Shown here piece after piece: positions 1 to 64,000 of a DNA stretch of 64,000 bases. How positions within the stretch are numbered: the stretch's first letter is position 1; each line of letters begins with the position of its first letter. Origin of the DNA: Luteibacter aegosomatissinici. GTDB taxonomy: Bacteria > Pseudomonadota > Gammaproteobacteria > Xanthomonadales > Rhodanobacteraceae. Under the pieces are notes generated by a model. That model saw nothing but the letters and a program-made list of their open reading frames with translations. It had not been told where the DNA came from and ran no database searches. The position numbers and the translations under genes were made by a program. Location of the stretch: contig NZ_CP095742.1 of the NCBI RefSeq assembly GCF_023078495.1, forward strand, positions 2,852,001-2,916,000, given 5' to 3'.

Positions 1-1388
1 CAGAGTGGACAGGTGTGGCGCGGTGCAAGGTCACCACCTTGACCGTCGGAGGCCAGCCCGCGTATCTCTTCTCATCGTTCCCCCAGGAGACGGCTGACAT
101 CCATTTCCGCTGGATGCGCGAGTACGGTATCGATGGCGCACTCCTGCAGCGCTTCACAGGGGAGATTCCGAACCACAGCCAGGAAGGCGAAGCCATCACA
201 CGCCATGCGATGAAGGCGGCCGAAGCGAACGGACGCACCTTCGCCATCGAATACGACCTGAGCCATGGGGATTATTACGATGTGGTCTCCGATGACCAGG
301 TCGTGGCCGACATCACCAATGACTGGCTACATCTGGTCAATGACCTGCACATCACTGACAGCCTGGCCTACCAGAGGGAAGCCGGAAAGCCGCTCGTGTC
401 CCTGTGGGGTCTCGCCTTCCACGATGACAGCCACCCCAAGCGCGCAGCCCTTGCCGGGCGCATCATCCACTGGTTCAAGACCGTCGCCCATGCAGAGGTC
501 ATGGCGGGCGTGGCCAACAACTACGACGACCCCAACAATGGGGCCGACCCGGCGTGGGGTGATGTGTTGAAGGAGGCGGACATCATCCAGCCCTGGACCG
601 TCGGCGCGCTGAGCAACCGGGACAACATCGACTGGTGGAAGACCAACAAGTTCATCCCCGAAATCAAGGTCACGGACGCTAACGGGCAAATCTACATGCC
701 GGTCATCGAGCCGGGGGTTGCCGGGCGTGATTCGAACGACGTCGTAGGCCAGGGCGCGGCACGCAACGGCGGCGACTTCTTCTGGCACCAGCTCTACACC
801 GCAAAGAGCGTCGGGGCGAAGGTCATCAAGATTGCGATGTTCGACGAGGTCAATGAAGGCACGTCGCTGCTGAAGGTGGCCGAAAACGCCAGCCAAGCCC
901 CCGACCAGGGCACATGGTTGAACCTCGACGCAGACGGCTACCAGCTGCCGTCCGACTGGTACTTGCGTCTGGCGTGGAACGCAGGGCGTGTGTTGCGAGG
1001 TGAGGATACGCTGACCGATACGGTACCAGGCGACCCGGGTCCGCTCGACCCGGCCCCGTCGTGCGGCGTGCTCGGCCCGAACGGCGTCATCAATCCGGGC
1101 AAGCCGCTTTACTCATGCAGCCAGCTTGTCCACGTCAGCCTCGACCCGAGCGGGGACCTGACCGTCTATCGGGGCACGACTGCGCTGTATTCGAGCGGGA
1201 CCGGTGGCCAGCCAGTGGTGACAACTGTCATGCAGGGGGACGGCAACCTCGTCGAGTATGCCAAGGACGGAACGCCCCGCTGGGCGAGCAACACCGCCGG
1301 CCACCCGGGAGCGTGGCTGGATTTGCGAAACGATGGCAAGGCCTGGATTGTCTACCAGGGCAAGGTCATCTGGACAGCTGGTCCGTGA
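1..1388 (+). CDS. GH99-like glycosidase with C-terminal bulb-lectin domain (5' partial)
   Basis: The reading frame is open to the window edge (codons from position 3), so the GTG at 15 is probably internal and the N-terminus is missing. The first ~330 residues read like the GH71/GH99-like (xylosidase/arabinosidase-type) fold, with FRWMREYGIDGALLQRF near the start and many Trp/Asp residues. After a Pro/Asp-rich linker, the last ~100 residues form a mannose-binding bulb-lectin domain with the repeat signature QGDGNLVEY followed by a degenerate copy. The protein is probably secreted and acts on a plant or microbial polysaccharide, but a signal peptide cannot be checked. Family call good; substrate unknown. 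Confidence 0.75.
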   Translation, partial: EWTGVARCKVTTLTVGGQPAYLFSSFPQETADIHFRWMREYGIDGALLQRFTGEIPNHSQEGEAITRHAMKAAEANGRTFAIEYDLSHGDYYDVVSDDQVVADITNDWLHLVNDLHITDSLAYQREAGKPLVSLWGLAFHDDSHPKRAALAGRIIHWFKTVAHAEVMAGVANNYDDPNNGADPAWGDVLKEADIIQPWTVGALSNRDNIDWWKTNKFIPEIKVTDANGQIYMPVIEPGVAGRDSNDVVGQGAARNGGDFFWHQLYTAKSVGAKVIKIAMFDEVNEGTSLLKVAENASQAPDQGTWLNLDADGYQLPSDWYLRLAWNAGRVLRGEDTLTDTVPGDPGPLDPAPSCGVLGPNGVINPGKPLYSCSQLVHVSLDPSGDLTVYRGTTALYSSGTGGQPVVTTVMQGDGNLVEYAKDGTPRWASNTAGHPGAWLDLRNDGKAWIVYQGKVIWTAGP

Positions 1389-1427
1389 CGATGTGCCGGC
1401 CCGGGCGCGTTCCGGGCCGGCATTCGC

Positions 1428-2118
1428 TTACCACGGCAGTTCATTGCCCTTGTAGTCGACAAAGACGAGCCCCGGTTTGCCGAACAGGCCTTCCAGCACC
1501 CGCACCATGCCACTGGTGCTGGTGGCCACATCGAGCGCGGCATCCGGCCCACCCATCTCGGTGCGCACCCAGCCAGGGGCGATGGCCGCGAGGGCGTACG
1601 GCATGGCCGGACGGGCAGCGGCAAAACTCCGCAACGACTGGTTCAGCGCTGCCTTGCTCGAGCGGTACGGCTCCCACCCACCGGTGGTATTTCCCGAGAC
1701 GCTGCCGAGGCCGGATGACATGACCGCGAGCACGCCGCCGTCGGCAACGAGCGGCTCAAAGGCCTCCGTGGCGAGCATCGCACCGGCGACGTTGGTGCGC
1801 ATGACCTGCATCACCTGGTCGGCAAAAGAAAGAGCCGGGTCGCTGAGGACGCCTGCGTTGACGAACACGACATCGAACCGGAATCCAGCGAGCTCCTCGC
1901 GAAGGGCGTGGATGGAGGATGCGTCATCGATGTCGACGTGGCCGACCATCAGGTTCGGCCCTGCCAGACTGTGCAACCGCACTCGGGCGGCTCCTGCGCT
2001 CCGTCGCGGACACGGCCCAGCCTTGCTCAAGGAGGCGTTCAACGAGGCCAAGACCAAGACCGCGACTCGCGCCGATGACAAGGGCGCGACGCGACGGGAA
2101 AGCGATGGCGTGGGTCAT
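1428..2118 (-). pseudogene. SDR-family oxidoreductase, frameshifted
   Basis: The N-terminal Rossmann part (start ATG at 2118, cofactor motif IGASRGLG) and the remainder (VVFVNAG, catalytic Ser and YRSSK, ending at TAA 1428) lie in two different minus-strand frames. The switch falls near 1985-2005, after ...SATE and before ...ARVRLHSL. A single-base indel would restore a ~230-residue short-chain dehydrogenase. Both halves are well preserved, so the lesion is recent or a sequencing error. It converges on the glycosidase gene. Substrate unknown. Confidence 0.75.
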
Positions 2119-2435
2119 GGGCAGCTCTCGGACGGGTAGCGGGACATACCCCTGACCGGGGCGTTGGCGCCGATGGTGCCATTGATGCCGTGAGCACACT
2201 TGGATGAGGCCACCGTGCCGGGCATTCATGAATGCGACCACCCTCATTTGGTCCAACGTACCGCAGCGCGTTGGCGTTCGAGAGCGGCATTGCAGGGGCT
2301 GTTGACACCGCAAGAAATAGTCGCTTCACTAATCAAAGCGACGCAAAAACCGTGACCGGGACACCTGTTTTCCGTGCGGCGGATGTGCCGCACCCATTCT
2401 GGCCGCCCGGCTCCCACCTGCCACCGGAACACATC

Positions 2436-3059
2436 ATGACCGACAACACCTACACGGCCGACCGCACCGCCCTTCTTATTGTGGACCCCTACAACGATTT
2501 CATGAGTGAGGGCGGCAAGCTGTACAAGGCCATCGAGGAAACCGCCTCCGAAGCCGGACTGTTCGACAATCTGCGCAAAATCATCCCCCTTGTTCGCGAA
2601 AAAGACATCAAGGTCTTCATCGTGCCGCACCACCGCTCGACGCCGGGCGACTTCGATCACTGGCAGCACCTGAACATGTTCCAAAAGGCCGGCCTGCCGC
2701 ACAAGGCGTTTGAAGCCGGCAGCTGGGGTGGCGAATTCCATCCTGAATTCGGCCCGAAGCCTGGCGATGTCATTGTCAAGGAGCACTGGGCGCAGAGCGG
2801 TTTCGCCAACACCGACCTCGATGTTCTCCTCAAGCAGCACGGTATCCAGCGCATCATCCTCGTCGGCCTGATTGCCAACAGCTGCATCGAGTCGACGGCG
2901 CGCTTTGGCATGGAACTCGGCTACCACGTCACGTTGGTGACGGACGCCACGGCGGCCTTCAGCAAGGACGGCATGCTCGCTGCAAAAATCAACGCACCGA
3001 TGTACGCCCACGCCATCCTGACCACCGGCGAGCTGGTCTCCGCGCTCGAGGCCATCTGA
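2436..3059 (+). CDS. Isochorismatase-like cysteine hydrolase
   Basis: The 207-residue product is a typical full-length isochorismatase-superfamily hydrolase. The catalytic triad is visible as Asp17 (LIVDPYNDF), Lys115 (VIVKEHWAQ) and Cys150 (IANSCIEST). Members hydrolyse amides, N-carbamoyl groups or vinyl ethers; nothing local fixes the substrate. I chose the ATG at 2436 because homology begins there; the 68 upstream in-frame codons look like leader sequence. A single-gene unit in the cytoplasm. A second, more YcaC-like member of the superfamily lies at 45793-46446. Confidence 0.85.
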
Positions 3060-3181
3060 CACGTGCGCCCGGCCTAGCCGCCGGGCGGACCACGCGCCAC
3101 TTCATTGGAAGGGTCCGGCATGTCGACAGAATGCTGGGCCCGTCTGTCATCCTGCGCGCCGTTTCAACAGGGGGAACGTCC

Positions 3182-4819
3182 ATGCGCATCACCGTCAAAA
3201 CAAAAATCCTCGCGGCCATGGGCTTTGCGCTCAGTGCCTCAATTGTGGTGGGGGTCGCCGGCTTGGCAGGCCTCCATCATACCTTCGGCAACGCCGAAGA
3301 CATCTATCAGAGCAACCTTCTCTCGATTGTCCATGTCGTCAATGCGAGGCAACAGCTTGTCGACGAACGCCTTGCGCTCAACCGTGGCTTTGCCGACCCG
3401 ACCGTTAGGGGATTTGTCGAGCGGGTCAATCGTGACATCACCGCAGAAAAGAAGGAATGGGCCAACTACTTTCCCGCGCTTGTCTCATCCGAGCATGAGC
3501 GACTGGTTGCTGACGCGTATGTGACGATGCGGGAGAACGCATCGCGGCTCGCGCTTCAGGAGGCCGAAATGCTCGATGGAGGAAGGCTTGAAGAGGCTCG
3601 ACGACTGCACATCACGCGCACGGCAGATGAACTGGGCAAAGCAGCAAACGCCATCGACGCCCTCATCGTTGTCAACGAGGAGCAGGCGAAGGAAGCGTAC
3701 GCTGAAGCATCCCGCGGCTATAGTCGAACGCGCGACCTGTGCGTCGCGGTCATCGTCATCAGCGGCATTGCCCTCATTGCCGTCGCCCTATTCCTGACGC
3801 GCTCGATTGTACGGCCATTGGTCAAGGCGCGTACGCTATCGGAGGCCATCAACGATGGCCGGCTCGGAAATGCTGTTGATGCCAAGGGAACCGATGAGCT
3901 CGCCGAGACGCTCAAGACGCTCTCGACCATGGACCTCAAGCTCGCGGGCATCGTCGCCGACATCCGGGACATTGCGGAGGATGTCTCCGGCGCGGCCTCG
4001 GACATCTCACAGGGCAATGAAGATTTGTCCCAACGCACGCAGGAACAGGCGAGTTCACTGGAGGAGACGGCCGCCTCGATGGAAGAGCTTGCTGCAACTG
4101 TGCGGCAAAATGCCGATGGCGCCGTGCGTGCCAGGGACCTTGCCCGACGCCTGCTCGAAACCTCAAGCGAGGGACGGACGGTCTCCGCCCAGGCAACGGA
4201 GGCGATGACCGCCATTACGGCCGCCAGCAGGCAGATTGGCGAGATTGTGGTGCTCATCGATGAGATTGCCTTCCAGACCAACCTTCTCGCCCTCAATGCC
4301 GCCGTCGAGGCTGCGCGCGCGGGTGACCAGGGACGTGGCTTTGCCGTCGTCGCTGCCGAGGTCAGGAGTCTTGCGCAACGAAGCGGCACCGCTGCCCGTG
4401 AAATCAAGGCGCTTGTGAGCGATACCGTCGACAAGGTCAGCGATGGTGCTGCCCTTGTCGGACGCACGAACGATGCGCTCGAGGGCATCGCGCACGGTAG
4501 CCGTGAGGTCAGCGCCATCGTCGAGGAAATTGCCGCTGCGTCCGAGGAACAGTCGGCCGGCATCGAGCAGGTCAACAATGCAGTGACCACGCTCGACGAT
4601 GTGACACAGCAGAACGCCGCCCTGGTCGAGGAGGCCAGTGCCGCGAGCCGGGCGACCGCCGAACTCGCGGCCCGGCTCCTCCAGCAGGTGTCGTTTTTCT
4701 CCATCGCTGGCCACGTCGCAAAGGCGCGCCCGGAAAAGGCACCCGCCCAAGCGGCGCCGACGCAACCGGTCCCGCCCCGGACGGCTGGCGCACGGAAGGA
4801 CGAATGGGTCGAGTTCTGA
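3182..4819 (+). CDS. Methyl-accepting chemotaxis protein with C-terminal WxxF tether
   Basis: A 545-residue transmembrane chemoreceptor. TM1 is at about residues 9-31, a ~155-residue four-helix-type periplasmic sensor follows, TM2 is at about 187-206, then a HAMP segment and a signalling domain with the invariant tip [19 protein letters not shown]. The protein ends in EWVEF after a Pro/Ala-rich linker, matching the xWxxF pentapeptide that docks CheR/CheB in full-length receptors. The ATG at 3182 follows AGGGGGAA and beats the upstream GTG-type start. No che genes are nearby, so it must use the chromosomal chemotaxis core. Ligand unknown. Confidence 0.92.
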
Positions 4820-4897
4820 CCTGGCAGGATGCGGGTGGCTGCGGTGACGAAGCAGCACACCCGCGACCGCCGCCGCCCGCGAGAGTTGGCCGACGCC

Positions 4898-5869
4898 ATG
4901 ACGACTGAGTCCGTACACCCTTCCCGGATGCCGGACTGGCCGTGGTACGCGGTCGACGACGACCTGCTCGGGCCAATGGCAAAGTGGCATGCACAGGGCC
5001 TACCCCTGGCGCTTGCCACGTTGGTCTCGGTCGAAGGCTCATCGCCACGGCCGCTGGGCAGCGAGATGGCCATTGCCCGCAACGGCCAATGCGCAGGATA
5101 CGTGTCCGGTGGCTGCGTTGAGGCTGCCGTCGTTGATGCGGCGCTCGGGTGCCTGCGGGACAACACGACCGTGATGCTCGACTACGGTGCCGGGAGCCCC
5201 GTCCTCGACCTCCAGCTCAGCTGCGGGGGACGCATCCACATCCTTGTGCGCCCCGTTTCTGACGCAGGCCGATATATTGACCTGCTGAGGGCGGCAGGTG
5301 CCGCCCGCCGAACGGTCACCATCGTGACGTCGGTGACCACAGGCCGCTGGCATGCCGTCGACGGAGAAACCCCGGTGCCTGAAGGCCACATCGGCCGCGT
5401 GCACCGTCCCGCGTTGCGGCTCGTTGTCGTTGGCGCGGACCCGGTGGCGCTTGCGCTTGCCGACCTTGCCCATCACACGGGCCTTGAGGTGGTGCTCGTC
5501 CGCCCCGATGGCCCTGACGGACCACCACCCCTTCCCCGCATTGGCTACATCCGGGGCAGCCTTGGCCCGGCACTCAGTGCGGCGAAGGTCGATGCCCGCA
5601 CGGCCATCTACACCTTTACCCACGACGACGACACCGACCATGCGGTGCTTTGCCAGGCACTGACAGACGGGGCGTTTGCCGCTGGCGCACTTGGCAGCCG
5701 CCAGAAAACCGACGCCAGACGACGGCGGTTGCTCGATGCCGGCTTTGATGTGACAGCGGTCCATGCCGTCCACCTTCCCGCCGGGACCAAGTCCCCGGCC
5801 ATGACCAGCCCGCGTTTCATCGCCACGGGCATCCTCGGGCGCATGCTCAGCGCGGCGCCAATGAGCTGA
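4898..5869 (+). CDS. XdhC/CoxI-family protein (orphan)
   Basis: About 323 residues from the ATG at 4898 (an upstream alternative at 4829 has no clear ribosome site). The N-terminal XdhC/CoxI domain has VSVEGSSPRPLGSEMAI and SGGCVEAAVV. The C-terminal half is the Rossmann-like XdhC_C domain (LRLVVVGADPVALALA, then GALGSRQK). Family members load sulfurated molybdenum cofactor into xanthine dehydrogenase-type enzymes. No molybdoenzyme subunit or moa/mob gene is in the window, so its client is elsewhere or lost. It starts 78 bp after the chemoreceptor gene; functional linkage is doubtful. Confidence 0.82.
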   Translation: MTTESVHPSRMPDWPWYAVDDDLLGPMAKWHAQGLPLALATLVSVEGSSPRPLGSEMAIARNGQCAGYVSGGCVEAAVVDAALGCLRDNTTVMLDYGAGSPVLDLQLSCGGRIHILVRPVSDAGRYIDLLRAAGAARRTVTIVTSVTTGRWHAVDGETPVPEGHIGRVHRPALRLVVVGADPVALALADLAHHTGLEVVLVRPDGPDGPPPLPRIGYIRGSLGPALSAAKVDARTAIYTFTHDDDTDHAVLCQALTDGAFAAGALGSRQKTDARRRRLLDAGFDVTAVHAVHLPAGTKSPAMTSPRFIATGILGRMLSAAPMS

Positions 5870-5945
5870 CGCAGAACGGTCCAATGTGGACGGTATGTAT
5901 GATGATTTATATTTTGAAGTCTCAATTCTTTCCGGAATACTCGAG

Positions 5946-7022
5946 ATGACCACCGCCCCGCAACGAACCCTCCTCATTACCGGTGGCTATGGCGTCTCCG
6001 GCACCGGCGTCGTCGAGGCCGCCCTCGCCCGCCCGGGGTGGACACCCATCACGACGGGCCGCCGCCCGGCGCCCGAGACGCTCCTTGGTGGACGGCCCGC
6101 ACCGGCACACATCCAGGTCGACCTCCTCGACAAGGAAGGGACGGACGCGGCGTTCGCCAACCTTCAAGCCGTCACAGACGTTGCCTTCTGTGCCTACCTG
6201 GAAGGTCGCACCGCTGCCGACACCGTGGCGCCGAATGTGGCCATGCTCGGAAACACACTCAACGCACTCAAGCACATTGGCGCAAAGGTCTCCCGAATCG
6301 TGCTCATGGGTGGCGGCAAGTCATACGGTGCGCACCTTGGCCCCTACAAGACGCCGGCCAAGGAATCCGACCCCCGCCACCTGCCTCCGCAGTTTTTCGA
6401 GGCGCAGGAAGATGCGCTGCGCGCATGGTCGGCGTCAAATGGCGCGGATTGGACCATCCTGCGACCCGACGGCATCATCGGCCCCAGCCTCGGGTCGCCG
6501 ATGAACATCCTCACCGGCATGGCAACCTATGCGGCCGTGTGCAAGGAGCTCGGCGTTCCGTTCCGCTTCCCCGGTTCACCGCAGGCGTGGTCCGCCCTTC
6601 ACCAGGTCACCGATGCCGACCTTCTTGGTCGTGCGACCCTCTGGGCACTCGAGAGCGATTCATCCCGGAACGAGATTTTCAACATCACCAACGGTGACCA
6701 CTACCGCTGGAAGCACCTTTGGCCCGACCTCGCCCGGTTTTTCGACATCCCGGTCGAAGAACCCCAACCCATTCCCCTCGCCGAGTACATGGCCGACAAG
6801 GGCCCGGTCTGGGACGCCATCGTTGCCAAATACAACCTTGTCCCCACGTCGTGGGCGCAGATTGCCGCATGGCCGTTTGTACAAGGCATCGTCAACGTGG
6901 GCTTTGACCTTGTCCAGAGCACCATCAAGGCAAGGAAAGCCGGCTTTGGCGATTGCATCGACACCCATGAAAGCTACCTGTCACATCTCCAGCGCCTGCG
7001 CGACGCGCGGCTCATTCCCTGA
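5946..7022 (+). CDS. PRISE-type SDR (progesterone 5-beta-reductase/iridoid synthase-like)
   Basis: A 358-residue NAD(P)-binding protein beginning LLITGGYGVSGTGVVEAAL. It carries the PRISE landmark GGGKSYGAHLGPYK, equivalent to the Lys-bearing (K/S)HYxGPF block, followed by PPQFFEAQED at the place of the usual NFYY/NFYW(x)xED. The residue normally supplying the catalytic Tyr is therefore Phe here. These enzymes reduce activated C=C bonds of enones. The ATG at 5946 lies in a rare AT-rich upstream stretch (5890-5925). An SDR follows 38 bp downstream and may be co-transcribed. Confidence 0.8.
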   Translation: MTTAPQRTLLITGGYGVSGTGVVEAALARPGWTPITTGRRPAPETLLGGRPAPAHIQVDLLDKEGTDAAFANLQAVTDVAFCAYLEGRTAADTVAPNVAMLGNTLNALKHIGAKVSRIVLMGGGKSYGAHLGPYKTPAKESDPRHLPPQFFEAQEDALRAWSASNGADWTILRPDGIIGPSLGSPMNILTGMATYAAVCKELGVPFRFPGSPQAWSALHQVTDADLLGRATLWALESDSSRNEIFNITNGDHYRWKHLWPDLARFFDIPVEEPQPIPLAEYMADKGPVWDAIVAKYNLVPTSWAQIAAWPFVQGIVNVGFDLVQSTIKARKAGFGDCIDTHESYLSHLQRLRDARLIP

Positions 7023-7060
7023 GTGCGGCGACAACACTCCCGCACCCATCGAGACCGACC

Positions 7061-7792
7061 ATGACCATTGCTCCCTCCCCCATCACCCTTGTGACTGGCG
7101 CCAATCGCAGCATCGGCCTGCAGGTTGTCCGTGACCTGTCCCGGCTTGGACACACCGTACTGCTCGGTGCGCGCGACCCCGGGCGTGGTGCCGAAGCCGT
7201 CACGCAACTTGCCGACGAGGGCATCAACGTCGATGTCGTTCACATCGACCTCGACTCCCCACAAACCCACGAAGCGGCCGCCGCATCCATTGCGCTGGCG
7301 TATGGGCGCATTGATGTACTCGTCAACAACGCGGCGGTCATCGACGCGAATGACGGCCCGGCGACCGTCATGGACATCCATGGCGCCCGAGGCGTGTTCG
7401 AGACCAATGTTCTGGGGACCCTTGCCGTCACCCGTGCCATGCTTCCATTGCTGAGACAGTCGGCGGGCGCCCGCATCATCAACCTGTCAAGTGCTTTGGG
7501 CTCGATTGGGGATGCCATTGACCGTGACTCGGAGTTTTCCGACGTCAGACTTGCCGGCTATGCCATGTCCAAGGCCGCGCTCAACATGCTCACCGTCCAG
7601 CTCGCAGTCGAACTTGAACCAGAGGGCATTTCCGTCAATGCCGTCGATCCCGGGTTTACCGCCACCGACATGAACCGGCACCAGGGCTACCAGTCACTGC
7701 AACAGGGCGCGGCGGAGGCTGTGCGTCTTGCGACCGCGCCGGTCATTCCGACGGGCGGCTTTTTTGCCACCGGAAGAGTCCTTCCCTGGTAG
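7061..7792 (+). CDS. SDR-family oxidoreductase
   Basis: A 243-residue classical short-chain dehydrogenase. The cofactor loop TGANRSIG lies at residues 12-19, the structural motif is NNAA, and the catalytic Ser and Tyr/Lys are in INLSSALGS and YAMSKAAL. The ending (FFATGRVLPW) resembles that of the broken SDR at 1428-2118, so the two belong to one subgroup. It starts 38 bp after the PRISE reductase, suggesting co-transcription. Substrate unknown. Confidence 0.88.
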   Translation: MTIAPSPITLVTGANRSIGLQVVRDLSRLGHTVLLGARDPGRGAEAVTQLADEGINVDVVHIDLDSPQTHEAAAASIALAYGRIDVLVNNAAVIDANDGPATVMDIHGARGVFETNVLGTLAVTRAMLPLLRQSAGARIINLSSALGSIGDAIDRDSEFSDVRLAGYAMSKAALNMLTVQLAVELEPEGISVNAVDPGFTATDMNRHQGYQSLQQGAAEAVRLATAPVIPTGGFFATGRVLPW

Positions 7793-7855
7793 CTGATTCC
7801 AATACGGGCAGACAATCCTCGCAGTCTTGCGATCCAACACCATGCAGGTAAAGAC

Positions 7856-8104
7856 ATGACCACCCTGACCGTTAGCCAAACTGGTACCGCCAATCTCGCC
7901 AAACTGTCGGCCTCCGACCTCGCCAAGAACGCCCGCAAACCAGAGGTCGCCGGCGATGGCAGTATCAATACCCAGGGCGTCGAATCGACGGAAACGAGTT
8001 CACCCAGGCCATCTGTACAGCTGCTTCGTGCATTCTCGCCGGATGTACTGCTCGAGGACCCCGACGGACAGTCGACCGGACGATTTGTTGATGTGAGCGC
8101 CTGA
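7856..8104 (+). CDS. Small Ser/Thr-rich hypothetical protein
   Basis: An 82-residue hydrophilic ORF opening MTTLTVSQTGTANLAKLSAS, preceded by CAGGTAAAGAC. Third codon positions are GC-rich as in the neighbouring genes. No signal peptide, membrane segment or known motif is visible. It sits alone between an SDR and a membrane protein. The antisense frame is also open, so coding is not certain. Confidence 0.45.
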   Translation: MTTLTVSQTGTANLAKLSASDLAKNARKPEVAGDGSINTQGVESTETSSPRPSVQLLRAFSPDVLLEDPDGQSTGRFVDVSA

Positions 8105-8185
8105 TGGCCAAGCCGGGGCACCGTACGGTGCCCCTGTCCAGCCCCCCTCCTCAAGTCGGCAGCGTCTGTGCCGATACCGGTTTTC

Positions 8186-9031
8186 ATGCACATGGACACG
8201 GAAACTCCCACCCCCACTGCCGCACCCCCTCCCGATGCCACCAGCGACCATCAGCTACGCGAAGTCCTTGCTGCCGTCCCGGGCTACCTCTCAACCATCG
8301 GGTCCAGCCTGGTCGGGGCGACAGCGTTTCTTCTCATTTCGGGAGCGTCTTACTACCAGGCGCTTCTTGAACACCTGCACGCGACATGGGCCGTCGACAC
8401 CATCCCCTATACCGCGATGGTGCGGGCCGGTGCACTCAACGCCCTCATCTTCCTGCTGACGACGACAATTACCGTTGCCGTCACCGTCGTCGGCTTGTTT
8501 ACGCGCCGTCAGATGGCGTCTTTCTGCATCATCTGCATTGCCGTCGTTTGTGCATCGACGGGCCTTTCATCGCTGCAGTCTGTGCGGGGCAGCAGGTGTG
8601 CCGACACGCTCGCCTTTGTCACCACCCTGGCCGGTGCCTATCTGGTCGCAACGGGTGGGACCGCGCTGATTGCAAGAAAACCGACAACCCCCCTTGAACT
8701 GCGCTGGGCCGCCCTCGGTGGGACGGTCGTGAAGCTCGGTCTGCTCATGTTCTGGCCCTACCACGTCGGCAAGCTCGATGCCGAGCAGGTGCTGCAGGGC
8801 GAGGCCAGGAGCCGGCATCCCGATGTCTGCATCAAGGGCGACGGTCCCGGCGCGTGGCGAATGGTTCGCGCCGTCGAGGACAGGTATCTGGTCATCTCCC
8901 CGGAGCCGGACGTTGTCCGCCTGCGGCTCGTCCCCGCCAGTGAGGTAACAGATGTGTTGGTCAGCCTGCCCAGGCAGCCTGTAGAGGGCGGTCCACCGGC
9001 CCTGGCCTCGGCCTCCAGGGTGAGGGCCTAA
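8186..9031 (+). CDS. Four-TM membrane protein of unknown function
   Basis: The product is about 281 residues from the ATG at 8186 (a GTG at 8168 is possible). A Pro/Thr-rich N-terminus is followed by four hydrophobic stretches (about residues 40-62, 80-108, 115-135 and 150-170 of the longer form). A soluble ~110-residue C-terminal tail follows, with a beta-like RYLVISPEPDVVRLRLVPAS. I do not recognise the family. The ATPase gene starts 137 bp downstream on the same strand. Confidence 0.7.
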   Translation: MHMDTETPTPTAAPPPDATSDHQLREVLAAVPGYLSTIGSSLVGATAFLLISGASYYQALLEHLHATWAVDTIPYTAMVRAGALNALIFLLTTTITVAVTVVGLFTRRQMASFCIICIAVVCASTGLSSLQSVRGSRCADTLAFVTTLAGAYLVATGGTALIARKPTTPLELRWAALGGTVVKLGLLMFWPYHVGKLDAEQVLQGEARSRHPDVCIKGDGPGAWRMVRAVEDRYLVISPEPDVVRLRLVPASEVTDVLVSLPRQPVEGGPPALASASRVRA

Positions 9032-9168
9032 CCCATGGCTGCCATCAAGACCGTCGGCATGCTGCCCTCCGTCATGCAGTCACAGCAACGGCATCCAATG
9101 GCGCCCGTTGCACCGTGTAGCCATAATCATGCGCGGGCAGCACCTCCAACTTGCAGGGACCAAGGACG

Positions 9169-10911
9169 ATGATAAAAACCATTGCCATCGAGAACGTACG
9201 CGGCATCGGCAGCAAGACCTTCGACCTCGACATCTTCCCCAACAAGCCATCCTTGCTTGTTGCGCCCAACGGCTTTGGCAAAAGTTCGCTTGCTGCCGCG
9301 TTTGCGGCGTTGAAGACGAGGCGCATGGAGCTGCCCAAGGAGCAATGGCACCTGGGCGATGAAGCACTCCCTCCCAAGCTGTCGCTGACGGTCAAGCAAA
9401 AGGGCCCTGTCAAAACACTGGTCGCAGATGGGCAGAGCAACACCATTGCCGGGGCGTTCGACGTCCACGTTGTCTCAAGCCGGCTGCGTGCGAAGGCAAC
9501 CAAGCACAACATGGGTCGCTTCACCACGGCCGTTGCCGCGCTTGAAATCAGCGACCTCATCCTGGTTGCAACCATCCCCGAAAAGGCTAAGCACCTCTAC
9601 AGCTCAACGTCCATACGGGCCCGCTTCGGAAACGCCGGCAAGGCGCTGCGAAAGGTCGATGACATCCTTTCCAACCCGGGTCTTGCCGATGGCTTCACCG
9701 ACCTTTGCCCGGTGATGGACAAGGCCGACGGTGTGCGCATGGGTGCCGAGATTACGGGGTTGATGGATGCACTGACCAACGCCACCGGGACGGCAGATGA
9801 CATCCGCACGTGGGCCGAACTGACGCTTGCGCCTCGCTTCGAGGTCATTCCTCCGCTTTCAGCGGTGGCCGACTTCATCGAGCCGCATGCAGCCACTGGC
9901 GACCGGCGCATCGACGCACTCCTGTCCGCCCTGCAGGTCACGTTGACGTACCTTGACGACAGGAAAGCATTCAAGGCGGCCTGCAAGTACCTTTCGTACC
10001 TTGACGAAAAGCAGGGGTACCAGGACGTCATCAACGCCTTTGGAGCCACGTGGAAGGAAGTACGCCCAAGGGAACACAAACGAAGCCTCGTCGTGTCGTT
10101 CCCGGCCGCGATGCACATCTCCAACGGCCAGCGTGACTCGCTTTGTTTCGCGGCGGAGCTGCGGAAAATTGAGCGCAGCATCGGTTCAAAGGACGTCATC
10201 GTCGTTATCGACGAGGTGTTTGACTATCTCGATGACGCTAACCTCGTGGCCGTGCAGTACTACATCCTGCGTCTTATCGACCGGGTCAAGGAAAAGGGCC
10301 GGAACATCTACCCCCTCATCCTCACCCACCTCAATCCCTACTATTTCCGCCACTTCTCGTTTCCGAAGCCGAAGGTCTATTTCCTCAAGAAATCCAAACC
10401 CTCCATTGGCAAGGAGTTCCGCCTGCTGCTTCTAAAGCGCGAAGATCCGTCCATCGAAAAGGACATCGGACGCCACTTTCTGCACTACGACCCGGTCGAC
10501 GTCGACATCCGGCCCCAGATGAAGGCGGTTGGGCTGAAGGAAGCCTGGGGACAGTCCGCCGTCTTTCGTGCCCACATCGAGGCGGAATGGGAAAAATACG
10601 TCAAACAAGCCGACAACTACGACCCATTTGCGGTCTGCTGCCATGTCCGGGTCACCATCGAGCGTCATGCCTATGATGCACTTCCGGACGAGGCCAGAAA
10701 AACCACGTTCCTCGGCACCTGGAAGACCCGAAACAAGCTCGAATACGCAGCGTCCCAGGGGGTCGTGGTCGATGACACCCTTTACCTCCTCGGTCTCATC
10801 TACAACGACGGGATGCACGTCAACGAGAGCGTGGACGAGAGCAGTCCCATCGTCTCCAAGCTCGAGAACCTGACAGTCCGTCACATGCTCCTGCAGAGCC
10901 TAAAAGCCTGA
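9169..10911 (+). CDS. Standalone SMC/RecF-like AAA ATPase, possible defence protein
   Basis: A 580-residue protein with an ABC/SMC-type ATPase split across its length: Walker A VAPNGFGKSS (residues 31-40), a signature-like ISNGQRDSL (about 317-325) and Walker B VIVVIDEV with the following D-loop-like DYLDDAN (343-357). The middle has no long coiled coil. The C-terminal ~130 residues, ending in NDGMHVNESVDESSPIVSKL, form a separate domain I cannot name. AAGGACG sits 1 bp before the ATG at 9169, favouring it over an upstream TTG. Single-gene ATPases of this shape often serve anti-phage or DNA-damage functions; no nuclease partner is adjacent. ATPase fold sure, role inferred. Confidence 0.82.
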   Translation: MIKTIAIENVRGIGSKTFDLDIFPNKPSLLVAPNGFGKSSLAAAFAALKTRRMELPKEQWHLGDEALPPKLSLTVKQKGPVKTLVADGQSNTIAGAFDVHVVSSRLRAKATKHNMGRFTTAVAALEISDLILVATIPEKAKHLYSSTSIRARFGNAGKALRKVDDILSNPGLADGFTDLCPVMDKADGVRMGAEITGLMDALTNATGTADDIRTWAELTLAPRFEVIPPLSAVADFIEPHAATGDRRIDALLSALQVTLTYLDDRKAFKAACKYLSYLDEKQGYQDVINAFGATWKEVRPREHKRSLVVSFPAAMHISNGQRDSLCFAAELRKIERSIGSKDVIVVIDEVFDYLDDANLVAVQYYILRLIDRVKEKGRNIYPLILTHLNPYYFRHFSFPKPKVYFLKKSKPSIGKEFRLLLLKREDPSIEKDIGRHFLHYDPVDVDIRPQMKAVGLKEAWGQSAVFRAHIEAEWEKYVKQADNYDPFAVCCHVRVTIERHAYDALPDEARKTTFLGTWKTRNKLEYAASQGVVVDDTLYLLGLIYNDGMHVNESVDESSPIVSKLENLTVRHMLLQSLKA

Positions 10912-11012
10912 GCGCCCGCCCTCCAACGCTCAAGACGGGACGCAATGTCGCTCGCCCATTGCGCAAAGGGGGCGAGCGGTTATTCCTGGAGCTCCCTTCC
11001 TGGAGCACCCTC

Positions 11013-11165
11013 ATGGACCACGACACGCTGTTTCCCTTCGCCCGGCGCCTGCGCCCCGGAATGCGGACCTTCCTCTACACCCTTGGGGTCGTCGTCTGGA
11101 CGCTTTTGACCTCAGCCCTCTTCGGGATCGCCGCCGGCCTCGCCCTTCGTTGGGCCAACAGCTGA
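11013..11165 (+). CDS. Small single-span membrane protein
   Basis: A 50-residue ORF with GGAG upstream of the ATG at 11013. A basic N-terminal segment is followed by one long hydrophobic helix (FLYTLGVVVWTLLTSALFG). It lies 101 bp after the ATPase gene. Its last 54 bp overlap, tail to tail, the 3' end of the membrane-protein gene on the other strand. Family unknown. Confidence 0.5.
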   Translation: MDHDTLFPFARRLRPGMRTFLYTLGVVVWTLLTSALFGIAAGLALRWANS

Positions 11166-11699
11166 AGTCGCATCATCAGGGCGCGGTTTCCTCACCCACA
11201 CCCGAATGAGGAACTCTGCGCCGACGGCGGCCCCAACCCCGAAGGCTAGATATCCGACGACGACGAACCAGACCCAGGGCCACGGCTTGAAGGGCAATCC
11301 CCAGGCACGCAGCAAGACGGCAAACATCACCGTTGCCATAGCGACGCCATACATCACGCGGCTGATGTCGTCTTGCTGGCGACGGGCCACCGGCCCGACG
11401 TTGACAAGCGCGAAGAAGACCATCGCGCCGGCTGCAATCGCAAGTTCAGTGGCGATATCCCGCGCGTTGTAGAGCACAGAGGCAAATTCGAGAAGGAAGG
11501 GAGCCTCGGTATCCGGTGTCGCCTTCCCCGGAAGCGCAATCCAGGCAAGAAAGCCAACGATGACCCAGAGCGCAGCCTGCGAGACCACGGCGAGGGCCTG
11601 GTCCAGGAGGATCTCCCTCACGGGCCGTGGGCGTCGTTGCTCAGACCACCAGCGACGAACAAGGGAATGGGGCGTTGGCGCGGGTGAGGCGACGTGCAT
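11112..11699 (-). CDS. Four-TM membrane protein of unknown function
   Basis: A 195-residue protein with four predicted spans: around VSQAALWVIVGFLAW, LAIAAGAMVFFALVNVG, YGVAMATVMFAVLL and FVVVGYLAFGVGAAVGAEF. Both termini are charged and presumably cytoplasmic. No enzyme motif is visible. It is transcribed towards the small membrane protein at 11013-11165 with a 54-bp overlap. Confidence 0.7.
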   Translation of the reverse strand: MHVASPAPTPHSLVRRWWSEQRRPRPVREILLDQALAVVSQAALWVIVGFLAWIALPGKATPDTEAPFLLEFASVLYNARDIATELAIAAGAMVFFALVNVGPVARRQQDDISRVMYGVAMATVMFAVLLRAWGLPFKPWPWVWFVVVGYLAFGVGAAVGAEFLIRVWVRKPRPDDATSAVGPTKGEAGGDPEEG

Positions 11700-11765
11700 G
11701 ACTGGCGTCCTTTTGCGGATGATTGCCCCGCGCCGGGGCCCTCTTGCCCCGGCGCACTGGTTCGC

Positions 11766-12563
11766 TCAGGCCGCGCGGTAGCGCTGGGCCACTTCCTTCT
11801 TCGACAGGTGCTCGGCCATGCCGAGACGGTGCTGGTCATAGGCGAGGTACATCTCCTCGTCGTGGAGCGGCGGGATGGTCACCACCTCCCCCCGGTCAAA
11901 CCCGAGAAGGGCGGCGTCGACGAGATCGGCCGTTTCCATGACCATGCCCGGAAGCGCGGTGTCGACATCAATGCCGGCCTTGTCCCAGATTTCCGACTTC
12001 GTGGCGCCCGGGAGAACGGCCTGGATGCGCACGTTGGTGTCTTTGAGGTGGAGGGCAACGCCGCGCGTGAGGTTCAAAAGGTGCGCCTTCGATCCACTGT
12101 AGAGTCCTTCGAGAATTTCCGGTGCGAGGGCGAGAACCGAGGCGATGTTGATGACGCCGCCCCTGTTGCGGGCAAGAAAGCGCTTGATGGCCGAGGCCGT
12201 GAGCACGGATGGGGCGGTGACGTTGACCGCAATGAGCTCCGCGATGGCAGCGCTGCTGTTTTCGAGCACGCCGCCTTGCAGGGAGATGCCGGCGTTGTTG
12301 ACCAGAAGCGTCAGGGACTCGTCCTCAATCACACGCTGCTCGACGCGGGCGAGGTCCTCGGCCTTCGACAGGTCCGCCTGGAGGATTTCCGCACGGCGAC
12401 CAGTCGCATCCCGCAGGCGGCCGGCAAGTTCCCCAAGGCGGTCTGCCCGCCGGGCAACGAGGATGAGGTCGTAGCCCCGTGCAGCCAGGCGCTCAGCGTA
12501 GACCGCGCCAATGCCGCTTGATGCGCCCGTGACCAGTGCAGTGCCCTTCGATTCGGTGTTCAT
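11766..12563 (-). CDS. SDR-family oxidoreductase, HxlR-linked
   Basis: A 265-residue short-chain dehydrogenase with cofactor motif TGASSGIG, NNAG and catalytic INIASV...YSGSKAHL. The C-terminus ends MAEHLSKKEVAQRYRAA. The ATG at 12563 has AAGGAG 8 bp upstream; the longer open frame beyond it overlaps the divergent regulator and is not coding. It is divergent from an HxlR regulator across 69 bp, an arrangement in which HxlR proteins usually control the enzyme in response to quinones, aldehydes or other electrophiles. Confidence 0.9.
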   Translation of the reverse strand: MNTESKGTALVTGASSGIGAVYAERLAARGYDLILVARRADRLGELAGRLRDATGRRAEILQADLSKAEDLARVEQRVIEDESLTLLVNNAGISLQGGVLENSSAAIAELIAVNVTAPSVLTASAIKRFLARNRGGVINIASVLALAPEILEGLYSGSKAHLLNLTRGVALHLKDTNVRIQAVLPGATKSEIWDKAGIDVDTALPGMVMETADLVDAALLGFDRGEVVTIPPLHDEEMYLAYDQHRLGMAEHLSKKEVAQRYRAA

Positions 12564-12632
12564 GCAACACTCCTTGCTTTGGTTATTGAAGCGTGTGTTG
12601 CGAAACGATAGCGTCGTCACTAGTCTTGTGCA
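12564..12632. promoter_or_regulatory. Divergent SDR/HxlR intergenic control region
   Basis: This 69-bp gap must hold both promoters. It contains the imperfect dyad TTGCGAAACG...TTGTGCAA (12597-12638) and is AT-richer than its surroundings. It is the natural place for the HxlR operator; the exact site cannot be fixed from one sequence. Confidence 0.5.
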
Positions 12633-13091
12633 ATGGACATCGACAAACTTTCGACGGGAACATGCGCCATCTCGCGCGGGCTCGCGCTCGTCGGCGACAC
12701 CTGGAGCGCCCTCATCTTGCGTGATGCAGGTCGTGGCATGACGCAATTTGACCAGTTCAGGGTCAGCCTCGGCATTGCGCCGAACATTCTGTCTCGACGG
12801 CTCAAGTCGCTGACGGAGGCAGGCGTCCTCGAAAGGCGCCGCTACAGCGAACGGCCGCCGAGGGACGAGTACGTGCTCACGAACGCCGGCGTGGATTTTC
12901 TTCCTATCCTTGCCGCCATCGGCGAATGGGGGCGCACGCACAACGGCGACGGCGTGCTCGGCCACATCGAGGATGCACACACTGGGGAAACCGTGCAGGC
13001 CATCGTCGTCGACGGACGCACCGGAAAGCGTGCACGGCCCGAAACCTGGCGCGTGGTCATGCCGATGCGACAGGACGACGCTGGCGGGTGA
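12633..13091 (+). CDS. HxlR-family transcriptional regulator
   Basis: A 152-residue winged-helix protein with the HxlR signature: Cys11 in TGTCAISRGLALVGDTWSAL, then RFDQFR-like MTQFDQFRVSLGIAPNILS, RRLKSLTEAGVLER and the wing YSERPPRDEYVLT. The conserved N-terminal Cys is the redox or electrophile sensor in several relatives. It is divergent from the SDR at 11766-12563 and probably regulates that gene and itself. Confidence 0.9.
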   Translation: MDIDKLSTGTCAISRGLALVGDTWSALILRDAGRGMTQFDQFRVSLGIAPNILSRRLKSLTEAGVLERRRYSERPPRDEYVLTNAGVDFLPILAAIGEWGRTHNGDGVLGHIEDAHTGETVQAIVVDGRTGKRARPETWRVVMPMRQDDAGG

Positions 13092-13173
13092 CTCGCAAGG
13101 CTGCAATCATCTTCGCTGAAAGCGAACGAACAAGAATGCTCGCCATGCCTTCTACCCAGCATCGGAAGTGGCG

Positions 13174-13503
13174 TCAGACCGCATGCGTCCTCCCACACCC
13201 CAGACAACTGCGGACGCGGCCAGTCGCTGTTTCCCGCGTGCGCCCCAGCGCACAGCCGCACCGCCTGCAGCACGCAGAGCAACCTCGCTCCCATTTCCGA
13301 AAGCGCCACACCGCTCCCCAATAAAGCAGCACGGCGACGACAGCCCCCATCAGGACTATGAGGTCTTCCACCGGGAAGGCGAGTGTCCCGCGCTGGGCAA
13401 TGTCCCGAAATACGCCCCAGCGAATGCCCACGAGAAGGGTTCCGCTGCCGACGATGGCGGCAGGCAGACACAGGGTCAGGAACATCCGGGTCGGGGCATG
13501 CAT
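13174..13503 (-). CDS. Two-TM membrane protein with Cys-cluster tail
   Basis: A 109-residue protein with GAGAAGAG before the ATG at 13503. Two spans (MFLTLCLPAAIVGSGTLLVG and DLIVLMGAVVAVLLYWGAVW) are followed by a basic cytoplasmic tail with clustered cysteines (CSACCRRCGC, then CLGCG) that could form a zinc ribbon. The 3' end lies opposite non-coding DNA after the HxlR gene. Family not recognised. Confidence 0.6.
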   Translation of the reverse strand: MHAPTRMFLTLCLPAAIVGSGTLLVGIRWGVFRDIAQRGTLAFPVEDLIVLMGAVVAVLLYWGAVWRFRKWERGCSACCRRCGCALGRTRETATGRVRSCLGCGRTHAV

Positions 13504-13742
13504 GGACTCTTCTCGCAAACGGGGACACGCTGCCTTGCCGGGGACCGTGGACCCACCCGACCCTGTCTCGCGGCGTCTCGCCGCTGACAAGCACTCCGCT
13601 TGGGCGCTCCATCGCGCTCGGCTGGCTACACGGGATTTTTGCGGACCGCGCCTTCTCAGCCTTGGATGAGGCTGAGGCACATGCGGTAAGGACCGGGGGG
13701 CGCCCGGAAACAGGCTCGCCCGCCCCGGTCAGCGCTTATCGG

Positions 13743-14390
13743 TCAGAGAATCTGGGCGACCTGACTGAGCAGCGCGCCCCCATACCCATCGACCTGCAGA
13801 TACGTGCCATCGGTGCCCGATGCGCCAACGCCCGTCACCTTGCCACGCACAAAGGTGTCGGCAGCCGTGCCATTGACGACTGCGGAGATGGTATAGACCC
13901 CATCGTCCATCTTCGTCCCATCGTCGGACTTGCCATCCCATGTGAAATTCGCAAGCCCTGCCTGGGGTTTGTCGAGAGGGATGGTGCGGACGACATTTCC
14001 GTCCTTGTCCTTGACCTGCACATTGACGTTCGCGTTGGCGGTCGGGACATTGACCGCCCCTGTCATGACACCGTCCTTGAGCGTGCCTTTTACAGATGGC
14101 ACGAGTACGTCATGGCCTACCAGACCGGATGCCCGAACGAACTGGTCACCCGTGAGATTCCCCGCCAACGTGTCGAACGATTTCTGAAGCTCCTGGGTAG
14201 CCGTGACCTGCGAGAACTGCGCGAGTTGGGCAACCATCTGCGTCGGGTCGTTCGGCTTCGTTGGGTCCTGGTTGGTCAACTGGGTCACGAGCAACTGCAG
14301 AAAATCGTCCTGGTTGAGCGATTGCTGCTGGAGCTTGCCGGACGAGGACTGGTTCGATGCGGCGTTGCTGTTGCCGACAGGTGTGGTCAT
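13743..14390 (-). CDS. flgD: Flagellar hook-assembly scaffold FlgD (orphan)
   Basis: A 215-residue protein with the conserved FlgD N-terminus (LNQDDFLQLLVTQLTNQDPT, then QMVAQLAQFSQV). A FlgD tudor/FnIII-type C-terminal domain follows, including NFTWDGKSDDGTKMDDGVY. FlgD caps the growing hook and is exported by the flagellar type III system. Length is normal and AAGGACC precedes the ATG. No other flagellar gene is nearby, although flgD normally lies in flgBCDEFG, so this is a stray or second copy. Family call secure. Confidence 0.9.
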   Translation of the reverse strand: MTTPVGNSNAASNQSSSGKLQQQSLNQDDFLQLLVTQLTNQDPTKPNDPTQMVAQLAQFSQVTATQELQKSFDTLAGNLTGDQFVRASGLVGHDVLVPSVKGTLKDGVMTGAVNVPTANANVNVQVKDKDGNVVRTIPLDKPQAGLANFTWDGKSDDGTKMDDGVYTISAVVNGTAADTFVRGKVTGVGASGTDGTYLQVDGYGGALLSQVAQIL

Positions 14391-14561
14391 GGGTGGTCCT
14401 TCAATGAGCGGGCGGAGCCCGGCGTCGAACGGGATACCGCCCGGACAACCGGCCAGGGGAAGGGGCGCCTACCTCGCCCCATCTTGTGCGGGGCACTGTC
14501 TCTCCCGCACGCGCATCATAGAGCATTCAGTTTTTGAACCATATAGGCTTAATACCGGCGC

Positions 14562-14906
14562 TCACGACCGCACACGGCCGAGGAGACGGCGCATTGGGAC
14601 CGGGAGCTCCTCCCATTGCCAGTCCTCCCAGCCACTGGTATCGGAAACGCCCATGAGGGCCCGGACGCACGACGGTCGGTTATAGCGCGCAGCGCGCCAG
14701 AGGGGCTCGGCATTTCGCGCGCTGGGGTCACTGACGGGGATCAGCAGGCGAACACAGCCGAGTTTGCCCCGGTGGGCCGCGTGAACGAGGGCCGTGGAAT
14801 GATGGGCCGCCGGGACCACGTCCGGGTGCTTGATGAGGGCTGCCACCGTGGCCGCATCACCGTCCCATGCGGCATCGCAGAGCGCGCGTTGCAATTGCAA
14901 GTCCAT
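14562..14906 (-). CDS. Small ankyrin-repeat protein
   Basis: A 114-residue protein made almost entirely of ankyrin-like units (ALCDAAWDGDAATVAALIKH, ALVHAAHRGKLGCVRLLI, PLWRAARYNRPSCVRALM). The ATG at 14906 has GGAGG about 6 bp upstream, better placed than the ATG at 14918. Larger ankyrin proteins occur at 51.8 and 55.0 kb. A protein-protein interaction role is likely; partner unknown. Confidence 0.75.
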   Translation of the reverse strand: MDLQLQRALCDAAWDGDAATVAALIKHPDVVPAAHHSTALVHAAHRGKLGCVRLLIPVSDPSARNAEPLWRAARYNRPSCVRALMGVSDTSGWEDWQWEELPVPMRRLLGRVRS

Positions 14907-15054
14907 ATGGGCCTCCATGCCCTGAAAAGTGCCCTACTCCTAACAGAGGCCGGACCGCTGTCAAGCGGGCCCGGGGCGCCGTCTTAGCGTCCACATCGCG
15001 GAATCAGGCGTGCTACGGACGGCGGTCCAGCGTCGCGTCTTCTCGTTTGCGGCA

Positions 15055-15918
15055 TCAGGTCCTGCTTGGACACCCCGAGCCAGAGCAGATGAGGCTGGCC
15101 ACGAAAATCGACGAGAGCGTGCCGACGACAAGACCGATGAGGAGCGTGACGGCAAGACCGTGGACCGCCGGGCCACCGAAGAAAAACAGCGCAGCCATGG
15201 TGATTCCCGTAAAGAGGGACGTAATGATGGTGCGCGACAGGGTGCTGTTGATCGAACGGTTGAGGACATCCTCGGGCGTGGCGTTGCGGGATGAGCGGAA
15301 CAGCTCACGGACCCGGTCTAAGACGACGACCTTGTCGTTGATGGAGTAGCCGACAACCGCGAGGACCGAGGCAAGCACGGTGAGGTCGAACTCGCACTGG
15401 GTCAGCGCAAAGATACCGAGGGTCACGAGCACATCGTGGATTTCGGTCACCAGGGCGGCGATGGCAAAGCGCCGCTCAAAGCGGATCCACAGATTACCCA
15501 TGATGCCGATGATGACGAAGATGACCGCATAAATGCCGTCCGAGCGAAGCTCAGCGCCGACCTGTGGACCAACGAAGGACTTGCGAGTCATGACCGCATC
15601 CGGCCGACTCTGCTGGAGGGCAGCCATGGTGTGCGTTGCGAACTCGCTTTGCCCAGACTTGTTGATAACAACATGGTCATCCCTAGGCCGGAGGCGAACC
15701 GTTACCGACCGGGTACCCCCGAGGGCATGCATAAGGCCGCCGTCGAGTCCAGCACTCGTCAGGGCGCGGCGAGAATCGTTCGTTTCGGTCGGCGCGCTTT
15801 AGGCCATGTCGACCGCCACGCCGACAACGACTTCCTAGCCCTGTTTGAAGTCTCGGGCAAGGATGAGCCCTATCGACGCGACCACCAGCAAGAGCGCCAA
15901 CACGACGGGATTTCGCAT
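15055..15918 (-). pseudogene. secF: secF paralogue inactivated by two in-frame stops
   Basis: From ATG 15918 a SecF-type TM1 can be read (RNPVVLALLLVVASIGLILA). It is followed in the same frame by a TAG (about 15837) and a TAA (15799-15801), then continuous SecF sequence to TGA 15055. That sequence includes FVGPQVGAELRSDG, IHDVLVTLGIFALTQCEFDL, VVGYSINDKVVVLDRVRE, NRSINSTLSRTI and FFFGG. No frameshift is needed to read it. SecF is half of the SecDF proton-driven export motor; no secD is adjacent, so this is a dead extra copy. A shortened product starting near 15732 is formally possible. Confidence 0.8.
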
Positions 15919-16149
15919 TGTCCAGTCACGCGGTTACGCGATGGCAGGCGCGGGTTGAGAACGATGCCGTCCGGCGATGCAGATGACGTCGGCGCTGCGG
16001 TGGCTCACGCCACTGCGGACAATGCGCTCAGGGTCACCGGACGGCCCTTGGATCGTAGGCGAGCCGGTGGCGACTCCCTTGGATGAGACTGCTGCACACG
16101 CCGCACGGGGCGGATCGCCGCGCTACCCGCGGACAAAGGGCCATGTGAC

Positions 16150-16326
16150 GTGACCGACGGCATCCCAAATCCGACGTTCCCCATGCGCCCCGCCTTCCTC
16201 GCCGGAATCGATGACTCCGCCCTGTTGCAACAGGTGACCGGCATTGCTCTTGAGTCAGCCCTGCTCCGTGGCGTTGCCGCCCTCCGCTGCCTTGCCCTGC
16301 CCACAGCACTGAAGCCGTCATCGTGA
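16150..16326 (+). CDS. Possible small leader ORF
   Basis: A 58-codon frame from GTG 16150 (internal ATG 16183) ending at TGA 16324-16326, overlapping the GTG at 16323 that opens the membrane-protein remnant. The stop/start overlap suggests former translational coupling. The product has no recognisable motif. Confidence 0.25.
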   Translation: MTDGIPNPTFPMRPAFLAGIDDSALLQQVTGIALESALLRGVAALRCLALPTALKPSS

Positions 16327-16578
16327 GTACAACTGCAGGGCCCTTGCCAGCGGCGCAGTGGAAGCCTCTGAGCTACCTGGTCATCGGGATGACTGGCCTT
16401 GCATTCGTGATCACAGGACAGTGGCCGGGTCGTCCCTTGCGGAGTGCGGGACGTTTCTTGCAGGGCTCGCGTTCAACATCGCGACGGTTAGCTTCTGGTT
16501 TTCGCTGGCATCCTGATCCCCATCACGTTTGAAGTCCGTGCACGTGGCTTTTTCCGGGGTACTTTCCCTCCGCCGTCG
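16323..16578 (+). pseudogene. Remnant of a small membrane protein
   Basis: Reading across two frame changes gives hydrophobic segments LSYLVIGMTGLAFVITG, then FLAGLAFNIATVSFWFSLA, then LIPITFEVRARGFFRGT, ending at TGA about 16578. No single frame holds all three, so this looks like a frameshifted two- or three-span membrane protein. Family unknown. Confidence 0.4.
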
Positions 16579-17416
16579 TGATGACCGGGATGGCCAAAGT
16601 GCGCGCGTCACCTTGCATCCTGTCCAGCACGCTCCACCCCTAACGGCTCTCCCGCCTTCGCCTTGCAAAGGACGGCGTTCGCGCGATCCACTCCGGGTGG
16701 CGAGCGTAGCGCCGCCGGCCAGATCAGATGCGGCGTTTCCGGTTTGCAGGCGCACCTGCCATCAGGACCTTCTTTGCACACCACGCGCGATGCCGCCGAT
16801 GTCGTCTGCAGTGCCCCCCCATCGAGCGGCTTGCGTGGCGGAGTCCTGCCGGCCAGATCACGTCGCGCCGCGTGGACCACTGAACCACCGACCCAGCCTT
16901 CGGTATCGCGTGCGCCACGGGCTGTCGCGAATGAAAAGCGATTGCCAAATGCGGCCGCGTCCGGGCACGTCCGATGCGCACTCGCATCTGCACGCGCCGC
17001 CCCTGACCAACCTTGATTAGGCGCCCTCGAATCGGCGAACGAAAGCTATGCCACACTCAGTCGGTCCGGTGGCTCGTGTCATCGCGCGCCGAACCATGGG
17101 AAAGTTGACGCTTCCCGCTGTGACTGCGTGGTGCTTCAACAGCAGGCTTCGCCTGTCCGAACGGTCGGGGCAGCGTCGCCCAGCCGCAGGTGTACGTGCC
17201 CAAGGTCGCGACACTCCAGGCAGGTGACGGCAGGCGGTCGCGACTCCGTCCGGCCTCCAGGTCCGCTCGCATGGATAAACAATGAAGAAAAGGCAACTGG
17301 TGCCCAGAGTGGGGGCATTTCTTCAGCTTCCACGCCGTCACAGTCCCCAAGGCCGGCAAAACAGGGCGGTCTCGGACGAAAAGCCACGAGCGGATATTCC
17401 CGTGGTCAGCGGCTCG
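16579..17416. other. No supported gene
   Basis: This 838-bp stretch has several overlapping open frames on both strands, but none has a convincing start, ribosome site or recognisable protein. It is probably degraded DNA. Confidence 0.5.
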
Positions 17417-17626
17417 TTAAGCCTTCTTGAGGTAGCAGGCCTTCAGGACCAGTACGCTCTTGCCTTCGCGGCATTCCACCTCGTCTTCGCTATCTGTCAA
17501 GTGAATTCCCTTGAACTGCTTTCCGCGCTTGAGCGTCAGGGATGCACCTTTCACCTTCAAGTCCTTGATGACCAGAACGCTGTCGCCTTCCACAAGCTCG
17601 TTTCCGTTGCTGTCACGTACTGCCAT
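17417..17626 (-). CDS. PhnA/YjdM-type domain protein
   Basis: A 69-residue protein corresponding to the C-terminal PhnA domain (VRDSNGNELVEGDSVLVIKD, LKVKGASLTLKRGKQFKGI, ending KACYLKKA). The usual N-terminal zinc ribbon is absent, as in many short PhnA-like proteins. GAAGAG lies before the ATG at 17626. Despite the name, a role in phosphonate use is unproven for the family. It is separate from the RHH operon upstream. Confidence 0.85.
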   Translation of the reverse strand: MAVRDSNGNELVEGDSVLVIKDLKVKGASLTLKRGKQFKGIHLTDSEDEVECREGKSVLVLKACYLKKA

Positions 17627-17691
17627 GATCTCTTCCCCAAAATAGTGACCACCTGTCCCGCCTGATGGGGCGGGAGCAGAATGCCTTTGGC

Positions 17692-18417
17692 TCATTTACG
17701 GCGACGGCCACTTGCCCCAACCCAACGCACGTGACCGACCAGCTTTGCCCGCATGGCCTCCCAAAGCGGACTGGGCCTTTCCGGATCATCAAGGTGTCTG
17801 GCCACCCCTTCCGCCATGACCTGTGCGAGTTCCAGCGGCAACGGCGGTGGGCCGTCGGTCCAGTACCGCAAACGCATCGCCCCAAGGCGCCCGCCCTCTT
17901 CAACCAACGAATGTATCGCCGTGAAAGCCGCTGCCTGAGCCGTGCGCGTTTGGCCGTCAACATCCGCAGATAGTGCCGCAGCCCGCGCTGTCTGGTTGGT
18001 TTTTTTCAAATACGCGGCGTAAGGTCCCATGCACTCGCCAAAGAGCGAACGGCAGCGCTGGCCGAGATTTGAGGGCGACCCTGGCTTATGGTCAACCCGC
18101 GCCAGGGTCAGGCGAATGGGTAGACGCTGAACCAAGGCGCCGAGGGTTGCCTCAGCGATGATCCCATCTCCATGAAGCGACGCGCGGAGCTGTGGCGCCG
18201 GCCCTTCCATCCAGCATTGACCGCTATCAGGAACACGGTGGCCGAATCGCTGCCCGGCGGCCGCAATTGCTTCGCCGAGGCGAACCCATGCCTTTCCGAC
18301 CTCAGGCCAACAAAAGACACGGATGGAACGCTGTGCGTCGGGAGCGTCTGCCGGTGCGCGGGTCGACGTTGCCCACACCGCGATCTGCTCAATCGGGACG
18401 GCCCCCTTGGACGACAT
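17692..18417 (-). CDS. Unknown protein downstream of an RHH regulator
   Basis: A 241-residue soluble protein opening MSSKGAVPIEQIAVWATSTR. It has a helix-rich C-terminal half with YWTDGPPPLPLELAQVMAEG and a basic tail. No catalytic motif is recognisable. It starts 10 bp after the stop of the RHH gene, so the two form an operon. The pairing suggests an RHH-controlled effector (toxin, partition or conjugation accessory), but I cannot assign one. A GTG 18 bp upstream is an alternative start. Confidence 0.65.
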   Translation of the reverse strand: MSSKGAVPIEQIAVWATSTRAPADAPDAQRSIRVFCWPEVGKAWVRLGEAIAAAGQRFGHRVPDSGQCWMEGPAPQLRASLHGDGIIAEATLGALVQRLPIRLTLARVDHKPGSPSNLGQRCRSLFGECMGPYAAYLKKTNQTARAAALSADVDGQTRTAQAAAFTAIHSLVEEGGRLGAMRLRYWTDGPPPLPLELAQVMAEGVARHLDDPERPSPLWEAMRAKLVGHVRWVGASGRRRK

Positions 18418-18427
18418 GCCTGGTGCG

Positions 18428-18625
18428 CTAGTCACCGTCGGTCTCCGGCTTCTGCTCCTCTGCGTGCCACGGGTGGCCCGAGACTCGCTCGATGTAGTCT
18501 CGAATGAGCTGCCGGACCACCTGCGAGGGAGTCGTGTCTTGCTCCTCACAAATGCGCTCGAAGATGGCCTTTTTTCGAGGGTCAACCAGAATGGTCAACC
18601 TCGCGGTACGCGTTTCCTGGGTCAT
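18428..18625 (-). CDS. Ribbon-helix-helix DNA-binding protein
   Basis: A 65-residue CopG/MetJ-type protein: the beta strand TARLTILVDPRKKAIFERIC, then helices with TPSQVVRQLIRDYIERVSG. AGGAG precedes the ATG at 18625. Proteins of this size are usually autorepressors such as antitoxins, plasmid copy-number or relaxosome factors. It is the first gene of a two-gene operon with 17692-18417. The AT-rich segment 18640-18680 upstream is the likely promoter/operator. Confidence 0.8.
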   Translation of the reverse strand: MTQETRTARLTILVDPRKKAIFERICEEQDTTPSQVVRQLIRDYIERVSGHPWHAEEQKPETDGD

Positions 18626-19395
18626 GGAAGGACTCCTGAACACATTTCATTATCATAGCATGCGTATCTAATGAATGTCCTGGCAAGTGGGAGCCCCCCC
18701 CCCACCGCAGCGCGGTCGGTAAAACGGGCTCCTGCTCACTCCGCCTGCCTTTGACGGGTCGGCCGACGCCCCGCGCAACAAAAGATGAATGCGGTCACGC
18801 GGCCGGCGGCGCCCACACCAGAACGCTCGACGCGCTCGAGTCCCACCGAGCGCACCATGCTTGCCGCATCAACCTGGTCATGCGCCGAGCCGACGTCCGC
18901 CCCTCCCCCAGGGCTACTCCTTCGCCTGACAGTCGACGTTGACAAAGAAATCTGCGGCGGCGTTATCGACTCAACCTGGCCTTACCCCGCACGCAAAAAA
19001 CCATCTCAAGCCAGGCAGAGTCCCAATCGAGCGCGCAGACCAGACTGAAGCCATGCTACACGGCGGCGTATGCTTCCATCAGGGTTGTCGGCGGAGTCTT
19101 CGATGGAACGATGGATCTTGCGATTCTACATGTGGCCGCGCGCGCAACATCGCGGCTCGCCCCTTCATCATTGGCTAAGAGAGGCGGCCCGACTGCGGGG
19201 ACTCGGAAGCGGCCGGTTATATCGGTCAGGTGCCATGCTGCACAAACAAAAGGGCCTGAGCTCGCGGCAGGGTAACGACAGGGCCGATCGCCCTGTCGTT
19301 GTCGAATTTGTAACATCTCCAGACACAGCGGCGCTATTGACCGAACTGGTCAGTATCAGTTGTGCCTGCGCCCTCTGGACGCGAGTCCCGCTACG
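18626..19395. other. Intergenic, no supported gene
   Basis: 770 bp. The first ~50 bp are AT-rich and suit the RHH operon promoter. A C10 tract lies at 18694-18703. The rest has no credible coding frame. Confidence 0.5.
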
Positions 19396-19878
19396 CTAGA
19401 CGGCAGTCGACAGCCCCGACGAGCCCGCCTTCGGCATACGGGCAATGCGAATGGTACAGAGGACCGGCTCAACGCGCGTGATGCGGGTGGCGTTCCATTC
19501 GATGGCGCATGGGGAGCCGGCCGCCTCGAAGACAGTTCCTCGCTCATCACGTGTCCCCCCGTCGCTGAAGCGAAGCGCCAATGTCGCCTCTTCAAGATCG
19601 CTCATAGCCATGAGCCGGTTAACGATTGCCGGCGCAAACGTGACATCCACGCAAGCCTCCTCCGTCCGATGATCTTCAACAGAAATGCCATTCGCATGAA
19701 GCGCGCCATCAGAATGAGCATGACGGACCGTGACATGGAATACCCGAAGCTCCTTGCCCGTTCTGATCACAGCCCCGTCTGTCAATATGCCGTTGAACAC
19801 AACCTGATATCCCTGCCGCCCGCGATCGTTGATGCCTTCGACCACGGGATTTTCAAGCCTAAGACTGAGTTCGTGCAC
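19396..19878 (-). CDS. Hypothetical soluble protein
   Basis: A 160-residue protein starting at GTG 19878 and ending with TAG 19396. Codon use matches the coding genes nearby. The first third is beta-rich (GRQGYQVVFNGILTDGAVIR), followed by an alternating segment with VEDHRTEEACVDVTFAPAIV. No family is recognised. It stands alone. Confidence 0.6.
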   Translation of the reverse strand: MHELSLRLENPVVEGINDRGRQGYQVVFNGILTDGAVIRTGKELRVFHVTVRHAHSDGALHANGISVEDHRTEEACVDVTFAPAIVNRLMAMSDLEEATLALRFSDGGTRDERGTVFEAAGSPCAIEWNATRITRVEPVLCTIRIARMPKAGSSGLSTAV

Positions 19879-20212
19879 TTCGCGTTCCTGTCAACGTCGG
19901 GGTCCCTCTGAAACTGGGAGCCGTCGACCTTCAATTCACCGACCTGTGCTTCTGCCGCCCAAGGTGTTCACTGTGGCCCACCTATCGCGCACAAATCACG
20001 CCGCTGCGCTGACGTTCGCCCAGCCGTCTGACAACGACATCGGCAGTGGCACGAGAAACTTGAGGGCCAAAACGGCTTCCCCGAGAGGCACCAGAACGTA
20101 GACGACCTCGGACCCCGAGCGGCACCAAGAAGAGCTCGATTTGCCGAAAAGCACCCTAGTCAGCCCTGCGATTGCCGTGATCCGATCAACCCGGAAGGAG
20201 GTGCATACCGCC
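19879..20212. other. Intergenic
   Basis: 334 bp upstream of two divergent small genes. No coding frame is supported. A strong GGAAGGAGGTG ribosome site near its right end serves the gene at 20213. Confidence 0.5.
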
Positions 20213-20428
20213 ATGTCACCGAAGCTGACCCCGACGCAGTTGCTCACGCTTCGACAGCTGGCCGATACCGCGTTCCTCGCCGTCCGCCCCCTCGATCAAG
20301 GCCCATGCCGCGAATTGAAAGCCCACGGATTGGCCACTGAAGACCGTGACGGATGGTGGCGCATCACTGAGCCTGGTCGCCTCGTCCTTGCATCGTGCCG
20401 TGCGCACGACCTCTCGCGCGCGTCTTGA
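20213..20428 (+). CDS. Small winged-helix-like protein
   Basis: A 71-residue protein behind a near-perfect Shine-Dalgarno (GGAAGGAGGTG). The pattern LTPTQLLTLRQLADTAF, then CRELKAHGLATEDRDGWWRI and TEPGRLVLAS, resembles a minimal winged-helix domain (helix, recognition helix, wing). Possible small regulator; family not identified. Confidence 0.6.
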   Translation: MSPKLTPTQLLTLRQLADTAFLAVRPLDQGPCRELKAHGLATEDRDGWWRITEPGRLVLASCRAHDLSRAS

Positions 20429-20710
20429 ACCGCGGTGCACGAATGACCGGGTGCAGGATCAGATGTCCTGGACGGCGAGGACGTCGAAAGAACTCCTTAC
20501 CAGTGCAAAACCAGTGCAAAAAAGCACCCAAACACCCCTGGATCACAACGGCGACGCATAACAGCTGGAGAATACCGGGGCTCCCACTGGTTGATGGGCG
20601 CCAGGTCCCGAAATTGTCGAATTTGGCAATTCGCCGATGCCTGTTGCGAGGGATGGTCAGGGTCTGCCATTCTTTCATTTCGTTTTGTCGGTGAGTCAAC
20701 GGAGACTGGG

Positions 20711-21220
20711 ATGGACCTCCACGACATTGTGGATGACGCCCATGCACTCGCGTCATCAATCGAAAGCGGCGAAATTGACGAGGCAGTGTTCCGCGCCGGC
20801 CGAATTGCCGCTGTGGCCGCCGTCGACGAAGCACTGGGGATTGTGCTCGCCGCATATCGAGTTATCGCTGTCCTGGCGACTCCCGACCACAGGGAAAGCG
20901 AGTTGGGGGGAGCCCTTACCGCGCTGGCGCGTACCATCGAAAACTGCATGGAATCATCGCCAGGCTCGACGCCGAAGTTGACTCGGGATTGCTCGCAGCG
21001 GAACAGGCGCGGCAACCTGCGTGCGGCGCTTGACGAGCTCAAGGACGAAGGTATTTCCGCCCTACAGGATCAAGCAAGTGTCCTGCATGTAAATGGCGCG
21101 TTCCTTGAAACGATGCTCAACGGCGGCTACATCTCCGATATCTTTGCCCGCGAGCTCGAGTGGGTGATGCAGCGCAGGACAGGCTGGATGGACGAAGAGC
21201 GGCAAACGCGCAATCTATGA
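20711..21220 (+). CDS. Helical domain fused to compact repressor-like HTH
   Basis: A 169-residue, two-part protein. Residues 1-85 (MDLHDIVDDAHALASSIESG...) are a paralogue of the whole 90-residue protein at 62265-62537. Residues ~97-169 (RRGNLRAALDELKDEGISAL, then ISDIFARELEWVM...GWMD) match the compact HTH proteins at 24632 and 32150. Their pattern, 'aR-IE..m....GWLD', is that of lambda-CI-like repressor domains. GGAGACTGGG precedes the ATG. The next gene starts 20 bp later, so they form an operon. Function inferred as DNA binding; ligand unknown. Confidence 0.7.
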   Translation: MDLHDIVDDAHALASSIESGEIDEAVFRAGRIAAVAAVDEALGIVLAAYRVIAVLATPDHRESELGGALTALARTIENCMESSPGSTPKLTRDCSQRNRRGNLRAALDELKDEGISALQDQASVLHVNGAFLETMLNGGYISDIFARELEWVMQRRTGWMDEERQTRNL

Positions 21221-21240
21221 CGGCCCTCAAGGAGTAACAC

Positions 21241-21510
21241 GTGCACACGTTACCGCACCCCATCCATTTCAGCTTCCAATGCCAGGATCGCACTGGCGCT
21301 TCCTTGCTCGCGGAGGTCACCGCGACCCAGGATGATGCGAGCTCGCCATTTGTCTGGCATGCGGTTTTTCCCGCGTCGGGGAGTCCACCCGCCGAGATGC
21401 TCGGCTCATCGCGATCGCTTGCCGACATCCGCAGTGACATCCAGACGAAGGTGCGTACCTTGCTCGCCAACGGCGGCACGGATGTTCGCGGCACAAGCCC
21501 CTACCGTTGA
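21241..21510 (+). CDS. Small alpha/beta protein, putative HTH partner
   Basis: An 89-residue protein with a GTG start behind AAGGAG, 20 bp after the HTH gene. The spacing of conserved-looking residues (DRTGASLLAEV, then FVWHAVFP, ending in a helix DIQTKVRTLLANGG) resembles the 71- and 80-residue proteins at 24207 and 31411 that also sit beside an HTH gene. That similarity is weak and needs a profile search. Cytoplasmic; function unknown. Confidence 0.6.
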   Translation: MHTLPHPIHFSFQCQDRTGASLLAEVTATQDDASSPFVWHAVFPASGSPPAEMLGSSRSLADIRSDIQTKVRTLLANGGTDVRGTSPYR

Positions 21511-22080
21511 CCGATTCGAACTAAACGCGAGCTCGAACGGACAACATGCCTGTGCAGCAGACCTGCCCGAGACCTGCCCGAAAATACGCTGATCAGCTTT
21601 AGGGTTTACGCGATGCAGTGTCGCGACCGGCCAGAACCTCCGCACAGCCCGCTCCCTGCGTGCGAATCGCACTATCACGATGCATCCCTCGGACCTCCGC
21701 CAGCCATGAATGGCCGAACGCCCGAGGCGTACAAGAAGCTGTCACCCTTCCCAACCGGCCTTCAACATGCCGGGGCGTTACCGCACCAAGCACGCACATC
21801 CATCCCATCGTGACGGGGGGCCATCGGCCATCGCTTGCCTGGCTGTGCGACCAAGCCGCGTAATTTTCGCGAGCACGACCCTGCTGGTCGGACAATTCGC
21901 GCGAGGTGTCAAAGCACCACTTCCTGCCGTACCGACCGTTTTGCGCGCGCCCACCAAGCACCCCCGTCGATGTCTTCACCGAAATCAGAATCCTGCTCGT
22001 CACCTACCCACTGCGAACGGAGTGTACGTGCCAAGCGCTCACTCCGACCAAATCGTCGACTCGTGCGACCGGATCAACCG
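21511..22080. other. No supported gene
   Basis: 570 bp between two genes that end here. Open frames exist on both strands but none has a ribosome site or a recognisable product; probably degenerate. Confidence 0.45.
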
Positions 22081-22755
22081 CTATCTTGCGAATCGGGTCA
22101 GACGAATCTGCCCGAGAAAGAACGTCACCACGGCAACAAGTGCCGACAGCAGAGCGCTTGCAAAAAGCGCATCGAAGCCAAAACGCTGGAACGACGCTGA
22201 GGCAATAGCCCCTCCCCCGCTGAAACCACCGATCACCACGACGCACACGATCACACGGCGGCCATCGAAGGCAGAGCGGCCCAAGCGCTGGCCAACCGCA
22301 ATTCCGAGGTCAGTGAACATGCCCGTGAGATGCGACGTCCGCAGCAACGCGCCAGAAACAACAGAGGTCAATCCGTTCTGGATTCCCATGGCGACGGCAC
22401 ACAACCCCAAGGCCGCCGAGAGGTGCACTGACCCCATCCCGGCGGCAATCGCAATGAGCCCGGACTCGGCCGCAAGCATGAGCCCGGCAGCCCTCGTTGG
22501 AATCCACCGGGGAGATCTGGAAACCCATCCACTGATGGCACAGCCCAGAGCGTACAAGCCGATGATCATCGCTGCATGCATCCATAGGTTGGTGTGGGAC
22601 GTACCCAGGCCGATGGCCCCCTCCGTGGACACTCCGGTCAGATGTGTCACACCTCCGTGATGCAGGGCCATCAGAGCGATGGCGTTCACGCCGCCGGCGA
22701 CAACCGGGAGGCAAATGGCCCACAACCAGGCCCAGCGGGGTATCTCTGGAATCAT
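22081..22755 (-). CDS. YoaK/DUF1275-family membrane protein
   Basis: A 224-residue, six-span membrane protein typical of DUF1275/YoaK. It carries LPVVAGGVNAIALMALHHGG, the family HLTGVSTEGA segment, AMGIQNGLTSVVSGALLRTSHLTGMFTDLG and a hydrophobic C-terminus. These proteins are thought to be transporters but no substrate is established. It is divergent from the AraC remnant at 23007. Confidence 0.85.
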   Translation of the reverse strand: MIPEIPRWAWLWAICLPVVAGGVNAIALMALHHGGVTHLTGVSTEGAIGLGTSHTNLWMHAAMIIGLYALGCAISGWVSRSPRWIPTRAAGLMLAAESGLIAIAAGMGSVHLSAALGLCAVAMGIQNGLTSVVSGALLRTSHLTGMFTDLGIAVGQRLGRSAFDGRRVIVCVVVIGGFSGGGAIASASFQRFGFDALFASALLSALVAVVTFFLGQIRLTRFAR

Positions 22756-23006
22756 GCCTACACTTTCCTTCAGACTGCGCCACCTTACCCATGCAGGACC
22801 CCGTCATCGTGCCACGAATTCGTTCGCAAGTTCACGGCGACAGCCTCGCAAGCCAAGCAAATGGAAGGTCCGACCCGAAATACGCGCTTGTACCTACCCA
22901 CGCTTGTTTGCAATGACATGCCACTGAGCATAACAAGTCCCTCGTTTGGGGGATGAGGAGACCGGGCCAGGGAGTAGAGTAACGAGGCTTTGATTGGCTC
23001 GAAAAG

Positions 23007-23504
23007 ATGGCTGACCACGGATTCCCCTCCCTCAAACCCCAAGGGCGTAACGAGGCTTTGCGCCTCGCGCGCGAAGCCCAGCGATGCCTCGATTACACCC
23101 CCTCGGATATATTGGCTTGCACCCATTACCTCCTCCGTGCGCTCCATCTCTGCAAAGGGATGCCGTGGCAACGGACAACCTTTGTCGCGCCGGGACTACC
23201 GGACGCGAGTAGCGACGTGGGTAGCAGCCATCCGCCTCACCGAGACCCACTAGGCGCCATATCGATTCCTCCCGTCCTTGCGCATTTCAATCCGCTCCAG
23301 CGCGCGCCGTCCCGCCGCCAGCATCAGGCGGAGAGATTGGCCAAAGCGCGCACACTCCTGGTTGCGACATCGCAATGTGTTGGCACAATCTCCCAGAGGT
23401 GCGGATTTAGCGATCAGGCTTACTTCACCCGCCTTTTCAAGAAGAGCACAGGACTCACCCCGCTGGCTTTCAGGGCAAAATTTGGCTGCTCGAGACGCAT
23501 CTAA
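23007..23504 (+). pseudogene. AraC-family regulator remnant
   Basis: The last ~60 residues are a clear AraC second helix-turn-helix (CGFSDQAYFTRLFKKSTGLTPLAFRAKF). The segment before it is not a normal first HTH plus linker, and no effector domain is present. The beginning (LRLAREAQRCLDYTPSDILA) looks like unrelated or scrambled sequence. I read this as a truncated, rearranged AraC gene next to the divergent yoaK-like gene it may once have controlled. Confidence 0.55.
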
Positions 23505-23807
23505 GCGGTCGTCACAAGCGCGACGAGACGCGCTCACAGTGGCGGATTACAATTCCTGCGCAGGGGCAGAATGACGGACTGGTAAATCGACCAGCCCGTC
23601 TTCCCCTCCCGCGCGCTGTACCACGGTTCATGCAAAACAGACCAAAAAGTGCCGGGGCTGGCCGAGCTACGAGGCTGCGTTCCCGAACGGCAGCTGACGC
23701 CATCCATTCACCCACGTCTCCGGCGCAGCCTTCGAGGCGATTTGGCTCAAGCGCCAAGGAAGCAGGCCGATACAGGAGAGTGCTTTGCTTCGACCGCTTC
23801 TGTTCCC
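23505..23807. other. Intergenic
   Basis: 303 bp with no supported gene. An ACAGGAGAG lies about 25 bp before the ATG at 23808, too far to be its ribosome site. Confidence 0.4.
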
Positions 23808-24161
23808 ATGAACCAGTCCGTCTCGCTGAAAATACGACCCGAGAACATCCGGGCACTCTGTATAGCCCTTGAAAGCAGGGGTCTCTCAGGCAACCAACGA
23901 CTGGCTGCGGCATTCGGCCCTTCCATGACTCGCGAACGGCTCCGGGACGTTCTTGGTGGTGCACCGCTTCCGGACTTTCTTGCCCGCTCGATTGAACACC
24001 TGATGGGCGTGAACATGCACTGGCTCGACGAGCCACACCAGGACGTCACCGGACCGGCAGGGCATCTGTTGGTCGAACAGGCCCTGCGCATGGACTCCAC
24101 GGACGATATTGCATCGGGGCCCGCCCTGGTCCCTCTGCTGCCCATTCCTTCGGGTGCGTAA
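23808..24161 (+). CDS. Compact repressor-like HTH protein
   Basis: A 117-residue protein. The N-terminal ~70 residues follow the same HTH layout as its neighbours (NIRALCIALESRGLSGNQRL, AAAFGPSMTRERLRDVLGG, then LARSIEHLMGVNMHWLDEP). The 45-residue tail is acidic to neutral. It is the most divergent local member and lacks the NRRGNLRA opening. Likely DNA-binding. It lies just before the convergent partner gene at 24207. Confidence 0.6.
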   Translation: MNQSVSLKIRPENIRALCIALESRGLSGNQRLAAAFGPSMTRERLRDVLGGAPLPDFLARSIEHLMGVNMHWLDEPHQDVTGPAGHLLVEQALRMDSTDDIASGPALVPLLPIPSGA

Positions 24162-24206
24162 GTCAATGGAAGACCTTCCTCAAGCGTCCGGGAAGTCGAC
24201 GCCGGA

Positions 24207-24422
24207 CTACCCCTTCGGCGCAGTGATGCCCCACCGCAGTACATGTGCTTGAAGGGCGGCGGCTACGGTGCTTTCATCGACCGCCGTGCCGCTCAATGGG
24301 ATAACCACCGCCGCGCCTTCAATCTCGGCCGACCATACAACCTCCCTGCCAAACCGCGCATAGGTGACGACCGCAACCAGCCGTCGCCCGTGCTCATCTA
24401 TGACCTCGATGCGCTCCGTCAT
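24207..24422 (-). CDS. Small alpha/beta partner protein, copy A
   Basis: A 71-residue protein (MTERIEVIDEHGRRLVAVVT...REVVWSAEIEGAAVVIPLSG, ending with helix VAAALQAHVLRWGITA). GGGAGGT precedes the ATG at 24422. It is strongly similar to 31411-31653 in the duplicated block. It is divergent from the receiver remnant/HTH pair. No known domain; the beta-sheet-plus-helix pattern suggests a compact dimer or binding module. Confidence 0.7.
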   Translation of the reverse strand: MTERIEVIDEHGRRLVAVVTYARFGREVVWSAEIEGAAVVIPLSGTAVDESTVAAALQAHVLRWGITAPKG

Positions 24423-24533
24423 TCGTACCTCCCGGGTCCAGATTGCGAGCTCCACAATGCAACCGTACAGACGGGACGTAAAGCCCGCTGCCTCTCACCT
24501 GATGTGCCGACCGCGTTGGCGTATCACATCACA

Positions 24534-24632
24534 ATGACTTCCGAACCGCTGCTTTCCCCAAAACGATACACCCTCGAACGGCAGGCTATCCTTGCCGAAA
24601 CCATTGGCCATTCGCCTGCAATGAGACGCTAA
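24534..24632 (+). pseudogene. Receiver-protein gene reduced to 32 codons by internal deletion
   Basis: The upstream DNA and the first codons (ATGACTTCC... near TTGGCGTATCA) align with the start of the receiver gene at 31767. The frame then keeps only a TLERQAILAETIG-like piece and ends in TAA. That stop overlaps the HTH start as TAATG, as TGATG does in copy B. The body of the receiver domain was deleted while the coupling junction was kept. Confidence 0.6.
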
Positions 24633-24907
24633 TGGCCGGCACACGGCCCCGCACGGCGCCGGGATTTCTCCCCGACACCCTCCAGCTCAACCGCCGCGGC
24701 AACTTGCGCGCTATTCTTCTGGAACTCGAGGGCGACGGCATTGAATCGGCCCTCCGCGTCGACCAGGTACTCGGCTTGCCCACGGGCACCCTCGCCGAGC
24801 TCCGCGAGGGTGCACAGGTCACGGACGCCATGGCCCGGGAAATCGAATGGGCCATGAACAGGCCCGCTGGCTGGCTCGACCGAGGACCTAAGGACGACAA
24901 AATCTAG
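24632..24907 (+). CDS. Compact repressor-like HTH protein, copy A
   Basis: A 91-residue protein: a basic Pro-rich arm, NRRGNLRAILLELEGDGIES, the recognition-helix region GLPTGTLAELREGAQVTDAM, and AREIEWAMNRPAGWLDRGP. It is closely similar to 32150-32425. The layout matches CI-like repressor domains without a dimerisation or protease part. Translation is coupled to the upstream mini-ORF (TAATG). Its stop overlaps that of the convergent receiver-output gene by 4 bp. Confidence 0.75.
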   Translation: MAGTRPRTAPGFLPDTLQLNRRGNLRAILLELEGDGIESALRVDQVLGLPTGTLAELREGAQVTDAMAREIEWAMNRPAGWLDRGPKDDKI

Positions 24908-25614
24908 CGCGGTGCAGGGGCAGCCCCCGTGGCGAGGTCGAGCATTGCCAGAAGCTGGCGTCGCTGGTAGGGCTTGGCAAGAAACAACACGCCTTCGGGG
25001 ACCGCAAGCGCGCCCTCGGTATGGCGCCCTGTCACGACCACTACACCAGTCTTTGGCCAGCGGGTCCGGACGCTGAGCGCGAGTTCGAGGCCTTCTGCTC
25101 GCACCGCGAGGTCGATATCGGACAACACGGCATCGAAAACCTGCGCTTCGAGGGCCGCCATGGCCTGCGCCACGTTCGATGCCGGCGTCGGCACCCAACC
25201 GGTGACTTTGAGCATGTCACACGTCACTTCCAGCAGCACCTCGTCGTCCTCGACAACCAGCACTTGCCTTGGACGCATGTCCGGCGTCGATTCGGGTCGT
25301 GGTTCTCGCCGCCGGGCCGATCCGGTCACCACCTGCTTGCTTACCTCCTCGACCATCGTGCGCACGGCGGTACACCTTGTCCGGACGTCACTCGCCGATG
25401 CAAAAAAGAGGACCCGCCCGCCTTCAACCGATACCAGTGCATCGGTGAGCGAGTTCCGCGTACTCGCCGCCTCGTTGACGAACGCATCCAGCCATTCCCG
25501 GCTTGGCATGACGTTCAACAGGCCCACGACGGGCGCATCGCGCACCACATCGACCGCGTCTTTCAACGGGGGAACCTCGAATCCGACAATCCGGGGAAGA
25601 TGGCGAAGGGGCAT
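24904..25614 (-). CDS. Receiver-domain protein with unknown N-terminal domain, copy A
   Basis: A 236-residue protein. Residues ~1-110 form an unknown domain (MPLRHLPRIVGFEVPPLKDA, PSREWLDAF, ALVSVEGGRVLFFASASDV). Residues ~120-236 are a response-regulator receiver with the acidic pocket VVEDDEVLL, phospho-acceptor LSDIDL, VVTGRH and LAKPY. There is no C-terminal output, so the N-terminal domain is the likely effector. The start is set by conservation with copy B (32422-33129). The cognate histidine kinase is not in the window. Confidence 0.8.
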   Translation of the reverse strand: MPLRHLPRIVGFEVPPLKDAVDVVRDAPVVGLLNVMPSREWLDAFVNEAASTRNSLTDALVSVEGGRVLFFASASDVRTRCTAVRTMVEEVSKQVVTGSARRREPRPESTPDMRPRQVLVVEDDEVLLEVTCDMLKVTGWVPTPASNVAQAMAALEAQVFDAVLSDIDLAVRAEGLELALSVRTRWPKTGVVVVTGRHTEGALAVPEGVLFLAKPYQRRQLLAMLDLATGAAPAPR

Positions 25615-25737
25615 GACGAAACCCGTGCAGTCAGTGGTGGATGGCCAAATGGACGTCAACGCATATGTTGCAAAGTAGACCCGCGCCCGGCAAGCGGACG
25701 CCACCATATTCGGGCATGCGATGCAGTGTGGCCGTTA

Positions 25738-25992
25738 TCAGTCGCCATCCGCATGGCCCGCAGTACCGGTCCACGTGCTGCATCCCAGGTCAATACCGGG
25801 AAAGACGCTGAGCCCCTCCCGCTTGCTGCATCGACCGAGCCCACCCTGTGGATTGATGGCGTCCGGCAGATAATGCCAGCAATCTATGCATTCCCGACGC
25901 GGAGGTCTGGACGGCGGATGAAAGGTCTCCGCCCATTGAAGGTCTGCAGCCGTGATGCGCCACCGCTGTTGTGATTCGACTGGCTTTGCCAT
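25738..25992 (-). CDS. Cys-rich putative zinc-binding protein
   Basis: An 84-residue protein with CIDCWHYLPDAINPQGGLGRC and a further Cys after FPGIDLGC. This C-x2-C...C...C arrangement recurs in small plasmid- and phage-borne proteins and is likely to bind zinc. The ATG at 25992 abuts the T-run of the hsp20 terminator, leaving no room for a normal ribosome site, so expression may need terminator read-through. In the second block only its last ~35 codons survive, fused to an hsp20 remnant. Confidence 0.6.
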   Translation of the reverse strand: MAKPVESQQRWRITAADLQWAETFHPPSRPPRRECIDCWHYLPDAINPQGGLGRCSKREGLSVFPGIDLGCSTWTGTAGHADGD

Positions 25993-26024
25993 CAAAAAGG
26001 CCCGCCCCTTTGGCAGGGGCGGGC
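25993..26024 (-). terminator. Rho-independent terminator of hsp20
   Basis: A 9-bp GC stem (GCCCGCCCC/GGGGCGGGC) with a 7-nt loop, followed on the minus strand by CTTTTTG. It starts 8 bp after the hsp20 stop codon. Confidence 0.88.
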
Positions 26025-26031
26025 ATCTCCG

Positions 26032-26496
26032 TCAGGCGACGGTGCGGCCAATCTGGCGGACGGGTTCCGCGCGGTCGGGCGAGACGCTCACCGGAATGGT
26101 GCGGGGTTTCTCCGCCTCCGGGATGTCCCGCACGAGGTCGATGGAAAGCAGGCCGTGTGCGAGCGTTGCCCCCACGACGTCGACGTGCTCGGCAAGCGGG
26201 AAGCGGCGACTGAACACCCGGGAAGCAATCCCGCGATGGAGGTATTCCCCCTGTGGTTCGCCCTTGCGCTCACCACTGACAATGAGTGCGCCCTGATGGA
26301 CGCTTACCGCCACCTCGTCCTCGGTGAACCCTGGTACGGCGATGGTCAGCCGATGGCGATTGTCGGAAAGACGGATCGAGTCGAAGGGCGGAAAATCGTC
26401 GCCCTGGCGCTGCGCCGTGGCCTCCAGAAGGTCAAAGACGCGGTCGAGGCCGACGTTGGACCGGTGCAATGGGGTGATGTCGAAAAGAGTACGCAT
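26032..26496 (-). CDS. Small heat-shock protein, Hsp20/IbpA type
   Basis: A 154-residue alpha-crystallin-domain chaperone: N-terminal arm MRTLFDITPLHRSNVGLDRV, DDFPPFDSIRLSD, the domain core LTIAVPGFTEDEVAVSV, YLHRGIASRVFSRRFPLAEH and AHGLLSIDLVRDIPE. An ATP-independent holdase that binds unfolding proteins. GGAGGA precedes the ATG and a strong terminator follows. It is the intact counterpart of the fused remnant at 33242-33592. Confidence 0.93.
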   Translation of the reverse strand: MRTLFDITPLHRSNVGLDRVFDLLEATAQRQGDDFPPFDSIRLSDNRHRLTIAVPGFTEDEVAVSVHQGALIVSGERKGEPQGEYLHRGIASRVFSRRFPLAEHVDVVGATLAHGLLSIDLVRDIPEAEKPRTIPVSVSPDRAEPVRQIGRTVA

Positions 26497-26720
26497 GGCA
26501 AATCCTCCGGATGCAAGGAGATGGAATGAGTGCTCGCCTGTCATCAGGCCAGGCCGGTGGTGTTCCGGCGATAGCCAGATAAGGACTTGCCGCCCGTCTT
26601 CAAGGGGCCGGTTCAGGATTTGTTTGGACATCCAAACGACGCTCGGCAGGGGACAACAAATGCTCCCAATTCCCGGCGAAGGGTGCGTGCTCCTGTCCGG
26701 GCCTATTCCCGGACGACGTG

Positions 26721-26915
26721 TCAGACGCCTCCTGCATCTTCTTGCAGCACGGTGACGTCGTTGCCAATTTTCTCCATGACCCGTACGCGCTCGCATGCGG
26801 CATGCAGGGCAAGGAGCTCGCTCGCATACGACTCACCGTCCGCACCGTTGAGGGAAACGTGCCACGCCCGCGTCTTGTGCGCGCGATACACGACGTAGAT
26901 GCGCACTTGCGCCAT
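26721..26915 (-). CDS. Small hypothetical protein
   Basis: A 64-residue protein (MAQVRIYVVYRAHKTRAWHV, then ASELLALHAACERVRVMEKI) with GGGAG before the ATG at 26915. The beta-beta-beta-helix pattern resembles DUF2188-like mini-proteins, but identity is uncertain. It lies upstream of hsp20 on the same strand, 224 bp away. Confidence 0.55.
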   Translation of the reverse strand: MAQVRIYVVYRAHKTRAWHVSLNGADGESYASELLALHAACERVRVMEKIGNDVTVLQEDAGGV

Positions 26916-26961
26916 TCCGGACTCCCGTTGGGCTGGTGTCAAACGTGTTGGCACCCGCAAC

Positions 26962-26988
26962 AAAAAGCCCCTGCTCATGACAGGGGCT
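26962..26988 (-). terminator. Rho-independent terminator
   Basis: An 8-bp stem (AGCCCCTG/CAGGGGCT, loop TCATGAG) followed by TTTTTG on the minus strand. No well-supported gene precedes it. It would end a transcript that starts at or beyond the structured repeat at 27131-27223, supporting a short non-coding or small-peptide RNA there. Confidence 0.8.
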
Positions 26989-27130
26989 CAGGCGGACACG
27001 GTGGGGGTGGAAGGGGCCGTGCCACCAGGGATGATGATCGCCGTACGCCGGTCGTTGTTCCGTGATGAAAACCTCGACATCCAACCGGCCGCCCGCTGCC
27101 GGAAAACTGCCATGTCCAGTATCATGCACA

Positions 27131-27223
27131 GGCCATTCGTGAGAATCGCACGAACCTCGTTTGCGAGGTTCCCCCTACTGACCATGGAAGGCCATGGCCT
27201 GCGCCCCTCCCCGGGCGCAGGCC
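27131..27223. ncRNA. Candidate structured RNA, repeat copy A
   Basis: It shares CCATTCGTGAGAATCGCAC and the later CCATGGAA...GGCGCAGGCC blocks with 38698-38790. Between them is a perfect hairpin GAACCTCG-TTTG-CGAGGTTC (27152-27171), and at the end GGCCTGCGCCC/GGGCGCAGGCC (27196-27223). The middle hairpin has a different sequence but the same fold in copy B. On the minus strand it would be followed by the terminator at 26962. A 65-codon minus frame (26988-27185) also runs through it. Strand and class unknown. Confidence 0.45.
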
Positions 27224-27504
27224 GCTTCGGGTTATGCGTCGGCCATTTCCCGCCTCCCACTCTCGGAATTCGGGCTTGCCATCCGGTGGCGGACCATAGC
27301 CTGGATTGGGTGGCGGGCCCTTCACGGGGCGAGGACAGCCCAGTTCGTCTGCCTGAAAGCCCAGCGTCCAGGGAAGGCCCGTATCGGGACTTTCAGGCGG
27401 TTACTGCGCGGAGCGACCTCCGGGGAAGGGTCGCTTGATGGGCTCCGCGGGGTCACCCTTTGCAGGCATCGAGTGGGTGGCGTGAATTGCGACAGCTGCC
27501 GAGG

Positions 27505-28382
27505 CTACGCGCCAACGCCGATGGTTCCGCGCCACATCAAGCCACGCTTCCTGCCTCCCTGAACGGCAATGTAGACCGCCATCAGCGCCTGCGTCAGCGC
27601 CATCCCCCAACCAAATTCGGTGGTCACGAACACCGCGTGGCCATCGCGTGCGGTCATCGCATCCAACACCCCCTGGACGATGATGTTGTGGCTGGCGTGA
27701 AGGACCACACACGGCCAAACACTGCCCGAGGCCTCACGCAGCCAGGCCATGGTGATACCCATGCTTACGACCATGACGGTAAAGCAGGTGACTGCATAAG
27801 CGGGGGGGTTCCTGCGTTGTAGTCGGCCCCAAGCAGGACGGGGTAATGCCAGAACGCCCACACCAACCCTACGACGAGGCCCGCGCCGGTCACTCCGATG
27901 TATTCCGCAAGCCGGGGCGAGAAAAATCCTCGCCAGCCCAGTTCTTCCCCAAGTGTCCAGACCACCGTGGAGAGCACGCCAAAGGTCAGAGTCGAGGGGA
28001 TGCCGTAGATCGCAGAGAACAGGTCCGGATGCGAGGCTATGTGGTACGTGCCGGCCTGGGATGCCACATACGACGCCCAGTCCCAGGCACCGGGAACCAA
28101 AACCCAGACAAGCAGGTAGACCGGGATGGCGTAGACCCAAGGGATGAAATAGCCTGCCAGCCAGAAGCGACGTATCGGGGCCCGTAACCCCAATGATGCA
28201 AAAGGCAGGCGGAACTGAAAGGTGGTGAAGAGGGCGGCAAGCCCCGGGCACCACATGCTCATGCGGGACAGCATCGGCGGGGTCGCCCCGGCATGGACGC
28301 TGAGGAGGTCGACCGGAATGCTGAAAGCGGTGAGCCAGAACAGAAACCAACCGATGGGCTGCCAGGAACTCTTGGGGATCAC
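27505..28382 (-). pseudogene. CPBP-family membrane protease, out of frame at a G7/C7 tract
   Basis: From GTG 28382 (AGGAAGG upstream) the frame encodes a multi-span CPBP/CAAX-protease-like protein with the catalytic EELGWRGFF and FWHYPVLL. It then runs into seven C's (27802-27808) and stops shortly after. The remainder (AYAVTCFTVMVVSMGITMAW...VVLHASHNIIVQG..., ending TAG 27505) continues in another frame. One extra C (C8) would restore ~290 residues. All motifs are intact, so this may be a slipped-strand ON/OFF switch rather than a dead gene. Confidence 0.8.
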
Positions 28383-28699
28383 GGGGCCTTCCTGCTCGGA
28401 CTGACAGGGTCATGTTGGCGAGGCCATGGGACTTCCGCGCCTGCCGATGGTCACCCCCGTGCGCGTCTCATACCACGGCCAGATGCCGAACGACCGCAGC
28501 CTTTTCGACCCTTTGCGATACTGCACCAACGCCCTGGATCATCTTCGAGCCCCGAGCGGATCTCGCCCAGGCCGCTCAGAGGTTCCAGCTCCAGCGGGGC
28601 CTGAGACGCTAACCGTAAAGTCGATCATACGACCCCTTCGCTCCGCCTTAAAGGTGACTTCATTAGAGGTGCATCCGAGCATTTGGGGATCCCTCCAGG
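28383..28699. other. Intergenic
   Basis: 317 bp upstream of the CPBP gene. No coding frame is supported. Confidence 0.4.
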
Positions 28700-29464
28700 C
28701 GGCTATTGGCGGCGCACCACCAGGTCATGAAGAATCCCGCTCAGGATGGCGCGGGAGACTCGACGATCCCCCATTGTGCATGAGTCGCGCGACTGCGCCG
28801 GAACCAGCGAAATTGGTTCAAACGCCGTCCTTCTTGAGGCAGCCGGCTCCATGACGCCGTTTCGGAAACTTCGCAGCGCGGAGCGCACGAACACGACCAG
28901 CAAGACGGAGCCGACCACAAGGTCAGGCTATCCGTGACGGATGACCCAGACTCCAGCAGCCGCGACGAACACTGCGAGCCCCTCTGCCACGTCATTCCGG
29001 AACACTCGAATGCCGAGGCCATGTTGACGTCGCGATAACGGCAGGACCAGAGAAGAAGGAGGCAGACAAGGTTCGCCTTGAGATTGACGGCGCCGGTTAG
29101 ACCGATGGTTTCAAACAGCGGCGTTTGCGGATGGGCAACCGGATGCTGATCTGGACAACAACTGCGCCGGCAGCGGCGAGAATGAATATGCCTTTGACAA
29201 GGGTCGCCCCTCCCTTCGCCTGTCGACTGGCACCTACGACGGCAATGCTAAGAGCATATGTCGCCGCATCACCCAGTTGTCCAGGCCTCCGGAAAGAAGG
29301 GACGTGGAGCGGCTCTGGAACGAAGCGGCCAACATGATCAGAAATGTGAAGGCATTGATGCCCAGGACCATGTACAGCACATGGCGCTGACGCCCCTGAA
29401 GCTCTGTCACATCGATTGTTGTTCCGCAGCAGGAGTGGGACACGTTAACGACCTCTGGCACCAA
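28700..29464 (-). pseudogene. Cation-diffusion-facilitator-like transporter, multiply frameshifted
   Basis: The start is clear (SCCGTTIDVTELQGRQRHVL, YMVLGINAFTFLIMLAAS, SRSTSLLSGGLDN). Later pieces follow in other frames: GDAATYALSIAVVGASRQAK, ILAAAGAVVVQ, FETIGLTGAVNLKANLVCLL, FRNDVAEGLAVFVAAAGVWV and VVGSVLLVVFVRSAL. Together they trace a short cation efflux transporter of the CDF type. At least three frame changes make it dead. No metal-responsive regulator is recognisable beside it. Confidence 0.65.
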
Positions 29465-29989
29465 GCATTCTAGGACTGTGAAGCATCGGAATCCAATTGT
29501 GGGCCGTCAGAAACAGTCCGCCTTCAACCAAGGTCACCACCAGCGCTCTTATCGGCGCGCGTGATCAACCAAGAACTTGAAAAAGGGCGACACTTGTTGT
29601 CCGCCCGACGCGTTGCCCATGGAATGGCCGAAGCCTGAAAACGGACGTTTCGTCGCCGATGAACTCCACTCGAATCCGATGCGAGGCCCCGCCATTGCCC
29701 GCTATCGCCTTGGATTGCCCACAGAAGAGCGACGGACGTCTCATTCCAGAACATTGGCAGCCAAAGCAGAGTTGTGCGGGCCGGCAAGCTGGAGGAGCAC
29801 TCTGCTGTGTGTCCACGGACCCGATTGATCTATCCCTTGACGCTCAAGGCACGCTACGAACGACAGCCGCTCGCCAGGAAACGCCTTTCTTGCAAGCTAT
29901 GTGTACAGCTTTGTTCCCGCCCGACGGGGAAAGAAACGCCAAGAACCTGAAGTAATGCTGGCGCAGCGTGTCGGCTGGAGGGACTGCTT
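29465..29989. other. No supported gene
   Basis: 525 bp between the dead transporter and the esterase. Short open frames occur on both strands but none is convincing; probably more decayed sequence. Confidence 0.4.
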
Positions 29990-30955
29990 ATGTGCATCAC
30001 GCTGCGTCTGAAGGCCACCTTATTCCTCATGCTGGCATCGGCAAACGTGAGCGCGTTTTCCGAAGGCCGCCCTCCTTTGCCCACAGTTTCCGCAACAGGA
30101 CCCATGACCTTCGTCGTGACCTCCCGCGAAAGCGGAGAACAGTTCATCATGCGAATCTCTGTTCCAGAACGGATGCCACCGCACAACGGCTTTCCGGTTC
30201 TCTTCATTCTCGACGGGAACATCCTGTTCAACACTTTTGCTGACGCCGTGCGCAATCGGTCCATGGCGGGCGAGATTGAACCGGCTGTGGTCGTCGGTAT
30301 CTCGTCGGCCCCGGGAACAAAGGGAGGGAACCGGACGTTCGATTTCACGTGGACCGACCTGACAGACCGTGAGAAAACGGTCATCAAGGATTTAGGTGAC
30401 CACCCCCGATGGGGAGGCGCCCAAGCGTTCTACGGCACGCTCCAGTCGGAGATGAAAGCGAAGGTCGCCGCGACGGCAACAATAAACCCGGCGAAGGAAT
30501 CGCTCATTGGCTGGTCTCTCGGTGGCCTGTTCGTCATCCACACCATGTTCGAACATCCAGGTTCATTCTCGACATACGTCTCGCTCAGCCCTTCGCTCTG
30601 GCGCAGCAACCGAATCATCTTTGACGACATCGAACCGTTCGCGCGTCGGTTGGACCACGCATCAACCTCGCCACGGATACTTCTCGGTGTCGGAGGCAAC
30701 GAGGAGCGTCCACCTCCTGGAATGCACAACGGCGGCATGACGAGCCAGGAGCTCATTGAGGAGCTGCGGTACTGCCGCATGGTTACGAACTTCGGCGATT
30801 TCACCCACCGGCTCGGCCCAGTGCTCGACTCGCACGCGATTGAGTGGACGGCGAAAGTGTTCGACGGCGAGTCGCACAACTCCGTACCCTGGGCTGCAGT
30901 CAACACCATCCTGGATTTTATCCTGCCGCTGCATGCCCCAGAATCCGCTCATTAG
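29990..30955 (+). CDS. Secreted alpha/beta-hydrolase, enterochelin-esterase-like
   Basis: A 321-residue protein with a signal peptide (LRLKATLFLMLASANVSAFS). The hydrolase core shows FPVLFILDGNILFNTFAD, nucleophile elbow GWSLGGLF, an Asp in LLGVGGNEER-like context and a C-terminal His (ESHNSVPW). The layout is that of esterase-D/IroE/BesA-type serine esterases. GGAGGG lies before the ATG. It is a paralogue of the minus-strand gene at 33829-34773; the pair flanks the second copy of the HTH/receiver block. Substrate unknown. Confidence 0.82.
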   Translation: MCITLRLKATLFLMLASANVSAFSEGRPPLPTVSATGPMTFVVTSRESGEQFIMRISVPERMPPHNGFPVLFILDGNILFNTFADAVRNRSMAGEIEPAVVVGISSAPGTKGGNRTFDFTWTDLTDREKTVIKDLGDHPRWGGAQAFYGTLQSEMKAKVAATATINPAKESLIGWSLGGLFVIHTMFEHPGSFSTYVSLSPSLWRSNRIIFDDIEPFARRLDHASTSPRILLGVGGNEERPPPGMHNGGMTSQELIEELRYCRMVTNFGDFTHRLGPVLDSHAIEWTAKVFDGESHNSVPWAAVNTILDFILPLHAPESAH

Positions 30956-31410
30956 TGGCATTGAGTCCGCGTTGATCGCCCTGGCTCGACTCAGAAGGCC
31001 CTCGAACGCCTTGCCCATTGGCCTCACCTTGTCGATGCGCGAGTGGACTTCTTGAGAGCAGAGGACTAGTTGCAGCCGCAACATCCAACCGCACGATCAA
31101 CTGGAGGCCCTGACCCCGCCAACTGGCGCTGCCGGGAGGATCGATGCGAGCCGGCCCCGACCCGCGCAGTGCCTCCCATCATGCGCAGCCCGGATGGAGC
31201 GCGTCCGGAACCAGCGCCATCATGCGCGTCCTACGCCTGGGTCGGAGCAACCGTACCGGCCGCAAAGTGGCGGCCCGATAGTCCCCGGATGGCCAAGAGA
31301 CCTGAAGGCACTCGTTGATCCAGGCCAACCACGGGCGGTCGCGCAAGCTACGCCGCGGGTCTTTATCGGAATAGTTGCCCTTAGCGGATCAAATCATTTG
31401 CGTTGGATTT
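30956..31410. other. Intergenic
   Basis: 455 bp with no credible coding frame; no strong terminator is seen after the esterase. Confidence 0.4.
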
Positions 31411-31653
31411 TCAAGCGGCAGGAAAATCGGAGACCCGTGCCCCCGGCGATGCCGTTATCCCCCAACGCAAGACATGAGCCTGTAGCGCCGCAGCGATGCT
31501 GCCCTCGTCCCCCGCCGTTCCGCTCAACGGGATGGTCACCGCCGCGCCCTCAATCTCGGCAGACCAAACAACTTCCTGCCCTAATCTGGCATGCGTAACC
31601 AACGCCACCAGTCGTTGCCCGTGCTCGTCGACAACCTCAATGCGCTCCGTCAT
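31411..31653 (-). CDS. Small alpha/beta partner protein, copy B
   Basis: An 80-residue paralogue of 24207-24422 (MTERIEVVDEHGQRLVALVT, EVVWSAEIEGAAVTIPLSG, AALQAHVLRWGITA), with nine extra C-terminal residues. GGGAGGT precedes the ATG at 31653. It is divergent from the receiver/HTH operon, as in copy A. Function unknown. Confidence 0.72.
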   Translation of the reverse strand: MTERIEVVDEHGQRLVALVTHARLGQEVVWSAEIEGAAVTIPLSGTAGDEGSIAAALQAHVLRWGITASPGARVSDFPAA

Positions 31654-31766
31654 TGCAACCTCCCGACCTGAAGTCTTGAACACCAGCATGCGACCCGGGA
31701 GACGAAACGTAAAGCGCACCGCTCCTCATGCTTGCCCCATCCATTGCATTGGCGTATCAAAGCACA

Positions 31767-32150
31767 ATGACCTCCCCAACGATACCACCTCCGATCGCAA
31801 TCATTGTCGAACCCTCGACCACCCTTGCGGACACGGTCGCCGACGCCCTCCGCCAGCGCGGCTTCGAAGTGTTCGTGGCTGCCACCCATTCCGGCGGCGC
31901 GCACTCCGCTCTTGCCCACGCCGTGGTGGACTTCCTGATCGCAGCCGTGCCGGCACCTGGGGAGGACCGAACCGGTGCGTACCTGGCGCTTGCACGCGAG
32001 CGCAACCCAGCGCTTCGAACAGTCGTCATGCTTTCCGACCCGGACGAGGACGCGACTGAGGCCCCGATTGGTGCTATCAAGCTCACCAAACCGTTCACCG
32101 TAACGGAGCTGGATGAAGCCATCGAACAGGCCTTGGCGGTGACGTTCTGA
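31767..32150 (+). CDS. Degenerate receiver-domain (pseudo-receiver) protein
   Basis: A 127-residue single receiver-like domain. The fold pattern is visible (IAIIVEPSTTLADTVADALR, RTVVMLSDPDED, IKLTKPFTVTELDEAIEQAL). The acidic pocket is reduced to EP, and the phospho-acceptor position in VVDFLIAAVPAPG is Ala, so it should not be phosphorylated normally. The catalytic-type Lys (TKPF) is kept. Its TGA overlaps the ATG of the HTH gene (TGATG), so the two are translationally coupled; it may control the HTH protein directly. Confidence 0.7.
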   Translation: MTSPTIPPPIAIIVEPSTTLADTVADALRQRGFEVFVAATHSGGAHSALAHAVVDFLIAAVPAPGEDRTGAYLALARERNPALRTVVMLSDPDEDATEAPIGAIKLTKPFTVTELDEAIEQALAVTF

Positions 32151-32425
32151 TGACAGGAAGGCGCCGCCGTCCGTCGCCGGGATTCCTCCCCGATTCGCTC
32201 CAGCTCAATCGGAGGGGTAACCTGCGTGCACTCCTCCAGGAACTCGAAGACGACGGCATCGAGTCTGCAGTGCTCGTCGATCAGCTCCTTGGACTCCATG
32301 CAGGAACGCTGGCCGATATCCGAAGAGGCACTGAGATCACCGATGCCACGGCTCGCGAAATCGAGTGGGCGATGAACAAGCCAGTCGGCTGGCTCGATCG
32401 AGGGCCGAAGGACGGGGAAATCTAA
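32150..32425 (+). CDS. Compact repressor-like HTH protein, copy B
   Basis: A 91-residue close paralogue of 24632-24907 (basic arm, NRRGNLRALLQELEDDGIES, HAGTLADIRRGTEITDATAR, EIEWAMNKPVGWLDRGP). It is coupled to the pseudo-receiver by TGATG. Its 3' end overlaps the convergent receiver-output gene by 4 bp, exactly as in copy A. Probable DNA-binding protein without a separate effector domain. Confidence 0.75.
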   Translation: MTGRRRRPSPGFLPDSLQLNRRGNLRALLQELEDDGIESAVLVDQLLGLHAGTLADIRRGTEITDATAREIEWAMNKPVGWLDRGPKDGEI

Positions 32426-33129
32426 CGCCCGTTGCGGGATGAATCGATTGCCATATCGAGCATCGCAAGAAGTTGACGTCGCTGGTAGGGCTTCGCGAGA
32501 AACAGAGCGCCTTCCGGTAGGGCCAACGTGTCGTCGGCATGACGCCCGGTTACGACGACGCCAATCTGGGGCCACGGCGCACGGATGTCGCTCGCGAGCC
32601 CCACGCCCTCGGTCTGGATGAGGAGGTCAATGTCGGTCGGACCCGCATCCATGGCTTGGCACTCAAGCAAAGCCGTGGCCTGCGCCACGCCTGACGCCGG
32701 GAACGCCGACCATCCGGCGGCCCTCAGCGCGTCGCAAGCGACATCAAGCAACACCTCATTGTCCTCGGCGACCAGCACGCTCCGCGGGCGTGACGCCTGT
32801 GCTGCCTGTGGCGCAACCCCTTGCTTCCTGGAAGTCCTGGTCATCACGCTCTTGCTCACGTCGCCGATCATTGCCGGGACGGCAGTGCACCGGGTCTGGG
32901 CATCGCCAGCAGAGGCAAAGAACAGGACTCGCCCTCCCTCCACGGTCACGAGCGCGTTCGTGAGCGAGCCACGCGTGTTCTCGGCCTCCCCGATGAAGGC
33001 ATCGAGCCATTCCCTGCTCGGCTCGACGTTCAGCAAGCCGACGATCGGGGATCGCGCACAACCTCCACCGCGCTTTTTCAGCGGCGGGACCTCAAATCCG
33101 ACGATGCGCGGAAGACGACGAAGCGGCAT
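32422..33129 (-). CDS. Receiver-domain protein with unknown N-terminal domain, copy B
   Basis: A 235-residue paralogue of 24904-25614 with the same N-terminal domain (PSREWLDAFIGEAENTRGSL, VEGGRVLFFASAGDAQTRC) and a receiver with VAEDNEVLL, TDIDL, VVTGRH and LAKPY. The key residues look usable, although the acceptor context is altered (PTDID). The start ATG at 33129 is the conserved one. It may have diverged after duplication to answer a different kinase. Confidence 0.78.
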   Translation of the reverse strand: MPLRRLPRIVGFEVPPLKKRGGGCARSPIVGLLNVEPSREWLDAFIGEAENTRGSLTNALVTVEGGRVLFFASAGDAQTRCTAVPAMIGDVSKSVMTRTSRKQGVAPQAAQASRPRSVLVAEDNEVLLDVACDALRAAGWSAFPASGVAQATALLECQAMDAGPTDIDLLIQTEGVGLASDIRAPWPQIGVVVTGRHADDTLALPEGALFLAKPYQRRQLLAMLDMAIDSSRNGR

Positions 33130-33241
33130 GGCTATGACGATATGTTCGACGCAATCACGACCATCGGAAATGCCCCCCCATGCTGCAAAAATGATGGCCT
33201 GCTGGCAAGCCCTCGCCCGCCCTGAGGATGCGTGTCCCGAA

Positions 33242-33592
33242 TCAGGGGGTGTCACATGCGGGCGAACCAGCACCGGTACACGACCCGCACATCAAGTCGA
33301 TACCCTGAAAGACAGGCAAGCCGCCCGTTTCCCGCAACGGGCCGCCCACCCGGCGGATTGACCACGCCAGGAATGACCATGGGCGTCGCTTTGCGCTGGG
33401 TAACAGCGAGCTCGCCTTCGGTGAACCGGGAGCAGCCACGATCAGGCGAAACCGCTTTTCGGAGCAGCCGATGGCGTCAAACCGCGTGAAATCGTCGCCC
33501 TGCCCCGGGGCATCGGCGTTCAGAAGCTCTTCGACAACGTCACGACCGGCGCGCCGACGGACGACCGGATTGATAGCGAGACGAGTACGCAT
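33242..33592 (-). pseudogene. hsp20 remnant fused to the tail of the Cys-rich gene
   Basis: The first ~60 codons (MRTRLAINPV..., GQGDDFTRFDAIGCSEKRFR, LIVAAPGS) correspond to the N-terminal half of the Hsp20 at 26032-26496. The last ~35 (GGLPVFQGIDLMC...CTGAG) correspond to the end of the Cys-rich protein at 25738-25992. The alpha-crystallin core, terminator and most of the second gene are missing, so a deletion joined the two. It remains open as a 116-codon chimera but is unlikely to work as a chaperone. Confidence 0.7.
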
Positions 33593-33828
33593 GGCAAACC
33601 CGCCTGGCAGGCACGGATTGGAGCTCATGAAATCGGTCCATGCCGGCAGGGAGCGCTAACAGGCACGCAGGGTTCCTGCGGCGATCTCCACGAGAGCCGA
33701 TTCCGATTTGATTTGGCCAGCCACTGCCGAAACCCCGGGACCAACAGACGTTCGGCCGCGACGGACTCAGGTTTTGTCTCAGCTTTGCGGAAAGGGAGCC
33801 AACGCAACCCCATCAGTTCGGAAGCCCC

Positions 33829-34773
33829 TCACTTGGGGTGGTCGGTGTCGAGCAGGAAACGAAGCACCGGATTGACTGCGGTCCAAACAACGGTGTTATG
33901 GGTGTCCCCAAGATAAATATGCGACTCCATCGCCATGCCTTCCGAGCGGAAGAAGGGCGCCAACGCAGCGTCGAGATCCCGGACATTCCCGACCATGCGC
34001 GCATACTTCATCTCAGCCGCGAATCTGGTTTGATCGATATCCCACTTCAGCATGCCTGGCGAGAGCTCTTCTTCCAAGGAGCCCACTCCAACAAAGAGAT
34101 TGACCGTGCGTCTGCTGCTCGTGATGGTTCGTTCGAACCCATCGATCTCGCCAAATACTGCCCTGCCACTTCGCCAAAGTGCTGGACTCAAGGCAACGTA
34201 GTTGGTGAAGGCCTCCGGGTGCGTCAGCATCGTATGCACCACGAACTGACCACCAAGGGACCAGCCGACAATACTCTGGTGGGCAACATCAACCGGCACG
34301 AGCCGGCCCACCCGTGGCTTGATTTCATCAGTGATGGCACGAAAGAATGCGTCATAGCCGCCAAACCGGGGATTCGGCCCCAGATCAACAACGACTTGCT
34401 TTTCGTAAGGTGTCAGGTCTTTTGGAGTGAAGTCATAGGTGCGATCCGCACCTTTCTTCCCTTCCCCACCCTCAATTCCCACCACCACCGCAGGCGCTCG
34501 CTCGGCCGCTTTGCCCTCATTTCCCGCCGCTTCGGCAAAGGTGCCAAACAGTAGGTCGCCGTCGAGAACGTAGATAACTGGAAAGCCGCCACGGGGCGCA
34601 TGCCCGTGCGGAATGGACACCTTCACTCGGTAGGACTCGTGCGTTGCCGAGGAAACGAAGTCAAATTGCTGGGTGTGATGGACTTCTGCAGGCGGCAGGG
34701 ACACTTCGCCTGCGTTCGTCAATGGCGCAATGATTGCAGAAATAGAAAATGCAATAGAAACAATAGGATTCAT
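33829..34773 (-). CDS. Secreted alpha/beta-hydrolase, enterochelin-esterase-like (paralogue)
   Basis: A 314-residue protein with a signal peptide (MNPIVSIAFSISAIIAPLTNAG) and the same architecture as 29990-30955: FPVIYVLDGDLLFGTFAE, YDFTPKDLT, nucleophile GWSLGGQF, LSPALWRSG and C-terminal DTHNTVVW. The ATG at 34773 begins the signal sequence. It stands alone on the minus strand. Probably periplasmic or secreted; substrate unknown. Confidence 0.82.
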   Translation of the reverse strand: MNPIVSIAFSISAIIAPLTNAGEVSLPPAEVHHTQQFDFVSSATHESYRVKVSIPHGHAPRGGFPVIYVLDGDLLFGTFAEAAGNEGKAAERAPAVVVGIEGGEGKKGADRTYDFTPKDLTPYEKQVVVDLGPNPRFGGYDAFFRAITDEIKPRVGRLVPVDVAHQSIVGWSLGGQFVVHTMLTHPEAFTNYVALSPALWRSGRAVFGEIDGFERTITSSRRTVNLFVGVGSLEEELSPGMLKWDIDQTRFAAEMKYARMVGNVRDLDAALAPFFRSEGMAMESHIYLGDTHNTVVWTAVNPVLRFLLDTDHPK

Positions 34774-35264
34774 AAAGATCACGGTTCTGGACGGTCGATT
34801 CGGAATGACTGCCTTGCCCCATCGCAAAGCGGTGACGAGGGCAGCGCAGCGTTTGGATGCGCCAACGTGATCAAGGGTTGCATTGCGACTCAGGGTCCTG
34901 CGCTGCGAAGACACCGGTCCATCGCCGTCAAATGGGAAAGACCTGACTCAGGCGCAACATACGGCCAGGTCGAGTGCGATCTCGCGTTGCACCCCCAAAG
35001 CTCATTACTCAGCAGCCCAAGCGTTCAAGCAAGGGCACGGCTCGCCAACAGCCTCACCGGCTACTCATGGAGGGATCGCCCAACCGAGGGTGGCGGGCCT
35101 CGGTTTCCTGTAAGTGCTCTCTGCAGTTACGCAACAGGGACAGCGCAATCCCGACCACGAATGAGCGAAGTACCAAAGCGGCGACGAGCAGACAATCGCC
35201 TCCGGGCGGCGGACCAGGGCCAAGAATGCACAGCGAATGCGCTGGGACTGGCCGCAGGAGCTCG
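34774..35264. other. Intergenic, no supported gene
   Basis: 491 bp between the esterase start and the long inverted repeat at 35265. The first 40 bp are AT-rich and suit the esterase promoter. Confidence 0.45.
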
Positions 35265-35301
35265 TCCCTGTAACCGTGACCTGAGGTCACCGTTACAGGG
35301 A
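35265..35301. repeat. Near-perfect 37-bp inverted repeat
   Basis: TCCCTGTAACCGTGACCT and AGGTCACCGTTACAGGGA flank a single central G, with one mismatched pair. It lies 13 bp beyond the stop of the hydrolase gene at 35315. No T-run follows on either strand, so it is an atypical terminator, a mRNA-stabilising stem or a protein site. Confidence 0.75.
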
Positions 35302-35314
35302 CCTTCGAGGATAC

Positions 35315-36082
35315 TTACTTGCCGGCAGCTTGCAGAATCGTTGCGGCAACTTCGTCAGGGTGGGAGAGCATTACAACATGGCTGGCCTGGATCGTCTTCG
35401 TCGTTGCACCGATGGTTTTTGCCATGGTTGCCTCGAGCGTCGGCGGAATGGCACGGTCATTGCCGGCAACAATGTACCAGGACGGCTTCTGGTGCCACGC
35501 CGCTTCCGTGATGTTCCCACCCAGTGATTTTACGCTGGTCGGCGCCTGAGCCGCAAAGAGGACCCCCTTCTCTCTTGCAGATACGTCCTGGGCGAAGTCC
35601 TCGAAGATGCCCTTCTGCGTGAGCTTCAGGAACCCGTTCGGGTCGGGCCTGACTTCAGCGGCCATGGGCGGCGGCTGGACGGAGGCGCTCAGTGACCCAG
35701 CTGACTGTCCCTTGTCGGGAGCGAACGCGGCGACGTAGACCAGCGCAGAGACCTTTTCGTCGTTGCCCGCCTCGGTGATGACCGCGCCACCGTACGAGTG
35801 GCCGACCAGGACAACTGGACCGCTTTCAAGGGCGATGGCACGCTTTACAGTGGCGGCATCGTCCGCCAGCGACGTCAGGGGCAACTGGACGGCCGTCACA
35901 TCGAGACCTTTGGCTGTCAGAAGGGGGATGACCTTCGACCAGCTCGAACCGTCGGCCCATGCACCGTGGACGAGGATGACGTGAGAGGCTGGCACCACAG
36001 CCTTGTTTGCCGAAGCGCCGAAAGAGGCGACGGCGAGGCCCGCAGCAAGTGCAGCTGCGCGTGCGATGGCTCGTTTCTTCAT
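35315..36082 (-). CDS. Secreted alpha/beta-hydrolase (salicylate-esterase-like)
   Basis: A 255-residue protein with a signal peptide (KKRAIARAAALAAGLAVASF). The fold motifs are VILVHGAWADGSSW, nucleophile GHSYGG, Asp in GNDRAIPP and His in SHPDEVA. The second ATG (36082) is chosen because GAGGAA then has proper spacing. Its relatives are small MES-like esterases common in soil proteobacteria. Two AraC genes lie upstream on the same strand and may regulate it. Confidence 0.85.
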   Translation of the reverse strand: MKKRAIARAAALAAGLAVASFGASANKAVVPASHVILVHGAWADGSSWSKVIPLLTAKGLDVTAVQLPLTSLADDAATVKRAIALESGPVVLVGHSYGGAVITEAGNDEKVSALVYVAAFAPDKGQSAGSLSASVQPPPMAAEVRPDPNGFLKLTQKGIFEDFAQDVSAREKGVLFAAQAPTSVKSLGGNITEAAWHQKPSWYIVAGNDRAIPPTLEATMAKTIGATTKTIQASHVVMLSHPDEVAATILQAAGK

Positions 36083-36224
36083 TTTCATTTCCTCAACACG
36101 GCGGCAATTCCGCGAGGAGATTGTGCGTGTCATGCGACGTCATCTCCTGCACGAGCATGAACAATTTGGAACGAACCTGAACTCACTGACCACAGATTTC
36201 TACAACGCAAGGGCCTTCCCACCC

Positions 36225-37130
36225 TCACCCCGACTCCGACGCCGGCCGGAACTGCTTGCGCCAACGTCCGGGAGATACCGCCTCAGACCGGATGAAGATC
36301 CTTGTCAGATGGCTCTGGTCAGAAAACCCGCACGCATAGGCAATTTCGGAAATGGGCATTGGGCCTTCCCGAAGCAGCCGCTTGGCGAGCCTGACCCGTT
36401 CGTTCATCAGCCAGCGATGAGGGGGCACACCCGTCGTCCGACGGAAACATCGGGCAAAATAGCTCGGGGAAATTTCACAGGCCCTCGCAAGCTCGGAAAG
36501 ATTCACGCCCCCAGACATATTGGCCAGCAACATGTCGCATGCTGACTTCAGTTGACCAGGCGTCAGTTGGCCGGGAAGCCTCTCCCGCAACCGTGTGTCC
36601 CCATAGCGACGTGCAATATGGACAAAGAACGCAAGGCCCACATAGTCAATGAACAACTGATCGTGCTCGCCATAGAGGTCAAAATGCGCCAAGAGCGCTG
36701 ACGCGAGGCCATGAAGGACGGGGTCCATGACGTTGACAGTTTGCTGAAGACGCAACGATCGTGGTAACCCATGCTCGTAGGCGAGTTCGTCTAGGGTCCT
36801 GTAGCTCAAGTTGATGCGCAGGAAATCCGCATCATCGTGGATATCAGCATAGGGGCGGCCAGCCATGTCGACGATCCGGACGTGGCCAGCGTGCTGGGTT
36901 CGAAGGCCGAGCGGCAGGTCGTCCACATAGAGTTCGCCATGGTTGACCTGACCCGTCTGAACATGAACAACGAACGCCGGCTCGGCGGGGAGTTTCTTTG
37001 TCCGAGTTGCCTGCGTGATGACCCGGGATATCGCGATGGGATCGCTCGCTTCCGACCTGGCAAAAATGGTCTTCAGCGACGAAGCGTTAAAGCGGCGACA
37101 GACCGTCTCCGTGAATACGGCTTTCTGCAT
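36225..37130 (-). CDS. AraC-family regulator
   Basis: A 301-residue regulator: an N-terminal AraC-binding-like domain (LYVDDLPLGLRTQHAGHVRI), a helical linker (DQLFIDYVGLAFFVHIARRY) and two C-terminal HTHs (LSELARACEISPSYFARCFR, then IAYACGFSDQSHLTRIFIRS). It is a tandem paralogue of 37377-38285. It lies 142 bp upstream of the secreted hydrolase gene, its likely target. Inducer unknown. Confidence 0.9.
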   Translation of the reverse strand: MQKAVFTETVCRRFNASSLKTIFARSEASDPIAISRVITQATRTKKLPAEPAFVVHVQTGQVNHGELYVDDLPLGLRTQHAGHVRIVDMAGRPYADIHDDADFLRINLSYRTLDELAYEHGLPRSLRLQQTVNVMDPVLHGLASALLAHFDLYGEHDQLFIDYVGLAFFVHIARRYGDTRLRERLPGQLTPGQLKSACDMLLANMSGGVNLSELARACEISPSYFARCFRRTTGVPPHRWLMNERVRLAKRLLREGPMPISEIAYACGFSDQSHLTRIFIRSEAVSPGRWRKQFRPASESG

Positions 37131-37376
37131 GGTCGACTTCCTGAAATTTGCTCAAGACCCCGGTCGGCTGGCGTCCGGAACTGGACGCTGGTCAGTCCAG
37201 TGAGTACCGTGCCATCGTTGTTTGGATCAATGCTCCGCCACGACTGCCGGTGATTGTTACGTCCTGCGGCATCGGACGAAGGCAATTCCCCAAGTGCGAT
37301 GTGTGGCAAATTGCGGCATGAACCCCGTGCGCCCAATCAAATGGCGCCGCTCCTGCCAAATCATCGCTGGTCCATA

Positions 37377-38285
37377 TCAGGCTCTCGTGCCGAAGTGTCG
37401 ACGCCAACGTGCCGGGCTCAACGATTCAAACTGCGCGAAGACGCGTGTCATATGGCTTTGATCGGCGAATCCGCATGTCAGGGCGACCCCTGCGATCGTC
37501 ATCGGTCCGAGCAGAAGCTTCTTGGCCATCCTTACCCGCTCGGCAGTGAGCCACCGGTGGGGCGGAAGCCCCGTTGCATGGCGGAACGCCCGGGCGAAAT
37601 ACCCCTGCGACATCCCACATTCCGCGGCGAGTTCGACAAGGGAGACCGTTCCCGCGAGGCCATCCATCATCCGGTCGGTCGCCATTTTGAGTTGGCGGGG
37701 GGTGAGGCAGCGTGTTGGTGTCGCGGGCGCGCAAAAACTGCTGTACCGCGAGGTTACATGGGCGTGGAACGACAGCCCGACATAATCGATAAACAACTGA
37801 TCTGCACCGCCGTAAAGCGACATGTGCGACTTGAGCGCCACCGCAAGACCATGCAGGACCGGGTCATGCGTATCGAGCGCCTGCATTAGACGGACGATGC
37901 GTGGAGAACCACTTTCGTAGGCCAGTTCATCAAGCGTCCGGTAAGGAAGGTTGACTTGTACGAACTCGGCTGGGGTCTGGATGTCGGCAAATGGCTGACT
38001 CGCCATGTCAACAATCCTCACAAAGCCGGCGTGCTGAGGCTTCAGGCCCATTGCCTTGCCGTCCACGTACAACTCGGCGATTTCCACCGCTGTCCCGGTC
38101 TGAACCTGAACAGTAAACCCCATTTCCGGGGAAAGCCGCTCTGTGATGGTGGGCGGTACCTGAACATGTGAAATGGCAATCGGTTCCCGACAGCGGGTCT
38201 TGGCAAAGACGGTGTTAATGCCTGGGGACTGGAACCTGCGCTGGACCAACCTCCCAAAAGAATGATTGCTCAATGGTAAAACCAT
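37377..38285 (-). CDS. AraC-family regulator (tandem paralogue)
   Basis: A 302-residue protein sharing architecture and many blocks with the next gene (PIAISHVQ, ELYVDGKAMGLKPQHAGFVR, YRTLDELAYE, DQLFIDYVGLSFHAHV, HRWLTAERVRMAKKLL, CGFADQSHMTRVFAQF). The pair is a local tandem duplication with a 246-bp spacer. The two may respond to related ligands and compete for similar operators. Confidence 0.9.
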   Translation of the reverse strand: MVLPLSNHSFGRLVQRRFQSPGINTVFAKTRCREPIAISHVQVPPTITERLSPEMGFTVQVQTGTAVEIAELYVDGKAMGLKPQHAGFVRIVDMASQPFADIQTPAEFVQVNLPYRTLDELAYESGSPRIVRLMQALDTHDPVLHGLAVALKSHMSLYGGADQLFIDYVGLSFHAHVTSRYSSFCAPATPTRCLTPRQLKMATDRMMDGLAGTVSLVELAAECGMSQGYFARAFRHATGLPPHRWLTAERVRMAKKLLLGPMTIAGVALTCGFADQSHMTRVFAQFESLSPARWRRHFGTRA

Positions 38286-38689
38286 CTGGCGCCACAGGCG
38301 GCAGATGGCGGAAAAGGCTGAGCCGAGCCGCAGGCACGTCGATTGTCGCCGTGAATAAAGTGTGAAGCTTCAACGAACGCGAGGCCACGGTCAACCATAT
38401 CCTTATCTGAGTGGTTTACGGTTCCGGAATCGCAGTCCGCCTCCGGCGATCGTCGTACACGGCTGCCCACGAAGTGCTGGCTGTCCGCTGTTGGTCCGAT
38501 CTTGGGTGACGGTCCGGGACAGGAATCCTCAGTCTGGCCACGTCCTCGCAACCGACCTCACCAGGACCGACCATCCCCTGAGAGAGGGAAGGCTGGGACA
38601 CGTACGCCTGTTTTTCCAGACCTCCTCCGCAGGATTGGAGGGCGGCGCCACGCGGCACGCCCTTTGTTGCGACAGCCGTCCTCCAGTAC
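38286..38689. other. Intergenic
   Basis: 404 bp between the AraC gene start and the structured repeat. No coding frame is supported. Confidence 0.4.
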
Positions 38690-38697
38690 GCTTCGCG

Positions 38698-38790
38698 TGC
38701 CATTCGTGAGAATCGCACCGGTCTCGTAAGGAGACCACCTCCTGTTGGCCATGGAATGGCCTGGCATGTGGCTTGGCTCGGCGCAGGCCG
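38698..38790. ncRNA. Candidate structured RNA, repeat copy B
   Basis: Second copy of the 27131-27223 element, with CCATTCGTGAGAATCGCAC conserved. The middle hairpin is GGTCTC-GTAAG-GAGACC (38720-38736), different in bases but pairing as in copy A. CCATGGAATGGCC is followed by a GGCCTG...CAGGCC stem (38758-38789). GCCATTC (38699) can also pair with GAATGGC (38754). On the plus strand it exposes CCACCTCCT, an anti-Shine-Dalgarno-like sequence. No gene is immediately adjacent. Confidence 0.45.
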
Positions 38791-40279
38791 TCTCTCCCTT
38801 CAGTCCACCAATTGCCCGCTACTGTCGATCCGTTGAGCGACCCCTCTGCCTACCACGCCGGTGTTCGCCCAGTTCCATTACTGCCGCCTCGCCCTCTCAT
38901 TCTCAATGGTCGCACCGGCACAGTGGTCGTTGGTAAGGCTGCGCGTCGGGGGTGGTCACGATTTTAACTTCCCTCCCCTTGGCACCCGTTTGCCGCCTGA
39001 TGCCACCCGAATCCCCGGATTATTCGGCCGTAGCGTCGGTCCATCCGGAGGGCTGCGACGCGGGGGAAGACTGCGTCACACGGGACGACCCGCGACATAC
39101 GACGATTGGTGGACCAACGTCATTCCCGGCATGACAAACGACGACACCGAGGACAGACGATAGGATGACGTCCGCAGCAACCGTCCCCGACACGTCCCCT
39201 GCCCCTGGCGACGAGCCCGCTTTCGCGATGCCAAACCAAAGCGTGGAAAAAAGCACGTGGACGCAAAGCGGAAAGTGACGGATGGGTGTCGCCGAGGTGG
39301 CGTATGACCGGGTCGTTGACGCATTGCCTGACGACATCAATGCTTCCCGTCCAGGAACGCCACACAATGCACGCTGGTCCATTAAAGTCATGACGTCTCG
39401 GGAGCGCAGACGTCCTGGGCTTCCCAGGCGAGCGAAAAACTGGGTGGTGTCAAGCAGGCGACCGCCATCGTGCCGACCCAGCTTTTGCAGCCGCATCGCC
39501 CCCTGGAAGCCAAGCGACGCCAACGTCCGTCCGGCCTTTTGCGGTCGGGCAGCGCACACAAATGGTCAGGGTGATTTTCCACTGTCGTGTCCGCCGCCCT
39601 TAACGCAGCTACCCAGGGCGAGCGAACGGCCCGACACCCAACGCCGCCTACAAGCAGTCCGGCAACGCCACTCTCGACCAAATCGGCGAACCGTGGCTCG
39701 GGCATCCGCTGGTTGCCATCGGCGAGTGGTGGCTTCGAGCCACGCGTCATCAAAGCAGACTTCCGGCACCGAAGCGCACTAGCTCAGGTCCGACGTCACG
39801 CCTTCATCGTCATGGTCCAAGGCGATCACGAGCGGACCGTCGCGCGCCTAACGGCGTCATCGCCCGTCGTCAGGTCGGCATCCCAGCCTCGCATCCGACA
39901 CAAAAGCCTCAATCGCCTTCTCCCGCCCGACGAATCACAGGGCACCTGCAGCACGGCCCGTGGAGTGAGGACCGGAAGGCCTTTTTGCAGCGCAACGCGC
40001 GGCGTGCGTGCCGCGTGGGCGATATGAAACACGGGAAAGACGTCCTTAAACGGACCACCCACTCATTGTTCTCATCACTGAGGTTGGCGCGACGTTTGTA
40101 ATATCACGTCTATCCAGCGCTGACGCATCAGCCACATTCAGGAGTCCGTTGGATTGACCTCCGCGAGCACGGCATGCGTGGAGGGGGGCCGAGTACGCCG
40201 CTGCGTCAAGGACGACCAAACTTTCTCGAATGGAGGCACCGTTCGGGAGTCGCATTGCCCCCGAACGGTGCCCCAGACT
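38791..40279. other. Long region without a supported gene
   Basis: Almost 1.5 kb. Several 100-180-codon open frames overlap on both strands, as expected in GC-rich non-coding DNA. None has a ribosome site, a family motif or coherent hydrophobicity. Probably a graveyard of one or more old genes. Confidence 0.5.
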
Positions 40280-41317
40280 CTATTTTGCCAGGTGGTCGCG
40301 GATGCCTTCGCTGGCCTGGCGAAGGGCGGCTTCGGTCGAGGGCACATGGCGCAAGGCGTTCAGCAACACGAAGTCGTGGATCGTACCGTTGTAGCGGGTG
40401 GCGGCCACGCTCACGCCGGCGTCCATGAGTTTATGTGCGTATGCCTCACCTTCGTCACGCAGGGGATCGTTCTCCGCCGTGATGACCAGCGCGGGCGGCA
40501 AGCCCTGCAACTGTTCCCGCGTGGCTCGAAGCGGTGAGACATAGGGGTTGTCACGGCTCGCCGTGTCCGGGGCATACCGGTCCCAGCCGTACTTCATGAA
40601 ATCGCGGGCCAGGAAGCGCTGTGTTCCAAACAACTTGTAGGACTCGGTGTCGACGCTGGCATCCGTGGCGGGAATGAAGAGCACCTGGTAGCTGATCTTT
40701 GGACCCTTGCGGTCCTTCGCCATCAACGTGAGTGCCGCAGTCATGTCACCGCCCACCGAATTGCCCGCCACCGCAATGCGACGACCGTCGGCACCGAATT
40801 CACCAGCGTGCGCGGCCACCCAGGTCAGCGCCGCGTAGGACTCCTCCATCTGCGTGGGGAATTTTGCCTGCGGCAGCGGGGTGTACTCGACAAAGACACC
40901 GACCTGGCCCGAGCCCACCACGAGGTCGCGAAGCAGGCGCTTGTGATTCTCGAAGTTGCCAACAATCCACACACCACCATGGATGAAGAGCAGTACGCCC
41001 GGCTCACCCTTCACATGCTCGGGTTGCATGATGTAGAGCTTCACGGTCTTGCCATCCTGCACGATGGTCTTCTCGATGGTCTTCACGCCGGACATGTCAA
41101 CCGGCGTCTGCGCCTGCAGGCCGGAGAGAATGTCCTGCGGCTTCGGCTGAGGCAGTTCCCAGAACGGGCTTGGATCCTTGTTGATCGCGGTGAGGAAGGT
41201 GCGGACGGTCGGGTCCAAACGGGTGTCGTTGGCAATGGAGTCAGTGGCAAGGACGTTCTGGCTCATCAGGGTAGCTCCCAGCAGGCAGGCGGAGGCGATC
41301 AGGCGACGAAGATTCAT
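40280..41317 (-). CDS. Secreted HSL-family (alpha/beta-hydrolase-3) esterase
   Basis: A 345-residue protein with a signal peptide (MNLRRLIASACLLGATLMSQ). It has the hormone-sensitive-lipase oxyanion motif as FIHGGVW (HGGG-like), nucleophile GNSVGGD, Asp in ENDPLRDEG and His in TIHDF. CTGGAG precedes the ATG at 41317. The AraC gene upstream (41501-42421), same strand, 183 bp away, is a plausible regulator. It probably cleaves short-chain esters outside the cytoplasm. Confidence 0.87.
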   Translation of the reverse strand: MNLRRLIASACLLGATLMSQNVLATDSIANDTRLDPTVRTFLTAINKDPSPFWELPQPKPQDILSGLQAQTPVDMSGVKTIEKTIVQDGKTVKLYIMQPEHVKGEPGVLLFIHGGVWIVGNFENHKRLLRDLVVGSGQVGVFVEYTPLPQAKFPTQMEESYAALTWVAAHAGEFGADGRRIAVAGNSVGGDMTAALTLMAKDRKGPKISYQVLFIPATDASVDTESYKLFGTQRFLARDFMKYGWDRYAPDTASRDNPYVSPLRATREQLQGLPPALVITAENDPLRDEGEAYAHKLMDAGVSVAATRYNGTIHDFVLLNALRHVPSTEAALRQASEGIRDHLAK

Positions 41318-41500
41318 GTTTACGGCTCCAGGAAATGCTCGGTTGGTTTTGGGATTCCGCTTTTCGTGACTTCGGAATGTTCTTGGTGACTGCACTTTCC
41401 ATGGGACGGACGTGTCCAGGAGGATCGCCGTCCTACGATTCTGTTCACGGAGGACCCCGAACGTATTTCCAGGTCTTGCTGCACTTTTTGCCCATCGTGC

Positions 41501-42421
41501 TCATGCCGGTTCGTCCTCGGATTGCGAGACGAAAAGGCGGCGATATTGACCAGGAGTCATGCCGACGGCGGCGCGGAAAGCGCGATTGAAACTGGCTTGC
41601 GAAGAGAAGCGGCAACACAGCGCTATCTCGCTCAGACGCATACGCCCCGTTGCCAGCAGCGTCATTGCGCGTTCCAGCCGCTGGTGACTCACGTAGCGGT
41701 GGGGAGGAAGGCCGGTTGCGGCGCTGAACAGGCGCGTGAAGTGAAAGACGCTGAGGTTAGCAACAGCTGCCAACTGCGCGACGGAAAGATCGTCTTCGAT
41801 GTGGTCGAGAACATAGTCCTTCACACGACGAAGCCGCACCTCATCGAGCTTGCGCGTCGAGGGCGGCGTCACCTGCAGCGACCACCCATCGCCGTATCGA
41901 TGCGCCAAGCGCGCCGCCAGCATCAGCGAGCAGGTTTCGACCAACATCCGACCCGCTGAGGTCTCGCACTCGAGTTCGCCCAGTACCGCCATCCCCAGCT
42001 CGCGGATCAGTTGGTCCTGGAAGCCGGCCACGTAATGGATGGAATGCGCGGACGAAGCCGGAAGGTGGTGTTCCTCAGCCAACACCTGGAAGCGGGAAGC
42101 TGGCAGGTACAGGTGCAGGATCCGCATCAGGGGCCGGGTGACGTGTATATCGGTGTCCGCGATGCCGATGGGCGACAGCCACAGCGTGCCGGGCAAGGGA
42201 CGCGTCCTTTGCCGCTCCCCTGCCCCTGACCGTAGGACCCAGCCGTCATGGCGTCCCCGCACCGCCAGAGAGACCTCCATGTCCTGCGGCACCAAGCCCG
42301 GCATCTCGCTGACCGGGTGCGAACGCACTTCCGCAGACAGCGTCGTCCACCGACGGCCCTCGGATGAGGTGACCAGCTCGGCAAACGTGTATTTGCGGGC
42401 GCCGTGGTTAGGCATGTCCAT
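41501..42421 (-). CDS. AraC-family regulator (cupin sensor type)
   Basis: A 306-residue protein from the ATG at 42421. The N-terminal sensor (VSLAVRGRHDGWVLRSGAG, PGTLWLSPIGIADTDIHV) is a cupin-like AraC_6/AraC_E type. The C-terminal HTHs are YVLDHIEDDLSVAQLAAVAN and IALCCRFSSQASFNRAFRAA with GMTPGQYRRL. It lies directly upstream of the HSL-type esterase. Different subfamily from the tandem pair at 36-38 kb. Confidence 0.88.
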   Translation of the reverse strand: MDMPNHGARKYTFAELVTSSEGRRWTTLSAEVRSHPVSEMPGLVPQDMEVSLAVRGRHDGWVLRSGAGERQRTRPLPGTLWLSPIGIADTDIHVTRPLMRILHLYLPASRFQVLAEEHHLPASSAHSIHYVAGFQDQLIRELGMAVLGELECETSAGRMLVETCSLMLAARLAHRYGDGWSLQVTPPSTRKLDEVRLRRVKDYVLDHIEDDLSVAQLAAVANLSVFHFTRLFSAATGLPPHRYVSHQRLERAMTLLATGRMRLSEIALCCRFSSQASFNRAFRAAVGMTPGQYRRLFVSQSEDEPA

Positions 42422-42575
42422 GATCAGGTTCCAGCTCGAAAGTGATATCGCGCACGCTTGCATCGTGTGCGATATATTTTTCCGATGCCTCTGCGAATGT
42501 CAAGCGCTCGCGCTTTTATCGTGCACGATTCATACAAAGGTATTAGAATGGAGCCCCGTCCAAGGTCCTTAGCCC

Positions 42576-43031
42576 GTGTCCGTCCAGCCCGAACTCCTTC
42601 CCGAGCCCGACGACTTCATCTGTTTCGCCCTGTATTCGGCCGGTCACGCCTTCGGGCGGGTGTACAGGCCGTTGCTCAAGGCGCTTGGTCTGACGTACCC
42701 GCAATACATCGCCATGGTCGCCCTGTGGTCGCACGATGACCGGACTGTGAGCGAGCTCGGTGACACGTTGTTTCTGGAGTCAAACACACTCACCCCCTTG
42801 CTCAAGCGGCTGGAGGTCATGGGTTTCCTGTCCCGAAGCCGCGATCCCCGTGACGAGCGCCAGGTGCGCGTGCGACTGACGCCGACAGGTACCGCCCTGC
42901 GCGACAAGGCCAGCGACTTTTCGCGCTGCGTCGATGGCTCGACGGGCCTTTCGCGTGTCGAACTGCGGAAGCTACGCAGCCAAGTCCTGGCAATGCGGAC
43001 TTCGCTCCTTGCAAACGCTGACGACGAATGA
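42576..43031 (+). CDS. OhrR-like MarR-family peroxide sensor
   Basis: A 151-residue winged-helix protein starting at GTG 42576. The N-terminal block FICFALYSAGHAFGRVYRPL with LTYPQYIAMVALW is diagnostic for OhrR, and Cys16 is the organic-peroxide-reactive cysteine. The wing is DPRDERQVRVRLT. OhrR normally represses ohr, an organic hydroperoxide reductase, but no ohr gene is in the window, so its targets lie elsewhere or are neighbouring genes. It is divergent from the AraC gene (154-bp gap). Confidence 0.87.
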   Translation: MSVQPELLPEPDDFICFALYSAGHAFGRVYRPLLKALGLTYPQYIAMVALWSHDDRTVSELGDTLFLESNTLTPLLKRLEVMGFLSRSRDPRDERQVRVRLTPTGTALRDKASDFSRCVDGSTGLSRVELRKLRSQVLAMRTSLLANADDE

Positions 43032-43606
43032 CCAGTTCGCATGCCGTCGATCCGCCACCCATGCAGCAGGGCGCCACCGGGGTTGCCTCCGATTTGGGAG
43101 GTCGAGCACCGAGCCAGGTAGAAGGACTCGTCATCGCGAACGGATTTATGCCTGATGCGCCTCTGGGCCCCTCCCGCGCATTGGTATCGGACGAAGCAGA
43201 AGTATTCAGCGGCGCCAAACAAGCTCGAGGAAGGCGGGCTAGATAGTCATTGCATTTTTCGCAATGGCAGCCATATACCGTGATGTGATGCCGTGCAGAT
43301 CACGCTCTCAGACGACATCTCCGTCGATGCAGACGCATCCCAGGACTGCGTGGATCGGCGGACTACGTTTCTTGAATGCTCGCCAGCGGGCCGCCCGACC
43401 CCTTTGGTTCGCGGCTCGCGAAGCCGGCCATCATCAGTGCAGCGGCTGAAAATGTGCCTGCGTCGACGTCGTGTTGCACGAGCAAGCCGCATATGCCGGA
43501 CACGAGAATCCGATGCTCAGTGGTGCTCGAACCCAGCGACGGCAAGCATGAACAAAAGCCCTGAGGTCACGGCAATCACGGGTGCGAACCAACAGGCGAC
43601 CGCGAG
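43032..43606. other. No supported gene
   Basis: 575 bp between the OhrR-like gene and the end of the VOC gene. Open frames are short and incoherent on both strands. Confidence 0.45.
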
Positions 43607-44065
43607 CTAGGCGAGCACCTCCGCCAATTCGATGACGTTACCGAATGGGTCGGCGAAGAATGCAATCCGGCGATCGATGGCCTCCACGACGAAGGGCTGG
43701 ACAATAATGTCTACACCGCGCGCCCGGAGCTCCGCAATTGTGGCATCGACGCTGGCCACGTTCAAACAGAAGTGGTGATAGCCAGGATTTGCAAGGCTTC
43801 GACCAAAACCCGCGAACTGGGGCGTCTCTCGAAGACTGGCCTCATCCCCGCCCAGAATCTCAATGAGGAAGCCATCGTCTGCCGGCGGCGCAAGAAACGC
43901 GAGTTCCGAATGGGCGTGACTCCACTCGGCGACAACACGGAAATCAAGCTTCTCACGGTACCACCGCTTCATCATTTCGATGTCCGCAGTGCGAACTGCA
44001 ACGTGGTGACCACGCATGTCGGCAAAAGGCGACAGATCGTTTCTTTCAAAGGTGGCGACAGCCAT
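43607..44065 (-). CDS. VOC/glyoxalase-superfamily protein
   Basis: A 152-residue, two-module VOC protein: GHHVAVRTADIEMMKRWYRE, then FLIEILGG; second module GYHHFCLNVASVDATIAELR and ADPFGNVIELAE. Potential metal ligands are His22/Glu in module 1 and His/Glu in module 2. GGGAG precedes the ATG at 44065. VOC enzymes include glyoxalases, extradiol dioxygenases and resistance proteins; the activity here is unassigned. Confidence 0.85.
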   Translation of the reverse strand: MAVATFERNDLSPFADMRGHHVAVRTADIEMMKRWYREKLDFRVVAEWSHAHSELAFLAPPADDGFLIEILGGDEASLRETPQFAGFGRSLANPGYHHFCLNVASVDATIAELRARGVDIIVQPFVVEAIDRRIAFFADPFGNVIELAEVLA

Positions 44066-44256
44066 TGACACTCCCTGCGTTGAAATTGGTGTTCGTGTTT
44101 AGGCTCTGATGCCCACAAGCGGAAATGGAGATGGATTGCGTCATTCCAGAAGACGTCTTCGACGCTCCGTACACTCTCATACGCGAAGAAGCCGCAAAAT
44201 CGATCCGATCACAACTGGCACCGCTCCGCACCGCCGCCGCACGACTGAATTCCCCG

Positions 44257-45654
44257 TCAGAACCTATACATTGCCTGGAATCCGACCATCGTTATCGTGT
44301 GCGCCGGTCCGGTATCCCGAACAAATTGACCAGGTACGAACGCGCTCAGCGACGAGGCGAGGTTGAGCTCAGGCGTCACTTGCCAGCTGGCCGCCGCCTC
44401 CAGCTCTTTGCCGATGAAGCGGGCGCTGCTTTGCCGACCACTGCGCACGAGGAAACCGGGGATTGCATAGATGCCGTCAGCGGTGCTCTCCCGCCAATAG
44501 CCCACTGCGGTCAGGGACAACGCCACGTCCCTACCGGGATATACTGAAACCGAGGGTCGCACGTGGATGAGATTCCTTGGGCCTATCGGAGAGAGCGCCC
44601 CGAAATACTTTCCATTCGGAAAGAGCGGATTCAGCGTCTCCAGTCGCGGGTCGTCGGGATCATCGTCACCGGAGACGATGTCGGCCGTGAGCGAAACCTC
44701 GGGCCGCAGGCGGGCGTCACGGAAGCGATAACCGGCCTCGACCCCATAACCCCAGGCCCTTGATCGATGACCTGCAAACGTGCCGAACTGGAGTGCACCC
44801 TCAATGTTCCAATGCCAAGCTCCGTCGTCTGCGAAAAGGCGGGAGCCAACGGTCTGCGCCAGTTGCCGGCCCGTACTCTGATCAAACACAGCCCGGTCAT
44901 CCCGTAGACCGATCCAGTAAAAATCGAACCCATCCAGGCGCTGCGGGCCGAGCCAATGCGTCGCATAGACGCCCCACACTGCTTTTTGGTGCGACCGATG
45001 ATCATTGAAGGTGCCGGGCCCCGTGTCGACAGGATAAAGATAAAAGCCAGACAGCTGATTCACTGAACTGGCGTACACGGCCTCAAAACCGTCGAAGGGC
45101 AGCGGCACCCCCGTGCCATACCGCCGGTCAATGAAGCGTCCGGAACCAAACGACACCAGTTTTCTCCCGACTGAGAGCCGCAGTGAACCATTGGATTCAA
45201 CGGGGATCTCAACGTCGGCGAAGGCCTGCAATACGTCGGTGGCTGTGGTATCCGCCGGCCCCTTCGGCCTGTCCGTCCCGGAGATCGCAGAGGATATCGG
45301 TTGAAAAAACACGCGGAAATTGCCGAGATGGACGTCAGCGAAGGGCATCAGGCGGGTCCAGACGTAGCTGTCGTCCGGAGACGAACCCCAGTTGACGTTT
45401 CGGTAGCTCTCAAAACGAATACGCGCCTCAACGCCAGTCGTCAAATAGGCCGTGCCAGTGTCGTTGAGAGAAATATATTTGAACCCCTCCGTCCACCGAC
45501 CGGTACGATTGGCAGGATTGCTGAGCATTGTCCAATCCTCGGCGTACCGTTCAATCGTCAGCGTCGGCGCACGATCCGGGTTGGTCGATAGTTGGGCCCT
45601 CGCGCCTGCCGAGAGGACCACGGCGGCAATTACCAGGCACCGCATGAAAGCCAT
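44257..45654 (-). CDS. Alginate-export-family outer-membrane porin
   Basis: About 465 residues with a signal peptide (MRCLVIAAVVLSAGARAQ). A beta-barrel follows with alternating patterns, typical blocks FESYRNVNWGSSPDDSYVWT, RLSVGRKLVSFGSGRFIDRR and HWLGPQRLDGFDFYW, and a terminal aromatic (FQAMYRF) as in outer-membrane proteins. It matches the AlgE-like 'alginate export' family, whose members in non-alginate producers are porins of unknown solute. It lies 138 bp after the YcaC-like gene on the same strand; possible co-expression. Confidence 0.85.
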   Translation of the reverse strand: MAFMRCLVIAAVVLSAGARAQLSTNPDRAPTLTIERYAEDWTMLSNPANRTGRWTEGFKYISLNDTGTAYLTTGVEARIRFESYRNVNWGSSPDDSYVWTRLMPFADVHLGNFRVFFQPISSAISGTDRPKGPADTTATDVLQAFADVEIPVESNGSLRLSVGRKLVSFGSGRFIDRRYGTGVPLPFDGFEAVYASSVNQLSGFYLYPVDTGPGTFNDHRSHQKAVWGVYATHWLGPQRLDGFDFYWIGLRDDRAVFDQSTGRQLAQTVGSRLFADDGAWHWNIEGALQFGTFAGHRSRAWGYGVEAGYRFRDARLRPEVSLTADIVSGDDDPDDPRLETLNPLFPNGKYFGALSPIGPRNLIHVRPSVSVYPGRDVALSLTAVGYWRESTADGIYAIPGFLVRSGRQSSARFIGKELEAAASWQVTPELNLASSLSAFVPGQFVRDTGPAHTITMVGFQAMYRF

Positions 45655-45792
45655 CCGGAGTGCCCGCGCTTGGCGGACGACTTTCCGCGAAGCCTGTGGC
45701 AATCCGGACATGGCGGGATCAGGGGGGGCGGAAGCCAAAATACCCACAGTCACGCGCAACGCATTACCCCCGTTCCCGCCACGCATCCCGAA

Positions 45793-46446
45793 TTAGCCCG
45801 CGTCCTTGCCCGGCTGCGTCCTGAGAAGTTGCTGCTCCCACAGGTAGGCGACACCACTCCCACCGATGTGCTGGATCATGATGTCTGTCAGCTCCTCAAC
45901 ATGTTCCGTCCTCGCCCAGTCGCGCTGCCATTCGCCACACAGCGCCATGAGCGTCATGAGGTTTGCGCCAGCGGACGCCATCCGCTGGATGGCGACCTGG
46001 TGGGACTCGACGGAGACGCCTCCGCACGCATCGGTGATCACCGTCACGTCCCAGCCCTCCCCCAGCGCCTGGACGACTGGCATCGCTACACAGACCTCTG
46101 TCCACAGCCCGGCGATGATCAACTGCTTTCGCCCTGTCGACTTGACCACGTCGACCACGTTGCTGTCCTGCCACGTGTTTACCCAGGTGCGATCAATCAC
46201 CTCCTGGTCAGGAAATACGTCGGTTACCTGCTTGAAGAGCAGACCACCACGGGCTGCGATGACACTTGTGAGGATCGTCGGAACGCCAAAGGCTTTTGCA
46301 AGCTTGGCCAGTGCGGTTGTGTTGTTCACAACGGCCTGGGGGTCGTGGCTGTTGACATTGGCAAGCTGATAGGGCTGGTGGTCAATCAAGACGAGTACCG
46401 AGTCCTCGGGCCGAAGCAGCGAGTCGAGACCATTGCGGAAGGTCAT
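45793..46446 (-). CDS. YcaC-like isochorismatase-family hydrolase
   Basis: A 217-residue hydrolase with VLVLIDHQPYQLANVNSH, IIAGLWTEVCVAMPVVQALG (nucleophilic Cys) and VTDACGG-like VITDACGGVSVESH. The pattern is YcaC type and unlike the true isochorismatase-type enzyme at 2436-3059. AAGGAACGCGC precedes the ATG. YcaC proteins form octamers and their substrate is unknown. The LysR gene upstream on the same strand may regulate it. Confidence 0.88.
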   Translation of the reverse strand: MTFRNGLDSLLRPEDSVLVLIDHQPYQLANVNSHDPQAVVNNTTALAKLAKAFGVPTILTSVIAARGGLLFKQVTDVFPDQEVIDRTWVNTWQDSNVVDVVKSTGRKQLIIAGLWTEVCVAMPVVQALGEGWDVTVITDACGGVSVESHQVAIQRMASAGANLMTLMALCGEWQRDWARTEHVEELTDIMIQHIGGSGVAYLWEQQLLRTQPGKDAG

Positions 46447-46924
46447 GCGCGTTCCTTTTTTTGTTGGCGGGAGTCAGAAAGGGCTCAACGGGAAAGCGTG
46501 CAAACCCGCTCGCTCTTCAGAGCCAGCATTCTGCTTGTCAGCTTTTTTCCAGGGTAGCCGTATGCAGCGGCTTGCTGTGTCGCGTCAAATGGAACGCTCA
46601 AGTCCCGGTACCGCCCAGAAGTCATCGAAACCAATTGGTCAACGCCAGCTTGATGCTGTCTATTCCGGTCGGCAACACACCAAGGAACCCGGTGTCTTTA
46701 GGGTTTGCGACTTTATGATCAGCACGCCGCCAGGACCAAAAAGGATTGCTACCCCGTGAACGACAGTCTGCGTCTGCAACCAGGTTGTGTCCTGAATCGG
46801 GCCGTGCACCGCCGGAGGATTGCAACAAGAGACGCTCGCGGGCATGGTCAAGCCCTCTCACGCAGGACCGGTGACCATTTCCAGGTATCAAGGTCCGCAT
46901 CCGCGCGTGCCGCGCAGCGCGACA
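46447..46924. other. Intergenic with a possible gene remnant
   Basis: 478 bp. On the minus strand, pieces such as VVHGVAILFGPGGVLIIKS and DTGFLGVLPTGIDSIKLALT, ending at 46622, occur in two frames. They look like the C-terminus of a lost protein. Too short to assign. Confidence 0.3.
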
Positions 46925-47803
46925 TCAAGTGTCAGGACGCGCCTCAAAACATGCCGAGAGCAATTCAGTGAGAACCTGCACCTTTCGTGGCGGATGGGCA
47001 CTTCTCGGCCTCACCACATAGATGCCGCCCGGGGGAACTGGATGATCAACCATCAAGCGTTTCAAGCTTCCGCGCTCGATGTGCTCACGAGTAATGCCAT
47101 CGGGAAGCCACGCAATGCCCAGTCCTGCAACAGCCGCTGCAACGAGCGCCACGGCGTTGTCGGCCTTGAACCTGCCTCTGGGGTGGACCACGACGACGGA
47201 CTCGCCGTCCATGAAGTGCCAGACCTCGGTGCCCTGCATCAGCGCTTCGTGGGACGTGACCTCCGAGGGCCTGTGCGGGGCACCGAACGCCTTGATGTAA
47301 TCGGGACTGGCCACGAGACTCCCGTAAATCGGCCCCACACAGCGGGCGACGAGATTGGAATCGGCGAGATAGCCAAACCTCACCGCGCAATCATATCCCT
47401 CGGAAACGATGTCGACGAAGCGATCGCTGTAGGAGGCATGGATGTGCAACGCAGGGTGACGTCGCGCCATGTCCGCAAGCACCGGGGCGACATGCGTGGG
47501 ACCAAAGGAAAGCGGTGCGGCGATGCGCAACCTGCCACGCAGTTCGCCGGAGGGAAGAATGGTCTCCCTCGCCACCTCCATCTCGGTACAAGCGCGCGCG
47601 GCGAAATCGCGATACAGGGCCCCGGCCTCTGTCAGAGAGGCCCCGCGCGTTGTTCGGGCAAGGAGCTGAATTCCAAGCTCCTCTTCCAGGCGCGCGAGCC
47701 GCCGGCTGACAATGGATTTCGACACCCCAAGCCTTGCTGCTGCAGCCGAGACCCCACCCGCGTCAGCGACTTCAACAAATGTACGCAGATCCTCGATGTC
47801 CAT
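46925..47803 (-). CDS. LysR-family transcriptional regulator
   Basis: A 292-residue LTTR. The N-terminal winged HTH is MDIEDLRTFVEVADAGGVSA, ARLGVSKSIVSRRLARLEEE; the effector domain is of the CrgA/DsdC-like type (LRGRLRIAAPLSFGPTHVAP, YDCAVRFG). The start ATG at 47803 is the conserved MDIEDL. It lies upstream of the YcaC-like and porin genes on the same strand and may control them, with a 478-bp gap. Inducer unknown. Confidence 0.9.
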   Translation of the reverse strand: MDIEDLRTFVEVADAGGVSAAAARLGVSKSIVSRRLARLEEELGIQLLARTTRGASLTEAGALYRDFAARACTEMEVARETILPSGELRGRLRIAAPLSFGPTHVAPVLADMARRHPALHIHASYSDRFVDIVSEGYDCAVRFGYLADSNLVARCVGPIYGSLVASPDYIKAFGAPHRPSEVTSHEALMQGTEVWHFMDGESVVVVHPRGRFKADNAVALVAAAVAGLGIAWLPDGITREHIERGSLKRLMVDHPVPPGGIYVVRPRSAHPPRKVQVLTELLSACFEARPDT

Positions 47804-48754
47804 CGTTAGCGTTCCCCATTTTGCGACACAGCGTGGCACGAAAGCACCCTATCGCTTGCGCTTCCCCACCGAAATAATGGGGCTCGAAAGCACACTTTCA
47901 CGCCCAGCCAGCCCAGTCAAGAAACACACAATAACCATGACGTTTCCATCGGTCTTGAATCGCGCATGTGCCCAGGCGGTCAACCTGAAGCCGCCGGGTA
48001 CGACCAGTCCTGTCGGCGTTTCGACTCCGCACGGGACGAGAGCGAACCGAAACATGCCCGACATGGCGGCTCTTTTGCATGTGGAACGCGGCTTCGGAGT
48101 TTTGCGCATCCCGATGGGCGTCAATCCTGCCATGCCTGCAACATTGACGCTGCGCTGGGCTTCGGTGTCATCAAGCGAATTCCACTCAAAGCCGGGAATG
48201 GCCGTTGGCCACGATGCGATCGGAGGGTAGTCAGAAACAGCCCAGCCTGCTTCAACGAACCCGGTACCCAGTACGATGCCATAGTGCGCAATTGCCAGAC
48301 CGGCGGGCTTGTCATGTTTGAACGGGTTCCGGCCATACAGTATCACTGACCATCACCGGGAACCCCGCCTCGCTGGGCGGCGTCACTGCGCAAGAGCGGC
48401 TGAGGGAGTTCCATGGGCCAAACATGGCAAATTTGCGACTGATGCGTGCGGTGTAGAACATCAACAACGAACGATGCCGACTACACGATCGCGAGCCGGC
48501 CTGAGTAACGGAACACCTTCGAAGCGTCCGTCCCGGGGCTGATGCCCGATGAGAGGTTCCTGAATCAGTGATCAGAGACCCATGCCTGCCTATGGCCCAT
48601 GCGAGCAAGGGGTGACATGTACTGCCTCGATGCACGCGGGATGGCGGCAAGCGTCACGACCGAAGTGACGACAGGTCTGCGCTGTTCGCGGGCTTCCCGC
48701 TTGCCACCGTCGGGAGCCACCGTCACGACCCATCATCCAATGACCGAGGTAAAG
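47804..48754. other. No supported gene
   Basis: 951 bp between divergent regulators. A 165-codon minus frame (47849-48346) and an overlapping plus frame are open but have no ribosome site or family resemblance. I do not call either. Confidence 0.45.
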
Positions 48755-49405
48755 ATGCTCGAACCCAGCCGACCCTCCACATTCCAGGGTCAAGCGCAAC
48801 AATCCGAATCAATTGATGCTGACGGACACCCGCATGCAATGCCTGCCCTTCTTGCGACGTGTAAACGGCTCGACAGACTTCTGAACGCTGCTCTTGTCCT
48901 CCTTGGCGCGGCAAGTGGCGGTGAGATGGAACCCGTTCGTCACCATGTCCGCCGCGCACTGCTCGCCCACCGCGCTGCCACAGCCGGCATCACCTACTCC
49001 GCCGGAAAATCCGAACTCACATCCGGGCAGGTACGCTCCATCATTGCAGTGGTTCGCGCGAAACTGCCGGAAGGATCATCGACGGCGGAGCTCGCAGGCG
49101 CATGTGGAATGACACCGCGTGTATTTCTTCGGGCGTTCCGGGGCACGTTTGCAGAGAGCCCGCGACAATGGTTGAGGTCGGTTCGTCTTGAGGCGGCGGT
49201 AGACGCGCTAAGACGGGATGTTCCGTCGCTGTCTGAGGTCGCCACGGCATGTGGATTCAGTGATCAAGCCCACTTTACCCGAGTATTCAAGGCAGAGACT
49301 GGCATGACACCCGGTGCCTTCCGTAAGGCGGAACGCGCCGCATACACCGACGTCAATTCAGGGCGGTCCACGGAACAGCGCCCGACACAGTCCGTCGTGG
49401 ACTGA
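48755..49405 (+). CDS. AraC-type regulator, short form
   Basis: A 216-residue protein from the ATG at 48755, chosen because GAGGTAAAG sits just before it (ATG 48740 is the alternative). The C-terminal half is a full AraC DNA-binding domain (TAELAGACGMTPRVFLRAFR, VATACGFSDQAHFTRVFKAE, GMTPGAF). The N-terminal ~95 residues are helical and too short for a normal cupin sensor, so effector binding is doubtful. No obvious adjacent target. Confidence 0.82.
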   Translation: MLEPSRPSTFQGQAQQSESIDADGHPHAMPALLATCKRLDRLLNAALVLLGAASGGEMEPVRHHVRRALLAHRAATAGITYSAGKSELTSGQVRSIIAVVRAKLPEGSSTAELAGACGMTPRVFLRAFRGTFAESPRQWLRSVRLEAAVDALRRDVPSLSEVATACGFSDQAHFTRVFKAETGMTPGAFRKAERAAYTDVNSGRSTEQRPTQSVVD

Positions 49406-49777
49406 CATCGCATAAAAAGCCAAAAGTCGGCGATTCCAGATCTCACTGACAGTACGCGTTCCTTCTGAAATCCGGCTTTGATGTCTTGCGCCTGGGCACG
49501 GTCCCACTCCCCTAAGTAGCATCCGGCTGCACATTGCCGAAGACCCGGGATCGATAAGTCGCGTCGCGGCCGTTGTCGGCAGGGGCAGCTGGGCGGTGTG
49601 GCGATACTGCTTCCCGCGCCACCGTCCCCCACCCTCTGAATTTCCACGGGGCCAGCGGAGAATCCGACCGATACCAATCCCTCCTGCGACGCCCCGTCGT
49701 CCACCACGCGCCGCCCAACAAATGCGTATTCATTCGCCCGGACGCAAATACCGGGCGATGAGTGGTCGCGCCTGCAC
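49406..49777. other. Convergent intergenic
   Basis: 372 bp between the ends of the AraC gene and the dam gene. It marks the left border of the plasmid/ICE-like block. No gene or terminator is evident. Confidence 0.4.
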
Positions 49778-50383
49778 CTACTTCGAAAGCTCGAGGAGGT
49801 GCCCCTCAAGCGCTCCGTCCCGCATGGCCCGGCGGATGACCGTAAGCGCGCGGCGTCCGTAAGCCACAAGCATCGACGGCGCACCAGCGGTGCCGACCTG
49901 TTCGCCAGCGCCATTTGCAAACTTCAGCCGGCCGCGGATGAAGAAGACACCCGCGACATTGGGGTGGCCAATCACGCTTTCGTGGAACGCGGCAGTGTCG
50001 GTGCGCGCGAACACCAGCAGAAGGCCATTGCCGTGGTCGGCGAGCCTGGCCATCCACTTCCCGCACTCGGCGCCATAGGGCGGATTGACCCAGTAAAAAT
50101 GCGCCGGGTCCCACGGCCGGTTGAAACCGTCCTGGACCTTGTTGAAATGCCGGCGGGCGGTTTTCCAATGGCGCACCGGCGGCGCGCAAGGGTCGACGTC
50201 GGCATTGTGGGGAAGGTCCAGTGCGTCAACCAGCCAGCGGGGGGTGAGCCAGGTCTCCTCGCCCTTCGTGCGGTCATGCTGGAAGCCACGCAGGGGAGCG
50301 GACTTTTGATTGCCCGGCGTGCGGAGCGCCGACGTCCGGGACGGAATGGGAGTGCGTGCAGCGGGTTTGGTGGTGCGGGCCAT
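49778..50383 (-). CDS. Phage-type DNA N6-adenine methyltransferase (Dam)
   Basis: A 201-residue protein of the phage/plasmid Dam family: FQHDRTKGEETWLTPRWLVD, the SAM-site region NADVDPCAPP, catalytic NPPYG (DPPY-type) in FYWVNPPYGAECGKW, and FVFARTDT-like LLVFARTDTAAFHE. CTGGAG precedes the ATG at 50383. Methylates adenine, probably in GATC-like sites. No restriction enzyme is adjacent, so it is a solitary methylase that may protect the element or tune its genes. Confidence 0.85.
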   Translation of the reverse strand: MARTTKPAARTPIPSRTSALRTPGNQKSAPLRGFQHDRTKGEETWLTPRWLVDALDLPHNADVDPCAPPVRHWKTARRHFNKVQDGFNRPWDPAHFYWVNPPYGAECGKWMARLADHGNGLLLVFARTDTAAFHESVIGHPNVAGVFFIRGRLKFANGAGEQVGTAGAPSMLVAYGRRALTVIRRAMRDGALEGHLLELSK

Positions 50384-50616
50384 TGCGTTGCTCCAGTGAT
50401 GGGAGCAATGGAGATTTGAGGGGATCAGCCCCGTGTCGAGCGTGATCCCCGGTGGCCTGACAACCAGGACCCCATCCCGACCGCAGCACAGCAAGGCCAG
50501 CACCGAGGGCGCCGGGAATGCATCCGGGGCTTTCCACGCCACCGGACCCAGGCTGCGCCATCATTCCGCCTTGACGGCAGGAGGCATTTGACTGTTTTGG
50601 GATGCGGGATACCCGC

Positions 50617-51168
50617 TCAAAGCGGGTGGTGAACACGGCCCGCAGACGACTCGGGCAGCTCCTTGAGTAGCACGCGGCGCAAGGTCATGGCGTCCCCCGT
50701 GCGGACGGACTCCATCATGACCTCCAATGCGCTTTCCACCAGGTCCACCCAGGGTGTCCGCGCAGTGTTGTCTTCCCAGGCCAGGGTCACCGCTTCGAAC
50801 GCGGACATGACCCGCACCGCCATGCCCTGCCCCCGCATCGCCTGGACGAGCACCTCCGGGGTGAGGCCCGGGACACACGGCGAGCCGACGACCGCCTCAA
50901 TCGTGCCATCGGCGGCGAGGCGAACGACGAACTCAATGCCCAGCTCAAGCACTTTGACCGGATCGACGGTCTCGGTGCCTTCGCCGGTCGCGACCACGGC
51001 CTCGGCACTGGTCGTGGTGGGCGGATGCTGGCCCATGGCTGCAAAGTGTCTGGTCCCACCGAGGATCACGTTGAGGTCGGTACGCACCCATTCCCAGCGC
51101 ACCTCAAACTCCACGGACTGCGGCAGTGGCACCTTCTCGAATTCCGGGACATCCTTTCCCCTCGTCAT
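50617..51168 (-). CDS. Hypothetical protein, second gene of an operon
   Basis: A 183-residue soluble protein (MTRGKDVPEFEKVPLPQSVE, EFVVRLAADGTIEAVVGSPC, VLLKELPESSAGR). Its ATG overlaps the upstream stop by 4 bp (ATGA), so it is translationally coupled to 51165-51638. Codon use is that of a real gene. No family recognised. Confidence 0.7.
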   Translation of the reverse strand: MTRGKDVPEFEKVPLPQSVEFEVRWEWVRTDLNVILGGTRHFAAMGQHPPTTTSAEAVVATGEGTETVDPVKVLELGIEFVVRLAADGTIEAVVGSPCVPGLTPEVLVQAMRGQGMAVRVMSAFEAVTLAWEDNTARTPWVDLVESALEVMMESVRTGDAMTLRRVLLKELPESSAGRVHHPL

Positions 51169-51638
51169 GAGCGCCTGTGCTCCTTGCGGCGGGCGTGCTT
51201 GAGGTTGATGAGCTGCACGCGCCAGGCCAATGGTGGCAGCACGCCCCTCTTTTTCTCTTCCTCGGTTAGCTCGGGCTCGAAATGCGCCTTGAGGGCGCGC
51301 TCCAGGGAGAGTTTGCTTATTCCATGGGCAAAGGCAGCGACTTCCACGCCAACCCAGTCGCCGTCGTCCATCATCGACAGCGCACGCCGGATACCCCGGT
51401 GGTTGAGGACGTCGCCAGCAAGGGCACGTTTGGTCCCTGGCGCATGCGGATTGAGCGCGCCGCCTGCCTCCTTCTCGACACGTGCCTTGCACTTTTGCGC
51501 AAAACGGATGGCCACATCGCGGGCACGTTTTTGCTTTTGCTCGTCATGCGGCAGCTTGTCTTCGCCGGCTCCCGCAGCACGATAAAGGTCATAGAGGGCT
51601 TTTGGAACGAGGTCGACGACGGATTCCTTGGGCACCAC
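51165..51638 (-). CDS. Hypothetical basic helical protein
   Basis: A 157-residue, lysine/arginine-rich helical protein (DEQKQKRARDVAIRFAQKCK, HGISKLSLERALKAHFEPEL, ending HARRKEHRRS). It starts at GTG 51638 behind GGGAG. It could bind nucleic acid. First gene of the pair with 50617-51168. Not recognised. Confidence 0.7.
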   Translation of the reverse strand: MVPKESVVDLVPKALYDLYRAAGAGEDKLPHDEQKQKRARDVAIRFAQKCKARVEKEAGGALNPHAPGTKRALAGDVLNHRGIRRALSMMDDGDWVGVEVAAFAHGISKLSLERALKAHFEPELTEEEKKRGVLPPLAWRVQLINLKHARRKEHRRS

Positions 51639-51775
51639 ATACTCCCTGTCAGACCGATCGGGTCGGCGGAGGCATCATGCAGGGCGGCGGGTATGACGCA
51701 CAAGCGGAGGCCACCGTCGTGATGCCGCTGCGCCCTGGGGACGCCACGATACCTTGCGTCAGGTGCCGCCCGCAG

Positions 51776-52453
51776 TCAAAGACGGGATTGCGGCCCAGGC
51801 ACCATCCCGGCCGCAGACAGCACACGCGCCAGCCACCCCTGTTCAACGTTTGCGAGCACCGCAGACGGAATGTGGTCGCGGGGGGTCTCGCCATGGACGT
51901 CCGGTGTGTCGAGGGAAAGGCCTGCGTCCATCAAATAGCGGACGGTCACAGGACTATAGGCATAGTGAAGCAAGGTGCGCCCGTTACTATCTATCTGGCG
52001 GAGGTCGCCGTTGGCGGCAACGACTGGCAGGAAACGCAGGCGATCGCGTTCGGCGTCGAGCATCACCGCAAGCGTCAGGGCGGTGACGTGCGTTACTTCC
52101 ATCTCAACACCGTCGCGATTGATGACCGCTTCGCAAACCTGCAAATCAACGGCAGCGCCAAGCTCAATGAGCGCGGTGACCGCCTTGAGATCACGCCTGA
52201 CGAGGGCCTGTGGAAGGCAGTGCGACGGTGCCAGTACACCGTCATCGCCCATGACCTTCCGGAAGAAGTCCTGCATCCGGTCACCGGCTCCCTCAATCTG
52301 GCGCGCCATGCGCCCATAGCCAGCCGCCTCGAGGACCGCCTTCGACGCCTTCGCTTCAAGGTCACTGGGGGAGACCACCATCGGCCCGTTGCGCTCGTCG
52401 AAATCACTCTTGCCCTCCCACGAGGTGGTGGCGTTGGGTGCTGGACTCGACAT
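51776..52453 (-). CDS. Ankyrin-repeat protein, regulon member 1
   Basis: A 225-residue protein: a ~75-residue N-terminal region, then ankyrin-type units (LVRRDLKAVTALIELGAAVD, DLRQIDSNGRTLLHYAYSPV, VRYLMDAGLSLDTPDVHGET). GGGAGATAGG precedes the ATG. It shares its upstream ~110 bp, including promoter and operator, with the ankyrin gene at 55014-55706, and shares blocks such as FLP(V/L)(V/L)A..GDL. Interaction partner unknown. Confidence 0.8.
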   Translation of the reverse strand: MSSPAPNATTSWEGKSDFDERNGPMVVSPSDLEAKASKAVLEAAGYGRMARQIEGAGDRMQDFFRKVMGDDGVLAPSHCLPQALVRRDLKAVTALIELGAAVDLQVCEAVINRDGVEMEVTHVTALTLAVMLDAERDRLRFLPVVAANGDLRQIDSNGRTLLHYAYSPVTVRYLMDAGLSLDTPDVHGETPRDHIPSAVLANVEQGWLARVLSAAGMVPGPQSRL

Positions 52454-52475
52454 TGGGCCTATCTCCCGGGGGCTC

Positions 52476-52587
52476 CTTCCACGTTAACCAGGTTCCGGAG
52501 GTCGTCAAGGGGGCGCACGGCATGTTGTCCAAGTCGCTTGGCGTGCACGCGTTACATGTAACGGCATCCAGGCGTTACGTGTTACGC
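52476..52587 (-). promoter_or_regulatory. Shared promoter/operator, copy 1
   Basis: Minus-strand promoter: -35 TTGACG (52503-52508), 16-bp spacer, -10 TAACGT (52481-52486), start codon 28 bp further. Upstream is the palindrome CGTTACATGTAACG (52550-52563) and GCGTTACGTGTTACGC (52572-52587) with two direct GTTAC units. The palindrome is 41 bp from the -35, as in copy 2, suggesting an activator site. Confidence 0.7.
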
Positions 52588-52954
52588 AAGGAGAACGGTC
52601 GCGAAGTCCCGCGCCCTCCCCGGGCTATAACGGCAATCCATCCTTCGAGTATTCCAAGGCACGGGCGGGCTGTTGGTCTTCGAAGACCTTCGCCAAACCG
52701 AGGGCGTCCAGGTCGTGTGGATCTGCCATGGTTTGTTGCCGTCGTCTGAACGAGCCTCCATGCAAAGGCTCGAGGCGGACTCCGGTCCGCCACCGGGCGG
52801 GCAGCGGGTCAACGCCCCCCGAATCCCCAATGGTGATTGAGTGCGTCGAGTCATGGCCGGAGACAAACCGAGTGCGACGGCAACTTGGGCGCCACCTCGA
52901 TCAGCTTGACAACGCCGCCGTCTTCGTTACGTTGTTGTCTTTGGGAGCTTCGAC
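52588..52954. other. Intergenic with a possible 34-codon ORF
   Basis: 367 bp. A minus-strand frame (52625-52729; MADPHDLDALGLAKVFEDQQ...) is the only plausible peptide and lacks a ribosome site. Otherwise nothing. Confidence 0.3.
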
Positions 52955-53539
52955 GTGGGCATCCGCCTTACCCGACGACCATCCGGCTTCTTCAGCCCGC
53001 CGCCGCCGGAGGTTCTGACCGCGTATTTCTCCGAGCTGGGCTATGCCCTCGTGCACAACCCACAGGCGACGTTCGATCACTGGGTCGTTTCTCGTCCGAA
53101 CGCCCGACTCAAAGCACAATCGTTCAGTGACTACGGCGGCCTATGGGTCTGGTGGCTGGAAGAGTCCCTGCGTATTCTCAACGCCGACACCGAATACCGG
53201 CTGCTTTGTAGCTGGTACCGCACAGCCCTTCCAGACGAGCGTGTAGAGATTCTGCAGCGTGCCCGGGAAGATTGCGCCCTGAACCATCCTGCAGCAAAGT
53301 CCCTGCGACCCTGCGGATTCCAGCGACTCGCCTACTGCGAACTGAAAATCGCGGACCTTGATGACACCTGGCTCGAAACTGTCGCTGCCATCGAGGCAGA
53401 ATGCAGGGCCTCCGGCGCGCGATCGAGTGAGCGGCTGTGCATCTACATCGATCGGTATACACAGTTGCAGGCTCGCCAAGCGCTTTCAGATGCAATATCG
53501 GCAGCGAACGCCCCGACCTCACCCCGGAGGCGCCTGTAG
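52955..53539 (+). CDS. Unknown protein, YFS-motif family member 1
   Basis: A 194-residue protein starting at GTG 52955 behind GGGAG. The N-terminal block (EVLTAYFSELGYALVHNPQA, then HWVVS) matches the start of the minus-strand gene at 56766-57353 (LMRTYFSDIGFVLRHQVVAM, RWWLT). The rest has several Trp/Cys residues and helices. No known domain. It is the first of three same-strand genes (52955, 53574, 53840). Confidence 0.68.
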   Translation: MGIRLTRRPSGFFSPPPPEVLTAYFSELGYALVHNPQATFDHWVVSRPNARLKAQSFSDYGGLWVWWLEESLRILNADTEYRLLCSWYRTALPDERVEILQRAREDCALNHPAAKSLRPCGFQRLAYCELKIADLDDTWLETVAAIEAECRASGARSSERLCIYIDRYTQLQARQALSDAISAANAPTSPRRRL

Positions 53540-53573
53540 CCGTATCCTTGCCCTACCAGGCGAGGAGGCAACC

Positions 53574-53879
53574 ATGGACCGATTGCGGCAGGCGATGCTC
53601 GGGCAGTATGCAAAACGCGAAGGAATCCCGGGGCCCGTTGAGGCAGCATTCCGGCACACACTCAACCAGATGGCCGCAAGCGGGCTCCTCGCAACCATGG
53701 ACGAGGAAACCATCACCGCCGCAATCCTCGGTGGTTTTGTGGCTACCCTGCCCGTGAGTACCGCTGTCTTCGCGTCTGCGCCGGTCCAAGCGCCGGGCAC
53801 CGAGGCGGAGCCCCAAACGGCCCCCCGGGACAACCGAAGGTGGCTTGGGGCCAATACGACAAGAGTACCGACAGTGTGA
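53574..53879 (+). CDS. Small hypothetical protein
   Basis: A 101-residue protein with GAGGCAACC before its ATG, 34 bp after the previous gene. A helical first half (LRQAMLGQYAKREGIPGPVE, AFRHTLNQMAASGLLATMDE) is followed by an Ala/Val-rich stretch and a Pro-rich tail. Its last 40 bp overlap the next gene's start, suggesting an operon. Confidence 0.62.
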   Translation: MDRLRQAMLGQYAKREGIPGPVEAAFRHTLNQMAASGLLATMDEETITAAILGGFVATLPVSTAVFASAPVQAPGTEAEPQTAPRDNRRWLGANTTRVPTV

Positions 53880-54955
53880 CGGGTTCCGAGGCCCGCCGGG
53901 GAGCCGACTTCGCCCTCGTGGTGTGGGAATCGGAAACCACGGCACGTGTTGCGTTGTTCCAGGCCAAGCGGGTGGAAAAGGCCCCGCCTCCGGATGGGAG
54001 CATGACGCTCGCCAATATCAACACCCGAAAACCGGCGCTATCCATCAATGGTGCAGGGCCGGTTTTCGGTCTGGACGGCGCCCACCGCTTCATTGATATT
54101 CACCGGCGCGCGAAGTTTGTCGCAGGAGGCCCCTGGCGCAAGAGCCAGATGGAATCGCTCCGGCAGACGGGAAAGTGGATCATCATGGCCGATGTGATCC
54201 AGGCCAACGGTGGCAGTGCCGCCGAATTCAGGACCTTGATGGCGCCGCTCGATGCGCCTTCACTTCCAATACGCACTTTCCTCCTCAAGGAAGAATCTGA
54301 GGAGGAGCTTGCGGCCGCGAACGAAAGAGCGCGCGACGCCAACATGGAACGTGAACCCGCACTCGCCGAACTCAATGATTACTATGAAACATGGTCGAGC
54401 AGCCGTCCGCAGCCTGGTGATGATCGACTGACCTGGATTCACTATCTTGCCTACAGCCGGGCCCAACCTGGCACAAAAAAGCCTGACGGAACCGTCGAAC
54501 CGCCCGGGCATTCGGTACTTTGCACAACGCTGACTGACCTTGAAGACTGCATGGGGCGCGAGGCAGAGGAGGGACCAGCCCGCAAGCATGTCGTCGACCT
54601 GGCTACCGTCAACTGCTACCGGTTTATCGATGTGCTCCTCAATGCCTTCGAGCCCATTTCCCAAGACGGCATGCTCGGCTGCCATGGATGGCTACGGGTC
54701 ACGGCCGAAACCGTGCGACAGATGCTGCCTGCGCTGCAGACCCTCGGCGACGTATTCATGACAACCGATAAAGGGGGCGAGGGATTCACCATTACGTGCG
54801 CCGCTGACAGCGGCGCATCGTGTGACGCCAACCCTGCCGGCAACAGACCAGCCGATGAGTTGGCGCAGGTGGCGGTGCCACAGAATGAGGAGACAGCCGC
54901 CCTGGACACGAAAATCCAGCCGACTGTCCCAACGCGACGCCACACGCCAGGGTGA
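53840..54955 (+). CDS. Putative PD-(D/E)XK nuclease-like protein
   Basis: A 371-residue protein from GTG 53840. Residues ~14-45 (TGSEARRGADFALVVWESET, then VALFQAKRVEK) fit the E...GaDf-lv...QaK pattern of the PD-(D/E)XK nuclease fold, with QAK as the third motif. The remaining ~320 residues are an unknown domain with His/Trp/Cys features (LTWIHYLAYSR, GCHGWLRVTAETVRQM). Restriction-like, anti-phage or effector roles are possible. It overlaps the preceding small gene by 40 bp, so that protein may be a partner or antitoxin. Nuclease call is inference. Confidence 0.6.
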   Translation: MAWGQYDKSTDSVTGSEARRGADFALVVWESETTARVALFQAKRVEKAPPPDGSMTLANINTRKPALSINGAGPVFGLDGAHRFIDIHRRAKFVAGGPWRKSQMESLRQTGKWIIMADVIQANGGSAAEFRTLMAPLDAPSLPIRTFLLKEESEEELAAANERARDANMEREPALAELNDYYETWSSSRPQPGDDRLTWIHYLAYSRAQPGTKKPDGTVEPPGHSVLCTTLTDLEDCMGREAEEGPARKHVVDLATVNCYRFIDVLLNAFEPISQDGMLGCHGWLRVTAETVRQMLPALQTLGDVFMTTDKGGEGFTITCAADSGASCDANPAGNRPADELAQVAVPQNEETAALDTKIQPTVPTRRHTPG

Positions 54956-55013
54956 TTCCGGGTGATCAGGCTCCCGGCCGGGCGCTCGGGCCACGCAGGT
55001 CGAGAGCCTCACC

Positions 55014-55706
55014 TCAAAGGCGCGGGCTTGCCTCCCTCGGCAGCCCCTGTGGAAGGGCCCGTTCGAGATGCATGGCCTCAATGAGACGGGCGTTCTCCTC
55101 GCCCAGGAATTCGGTCACCGGGACGTCGTCTTCATCGACGGCATCGATGCGGACGCCGGCGTCGAGCAGAAATCCGATGACTGCGGGGTTCGCGGCATAG
55201 GCGATGAGCGTGCGACCGTGGGTGTCGACCTGCTGGAGGTCCCCGAACTGCGCGAGCAATGGGAGAAACTCAAGGTTGCCCGACTCGGAGTCGAGCAGCG
55301 TCGCAAAGGCCACGGCCGAGATGTCCGCGACCTCGGGCGGCTCCTCACCTGTCGGGTCACACCCGAAATTCATGCAGTCGAGGTCCGTCCGCAGGCCAGT
55401 ACGGAGCACGGCATGCGCAGCCGGCATGTCCCGCTCATTCAGGGCCGCTTCGAGCATGAAATGGAGGCCCGGCAAGGTCTCGTCCACCTTTTCCTGTTTT
55501 GAACTGTCGCTCTGACGCCGCCTCGGGTCGTCGAACGCATACCCCAGTGACGGGTCAACCAACGTGTAACCCAAAGATTCGAGTTCGTCAGGAGTAAACT
55601 GCTGCTGCAGTTCCCGCCGACCGATGCGGTAGGGACCATGGGCATCACCGAAGCCAGGTGAGTCCCAACCAAGGGTCGTGGGTGGAAGGCGGACGGGGTC
55701 GTTCAC
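55014..55706 (-). CDS. Ankyrin-repeat protein, regulon member 2
   Basis: A 230-residue protein from GTG 55706 (GGAG upstream; the longer open frame runs back through the promoter). Ankyrin units are visible at ALNERDMPAAHAVLRTGLRT, FLPLLAQFGDLQQVDTHGRT and GFLLDAGVRIDAVDEDDVPV. It is a paralogue of 51776-52453 under the same promoter/operator. The two probably act in one pathway or as immunity/adaptor variants. Confidence 0.78.
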   Translation of the reverse strand: MNDPVRLPPTTLGWDSPGFGDAHGPYRIGRRELQQQFTPDELESLGYTLVDPSLGYAFDDPRRRQSDSSKQEKVDETLPGLHFMLEAALNERDMPAAHAVLRTGLRTDLDCMNFGCDPTGEEPPEVADISAVAFATLLDSESGNLEFLPLLAQFGDLQQVDTHGRTLIAYAANPAVIGFLLDAGVRIDAVDEDDVPVTEFLGEENARLIEAMHLERALPQGLPREASPRL

Positions 55707-55728
55707 GGGAGCTCCGGAAAGGGGGACT

Positions 55729-55841
55729 CCTTCCACGTTAACGAGGATCCTGAGGTCGTCAAGGGGGCGCACGGCATGTTGTCCAAGTCGTTTGGCGTGC
55801 ACGCGTTACATGTAACGGCATCCAAGCGTTACGTGTTACGC
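55729..55841 (-). promoter_or_regulatory. Shared promoter/operator, copy 2
   Basis: Near-identical to 52476-52587: -35 TTGACG (55757-55762), 16-bp spacer, -10 TAACGT (55735-55740), start codon 29 bp further. The palindrome CGTTACATGTAACG (55804-55817) and GCGTTACGTGTTACGC (55826-55841) sit at the same distance (41 bp). The two copies form a ~110-bp direct repeat 3.25 kb apart. Confidence 0.72.
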
Positions 55842-55862
55842 GTCGGCGGATCTTCTCGGAAC

Positions 55863-56255
55863 CTAAAGACGCCTCTGCGCTGCTGTGCTCGGTGCGACCG
55901 GAACGTTTTCGAGCGACTGGCCGAGGACGGCCTTCTCGCCTTTCGCGAGCCACAATGGCCCCTCGCGGCCGGCAACCGCAAGGAACTCGTCACGCTCGAT
56001 GTCACCCCGGCCAATGGCCTCAACGTAGCGTCGGCCGCCGAGTGCGTTGAGCGAGTGCTGCACGATGCCCTCCACCTCCTCCCTCACCTCTTCCATGGAC
56101 GAGAAGAGCCGAGCGGTCACCGTAGGATCCATGTCCACCAGGACACATCGATGCCCGACGATGTCGCCGGAGACGATGTCATCACCGACGAGCAGGACTT
56201 GGCCCGAGACCGCGAGGATTCGTTGCAAGGCGCTCAGCAGGTCCTCGTCTTCCAT
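55863..56255 (-). CDS. Hypothetical protein, regulon member 3b
   Basis: A 130-residue protein (EDLLSALQRILAVSGQVLLV, GHRCVLVDMDPTVTARLFSS, YVEAIGRGDIERDEFLAVAG). Its ATG overlaps the upstream TGA as TGATG, so it is co-translated with 56255-56446. A beta-rich centre and helical ends; family not recognised. Confidence 0.7.
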   Translation of the reverse strand: MEDEDLLSALQRILAVSGQVLLVGDDIVSGDIVGHRCVLVDMDPTVTARLFSSMEEVREEVEGIVQHSLNALGGRRYVEAIGRGDIERDEFLAVAGREGPLWLAKGEKAVLGQSLENVPVAPSTAAQRRL

Positions 56256-56446
56256 CACGGCGTTACCTCGGCTGTGCAGACAGCCACGCCACAGGTGTCG
56301 TGCACCCGCGTGCTGAATGTTTCGATGTCCTCACCGGACAGGGTCTCGATGCGCTCGGCGAGCTTGCGCAGGGTTGAGGCCACTTCGACGCCCTGGCCTT
56401 CGTCAAAGGCACGGTGCTTGAGATCAATGGTCACAGTCAGCTGCAT
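56255..56446 (-). CDS. Small conserved plasmid/phage-type protein, regulon member 3a
   Basis: A 63-residue protein, MQLTVTIDLKHRAFDEGQGV, EVASTLRKLAERIETLSGED. The pattern (strand, acidic Phe turn, 'EVA..LRKLA.R' helix, strand with Asp) recurs in small proteins of phages and integrative elements. AAGGACC precedes the ATG. First gene of the two-gene operon under the third shared promoter. Confidence 0.75.
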   Translation of the reverse strand: MQLTVTIDLKHRAFDEGQGVEVASTLRKLAERIETLSGEDIETFSTRVHDTCGVAVCTAEVTP

Positions 56447-56475
56447 GGAGGGTCCTTGGTTGGGAGAGTCCATCC

Positions 56476-56569
56476 AAGCTAACGACAATTGGCGTTTCGT
56501 CAAGCGTGCTGCGACCGATTGCCCGGCGGGGCGTTACGTGTGACAGAACGCGAGGCGTTACATGTAACG
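56476..56569 (-). promoter_or_regulatory. Shared promoter/operator, copy 3
   Basis: -35 TTGACG (56498-56503), 16-bp spacer, -10 TAGCTT (56476-56481), start codon 30 bp further: the same geometry as copies 1 and 2 although the surrounding DNA is unrelated. The operator parts are in swapped order: GCGTTACGTGTGAC (56531-56544), then CGTTACATGTAACG (56556-56569). Confidence 0.65.
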
Positions 56570-56765
56570 GAATGACGCCAAGGCCCGCTTGTGCCCGGGC
56601 AGACAAAGCGGCACGTCGCTGCGCACCACCGCCCCGGCTGAGGCTGCCGTCTCGATGCCGGGTGGTCTCCGTGCCTGCATCACCCTCGTCCACCAATGGT
56701 CAGGCGGAAGGACGACGACGGGCGCCAGAGACGCCATCCAAGACCACTGATCGGACAGCGGAGAA

Positions 56766-57353
56766 CTACAGCGCAGGCGAACGCACATCGAACACAGAGA
56801 GCTGCCCGGCAAGCTCAGCCCAGCCCGCCTTGCGCAGGACGTCCCAGGCAGCGGTCCTCGCGACGGGGTGGGCGTCCCAGGGCCAGCCCCTGGATTCGAG
56901 CTGACCGGTCTCCTTGGAAAAACGCATGGCTGACCACGGCCACCTTGTTTCGTCGACGGGCTTTCCATCCACGTCCAAGGGCGTCCCGTCGAGCGTGTCA
57001 GGGAAGCAGTCCCCTTCCGAGCGGACCCAGCGGTCGAACTCCACACGCTCCTCTGCCGACGCGCCCGCCAGGCGGTTGGCAATCAATGCAACGCAATGGG
57101 CTTCGCGCTCAAAACGCGCCAGGTTGGCGGCCCAGCCGCGCCACAATCTCTGTGAAGTGCGAAAGAAGCCGCCTTCCCCCTCCCCCGAATCCCCTACTCC
57201 ACCGGGCAATGGATAGACTGTTTGATCGTTGTTCGTGAGCCACCAGCGCTCCGGCGCATTCATGGCCACCACCTGGTGCCGAAGGACAAAGCCAATGTCG
57301 GAGAAGTATGTGCGCATCAACCTGGCGGTTGGTGCGCGGCGCGAGACGGTCAT
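56766..57353 (-). CDS. Unknown protein, YFS-motif family member 2
   Basis: A 195-residue protein from ATG 57353, chosen for AGGAG 8 bp upstream over earlier in-frame ATGs. The N-terminus (RLMRTYFSDIGFVLRHQ, ERWWLT) parallels 52955-53539, and total length is nearly identical (195 vs 194). The C-terminal two-thirds differ. A glycine-rich loop (GGVGDSGEGEGG) lies in the middle. Unknown function. Confidence 0.68.
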   Translation of the reverse strand: MTVSRRAPTARLMRTYFSDIGFVLRHQVVAMNAPERWWLTNNDQTVYPLPGGVGDSGEGEGGFFRTSQRLWRGWAANLARFEREAHCVALIANRLAGASAEERVEFDRWVRSEGDCFPDTLDGTPLDVDGKPVDETRWPWSAMRFSKETGQLESRGWPWDAHPVARTAAWDVLRKAGWAELAGQLSVFDVRSPAL

Positions 57354-57747
57354 GGGAGAACTCCTGGTGATTGATGAATCCATCCTGGCGCCCCGCACCG
57401 GGCTGTCAAGGCTCCCGGGAATGGTTCAAATGAACACCTGCAACGCGCAACACGTCATGTCGTGCTTGCGAACCACACTCGCACGCACGGAGATTTGCAT
57501 GGTGACGAACACGCGTGAGAAATCGGGTGTGTCGCGTTTGCCGTCGCCTCGTGATGACCTCCAGACCGAACAGTCGACGCAAGGATGTGCCTGTGGGTAC
57601 AGCGATGTCGGGCCATCACGCCATCATCCCGTGCCTTCGCAACCTTGCGTGGGCGGCCCTTTTTACCGCCAACCGCAGACCCGAACAGGCCGACCGTCCT
57701 GGGCAGCGCCAGTGGTCCGGCACCGATGTCGCCAGCCCGACCGCCCG
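57354..57747. other. Intergenic
   Basis: 394 bp with no supported gene. Confidence 0.4.
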
Positions 57748-57987
57748 CTACAAGGGCAGCGGCTTTTGCGGGATCCAGGAAGCGAGGATGGTGGGCGCTT
57801 CCTCATTGCCCGGGATCACCGGCACCCGCACAGCCTGGGCAATGGTGTGCGCTGCGCCCTGACGGCGAACGACCACCGTCAGATGGTTGCCGGTCCGGTT
57901 CCATGCGATTAGGTTGGTGGGGTCAACCGGCTCCAGGGCGACCCCGTTCTCGAACAGGACAAGCCCTCCATTCGTGAGTTCCTCCAT
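57748..57987 (-). CDS. Small hypothetical protein
   Basis: A 79-residue, beta-rich protein (MEELTNGGLVLFENGVALEP, NLIAWNRTGNHLTVVVRRQG, TILASWIPQKPLPL) with GGGAAGGG upstream. A GTG one codon earlier is equally possible. A GCGTTACACG half-site lies ~75 bp upstream, reminiscent of the shared operator but incomplete. Family unknown. Confidence 0.6.
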   Translation of the reverse strand: MEELTNGGLVLFENGVALEPVDPTNLIAWNRTGNHLTVVVRRQGAAHTIAQAVRVPVIPGNEEAPTILASWIPQKPLPL

Positions 57988-58688
57988 CACATCCCTTCCC
58001 CCGGCCGGTTGACGTGCTCATGATGGCAAAAGGGAGGGACGCTTGCCTGTGAGGCACGCGTTACACGGTTCCGGACACCTCATCGGAATGCGATCACCAT
58101 GGAAGCGGGAAAGTCCTTCTTCCCGGATGCGTGTCGGGCGTCCAGACGGGGAGCCTACCGTGTTCATCCCGTCGTCTTCGGCAAGCTATACGGGGGAAAC
58201 CGTGACATATCTCTTCTCTTTTTTGATCTTCTCGGGCTCGCCGTCGTCGTCTGGACGGCGCTTGCCCATGTGGCTGTGTGAGGACATCTTGTTGTTCCCG
58301 GACACACTGCGGGTTTCGATAAGCTCGGCCCTCTTTCGGCGCTTGCTCGCGCCAATGTGCCGACGAATCATCGGGATATCGAGCGACGCGCAGCTCTTTG
58401 CTGCAACGTTCATCCGCTCACAAGCATCTGCACGACGCCCGCCTCCGCTTGCAAGAGTGACGCATAGGTCAATCCGACGGGGATGACACCGGTCAGATCA
58501 AAAGCTTTCTCCCACGTCTCTCCTGGTGACTGGTGGGCCGCGGGCACATGTGAATATCCTCGAAGTCGTCGTCAACCGCAGGGGTGCTGGCCATGCCCAC
58601 ACCCCTCAGACCGATCACGCGTGCTGAAGTGGTCCACGCAGGGTGAGACGAAACGCATCGTCCACTCCCAGCACATGCAAGCTTGCCC
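57988..58688. other. Mostly intergenic; one doubtful ORF
   Basis: 701 bp. A basic 75-codon minus frame (58186-58413, ending RRPDDDGEPEKIKKEKRYVT...) with GAGCGG before its ATG could be a small nucleic-acid-binding protein but is not well supported. The rest is non-coding. Confidence 0.3.
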
Positions 58689-58985
58689 TCACTCGTCCGT
58701 GAGCATGGCCGCGATCATCATCCCGAACACGGTCAGGGCGACCAGCAGATCCAGCACGCGGGGACGTGGGTACAGACCGGTCCGGTAACCATCGACGGTT
58801 TTGGCCAAGGGCTGGAAGAACGGCGGCCTTGGCACGAACGCCTCTAGCCACCCCATGAGGAGGAAGGCCCCCATTGCCAACGAGTGTTTGCGACTGGGGG
58901 CGGCGAGCATAAGGCCAACGCCCCAGACAAACAGCATGGCCGCCCATGCTCGGCGTTTCCAAGGGATGGGTTTTTGTCTGCACAT
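58689..58985 (-). CDS. Small multi-span membrane protein
   Basis: A 98-residue protein with three hydrophobic segments (AWAAMLFVWGVGLMLAA, LAMGAFLLMGWLEAFV, LLVALTVFGMMIAAML) and a basic N-terminus. No strong ribosome site is seen at ATG 58985. Family unknown. Confidence 0.6.
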   Translation of the reverse strand: MCRQKPIPWKRRAWAAMLFVWGVGLMLAAPSRKHSLAMGAFLLMGWLEAFVPRPPFFQPLAKTVDGYRTGLYPRPRVLDLLVALTVFGMMIAAMLTDE

Positions 58986-59113
58986 GACTTAAAGCACTTT
59001 AGCACCAATCACCCCGATGGCCGGTCGCCGGCCGGCTCTTCCAATACACCAGGGCGCGCTCGGCGGCCAGGATGCACGAATGAGGATAGGGGCGGGCCTG
59101 TCCTGACGAACGC

Positions 59114-59857
59114 TCAGGCTGTCTTGCTGTCCCGCTCGGTCACCATGGCGATGGCGTCGGCGAGCAACCCGCGTTGGTAGTCCTCCCTCTTGCGAATCCA
59201 GCGCACGAACAGGCTCATCACCAGAAGGCCCAGCAAGGACAGCGGTACGGACAACAGGATTTGGCGGCTGGCGGGCGAAACCCCGATAACGTGAAGGTCG
59301 CTGAGCGTTTTGACCGAGGTCAGCACGACGGCAATGGTCGCAAGGCTCACCTCCCCCTTGCCGAAGAAAAACGTGTGGACACCCCGGTCAGACAAAAGGC
59401 GCTGGTCGAAGTAACGGGCCACACTTTGCAAAACCGGCAGCGGGTAGACCGCAATGGACCTGACCTGCTGCTCATGCAGCCCGTACCCTGAGCGCAGATG
59501 GTGGGCGTCGTTTTTCCGCAACCACTGTTTGTTAAACAGGAGGATGGCACCGACAACGAGAAGGGTCCCCACACACAAGACAAGCGCGCCGATGGAGATG
59601 ACGTCCGTCAGCTGATAAAGAATAGGGTCGTTTTGCTCGGTCGGCGACCGGCCAAGCCAGGCGTCGACGCCATACAGGATGACGACGGACGCGATGACGG
59701 GCGGAAGACACCACCAGTAAACCGTGACAATGACCTTGCCGACGTCGAAGGGATTGTGGCCGGACCGGTAGCGCTCAGCGTTGGCCAGGAGGTCGATGAC
59801 GTCGCTGGCCTGCTTGAGGCTGATATCTCCGGCGGGCGCCAGACCTTGCTTATCCAT
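59114..59857 (-). CDS. Membrane protein of unknown function
   Basis: A 247-residue protein from ATG 59857 (AGGGATG upstream). A soluble N-terminus (DISLKQASDVIDLLANAERY) is followed by four spans (CLPPVIASVVILYGV, SIGALVLCVGTLLVVGAIL, SLATIAVVLTSVKTL, LLSVPLSLLGLLVMSLFV). A ~60-residue cytoplasmic loop lies between spans 2 and 3, and the tail is charged. No motif recognised. Confidence 0.7.
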   Translation of the reverse strand: MDKQGLAPAGDISLKQASDVIDLLANAERYRSGHNPFDVGKVIVTVYWWCLPPVIASVVILYGVDAWLGRSPTEQNDPILYQLTDVISIGALVLCVGTLLVVGAILLFNKQWLRKNDAHHLRSGYGLHEQQVRSIAVYPLPVLQSVARYFDQRLLSDRGVHTFFFGKGEVSLATIAVVLTSVKTLSDLHVIGVSPASRQILLSVPLSLLGLLVMSLFVRWIRKREDYQRGLLADAIAMVTERDSKTA

Positions 59858-60112
59858 TTTCATCCCTGGTGTGATTTTGACCGGCGGGGAGTTTACCGCT
59901 TCCACGCGGCCCACTTGCACCCATCGGCTTCCCTCGGGCCGGCGAACGCCGGGTCGACCCTCTGCGCCTCGAATTCCTCGGTCAAGGCGAGCACGCGGCG
60001 TCTCAGGGATCGGGAAAGCGACCGCACCCAAGCACGTGGCACCATGCGGCCCGCTCGGCTCAAGCTTTACTGATGCTTGCCGCTAACGACGTATTACCAT
60101 GTGGATATAGCC

Positions 60113-60460
60113 ATGCTTCGCACAAGCACTCTCTTACTTCTGGCCCTGCTTGCTGCTCCAGCGGTCGCGCAGCAGATGCCTTCGGCATCCAACACGTCCT
60201 ATCAGAACACGCCCTACCAGATGGTGCCACGCTCGGATATTGCAAACTTCAGCATCCGCTGCTTCAAGGGCGATCAACTCATCTGGGGCATCTACCCGCG
60301 TGGCACAACGAGCGACAACCAGGTGGCCCGCCAGATTTACTATCAGCCAAAAGCCGACGGGAGGATGGTGCTCAGCTTCCTACGAGGCTTTACCACAGGC
60401 GAGAAGCAAACAACGTACGTGGCCGCAGTCGACGTGAACTGCGAGATGGCCGAACAGTAG
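60113..60460 (+). CDS. Small secreted protein
   Basis: A 115-residue protein with a clean signal peptide (LRTSTLLLLALLAAPAVAQQ). The mature ~95-residue beta-rich domain has two Cys (IRCFKG...VNCEM) that could form a disulfide. Choosing ATG 60113 puts the signal at the N-terminus. A periplasmic or exported product. Family unknown. Confidence 0.7.
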   Translation: MLRTSTLLLLALLAAPAVAQQMPSASNTSYQNTPYQMVPRSDIANFSIRCFKGDQLIWGIYPRGTTSDNQVARQIYYQPKADGRMVLSFLRGFTTGEKQTTYVAAVDVNCEMAEQ

Positions 60461-60799
60461 TCGGGAGGGGCGGGTGTCGTGCGATCGCACAGCCCGATCG
60501 TAATGTGAGCTGCATTTCGCATCCGAACGCCACCGTCGCATGGGAGGGCCGATGCGACCCGACCAACGCCCGAATCGCACCCTCGGCGTCAAAGAACACG
60601 GCCCACCTGCCTTCCCAAGGCATGTCACTGTCGCGCACCGTCGTGCGGATGGCGTGCCAGGGTGACGTGGTTCATCGGTGAACGCAAAGCGGGCCAGTCA
60701 AATTATCTCATGCTCCCATTTTTTCGACTGGCCGATCTTTCCTTAACGCATTGAACATTGGCAAGCTTCGCATGGCACAGTCCCGCTGGCTTCCAACTC
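60461..60799. other. Intergenic
   Basis: 339 bp. The 60690-60750 part is AT-rich. No supported gene. Confidence 0.4.
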
Positions 60800-61423
60800 T
60801 CAACGCGGGTCGTGGCGGGTCGTGGCGGGTCGTGGCGGGACGTGAAGGACAAGAGCAAAGGCGCGCCGTGGGATGGAACCAATGGCCATCAGTAGCATCT
60901 GCTCGCCCGCAGGCATGAGCGCGACATTGCCAGGGCCCCTTCCGGCGTGCACGCCCGCTCGCATCTCAAGGCAGGTATCGCCATCGAGCGAATAGGAAGC
61001 CTCGGGACCGGAGTGCTTGTGCGCCGGTGCACTCATTCGCGGGGCGAAAAAGGCATGAACGTATTCCGCGCTGAAGGACCTTGCCTGGACGACGGGCAAC
61101 GGCCCAATGCTCGCCACATGGCTGCCCTTCAGCGGTCGACAACCTTTGCTGGCAATGGTGAAGAGCCATACTTTCCCGAAGTCCGCCACAACCACACCAT
61201 GATGGCCTTTATCAGCACCTGCACTCCTGGCGGTCGGGAATACATCGATGTACCAATACAGCGGACCCTTAGGAAGTGCACCCAAGCCCTCATGCGCGAG
61301 CAGACAGGCAGGACCAGGTTTCGGCTCGTCCCCGTGGAATGCGCAAGGCACCGATGTCACGACGCGACCTGCGTCTTGTGCTTGTCCGAAGCAGCGCCCC
61401 GGGAGGATCGCCGAGGCGAGCAT
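60800..61423 (-). CDS. Secreted cupin-like protein
   Basis: A 207-residue protein. The start at 61423 gives a short hydrophobic leader (MLASAILPGRCFGQAQ), so export is likely. The C-terminal half has a cupin-type metal motif (HKHSGPEASYSL, then AGRGPGNVALMPAGEQMLLM). The N-terminal half (WYIDVFPTARSAGADKGHHG, FGKVWLFTIASKG) may be a second, degenerate cupin. Its last codons run into the 10-bp tandem repeat. Activity unknown. Confidence 0.68.
   Translation of the reverse strand: MLASAILPGRCFGQAQDAGRVVTSVPCAFHGDEPKPGPACLLAHEGLGALPKGPLYWYIDVFPTARSAGADKGHHGVVVADFGKVWLFTIASKGCRPLKGSHVASIGPLPVVQARSFSAEYVHAFFAPRMSAPAHKHSGPEASYSLDGDTCLEMRAGVHAGRGPGNVALMPAGEQMLLMAIGSIPRRAFALVLHVPPRPATTRHDPR
60805..60842. 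repeat. 10-bp tandem repeat at the 3' end of the cupin gene
   Basis: Three and a half copies of GGGTCGTGGC. The repeat encodes the last residues of the cupin-like protein (PRPATTRHDPR). The 10-bp unit is not a multiple of 3, so a change in copy number would alter the C-terminus. Confidence 0.85.
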
Positions 61424-62264
61424 TGCACTTAGGGCGACGGCTCAAACACGAAAGTGCATACTGTCTTCCGGCTGCGTTTGCTACGCGTTTGGCCGAGCGT
61501 AGGACATCGCGATCGTTTCAGTCAGCCCAACCTTGGACATACCACTACGCGTGGTGGCGCCTTTTCCCACCAAGATTCATTTGCATCGCGCACTGTCGAG
61601 CGCCATCTCGCTTTCAACGGCGCTTCAGGGCTCCTTGTCAGCCCCCCTTACATTACAACTCGTGGGCTCCATGGATCACGCCGCCCACACATCCGGCCGG
61701 GCGATCTAGATGCGCACCGTCACGGAAATGATCCAAAGCGCGAGCGCGGCAGGCCAAGCAGCCAACACCGTGGCAACCTCGTTCTCCACCATGGGTCACG
61801 TCCAAGCGATCCCCGGCTGCTGGTGCCGCGCGACCAATCCCGCACACAGATTTCGCCCGGATAGCCACATCTCCGTGACGGTGACACATTCCACGATCGG
61901 AACTGCGGGCTCCCTGGGCGCCGCTCACGGCACAGCGAAGTCGGCCCGCATGACATTTTGCGTGGATTTGACCCAAGAAGGCCGAACCAGCATGCTGACG
62001 GCAGATTGACGGACCAAGAAGTCCCTGCAGCCGCGGCCAAGGTGCTTTGGGCTATGCCGACGTTGCGCTAACCCCTCGCCCAGCACCGGCCCGCGGTGTC
62101 ATCCGGGGGTGTGCCTGCGACCCGGACAGGGTGCGAGACACGGCACACAGCCCTGGAAGGAGCCACGACGCCCGTCCGCAAGACCTTTCCTTTGTGTGGA
62201 GAGACCCGGTGGCCGCGCTCCGCCTTGCGCACTAGGATGAACCTTCTATTGCCAGGACTCGGTC
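61424..62264. other. No supported gene
   Basis: 841 bp. Overlapping frames of ~100 codons exist on both strands (61653-62040) but show no start signal or motif. Possibly a decayed gene. Confidence 0.45.
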
Positions 62265-62537
62265 ATGACGCTCGAAGACGTGATTGCCACCGCGACGCAC
62301 TTGGCGGCCGCCGTCGAAGCGGGCGACCACAGGAATGCACGCCTGCTCGCGATCGACGTCGCCAAGTTCGCTGGCAGGGCGGAACTCCAGACGGTCGCCC
62401 AGACGGCGCAGCGCGTTGTTGATGCCCTATCAGAAGATCCGACCGAGGAGGGTGATCTGGGCCTGGCCATGATCGTGCTTGCCGACGAGATCGCCCTGTT
62501 GATCGACGGCGCGCACACCTCCGACGAGGAAGGCTAG
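62265..62537 (+). CDS. Helical-domain protein, paralogue of the 20711 N-terminus
   Basis: A 90-residue protein (MTLEDVIATATHLAAAVEAG, AKFAGRAELQTVAQTAQRVV, LGLAMIVLADEIALLIDGAH). It aligns over its whole length with residues 1-85 of the fusion protein at 20711-21220 (MDLHDIVDDAHALASSIESG). Four helices can be drawn. Here it exists without the HTH, so the domain can act as a free-standing partner. CAGGA lies before the ATG. Confidence 0.7.
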   Translation: MTLEDVIATATHLAAAVEAGDHRNARLLAIDVAKFAGRAELQTVAQTAQRVVDALSEDPTEEGDLGLAMIVLADEIALLIDGAHTSDEEG

Positions 62538-63831
62538 GTTTTCGATCTGATCCGCCACGAGGCGGCGGACTGGCTGGGCACCACGTCTGCAAATCCTTCC
62601 GGGTCCGCGACCCTCGCGCCACCATGCGTGAGCATCGCGCGATGCCGGTGCCTCCTTCCTGTTGCGCTGTCGTCCCTGTCGTCATGGATGACCGGTCCTC
62701 CTGCCTTCTGGCGGGCAGGCGGGCGGCTTTCCGGCAACGCGCTCATGCGCACCTCCCCACCGGTGACATTCCGACTCGGGGGGTGGTGTGTTCGGCAGGC
62801 ATGCAGGGACCCAACGTCTCATGGACAATCGGCCGCGCCACGGCACCCGTTGTTGGCGTCGGCGCTTCGTTCATTGAACTCGGCAGCGCGGCGGCCCGAA
62901 CTGGCGAGGACCGGCATCACCCCGATCCCCGCCCCCGCTGATGTCAGCCGGTCCTTCGGACACCCATACGGCCGCGCGAACGACCGCATGGCGGACGTGC
63001 CCCAAGTAAGTCACCAGCCGCCCACGCCTCCCGGCGAAGCGGACCAGCTTGCCTCCGGGATCGACGGGAAAACAGCGAAAGCCGAAGACCCCGAAAGCGT
63101 GTCACATGCGTCGTCGCAGGAAAAGAGACCCTGGTGGCAAATTGAAAGGTTTTGACCGTGTATCGAAAAGCAGCGTATCCGCTCAATCGTCTAAGGCGCC
63201 GTCGCGGGATGCGACCGTCCAACCACCAGGCCGCCGGATGGCCCATTCGACTTCGCAAGCGACCGCGTCAGAGATGCGGGCCCATCAGGCAGACCGCGCC
63301 ATTGATCCTCGGTCAAGCAGCCCCAGCGGCACCTTGCGCGGCCAGTGACACCTCCCCTTCCCCTGCCAGTTGGGCGGTAAGGTGGCGAAGTGTCGCTATA
63401 CGGCTAATCGCGTCGCATGACGCCCTGATCATGTCGCAAGTGCGTTTCATGTCGCGACCCTGCACATGGGCCACGTCCTATCAACGTCTTCGCTTCCACG
63501 CCATTGCCGAGCCGAAGCATTTGAGCGAGCGATATTACCGCCTTATCGCGTCGCGATCGGGCGACGCAGCGGTGCGGCGGTGTGGAAAGCAGAGCGTGGC
63601 CGTCGCGATCTCATGCGCATAACCGGCACATCATGGCATGGAGCGCGGGCCAGGACCGGGAATGGTTTTTGTCCGCAGCCTCGCTCATGCCGTTCGACCG
63701 GCAAGCCCAACAGTGACGTAGCGCGCACTCCCGCGCATTGCGCGCACCGCATAGGAACCTTTCCTATTCAAATCCCCAAAACCCGGTGAGACGTTTGGAT
63801 GGCCATTTGGCAAACAAATCATGGAGACAAC
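62538..63831. other. Mostly intergenic; one possible small ORF
   Basis: 1.3 kb. The best candidate is 62988-63155 (+), a 55-residue hydrophilic peptide ending RPWWQIERF, with a weak ribosome site. 63390-63620 is rich in GTCGC words without being a clear gene. Confidence 0.35.
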
Positions 63832-64000
63832 ATGGATACGTTAGATAGCCTGAAGCGTCTCGGATACAGCGCCACGGTTGCCATCGCCCTGTTTGGCACA
63901 AGCCTTCTCGCCCGGGCGAGCGATATCCCAGCACCGACGGGAAGTTCCCCCCAGATTCTGGTCGATCGGGCAGCTGCGCCCATCCATAGCGAAGATGACC
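63832..64000 (+). CDS. Secreted protein, 3' partial
   Basis: The first 56 codons of a gene cut by the window end. GGAGACAAC precedes the ATG, and the N-terminus is a signal peptide (LKRLGYSATVAIALFGTSLL, ARAS). The mature part begins SDIPAPTGSSPQ. Family cannot be judged. Confidence 0.6.
   Translation, partial: MDTLDSLKRLGYSATVAIALFGTSLLARASDIPAPTGSSPQILVDRAAAPIHSEDD

Follow-up and report, generated by a model that had tools for sequence, protein, structure and literature searches.

The met boxes of MetJ are tandem palindromic boxes, each bound by one RHH dimer; they are 8 bp long (AGACGTCT), belong to methionine genes and serve repression. The operator described here, found in a 64,000-nucleotide window (the whole stretch of DNA that was analysed) from Luteibacter aegosomatissinici, has tandem palindromic boxes in common with MetJ and differs from it in the sequence and length of the boxes, in the genes that follow and, on the reading favoured below, in the direction of control. 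MatP is also an RHH protein and binds GTGACRNYGTCAC (PMC12756933, PMC6907758); these matS sites share GTNAC half-sites with the present operator, as does the site beside a MatP-like plasmid gene (loci L062, L063 and L085), but matS has a 3-bp centre and the centre here is 2 bp. Omega (Omega/ParB of pSM19035), likewise RHH, binds WATCACW heptads of 7 bp in direct or inverted order (PMC9499535). Its short boxes and 7-bp repeat period recur here, but the omega sites are made of seven to ten contiguous heptads of a different sequence and function in partition, whereas each block here contains only two boxes. MazE6 is a further RHH protein (PMC9477884), and the boxes in the window, being short, tandem and within a 7-8 bp period, are as expected of RHH-regulated operons. 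A literature search for the operator sequence returned no relevant paper that names it. The findings are a variant of known logic.

The exact palindrome CGTTACATGTAACG occurs at positions 52550, 55804 and 56556, at the three promoters to which the initial annotation had assigned it, and these are the only exact copies in the whole 5-Mb genome, all inside 4 kb. A near-copy lies 23 or 24 bp from each: two-mismatch partner sites at 52573 and 55827 (0.08 expected), and CGTTACGTGTGACA at 56532 in copy 3. The relaxed form CGTNACRYGTNACG has five sites in the genome, every one in this 4-kb cluster. The palindrome is thus real, but the unit is not a palindrome with loose half-sites, as had been annotated; the full operator consists of two 14-mers made of four GTNAC boxes. 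GTNAC is a pentamer that reads the same on both strands, its central base being free, and each 14-mer is dyad-symmetric apart from the central base of each half. All three copies are on the minus strand: copy 1 at 52550-52586 (boxes 52551-52555, 52558-52562, 52574-52578 and 52581-52585), copy 2 at 55804-55840 (boxes 55805-55809, 55812-55816, 55828-55832 and 55835-55839) and copy 3 at 56532-56569 (boxes 56533-56537, 56540-56544, 56557-56561 and 56564-56568). Box spacing is 7-16-7 bp in copies 1 and 2 and in the sister-species promoters G010a, G007a and G007b, and 7-17-7 bp in copy 3; three boxes remain in register in G010b, and the second box pair is degenerate in G001a. Over the seven non-duplicate promoters, GTNACNNGTNAC was counted 12 times against 0.04 expected, with a maximum of 2 in 2000 shuffles. 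Between the orthologous promoters copy 2 and G010a the perfect palindrome trades places with the imperfect site, which the free central base allows. The swapping of operator parts to which the initial annotation had drawn attention in copy 3 is for the same reason less striking, as it consists mostly of central-base changes.

Copy 1 precedes ankyrin-like gene 1 (51776-52453, minus strand, 225 aa), which is followed by two unknown ORFs and then by the gene for a phage-type Dam N6-adenine methyltransferase (PF05869; 49778-50542, minus strand). Copy 2 precedes ankyrin-like gene 2 (55014-55706, minus strand, 230 aa, GTG start). The first gene after copy 3 is a 63-aa ORF (56446-56255, minus strand), which overlaps a 131-aa ORF (56258-55863, minus strand) by 4 nt in the two-gene operon already annotated; neither ORF has an assigned function. 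The Ank_2 evidence for the ankyrin-like genes is one match, below the curated cut-off, and the two proteins are only 31% identical. Orthologs of ankyrin-like gene 2 in the sister species G010 and G001 (80% and 61% identical) have the same promoter in front, occupy the place held here by ankyrin-like gene 1 and are followed by unknown ORFs and the phage-type Dam methylase gene, and the G010 ortholog of the 131-aa ORF is likewise directly upstream of ankyrin gene 2. No plasmid-borne relatives of the operator DNA or of the 131-aa, 63-aa and 157-aa proteins were found, nor any relatives of the 63-aa protein in phages. As copy 2 sits within the string formed by the 63-aa, 131-aa and ankyrin genes, the three operons annotated initially may be two nested transcription units. 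Their shared regulation is supported by the operator and promoter searches, which are independent and, across four species of the genus, give the same loci.

Predicted promoters lie downstream of the boxes at 52481-52508 (copy 1; -35 at 52503-52508, -10 at 52481-52486), 55735-55762 (copy 2; -35 at 55757-55762, -10 at 55735-55740) and 56476-56503 (copy 3; -35 at 56498-56503, -10 at 56476-56481), all on the minus strand. Each has the annotated TTGACG and 16-bp spacer, followed by TAACGT in copies 1 and 2 and TAGCTT in copy 3, and the distance from the -10 to the start codon is 27 nt (ATG), 28 nt (GTG) and 29 nt (ATG), respectively, rather than 28-30. Across species the conserved promoter reads CTTGACGA, 15 nt, and then one of the three subtypes TAACGTGGA, TAGCTTGGA or CAGGCTGGA; the start codon follows after 27-30 nt. 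One subtype is common to copy 3, in front of the 63-aa gene, and G007b, in front of an ankyrin gene; the two have the promoter words in common and little else. By likeness to sigma-70 promoters the -35 TTGACG is good and the -10 words TAACGT, TAGCTT and CAGGCT are weak, and sigma-70 promoter scoring of the region scored no promoters.

The paired pattern was sought in 233 genomes of the family and turned up in three, all of them species of this genus; the reversed-pattern control returned none. Six of the seven places found are in front of island (mostly ankyrin) genes and the seventh, in G010, is a different palindromic repeat; a fourth species of the genus has a degenerate version of the pattern. 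Besides the three promoters in the window, sister species have five or more, and most of them stand before ankyrin-type genes. The promoter-only pattern (TTGACGA, 15 nt, YARSNTGGA) recovered the same eight promoters. It also matched two promoters of the same type without boxes, one at a G001 ankyrin gene and one in G018, so the boxes are not obligatory; a match in G020 looks like coding sequence.

The initial annotation knew of no regulator for this operator, but a precedent exists. Scanning 84,980 species for the pattern gave 30 stretches. Many of the weaker matches are simple repeats and were set aside, and two clear groups emerged: PF11455 (DUF3018) MazE-like operons and a MatP-domain gene. 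In the first group, pairs of the 12-mer GTTACATGTAAC, which is also the exact core of the present operator, lie immediately before MazE-like antitoxin genes accompanied by MazF, spaced by 23-24 bp in L064, L068, L075 and L078, as are the blocks here. In Azospirillum, Rhodococcus, Paracoccus, Pseudomonas and Sphingobium the 12-mer immediately precedes PF11455 antitoxin genes, and such genes with the 12-mer occur in other phyla. At ten further plasmid PF11455 loci, the exact 12-mer is just before the start codon in five; the others have GTCACATGTAAC (one locus), GTTGCATGTAAC twice (two loci), a weak site (one) or none (one). Three alphaproteobacterial loci (L059, L061 and L079) have a pair of the same type in front of a gene that fuses a PF11455-like N-terminus to DUF2170. 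The PF11455 site sits only a few bases away from the antitoxin start codon, within about 25 nt, whereas the operator here is upstream of the -35 and before ankyrin genes, and no MazE-like antitoxin or MazF toxin genes were found beside it. The sequence pattern of PF11455 and the RHH nature of MazE6 (PMC9477884) suggest that PF11455 is an RHH family; none of the solved structures compared with it matched. In the second group, CGTTACATGTCAC-N7..9-GTGACATGTAACG, a GTTAC/GTGAC version, adjoins a gene whose product has a MatP domain and an RHH-like sequence; the conjugative plasmids of enterobacteria often carry this gene. It (L062:2842-3243, L063:3303-3782 and L085, with a match near 2551) is present in 758 plasmid records, mostly conjugative, where it is annotated as a hypothetical protein, and may be a conjugative-element regulator that has a matS-like operator.

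The favoured reading, to which we give an even chance, is that the three sites are promoters of one small regulon, whose regulator, probably RHH, most likely activates the ankyrin-family genes and their neighbours. The candidate protein would bind the four GTNAC boxes as two pairs, with boxes 7 bp apart and pair centres 23-24 bp apart, 28-61 bp ahead of a promoter whose geometry is fixed and whose -10 is weak, and so probably switch on these genes in a variable chromosomal island. Activation is favoured because the boxes are upstream of the -35 and the -10 words are weak; its weak points are the variation of the operator-to-minus-35 gap, which shows no clean helical phasing, and the two box-less promoters. 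A less favoured but possible reading is that the boxes repress, the regulator keeping the genes silent through looping or obstruction of RNA polymerase until an inducing signal arrives. In the MazE-type operons the same 12-mer adjoins the start codon, where it would indeed repress, but boxes upstream of the -35 and a -10 this far from consensus are commoner for activated promoters.

That the protein binding the boxes is RHH has about even odds, judging from the PF11455-linked GTTACATGTAAC, the MatP-like site and the known RHH sites. Our own alignment detected no PF11455 homologs in the genus, and is the main evidence on this point since a separate PF11455 search had no positive control; MatP homologs were not detected either, with a positive E. 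coli control. As far as these searches reach, the regulator here is therefore neither. RHH genes are present in the genome and none could be linked to the boxes. The only one found in the searched islands (18428-18643, minus strand, 71 aa) has a relative in G010; it lacks a box pair upstream, and no homolog was detected in G001 or G007. Upstream box pairs are also lacking at genome position 4700170, where there is a core RHH gene whose PF01402 match recurs across the genus. The 63-aa and 131-aa proteins are improbable regulators, having no convincing family match and predicted structures that do not look like RHH (the model of the 131-aa protein is of low confidence), and a distant autoregulated gene is disfavoured by the lack of any further consensus site in the genome. 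Because GTNAC is palindromic, the sequence is also compatible with an HTH dimer (Xre/Cro-like or TetR-like) reading each 14-bp dyad, and the 23-bp spacing would permit cooperativity as at phage operators; 14-bp operators with a spacing of about 23 bp are typical of some phage repressors. We regard this alternative as rather doubtful. Some comparable sites are near HTH_17 genes (L056) and the dyad symmetry of the 14-mers suits it, but the same 12-mer at the same pair spacing is tied to MazE-like antitoxin genes and a variant to the MatP-like gene, and no Xre-type gene common to the islands of all four species was seen.

The duplication reported for copies 1 and 2 (about 110 bp) is a 120-bp direct repeat spanning promoter and operator (52468-52587 and 55722-55841), 95% identical, and these two copies reflect recent recombination or duplication of the promoter block. 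It is improbable that the boxes are mere passengers in promoter blocks that recombination spread among island genes as homology cassettes. The identity of copies 1 and 2 extends through linker DNA while their proteins are just 31% identical, as copying would produce, but in copy 3 and in the G010, G001 and G007 copies the linkers have diverged and the boxes, their spacing and the promoter words are kept. This pattern of sequence conservation indicates selection on the functional words, as had been argued initially for copy 3. It is very improbable that the boxes are a site of recombination or partition, or a structural DNA element, and not a transcription operator. The Omega and MatP sites do have such roles, in partition and in the organisation of the chromosome (PMC9499535, PMC6907758), but the boxes here are consistently tied to a promoter whose geometry is constant, and neither a recombinase gene nor a ParA gene was recognised next to them.

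More tentatively, the favoured activation by an RHH protein may be extended to an undescribed, genus-specific RHH activator of a variable ankyrin island, acting through the four-box operator, with the operator-promoter module moving between unrelated genes and new genes joining the regulon by acquiring it. The proposed regulon is small, its DNA grammar is precise enough to search for in any genome, and it would place uncharacterised bacterial ankyrin genes under shared control. The wider distribution of GTNAC pairs suggests one recognition word for toxin-antitoxin operons, conjugative plasmids and chromosomal islands.

Several other features of the window recur in related genomes. A nuclease-like gene at 53575-54955 (plus strand; GADFALV...FQAKR) is divided between two frames, and as its G004 counterpart is a single 469-aa ORF (L042 3358-4767), the window copy looks frameshifted. 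Unknown proteins encoded at 52955-53539 and 56766-57398 have relatives near ankyrin genes or in similar islands, in G004 and G001, respectively. A block of three ORFs, encoding a response-regulator-like protein, a 91-aa protein and a protein of 82-102 aa, is duplicated at 24207-25707 and 31411-33273, and a third copy is present in G010 (L037 16994-18422).

Follow-up and report, generated by a model that had tools for sequence, protein, structure and literature searches.

Do two overlapping ORFs in the genome of Luteibacter aegosomatissinici encode a nuclease and a small partner, or do they belong to a single gene? The stretch of 64,000 nucleotides that we analysed (the window; positions 2,852,001-2,916,000) is part of a genome that was assembled as a single contig (4,994,364 bases) and is rated 100% complete. 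A preliminary description had seen here a 371-aa candidate nuclease overlapped by a 101-aa gene, the two forming an effector/partner or toxin/antitoxin pair. As far as the letters go that description is accurate: the ORFs lie in different frames with a 40 bp overlap, SEARRGADFALVVWESETTARVALFQAKR is located near the start of the 371-aa ORF, the opening of this ORF reads MAWGQYDKSTDSVTGSEARRGADFALVVWESETTARVALFQAKR as had been given, and the E...GADF...QAKR pattern is present in it. The coordinates are collected in Table 1.

Table 1. Location of the broken nuclease-like gene and of the W-rich genes in the window.
Feature	Position in window	Strand	Remarks
101-aa ORF	53574-53879	+	N-terminus of the nuclease-like protein; contains the conserved DEE helix
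371-aa ORF	53840-54955	+	GTG start; remainder of the protein, comprising its GADF and FQAK strands and its C-terminal domain
C-rich linker with frame break	53790-53840	+	Homology exits the small frame and re-enters in the large frame
W-rich partner gene, 194 aa	52955-53539	+	First gene of the operon; homologues upstream of the nuclease at other loci
Orphan W-rich paralogue without nuclease	56766-57398	-	Belongs to the surroundings, not to the cassette; partner HMM E 7.2e-4

A protein search of 101 genomes, its own included, returned three further clear copies of the gene in two same-genus genomes: L002 (E 1.1e-84) and L018 (8.2e-30), both in G004, and L003 (2.4e-38) in G007. A weak match from this search (L004, 8.8e-4) proved to be the locus later found again as L019, a copy from Stenotrophomonas geniculata (NZ_LLXT01000097.1, order Lysobacterales) that was the sole relative from a scan of genome contigs. 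Matches L005-L017 (E 0.02-0.45) were not counted as relatives. The comparisons below use nine intact copies from eight genomes (L002, L018, L003, L019, L024, L025, L026, L027 and a copy in L051). G004 has the cassette twice, in diverged copies (L044 6970-8331 and L045 9375-10766) about 18 kb apart and on opposite strands.

The relatives are sporadic within one order. A profile built from four copies found matches in 8 of the 398 genomes of the order, and a wider profile in 5 of 233 genomes of the window's own family and 4 of 297 of the family of G081. Searched with the wider profile, even samples of the class (2/369) and of the phylum (2/398) both times returned only G000 and G081, members of the order. 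No relative was found by tblastn of plasmids and phages with the window protein or with L024, by tblastn of plasmids with L025, or in scans of viral contigs.

In all nine intact relatives a single unbroken ORF spans both parts of the window gene. Against a family model of 349 positions the 101-aa ORF matches positions 2-71 and the 371-aa ORF positions 71-331, consecutively and in different frames (alignment columns 2-107 and 110-589, respectively). The window retains 22 of the 22 residues that are invariant among the nine relatives. Numbered as in L019, four of these fall in the 101-aa ORF (E41, E42, L49 and G50) and 18 in the 371-aa ORF (W75, K80, E90, GADF at 94-97, A111, FQAK at 113-116, Q153, L157, Y207, Y210, C217 and W266). 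Since the conserved Glu pair lies in one ORF and the D and Q-x-K residues in the other, the nuclease-like core itself is split. Past the linker, the tail of the 101-aa ORF matches nothing in any relative. The two ORFs are therefore almost certainly a single gene, interrupted by a frame break in the genome sequence analysed. The 101-aa ORF was rejected as a separate partner, being fused to the rest in 9/9 relatives. That the ORFs overlap as described agrees with the earlier pairing of a 371-aa nuclease with a 101-aa partner or antitoxin, but in every relative the supposed partner forms the N-terminal end of the nuclease and carries part of the conserved core, the Glu pair, which the 371-aa product by itself lacks; we regard such a pair as extremely improbable. 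The ORFs and their overlap thus stand, and the two separate genes do not.

Besides the frame break in the linker we found no other stop or break in the window gene, which speaks for a recent or an erroneous break. By our main reading, either a recent frameshift has inactivated this copy, or the gene is whole and was mis-sequenced. The chance that the gene is whole in the organism, with a sequencing or assembly error in the C-rich stretch, falls somewhat short of even: all 22 invariant residues are kept, no further lesion is present and the frames part within a short C-rich linker. Against an error, the genome was assembled into one contig and its completeness is rated at 100%. It is quite improbable that the split is real and working, either by coupled translation of two polypeptides or by a programmed frameshift that restores the protein. 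Such an arrangement would suit the large ORF's GTG start, which lies within the small ORF, and the retention of conserved residues in both halves, but all nine relatives are unbroken and inspection of the linker by eye revealed no classical -1 slippery heptamer.

What does the reassembled gene encode? The intact relatives are roughly 320-470 aa long with a pairwise identity of 21-39%. Their common layout is a helix with an E-E pair, a GADF strand, a FQAK strand, a conserved Gln and then a C-terminal domain. Ordered acidic, D and (E/Q)-x-K motifs are characteristic of the PD-(D/E)XK nuclease superfamily. Conservation of the motif in homologues had been set beforehand as a check, and E41/E42, D96 and Q114-A-K116 are invariant, in this order, in 9/9 relatives. 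GADF and FQAK therefore represent more than chance, being invariant at such low identity. In DNA terms, a GADF-like pattern matches the window twice compared with a shuffle mean of 0.04, one of the matches being out of context. The proposed PD-(D/E)XK core is thus borne out as a conserved motif, but not as one confined to the 371-aa product.

Searches of profile libraries gave no name to this family. None of eight relatives was recognised by Pfam (chance-level matches only, with no match to PF04471, Mrr_cat), and the same eight had chance-level matches only among the 5027 PADLOC models and in PHROGs. Against the sequences of solved structures the relatives gave no convincing match. Mrr_cat and other Q-x-K members of the superfamily show the same order of helix-Glu, G(x)D strand and Q-x-K strand. 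When the core was compared with Mrr_cat by hhalign, GADF..FQAK was aligned on GGID..VQCK at a probability of only 3.4%, and one of 20 column shuffles scored 20.5 versus 20.9 for the real profile, so that the profile similarity is weak. Moreover, the spacing from D to Q is 13 residues in Mrr_cat but 17-18 in the relatives.

The motifs make it likely that the protein adopts a PD-(D/E)XK-type nuclease fold, and as a predicted nuclease it may be catalytic. It is unlikely, in our view, that the protein is something other than a nuclease, or a nuclease that serves a mobile element's own DNA processing. An AlphaFold2 model of the S. geniculata relative from a three-row alignment has a pLDDT of 37, too low to count as evidence, so that the alpha-beta-beta-beta-alpha core fold of the superfamily stays a prediction; an integrase-like gene adjoining the cassette in L046, L050 and L051 would suit the alternative. 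Against it, the E, D and Q-x-K residues are invariant throughout and stand in the proper order, and around the two G004 copies the stretches examined have defence genes as neighbours and no called integrase.

If the 101-aa ORF is no partner, does the nuclease-like gene have one? The true partner neighbour is the W-rich gene directly upstream (Table 1). W-rich homologues lie directly upstream of the nuclease at L002, L003 and L018. An HMM built from these three and the window partner, which is a fair test for all sequences except the four that built it, was run against 493 ORFs of six loci from other genera. It gave only two matches, L048 7645-8196 (2.5e-15) and L051 7921-8595 (1.6e-9), each directly upstream of the nuclease, and none among 2181 ORFs from 18 control stretches of the window's own genome. 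(An earlier partner profile had been built with two genes of the window and with a number of the loci that it later matched, and its E-values are partly so by construction.) The partner stop and the nuclease start are separated by 34 nt in the window and by 28-42 nt across six copies. The partners are roughly 175-250 aa in length. A W-rich gene precedes the nuclease in the window and in 5 of the 8 intact copies with upstream DNA; the L019 copy starts at a contig end and is hence outside these eight. No partner was found beside the nuclease at L047 and L050 with the partner HMM, and L049 has a 174-aa ORF upstream that is unproven as a partner. The operon is therefore common, not universal.

For the W-rich protein itself, a two-row AlphaFold2 model reached a pLDDT of 60 and shows a helix at the N-terminus and then three strands; Foldseek with this model found no structural match (best E 0.63), hhalign of the partner against Mrr_cat gave nothing useful, and three partners had 0 matches to the 5027 PADLOC models. 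Its role may be one of sensing or regulating.

W-rich paralogues also occur as orphans with no adjoining nuclease. Besides the one in the window, found by the partner HMM among 489 window ORFs, we observed them at L045 14881-15462, L075 6696-7487, L076 6149-6919 and 13208-14047, L077 6497-7147 and L078 5654-6172. Their E-values range from 1.7e-6 to 1.2e-3, and several are in the same region of the window's own genome as well as in two other same-genus genomes. The 2181 control-stretch ORFs contained none.

With the W-rich gene in the place of the antitoxin, a toxin-antitoxin reading takes on a different form: an addiction module of mobile elements with the nuclease as toxin. This is the main rival mechanism, and we hold it to be rather unlikely. 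As in type II toxin-antitoxin pairs, a small gene comes first and an effector second after a short gap, and the company of mobile elements would fit. However, the cassette differs from such pairs in its large effector, in copies for which no partner was found (L047 and L050) and in the absence of a match to any known toxin or antitoxin family (Pfam and NCBIfam for the window proteins, Pfam for the relatives). The copies without a W-rich gene weaken this alternative, and both G004 copies lie among defence genes, which also counts against it.

The surroundings of the intact copies were inspected for mobile elements and defence genes. Named by eye from sequence, tyrosine-integrase-like proteins are found near the cassette in L046, L048, L050 and L051, and MobA/MobL-like relaxases in L048, L050, L051 and L052; the integrase-like protein of L046 had no Pfam match at 0.01. 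Genes for tRNA are present in L045, L046 and L048. Among hand-picked neighbours, PADLOC names PDC-M54A, bSEFIR, LmuA and ThsB around the two G004 copies, PbeC and DndC in L049, SIR2, HerA and a methyltransferase in L051, and PDC-S49 in L046. An unpicked comparison was made of 79 called neighbours within 6 kb of the nine copies and 79 control genes, drawn from 112 called mid-stretch in the 18 control stretches. At E up to 1e-10 the neighbours matched 131 PADLOC families and the controls 2, where 131 is not a count of proteins, since PADLOC models overlap, and where the controls come from one genome and the neighbours from eight. The neighbour counts are lower bounds, because the simple gene caller misses genes of unusual composition. 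This comparison places the cassette in defence islands; the called genes around the copy in L047 do not read as one.

Three features of these loci may be recorded in their own right. Directly after the second G004 nuclease copy is a 382-aa gene (L044 5771-6919) with a weak match to PD-T7-5 (E 3.9e-4), which may be a second nuclease-like defence gene. In the same stretch (L044 11115-13797) an insertion sequence of two ORFs, resembling IS3 by eye, seems to interrupt a bSEFIR-type gene, whose parts on the two sides match positions 35-109 and 170-354 of the PADLOC bSEFIR model. Lastly, a 103-aa ORF behind the integrase of L050 (7161-7994) ends, by eye, like the C-terminus of that integrase (..KFYP), as though insertion of the segment had produced a second copy of this end.

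Taking together the single ORF of the relatives, the conservation of their motifs, the operon and its genomic company, all of which are observed, we suggest that a nuclease-based candidate defence cassette of two genes, so far undescribed, is probably present in the window in broken form; its fold and function are predictions. The intact relatives would encode a PD-(D/E)XK-type nuclease-like protein, usually as the second gene behind a W-rich gene. The cassette would be carried along by integrative and mobilisable elements and accumulate in defence islands, where it would most likely act as an anti-phage or anti-plasmid module. In such a module the W-rich protein may sense, license or regulate, and the nuclease may cut the DNA (or RNA) of the invader or of the cell. 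It is the location of the W-rich and nuclease pair on mobile elements or among virus-defence genes that makes it a candidate defence system, and a defence function is, on balance, what we would expect of it. The two-gene nuclease systems of PADLOC, such as Lamassu and SIR2-HerA, likewise are short operons, located in defence islands, that pair a putative nuclease with another protein, but the eight nuclease relatives and three partners match none of the PADLOC models.

The preliminary description had further placed the nuclease next to a Dam methylase and ankyrin genes. The methylase is real: the Dam-type gene at 49778-50542 matches Pfam Dam at E 3.7e-9, the only Pfam match of the window proteins above a cut-off, and also fits NCBIfam phage_N6A_met below the cut-off. 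It lies, however, 3 kb away and on the other strand. The supposed ankyrin genes at 51776-52453 and 55014-55802 are weakly ankyrin-like, with best Pfam E-values of 0.0017 and 0.19, both below curated cut-offs. By eye, the Dam-type methylase and the gene reading MTRGKDVPEFEKVPLPQSVEFEVRW.. (window 49778-51168) recur together in another same-genus genome (L076 9143-11741), likewise in the company of TIR-like proteins and of W-rich and ankyrin-like genes.

A C-terminal RL tail is common to island genes of this genus that are otherwise unlike, of the W-rich, ankyrin-like and roughly 130-aa families. Genes with this tail are found in the window (51776-52453, 52955-53539, 55014-55802 and 55863-56258) and also in L044-L046, L075, L076, L078, L090 and L091. 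The tail ends 21 of 120 called island genes versus 0 of 113 controls (Fisher 4e-7, the tail having first been noticed in these same loci). In 20 further stretches of the window's own genome, RL or KL ends were found on 8 of 342 genes, and 4 of these 8 are among the 34 genes of L090 and L091, 16-56 kb beyond the window end. The tail may act as a signal for sorting or as a tag for docking. A highly speculative extension would make the W-rich partner one of an expanded, fast-diverging genus repertoire of interchangeable sensors or adaptors that couple through a shared tail to effectors, this nuclease being one example, and would imply a modular, combinatorial immunity as opposed to a fixed two-gene cassette.

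In summary, the locus illustrates how a single broken gene can be mistaken for a 'toxin-antitoxin' pair of overlapping ORFs. Defence by nucleases encoded in islands is in itself a known kind of system; the nuclease family and the pairing described here are absent from the profile libraries searched, and none of the titles found in literature searches named anything like them. Absence from these libraries, together with rarity (8/398 genomes of the order), would account for the family having been missed so far. If our reading is true, an undescribed nuclease family and its partner would join the candidate defence systems, and the intact copies allow direct functional testing in laboratory strains of E. 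coli.
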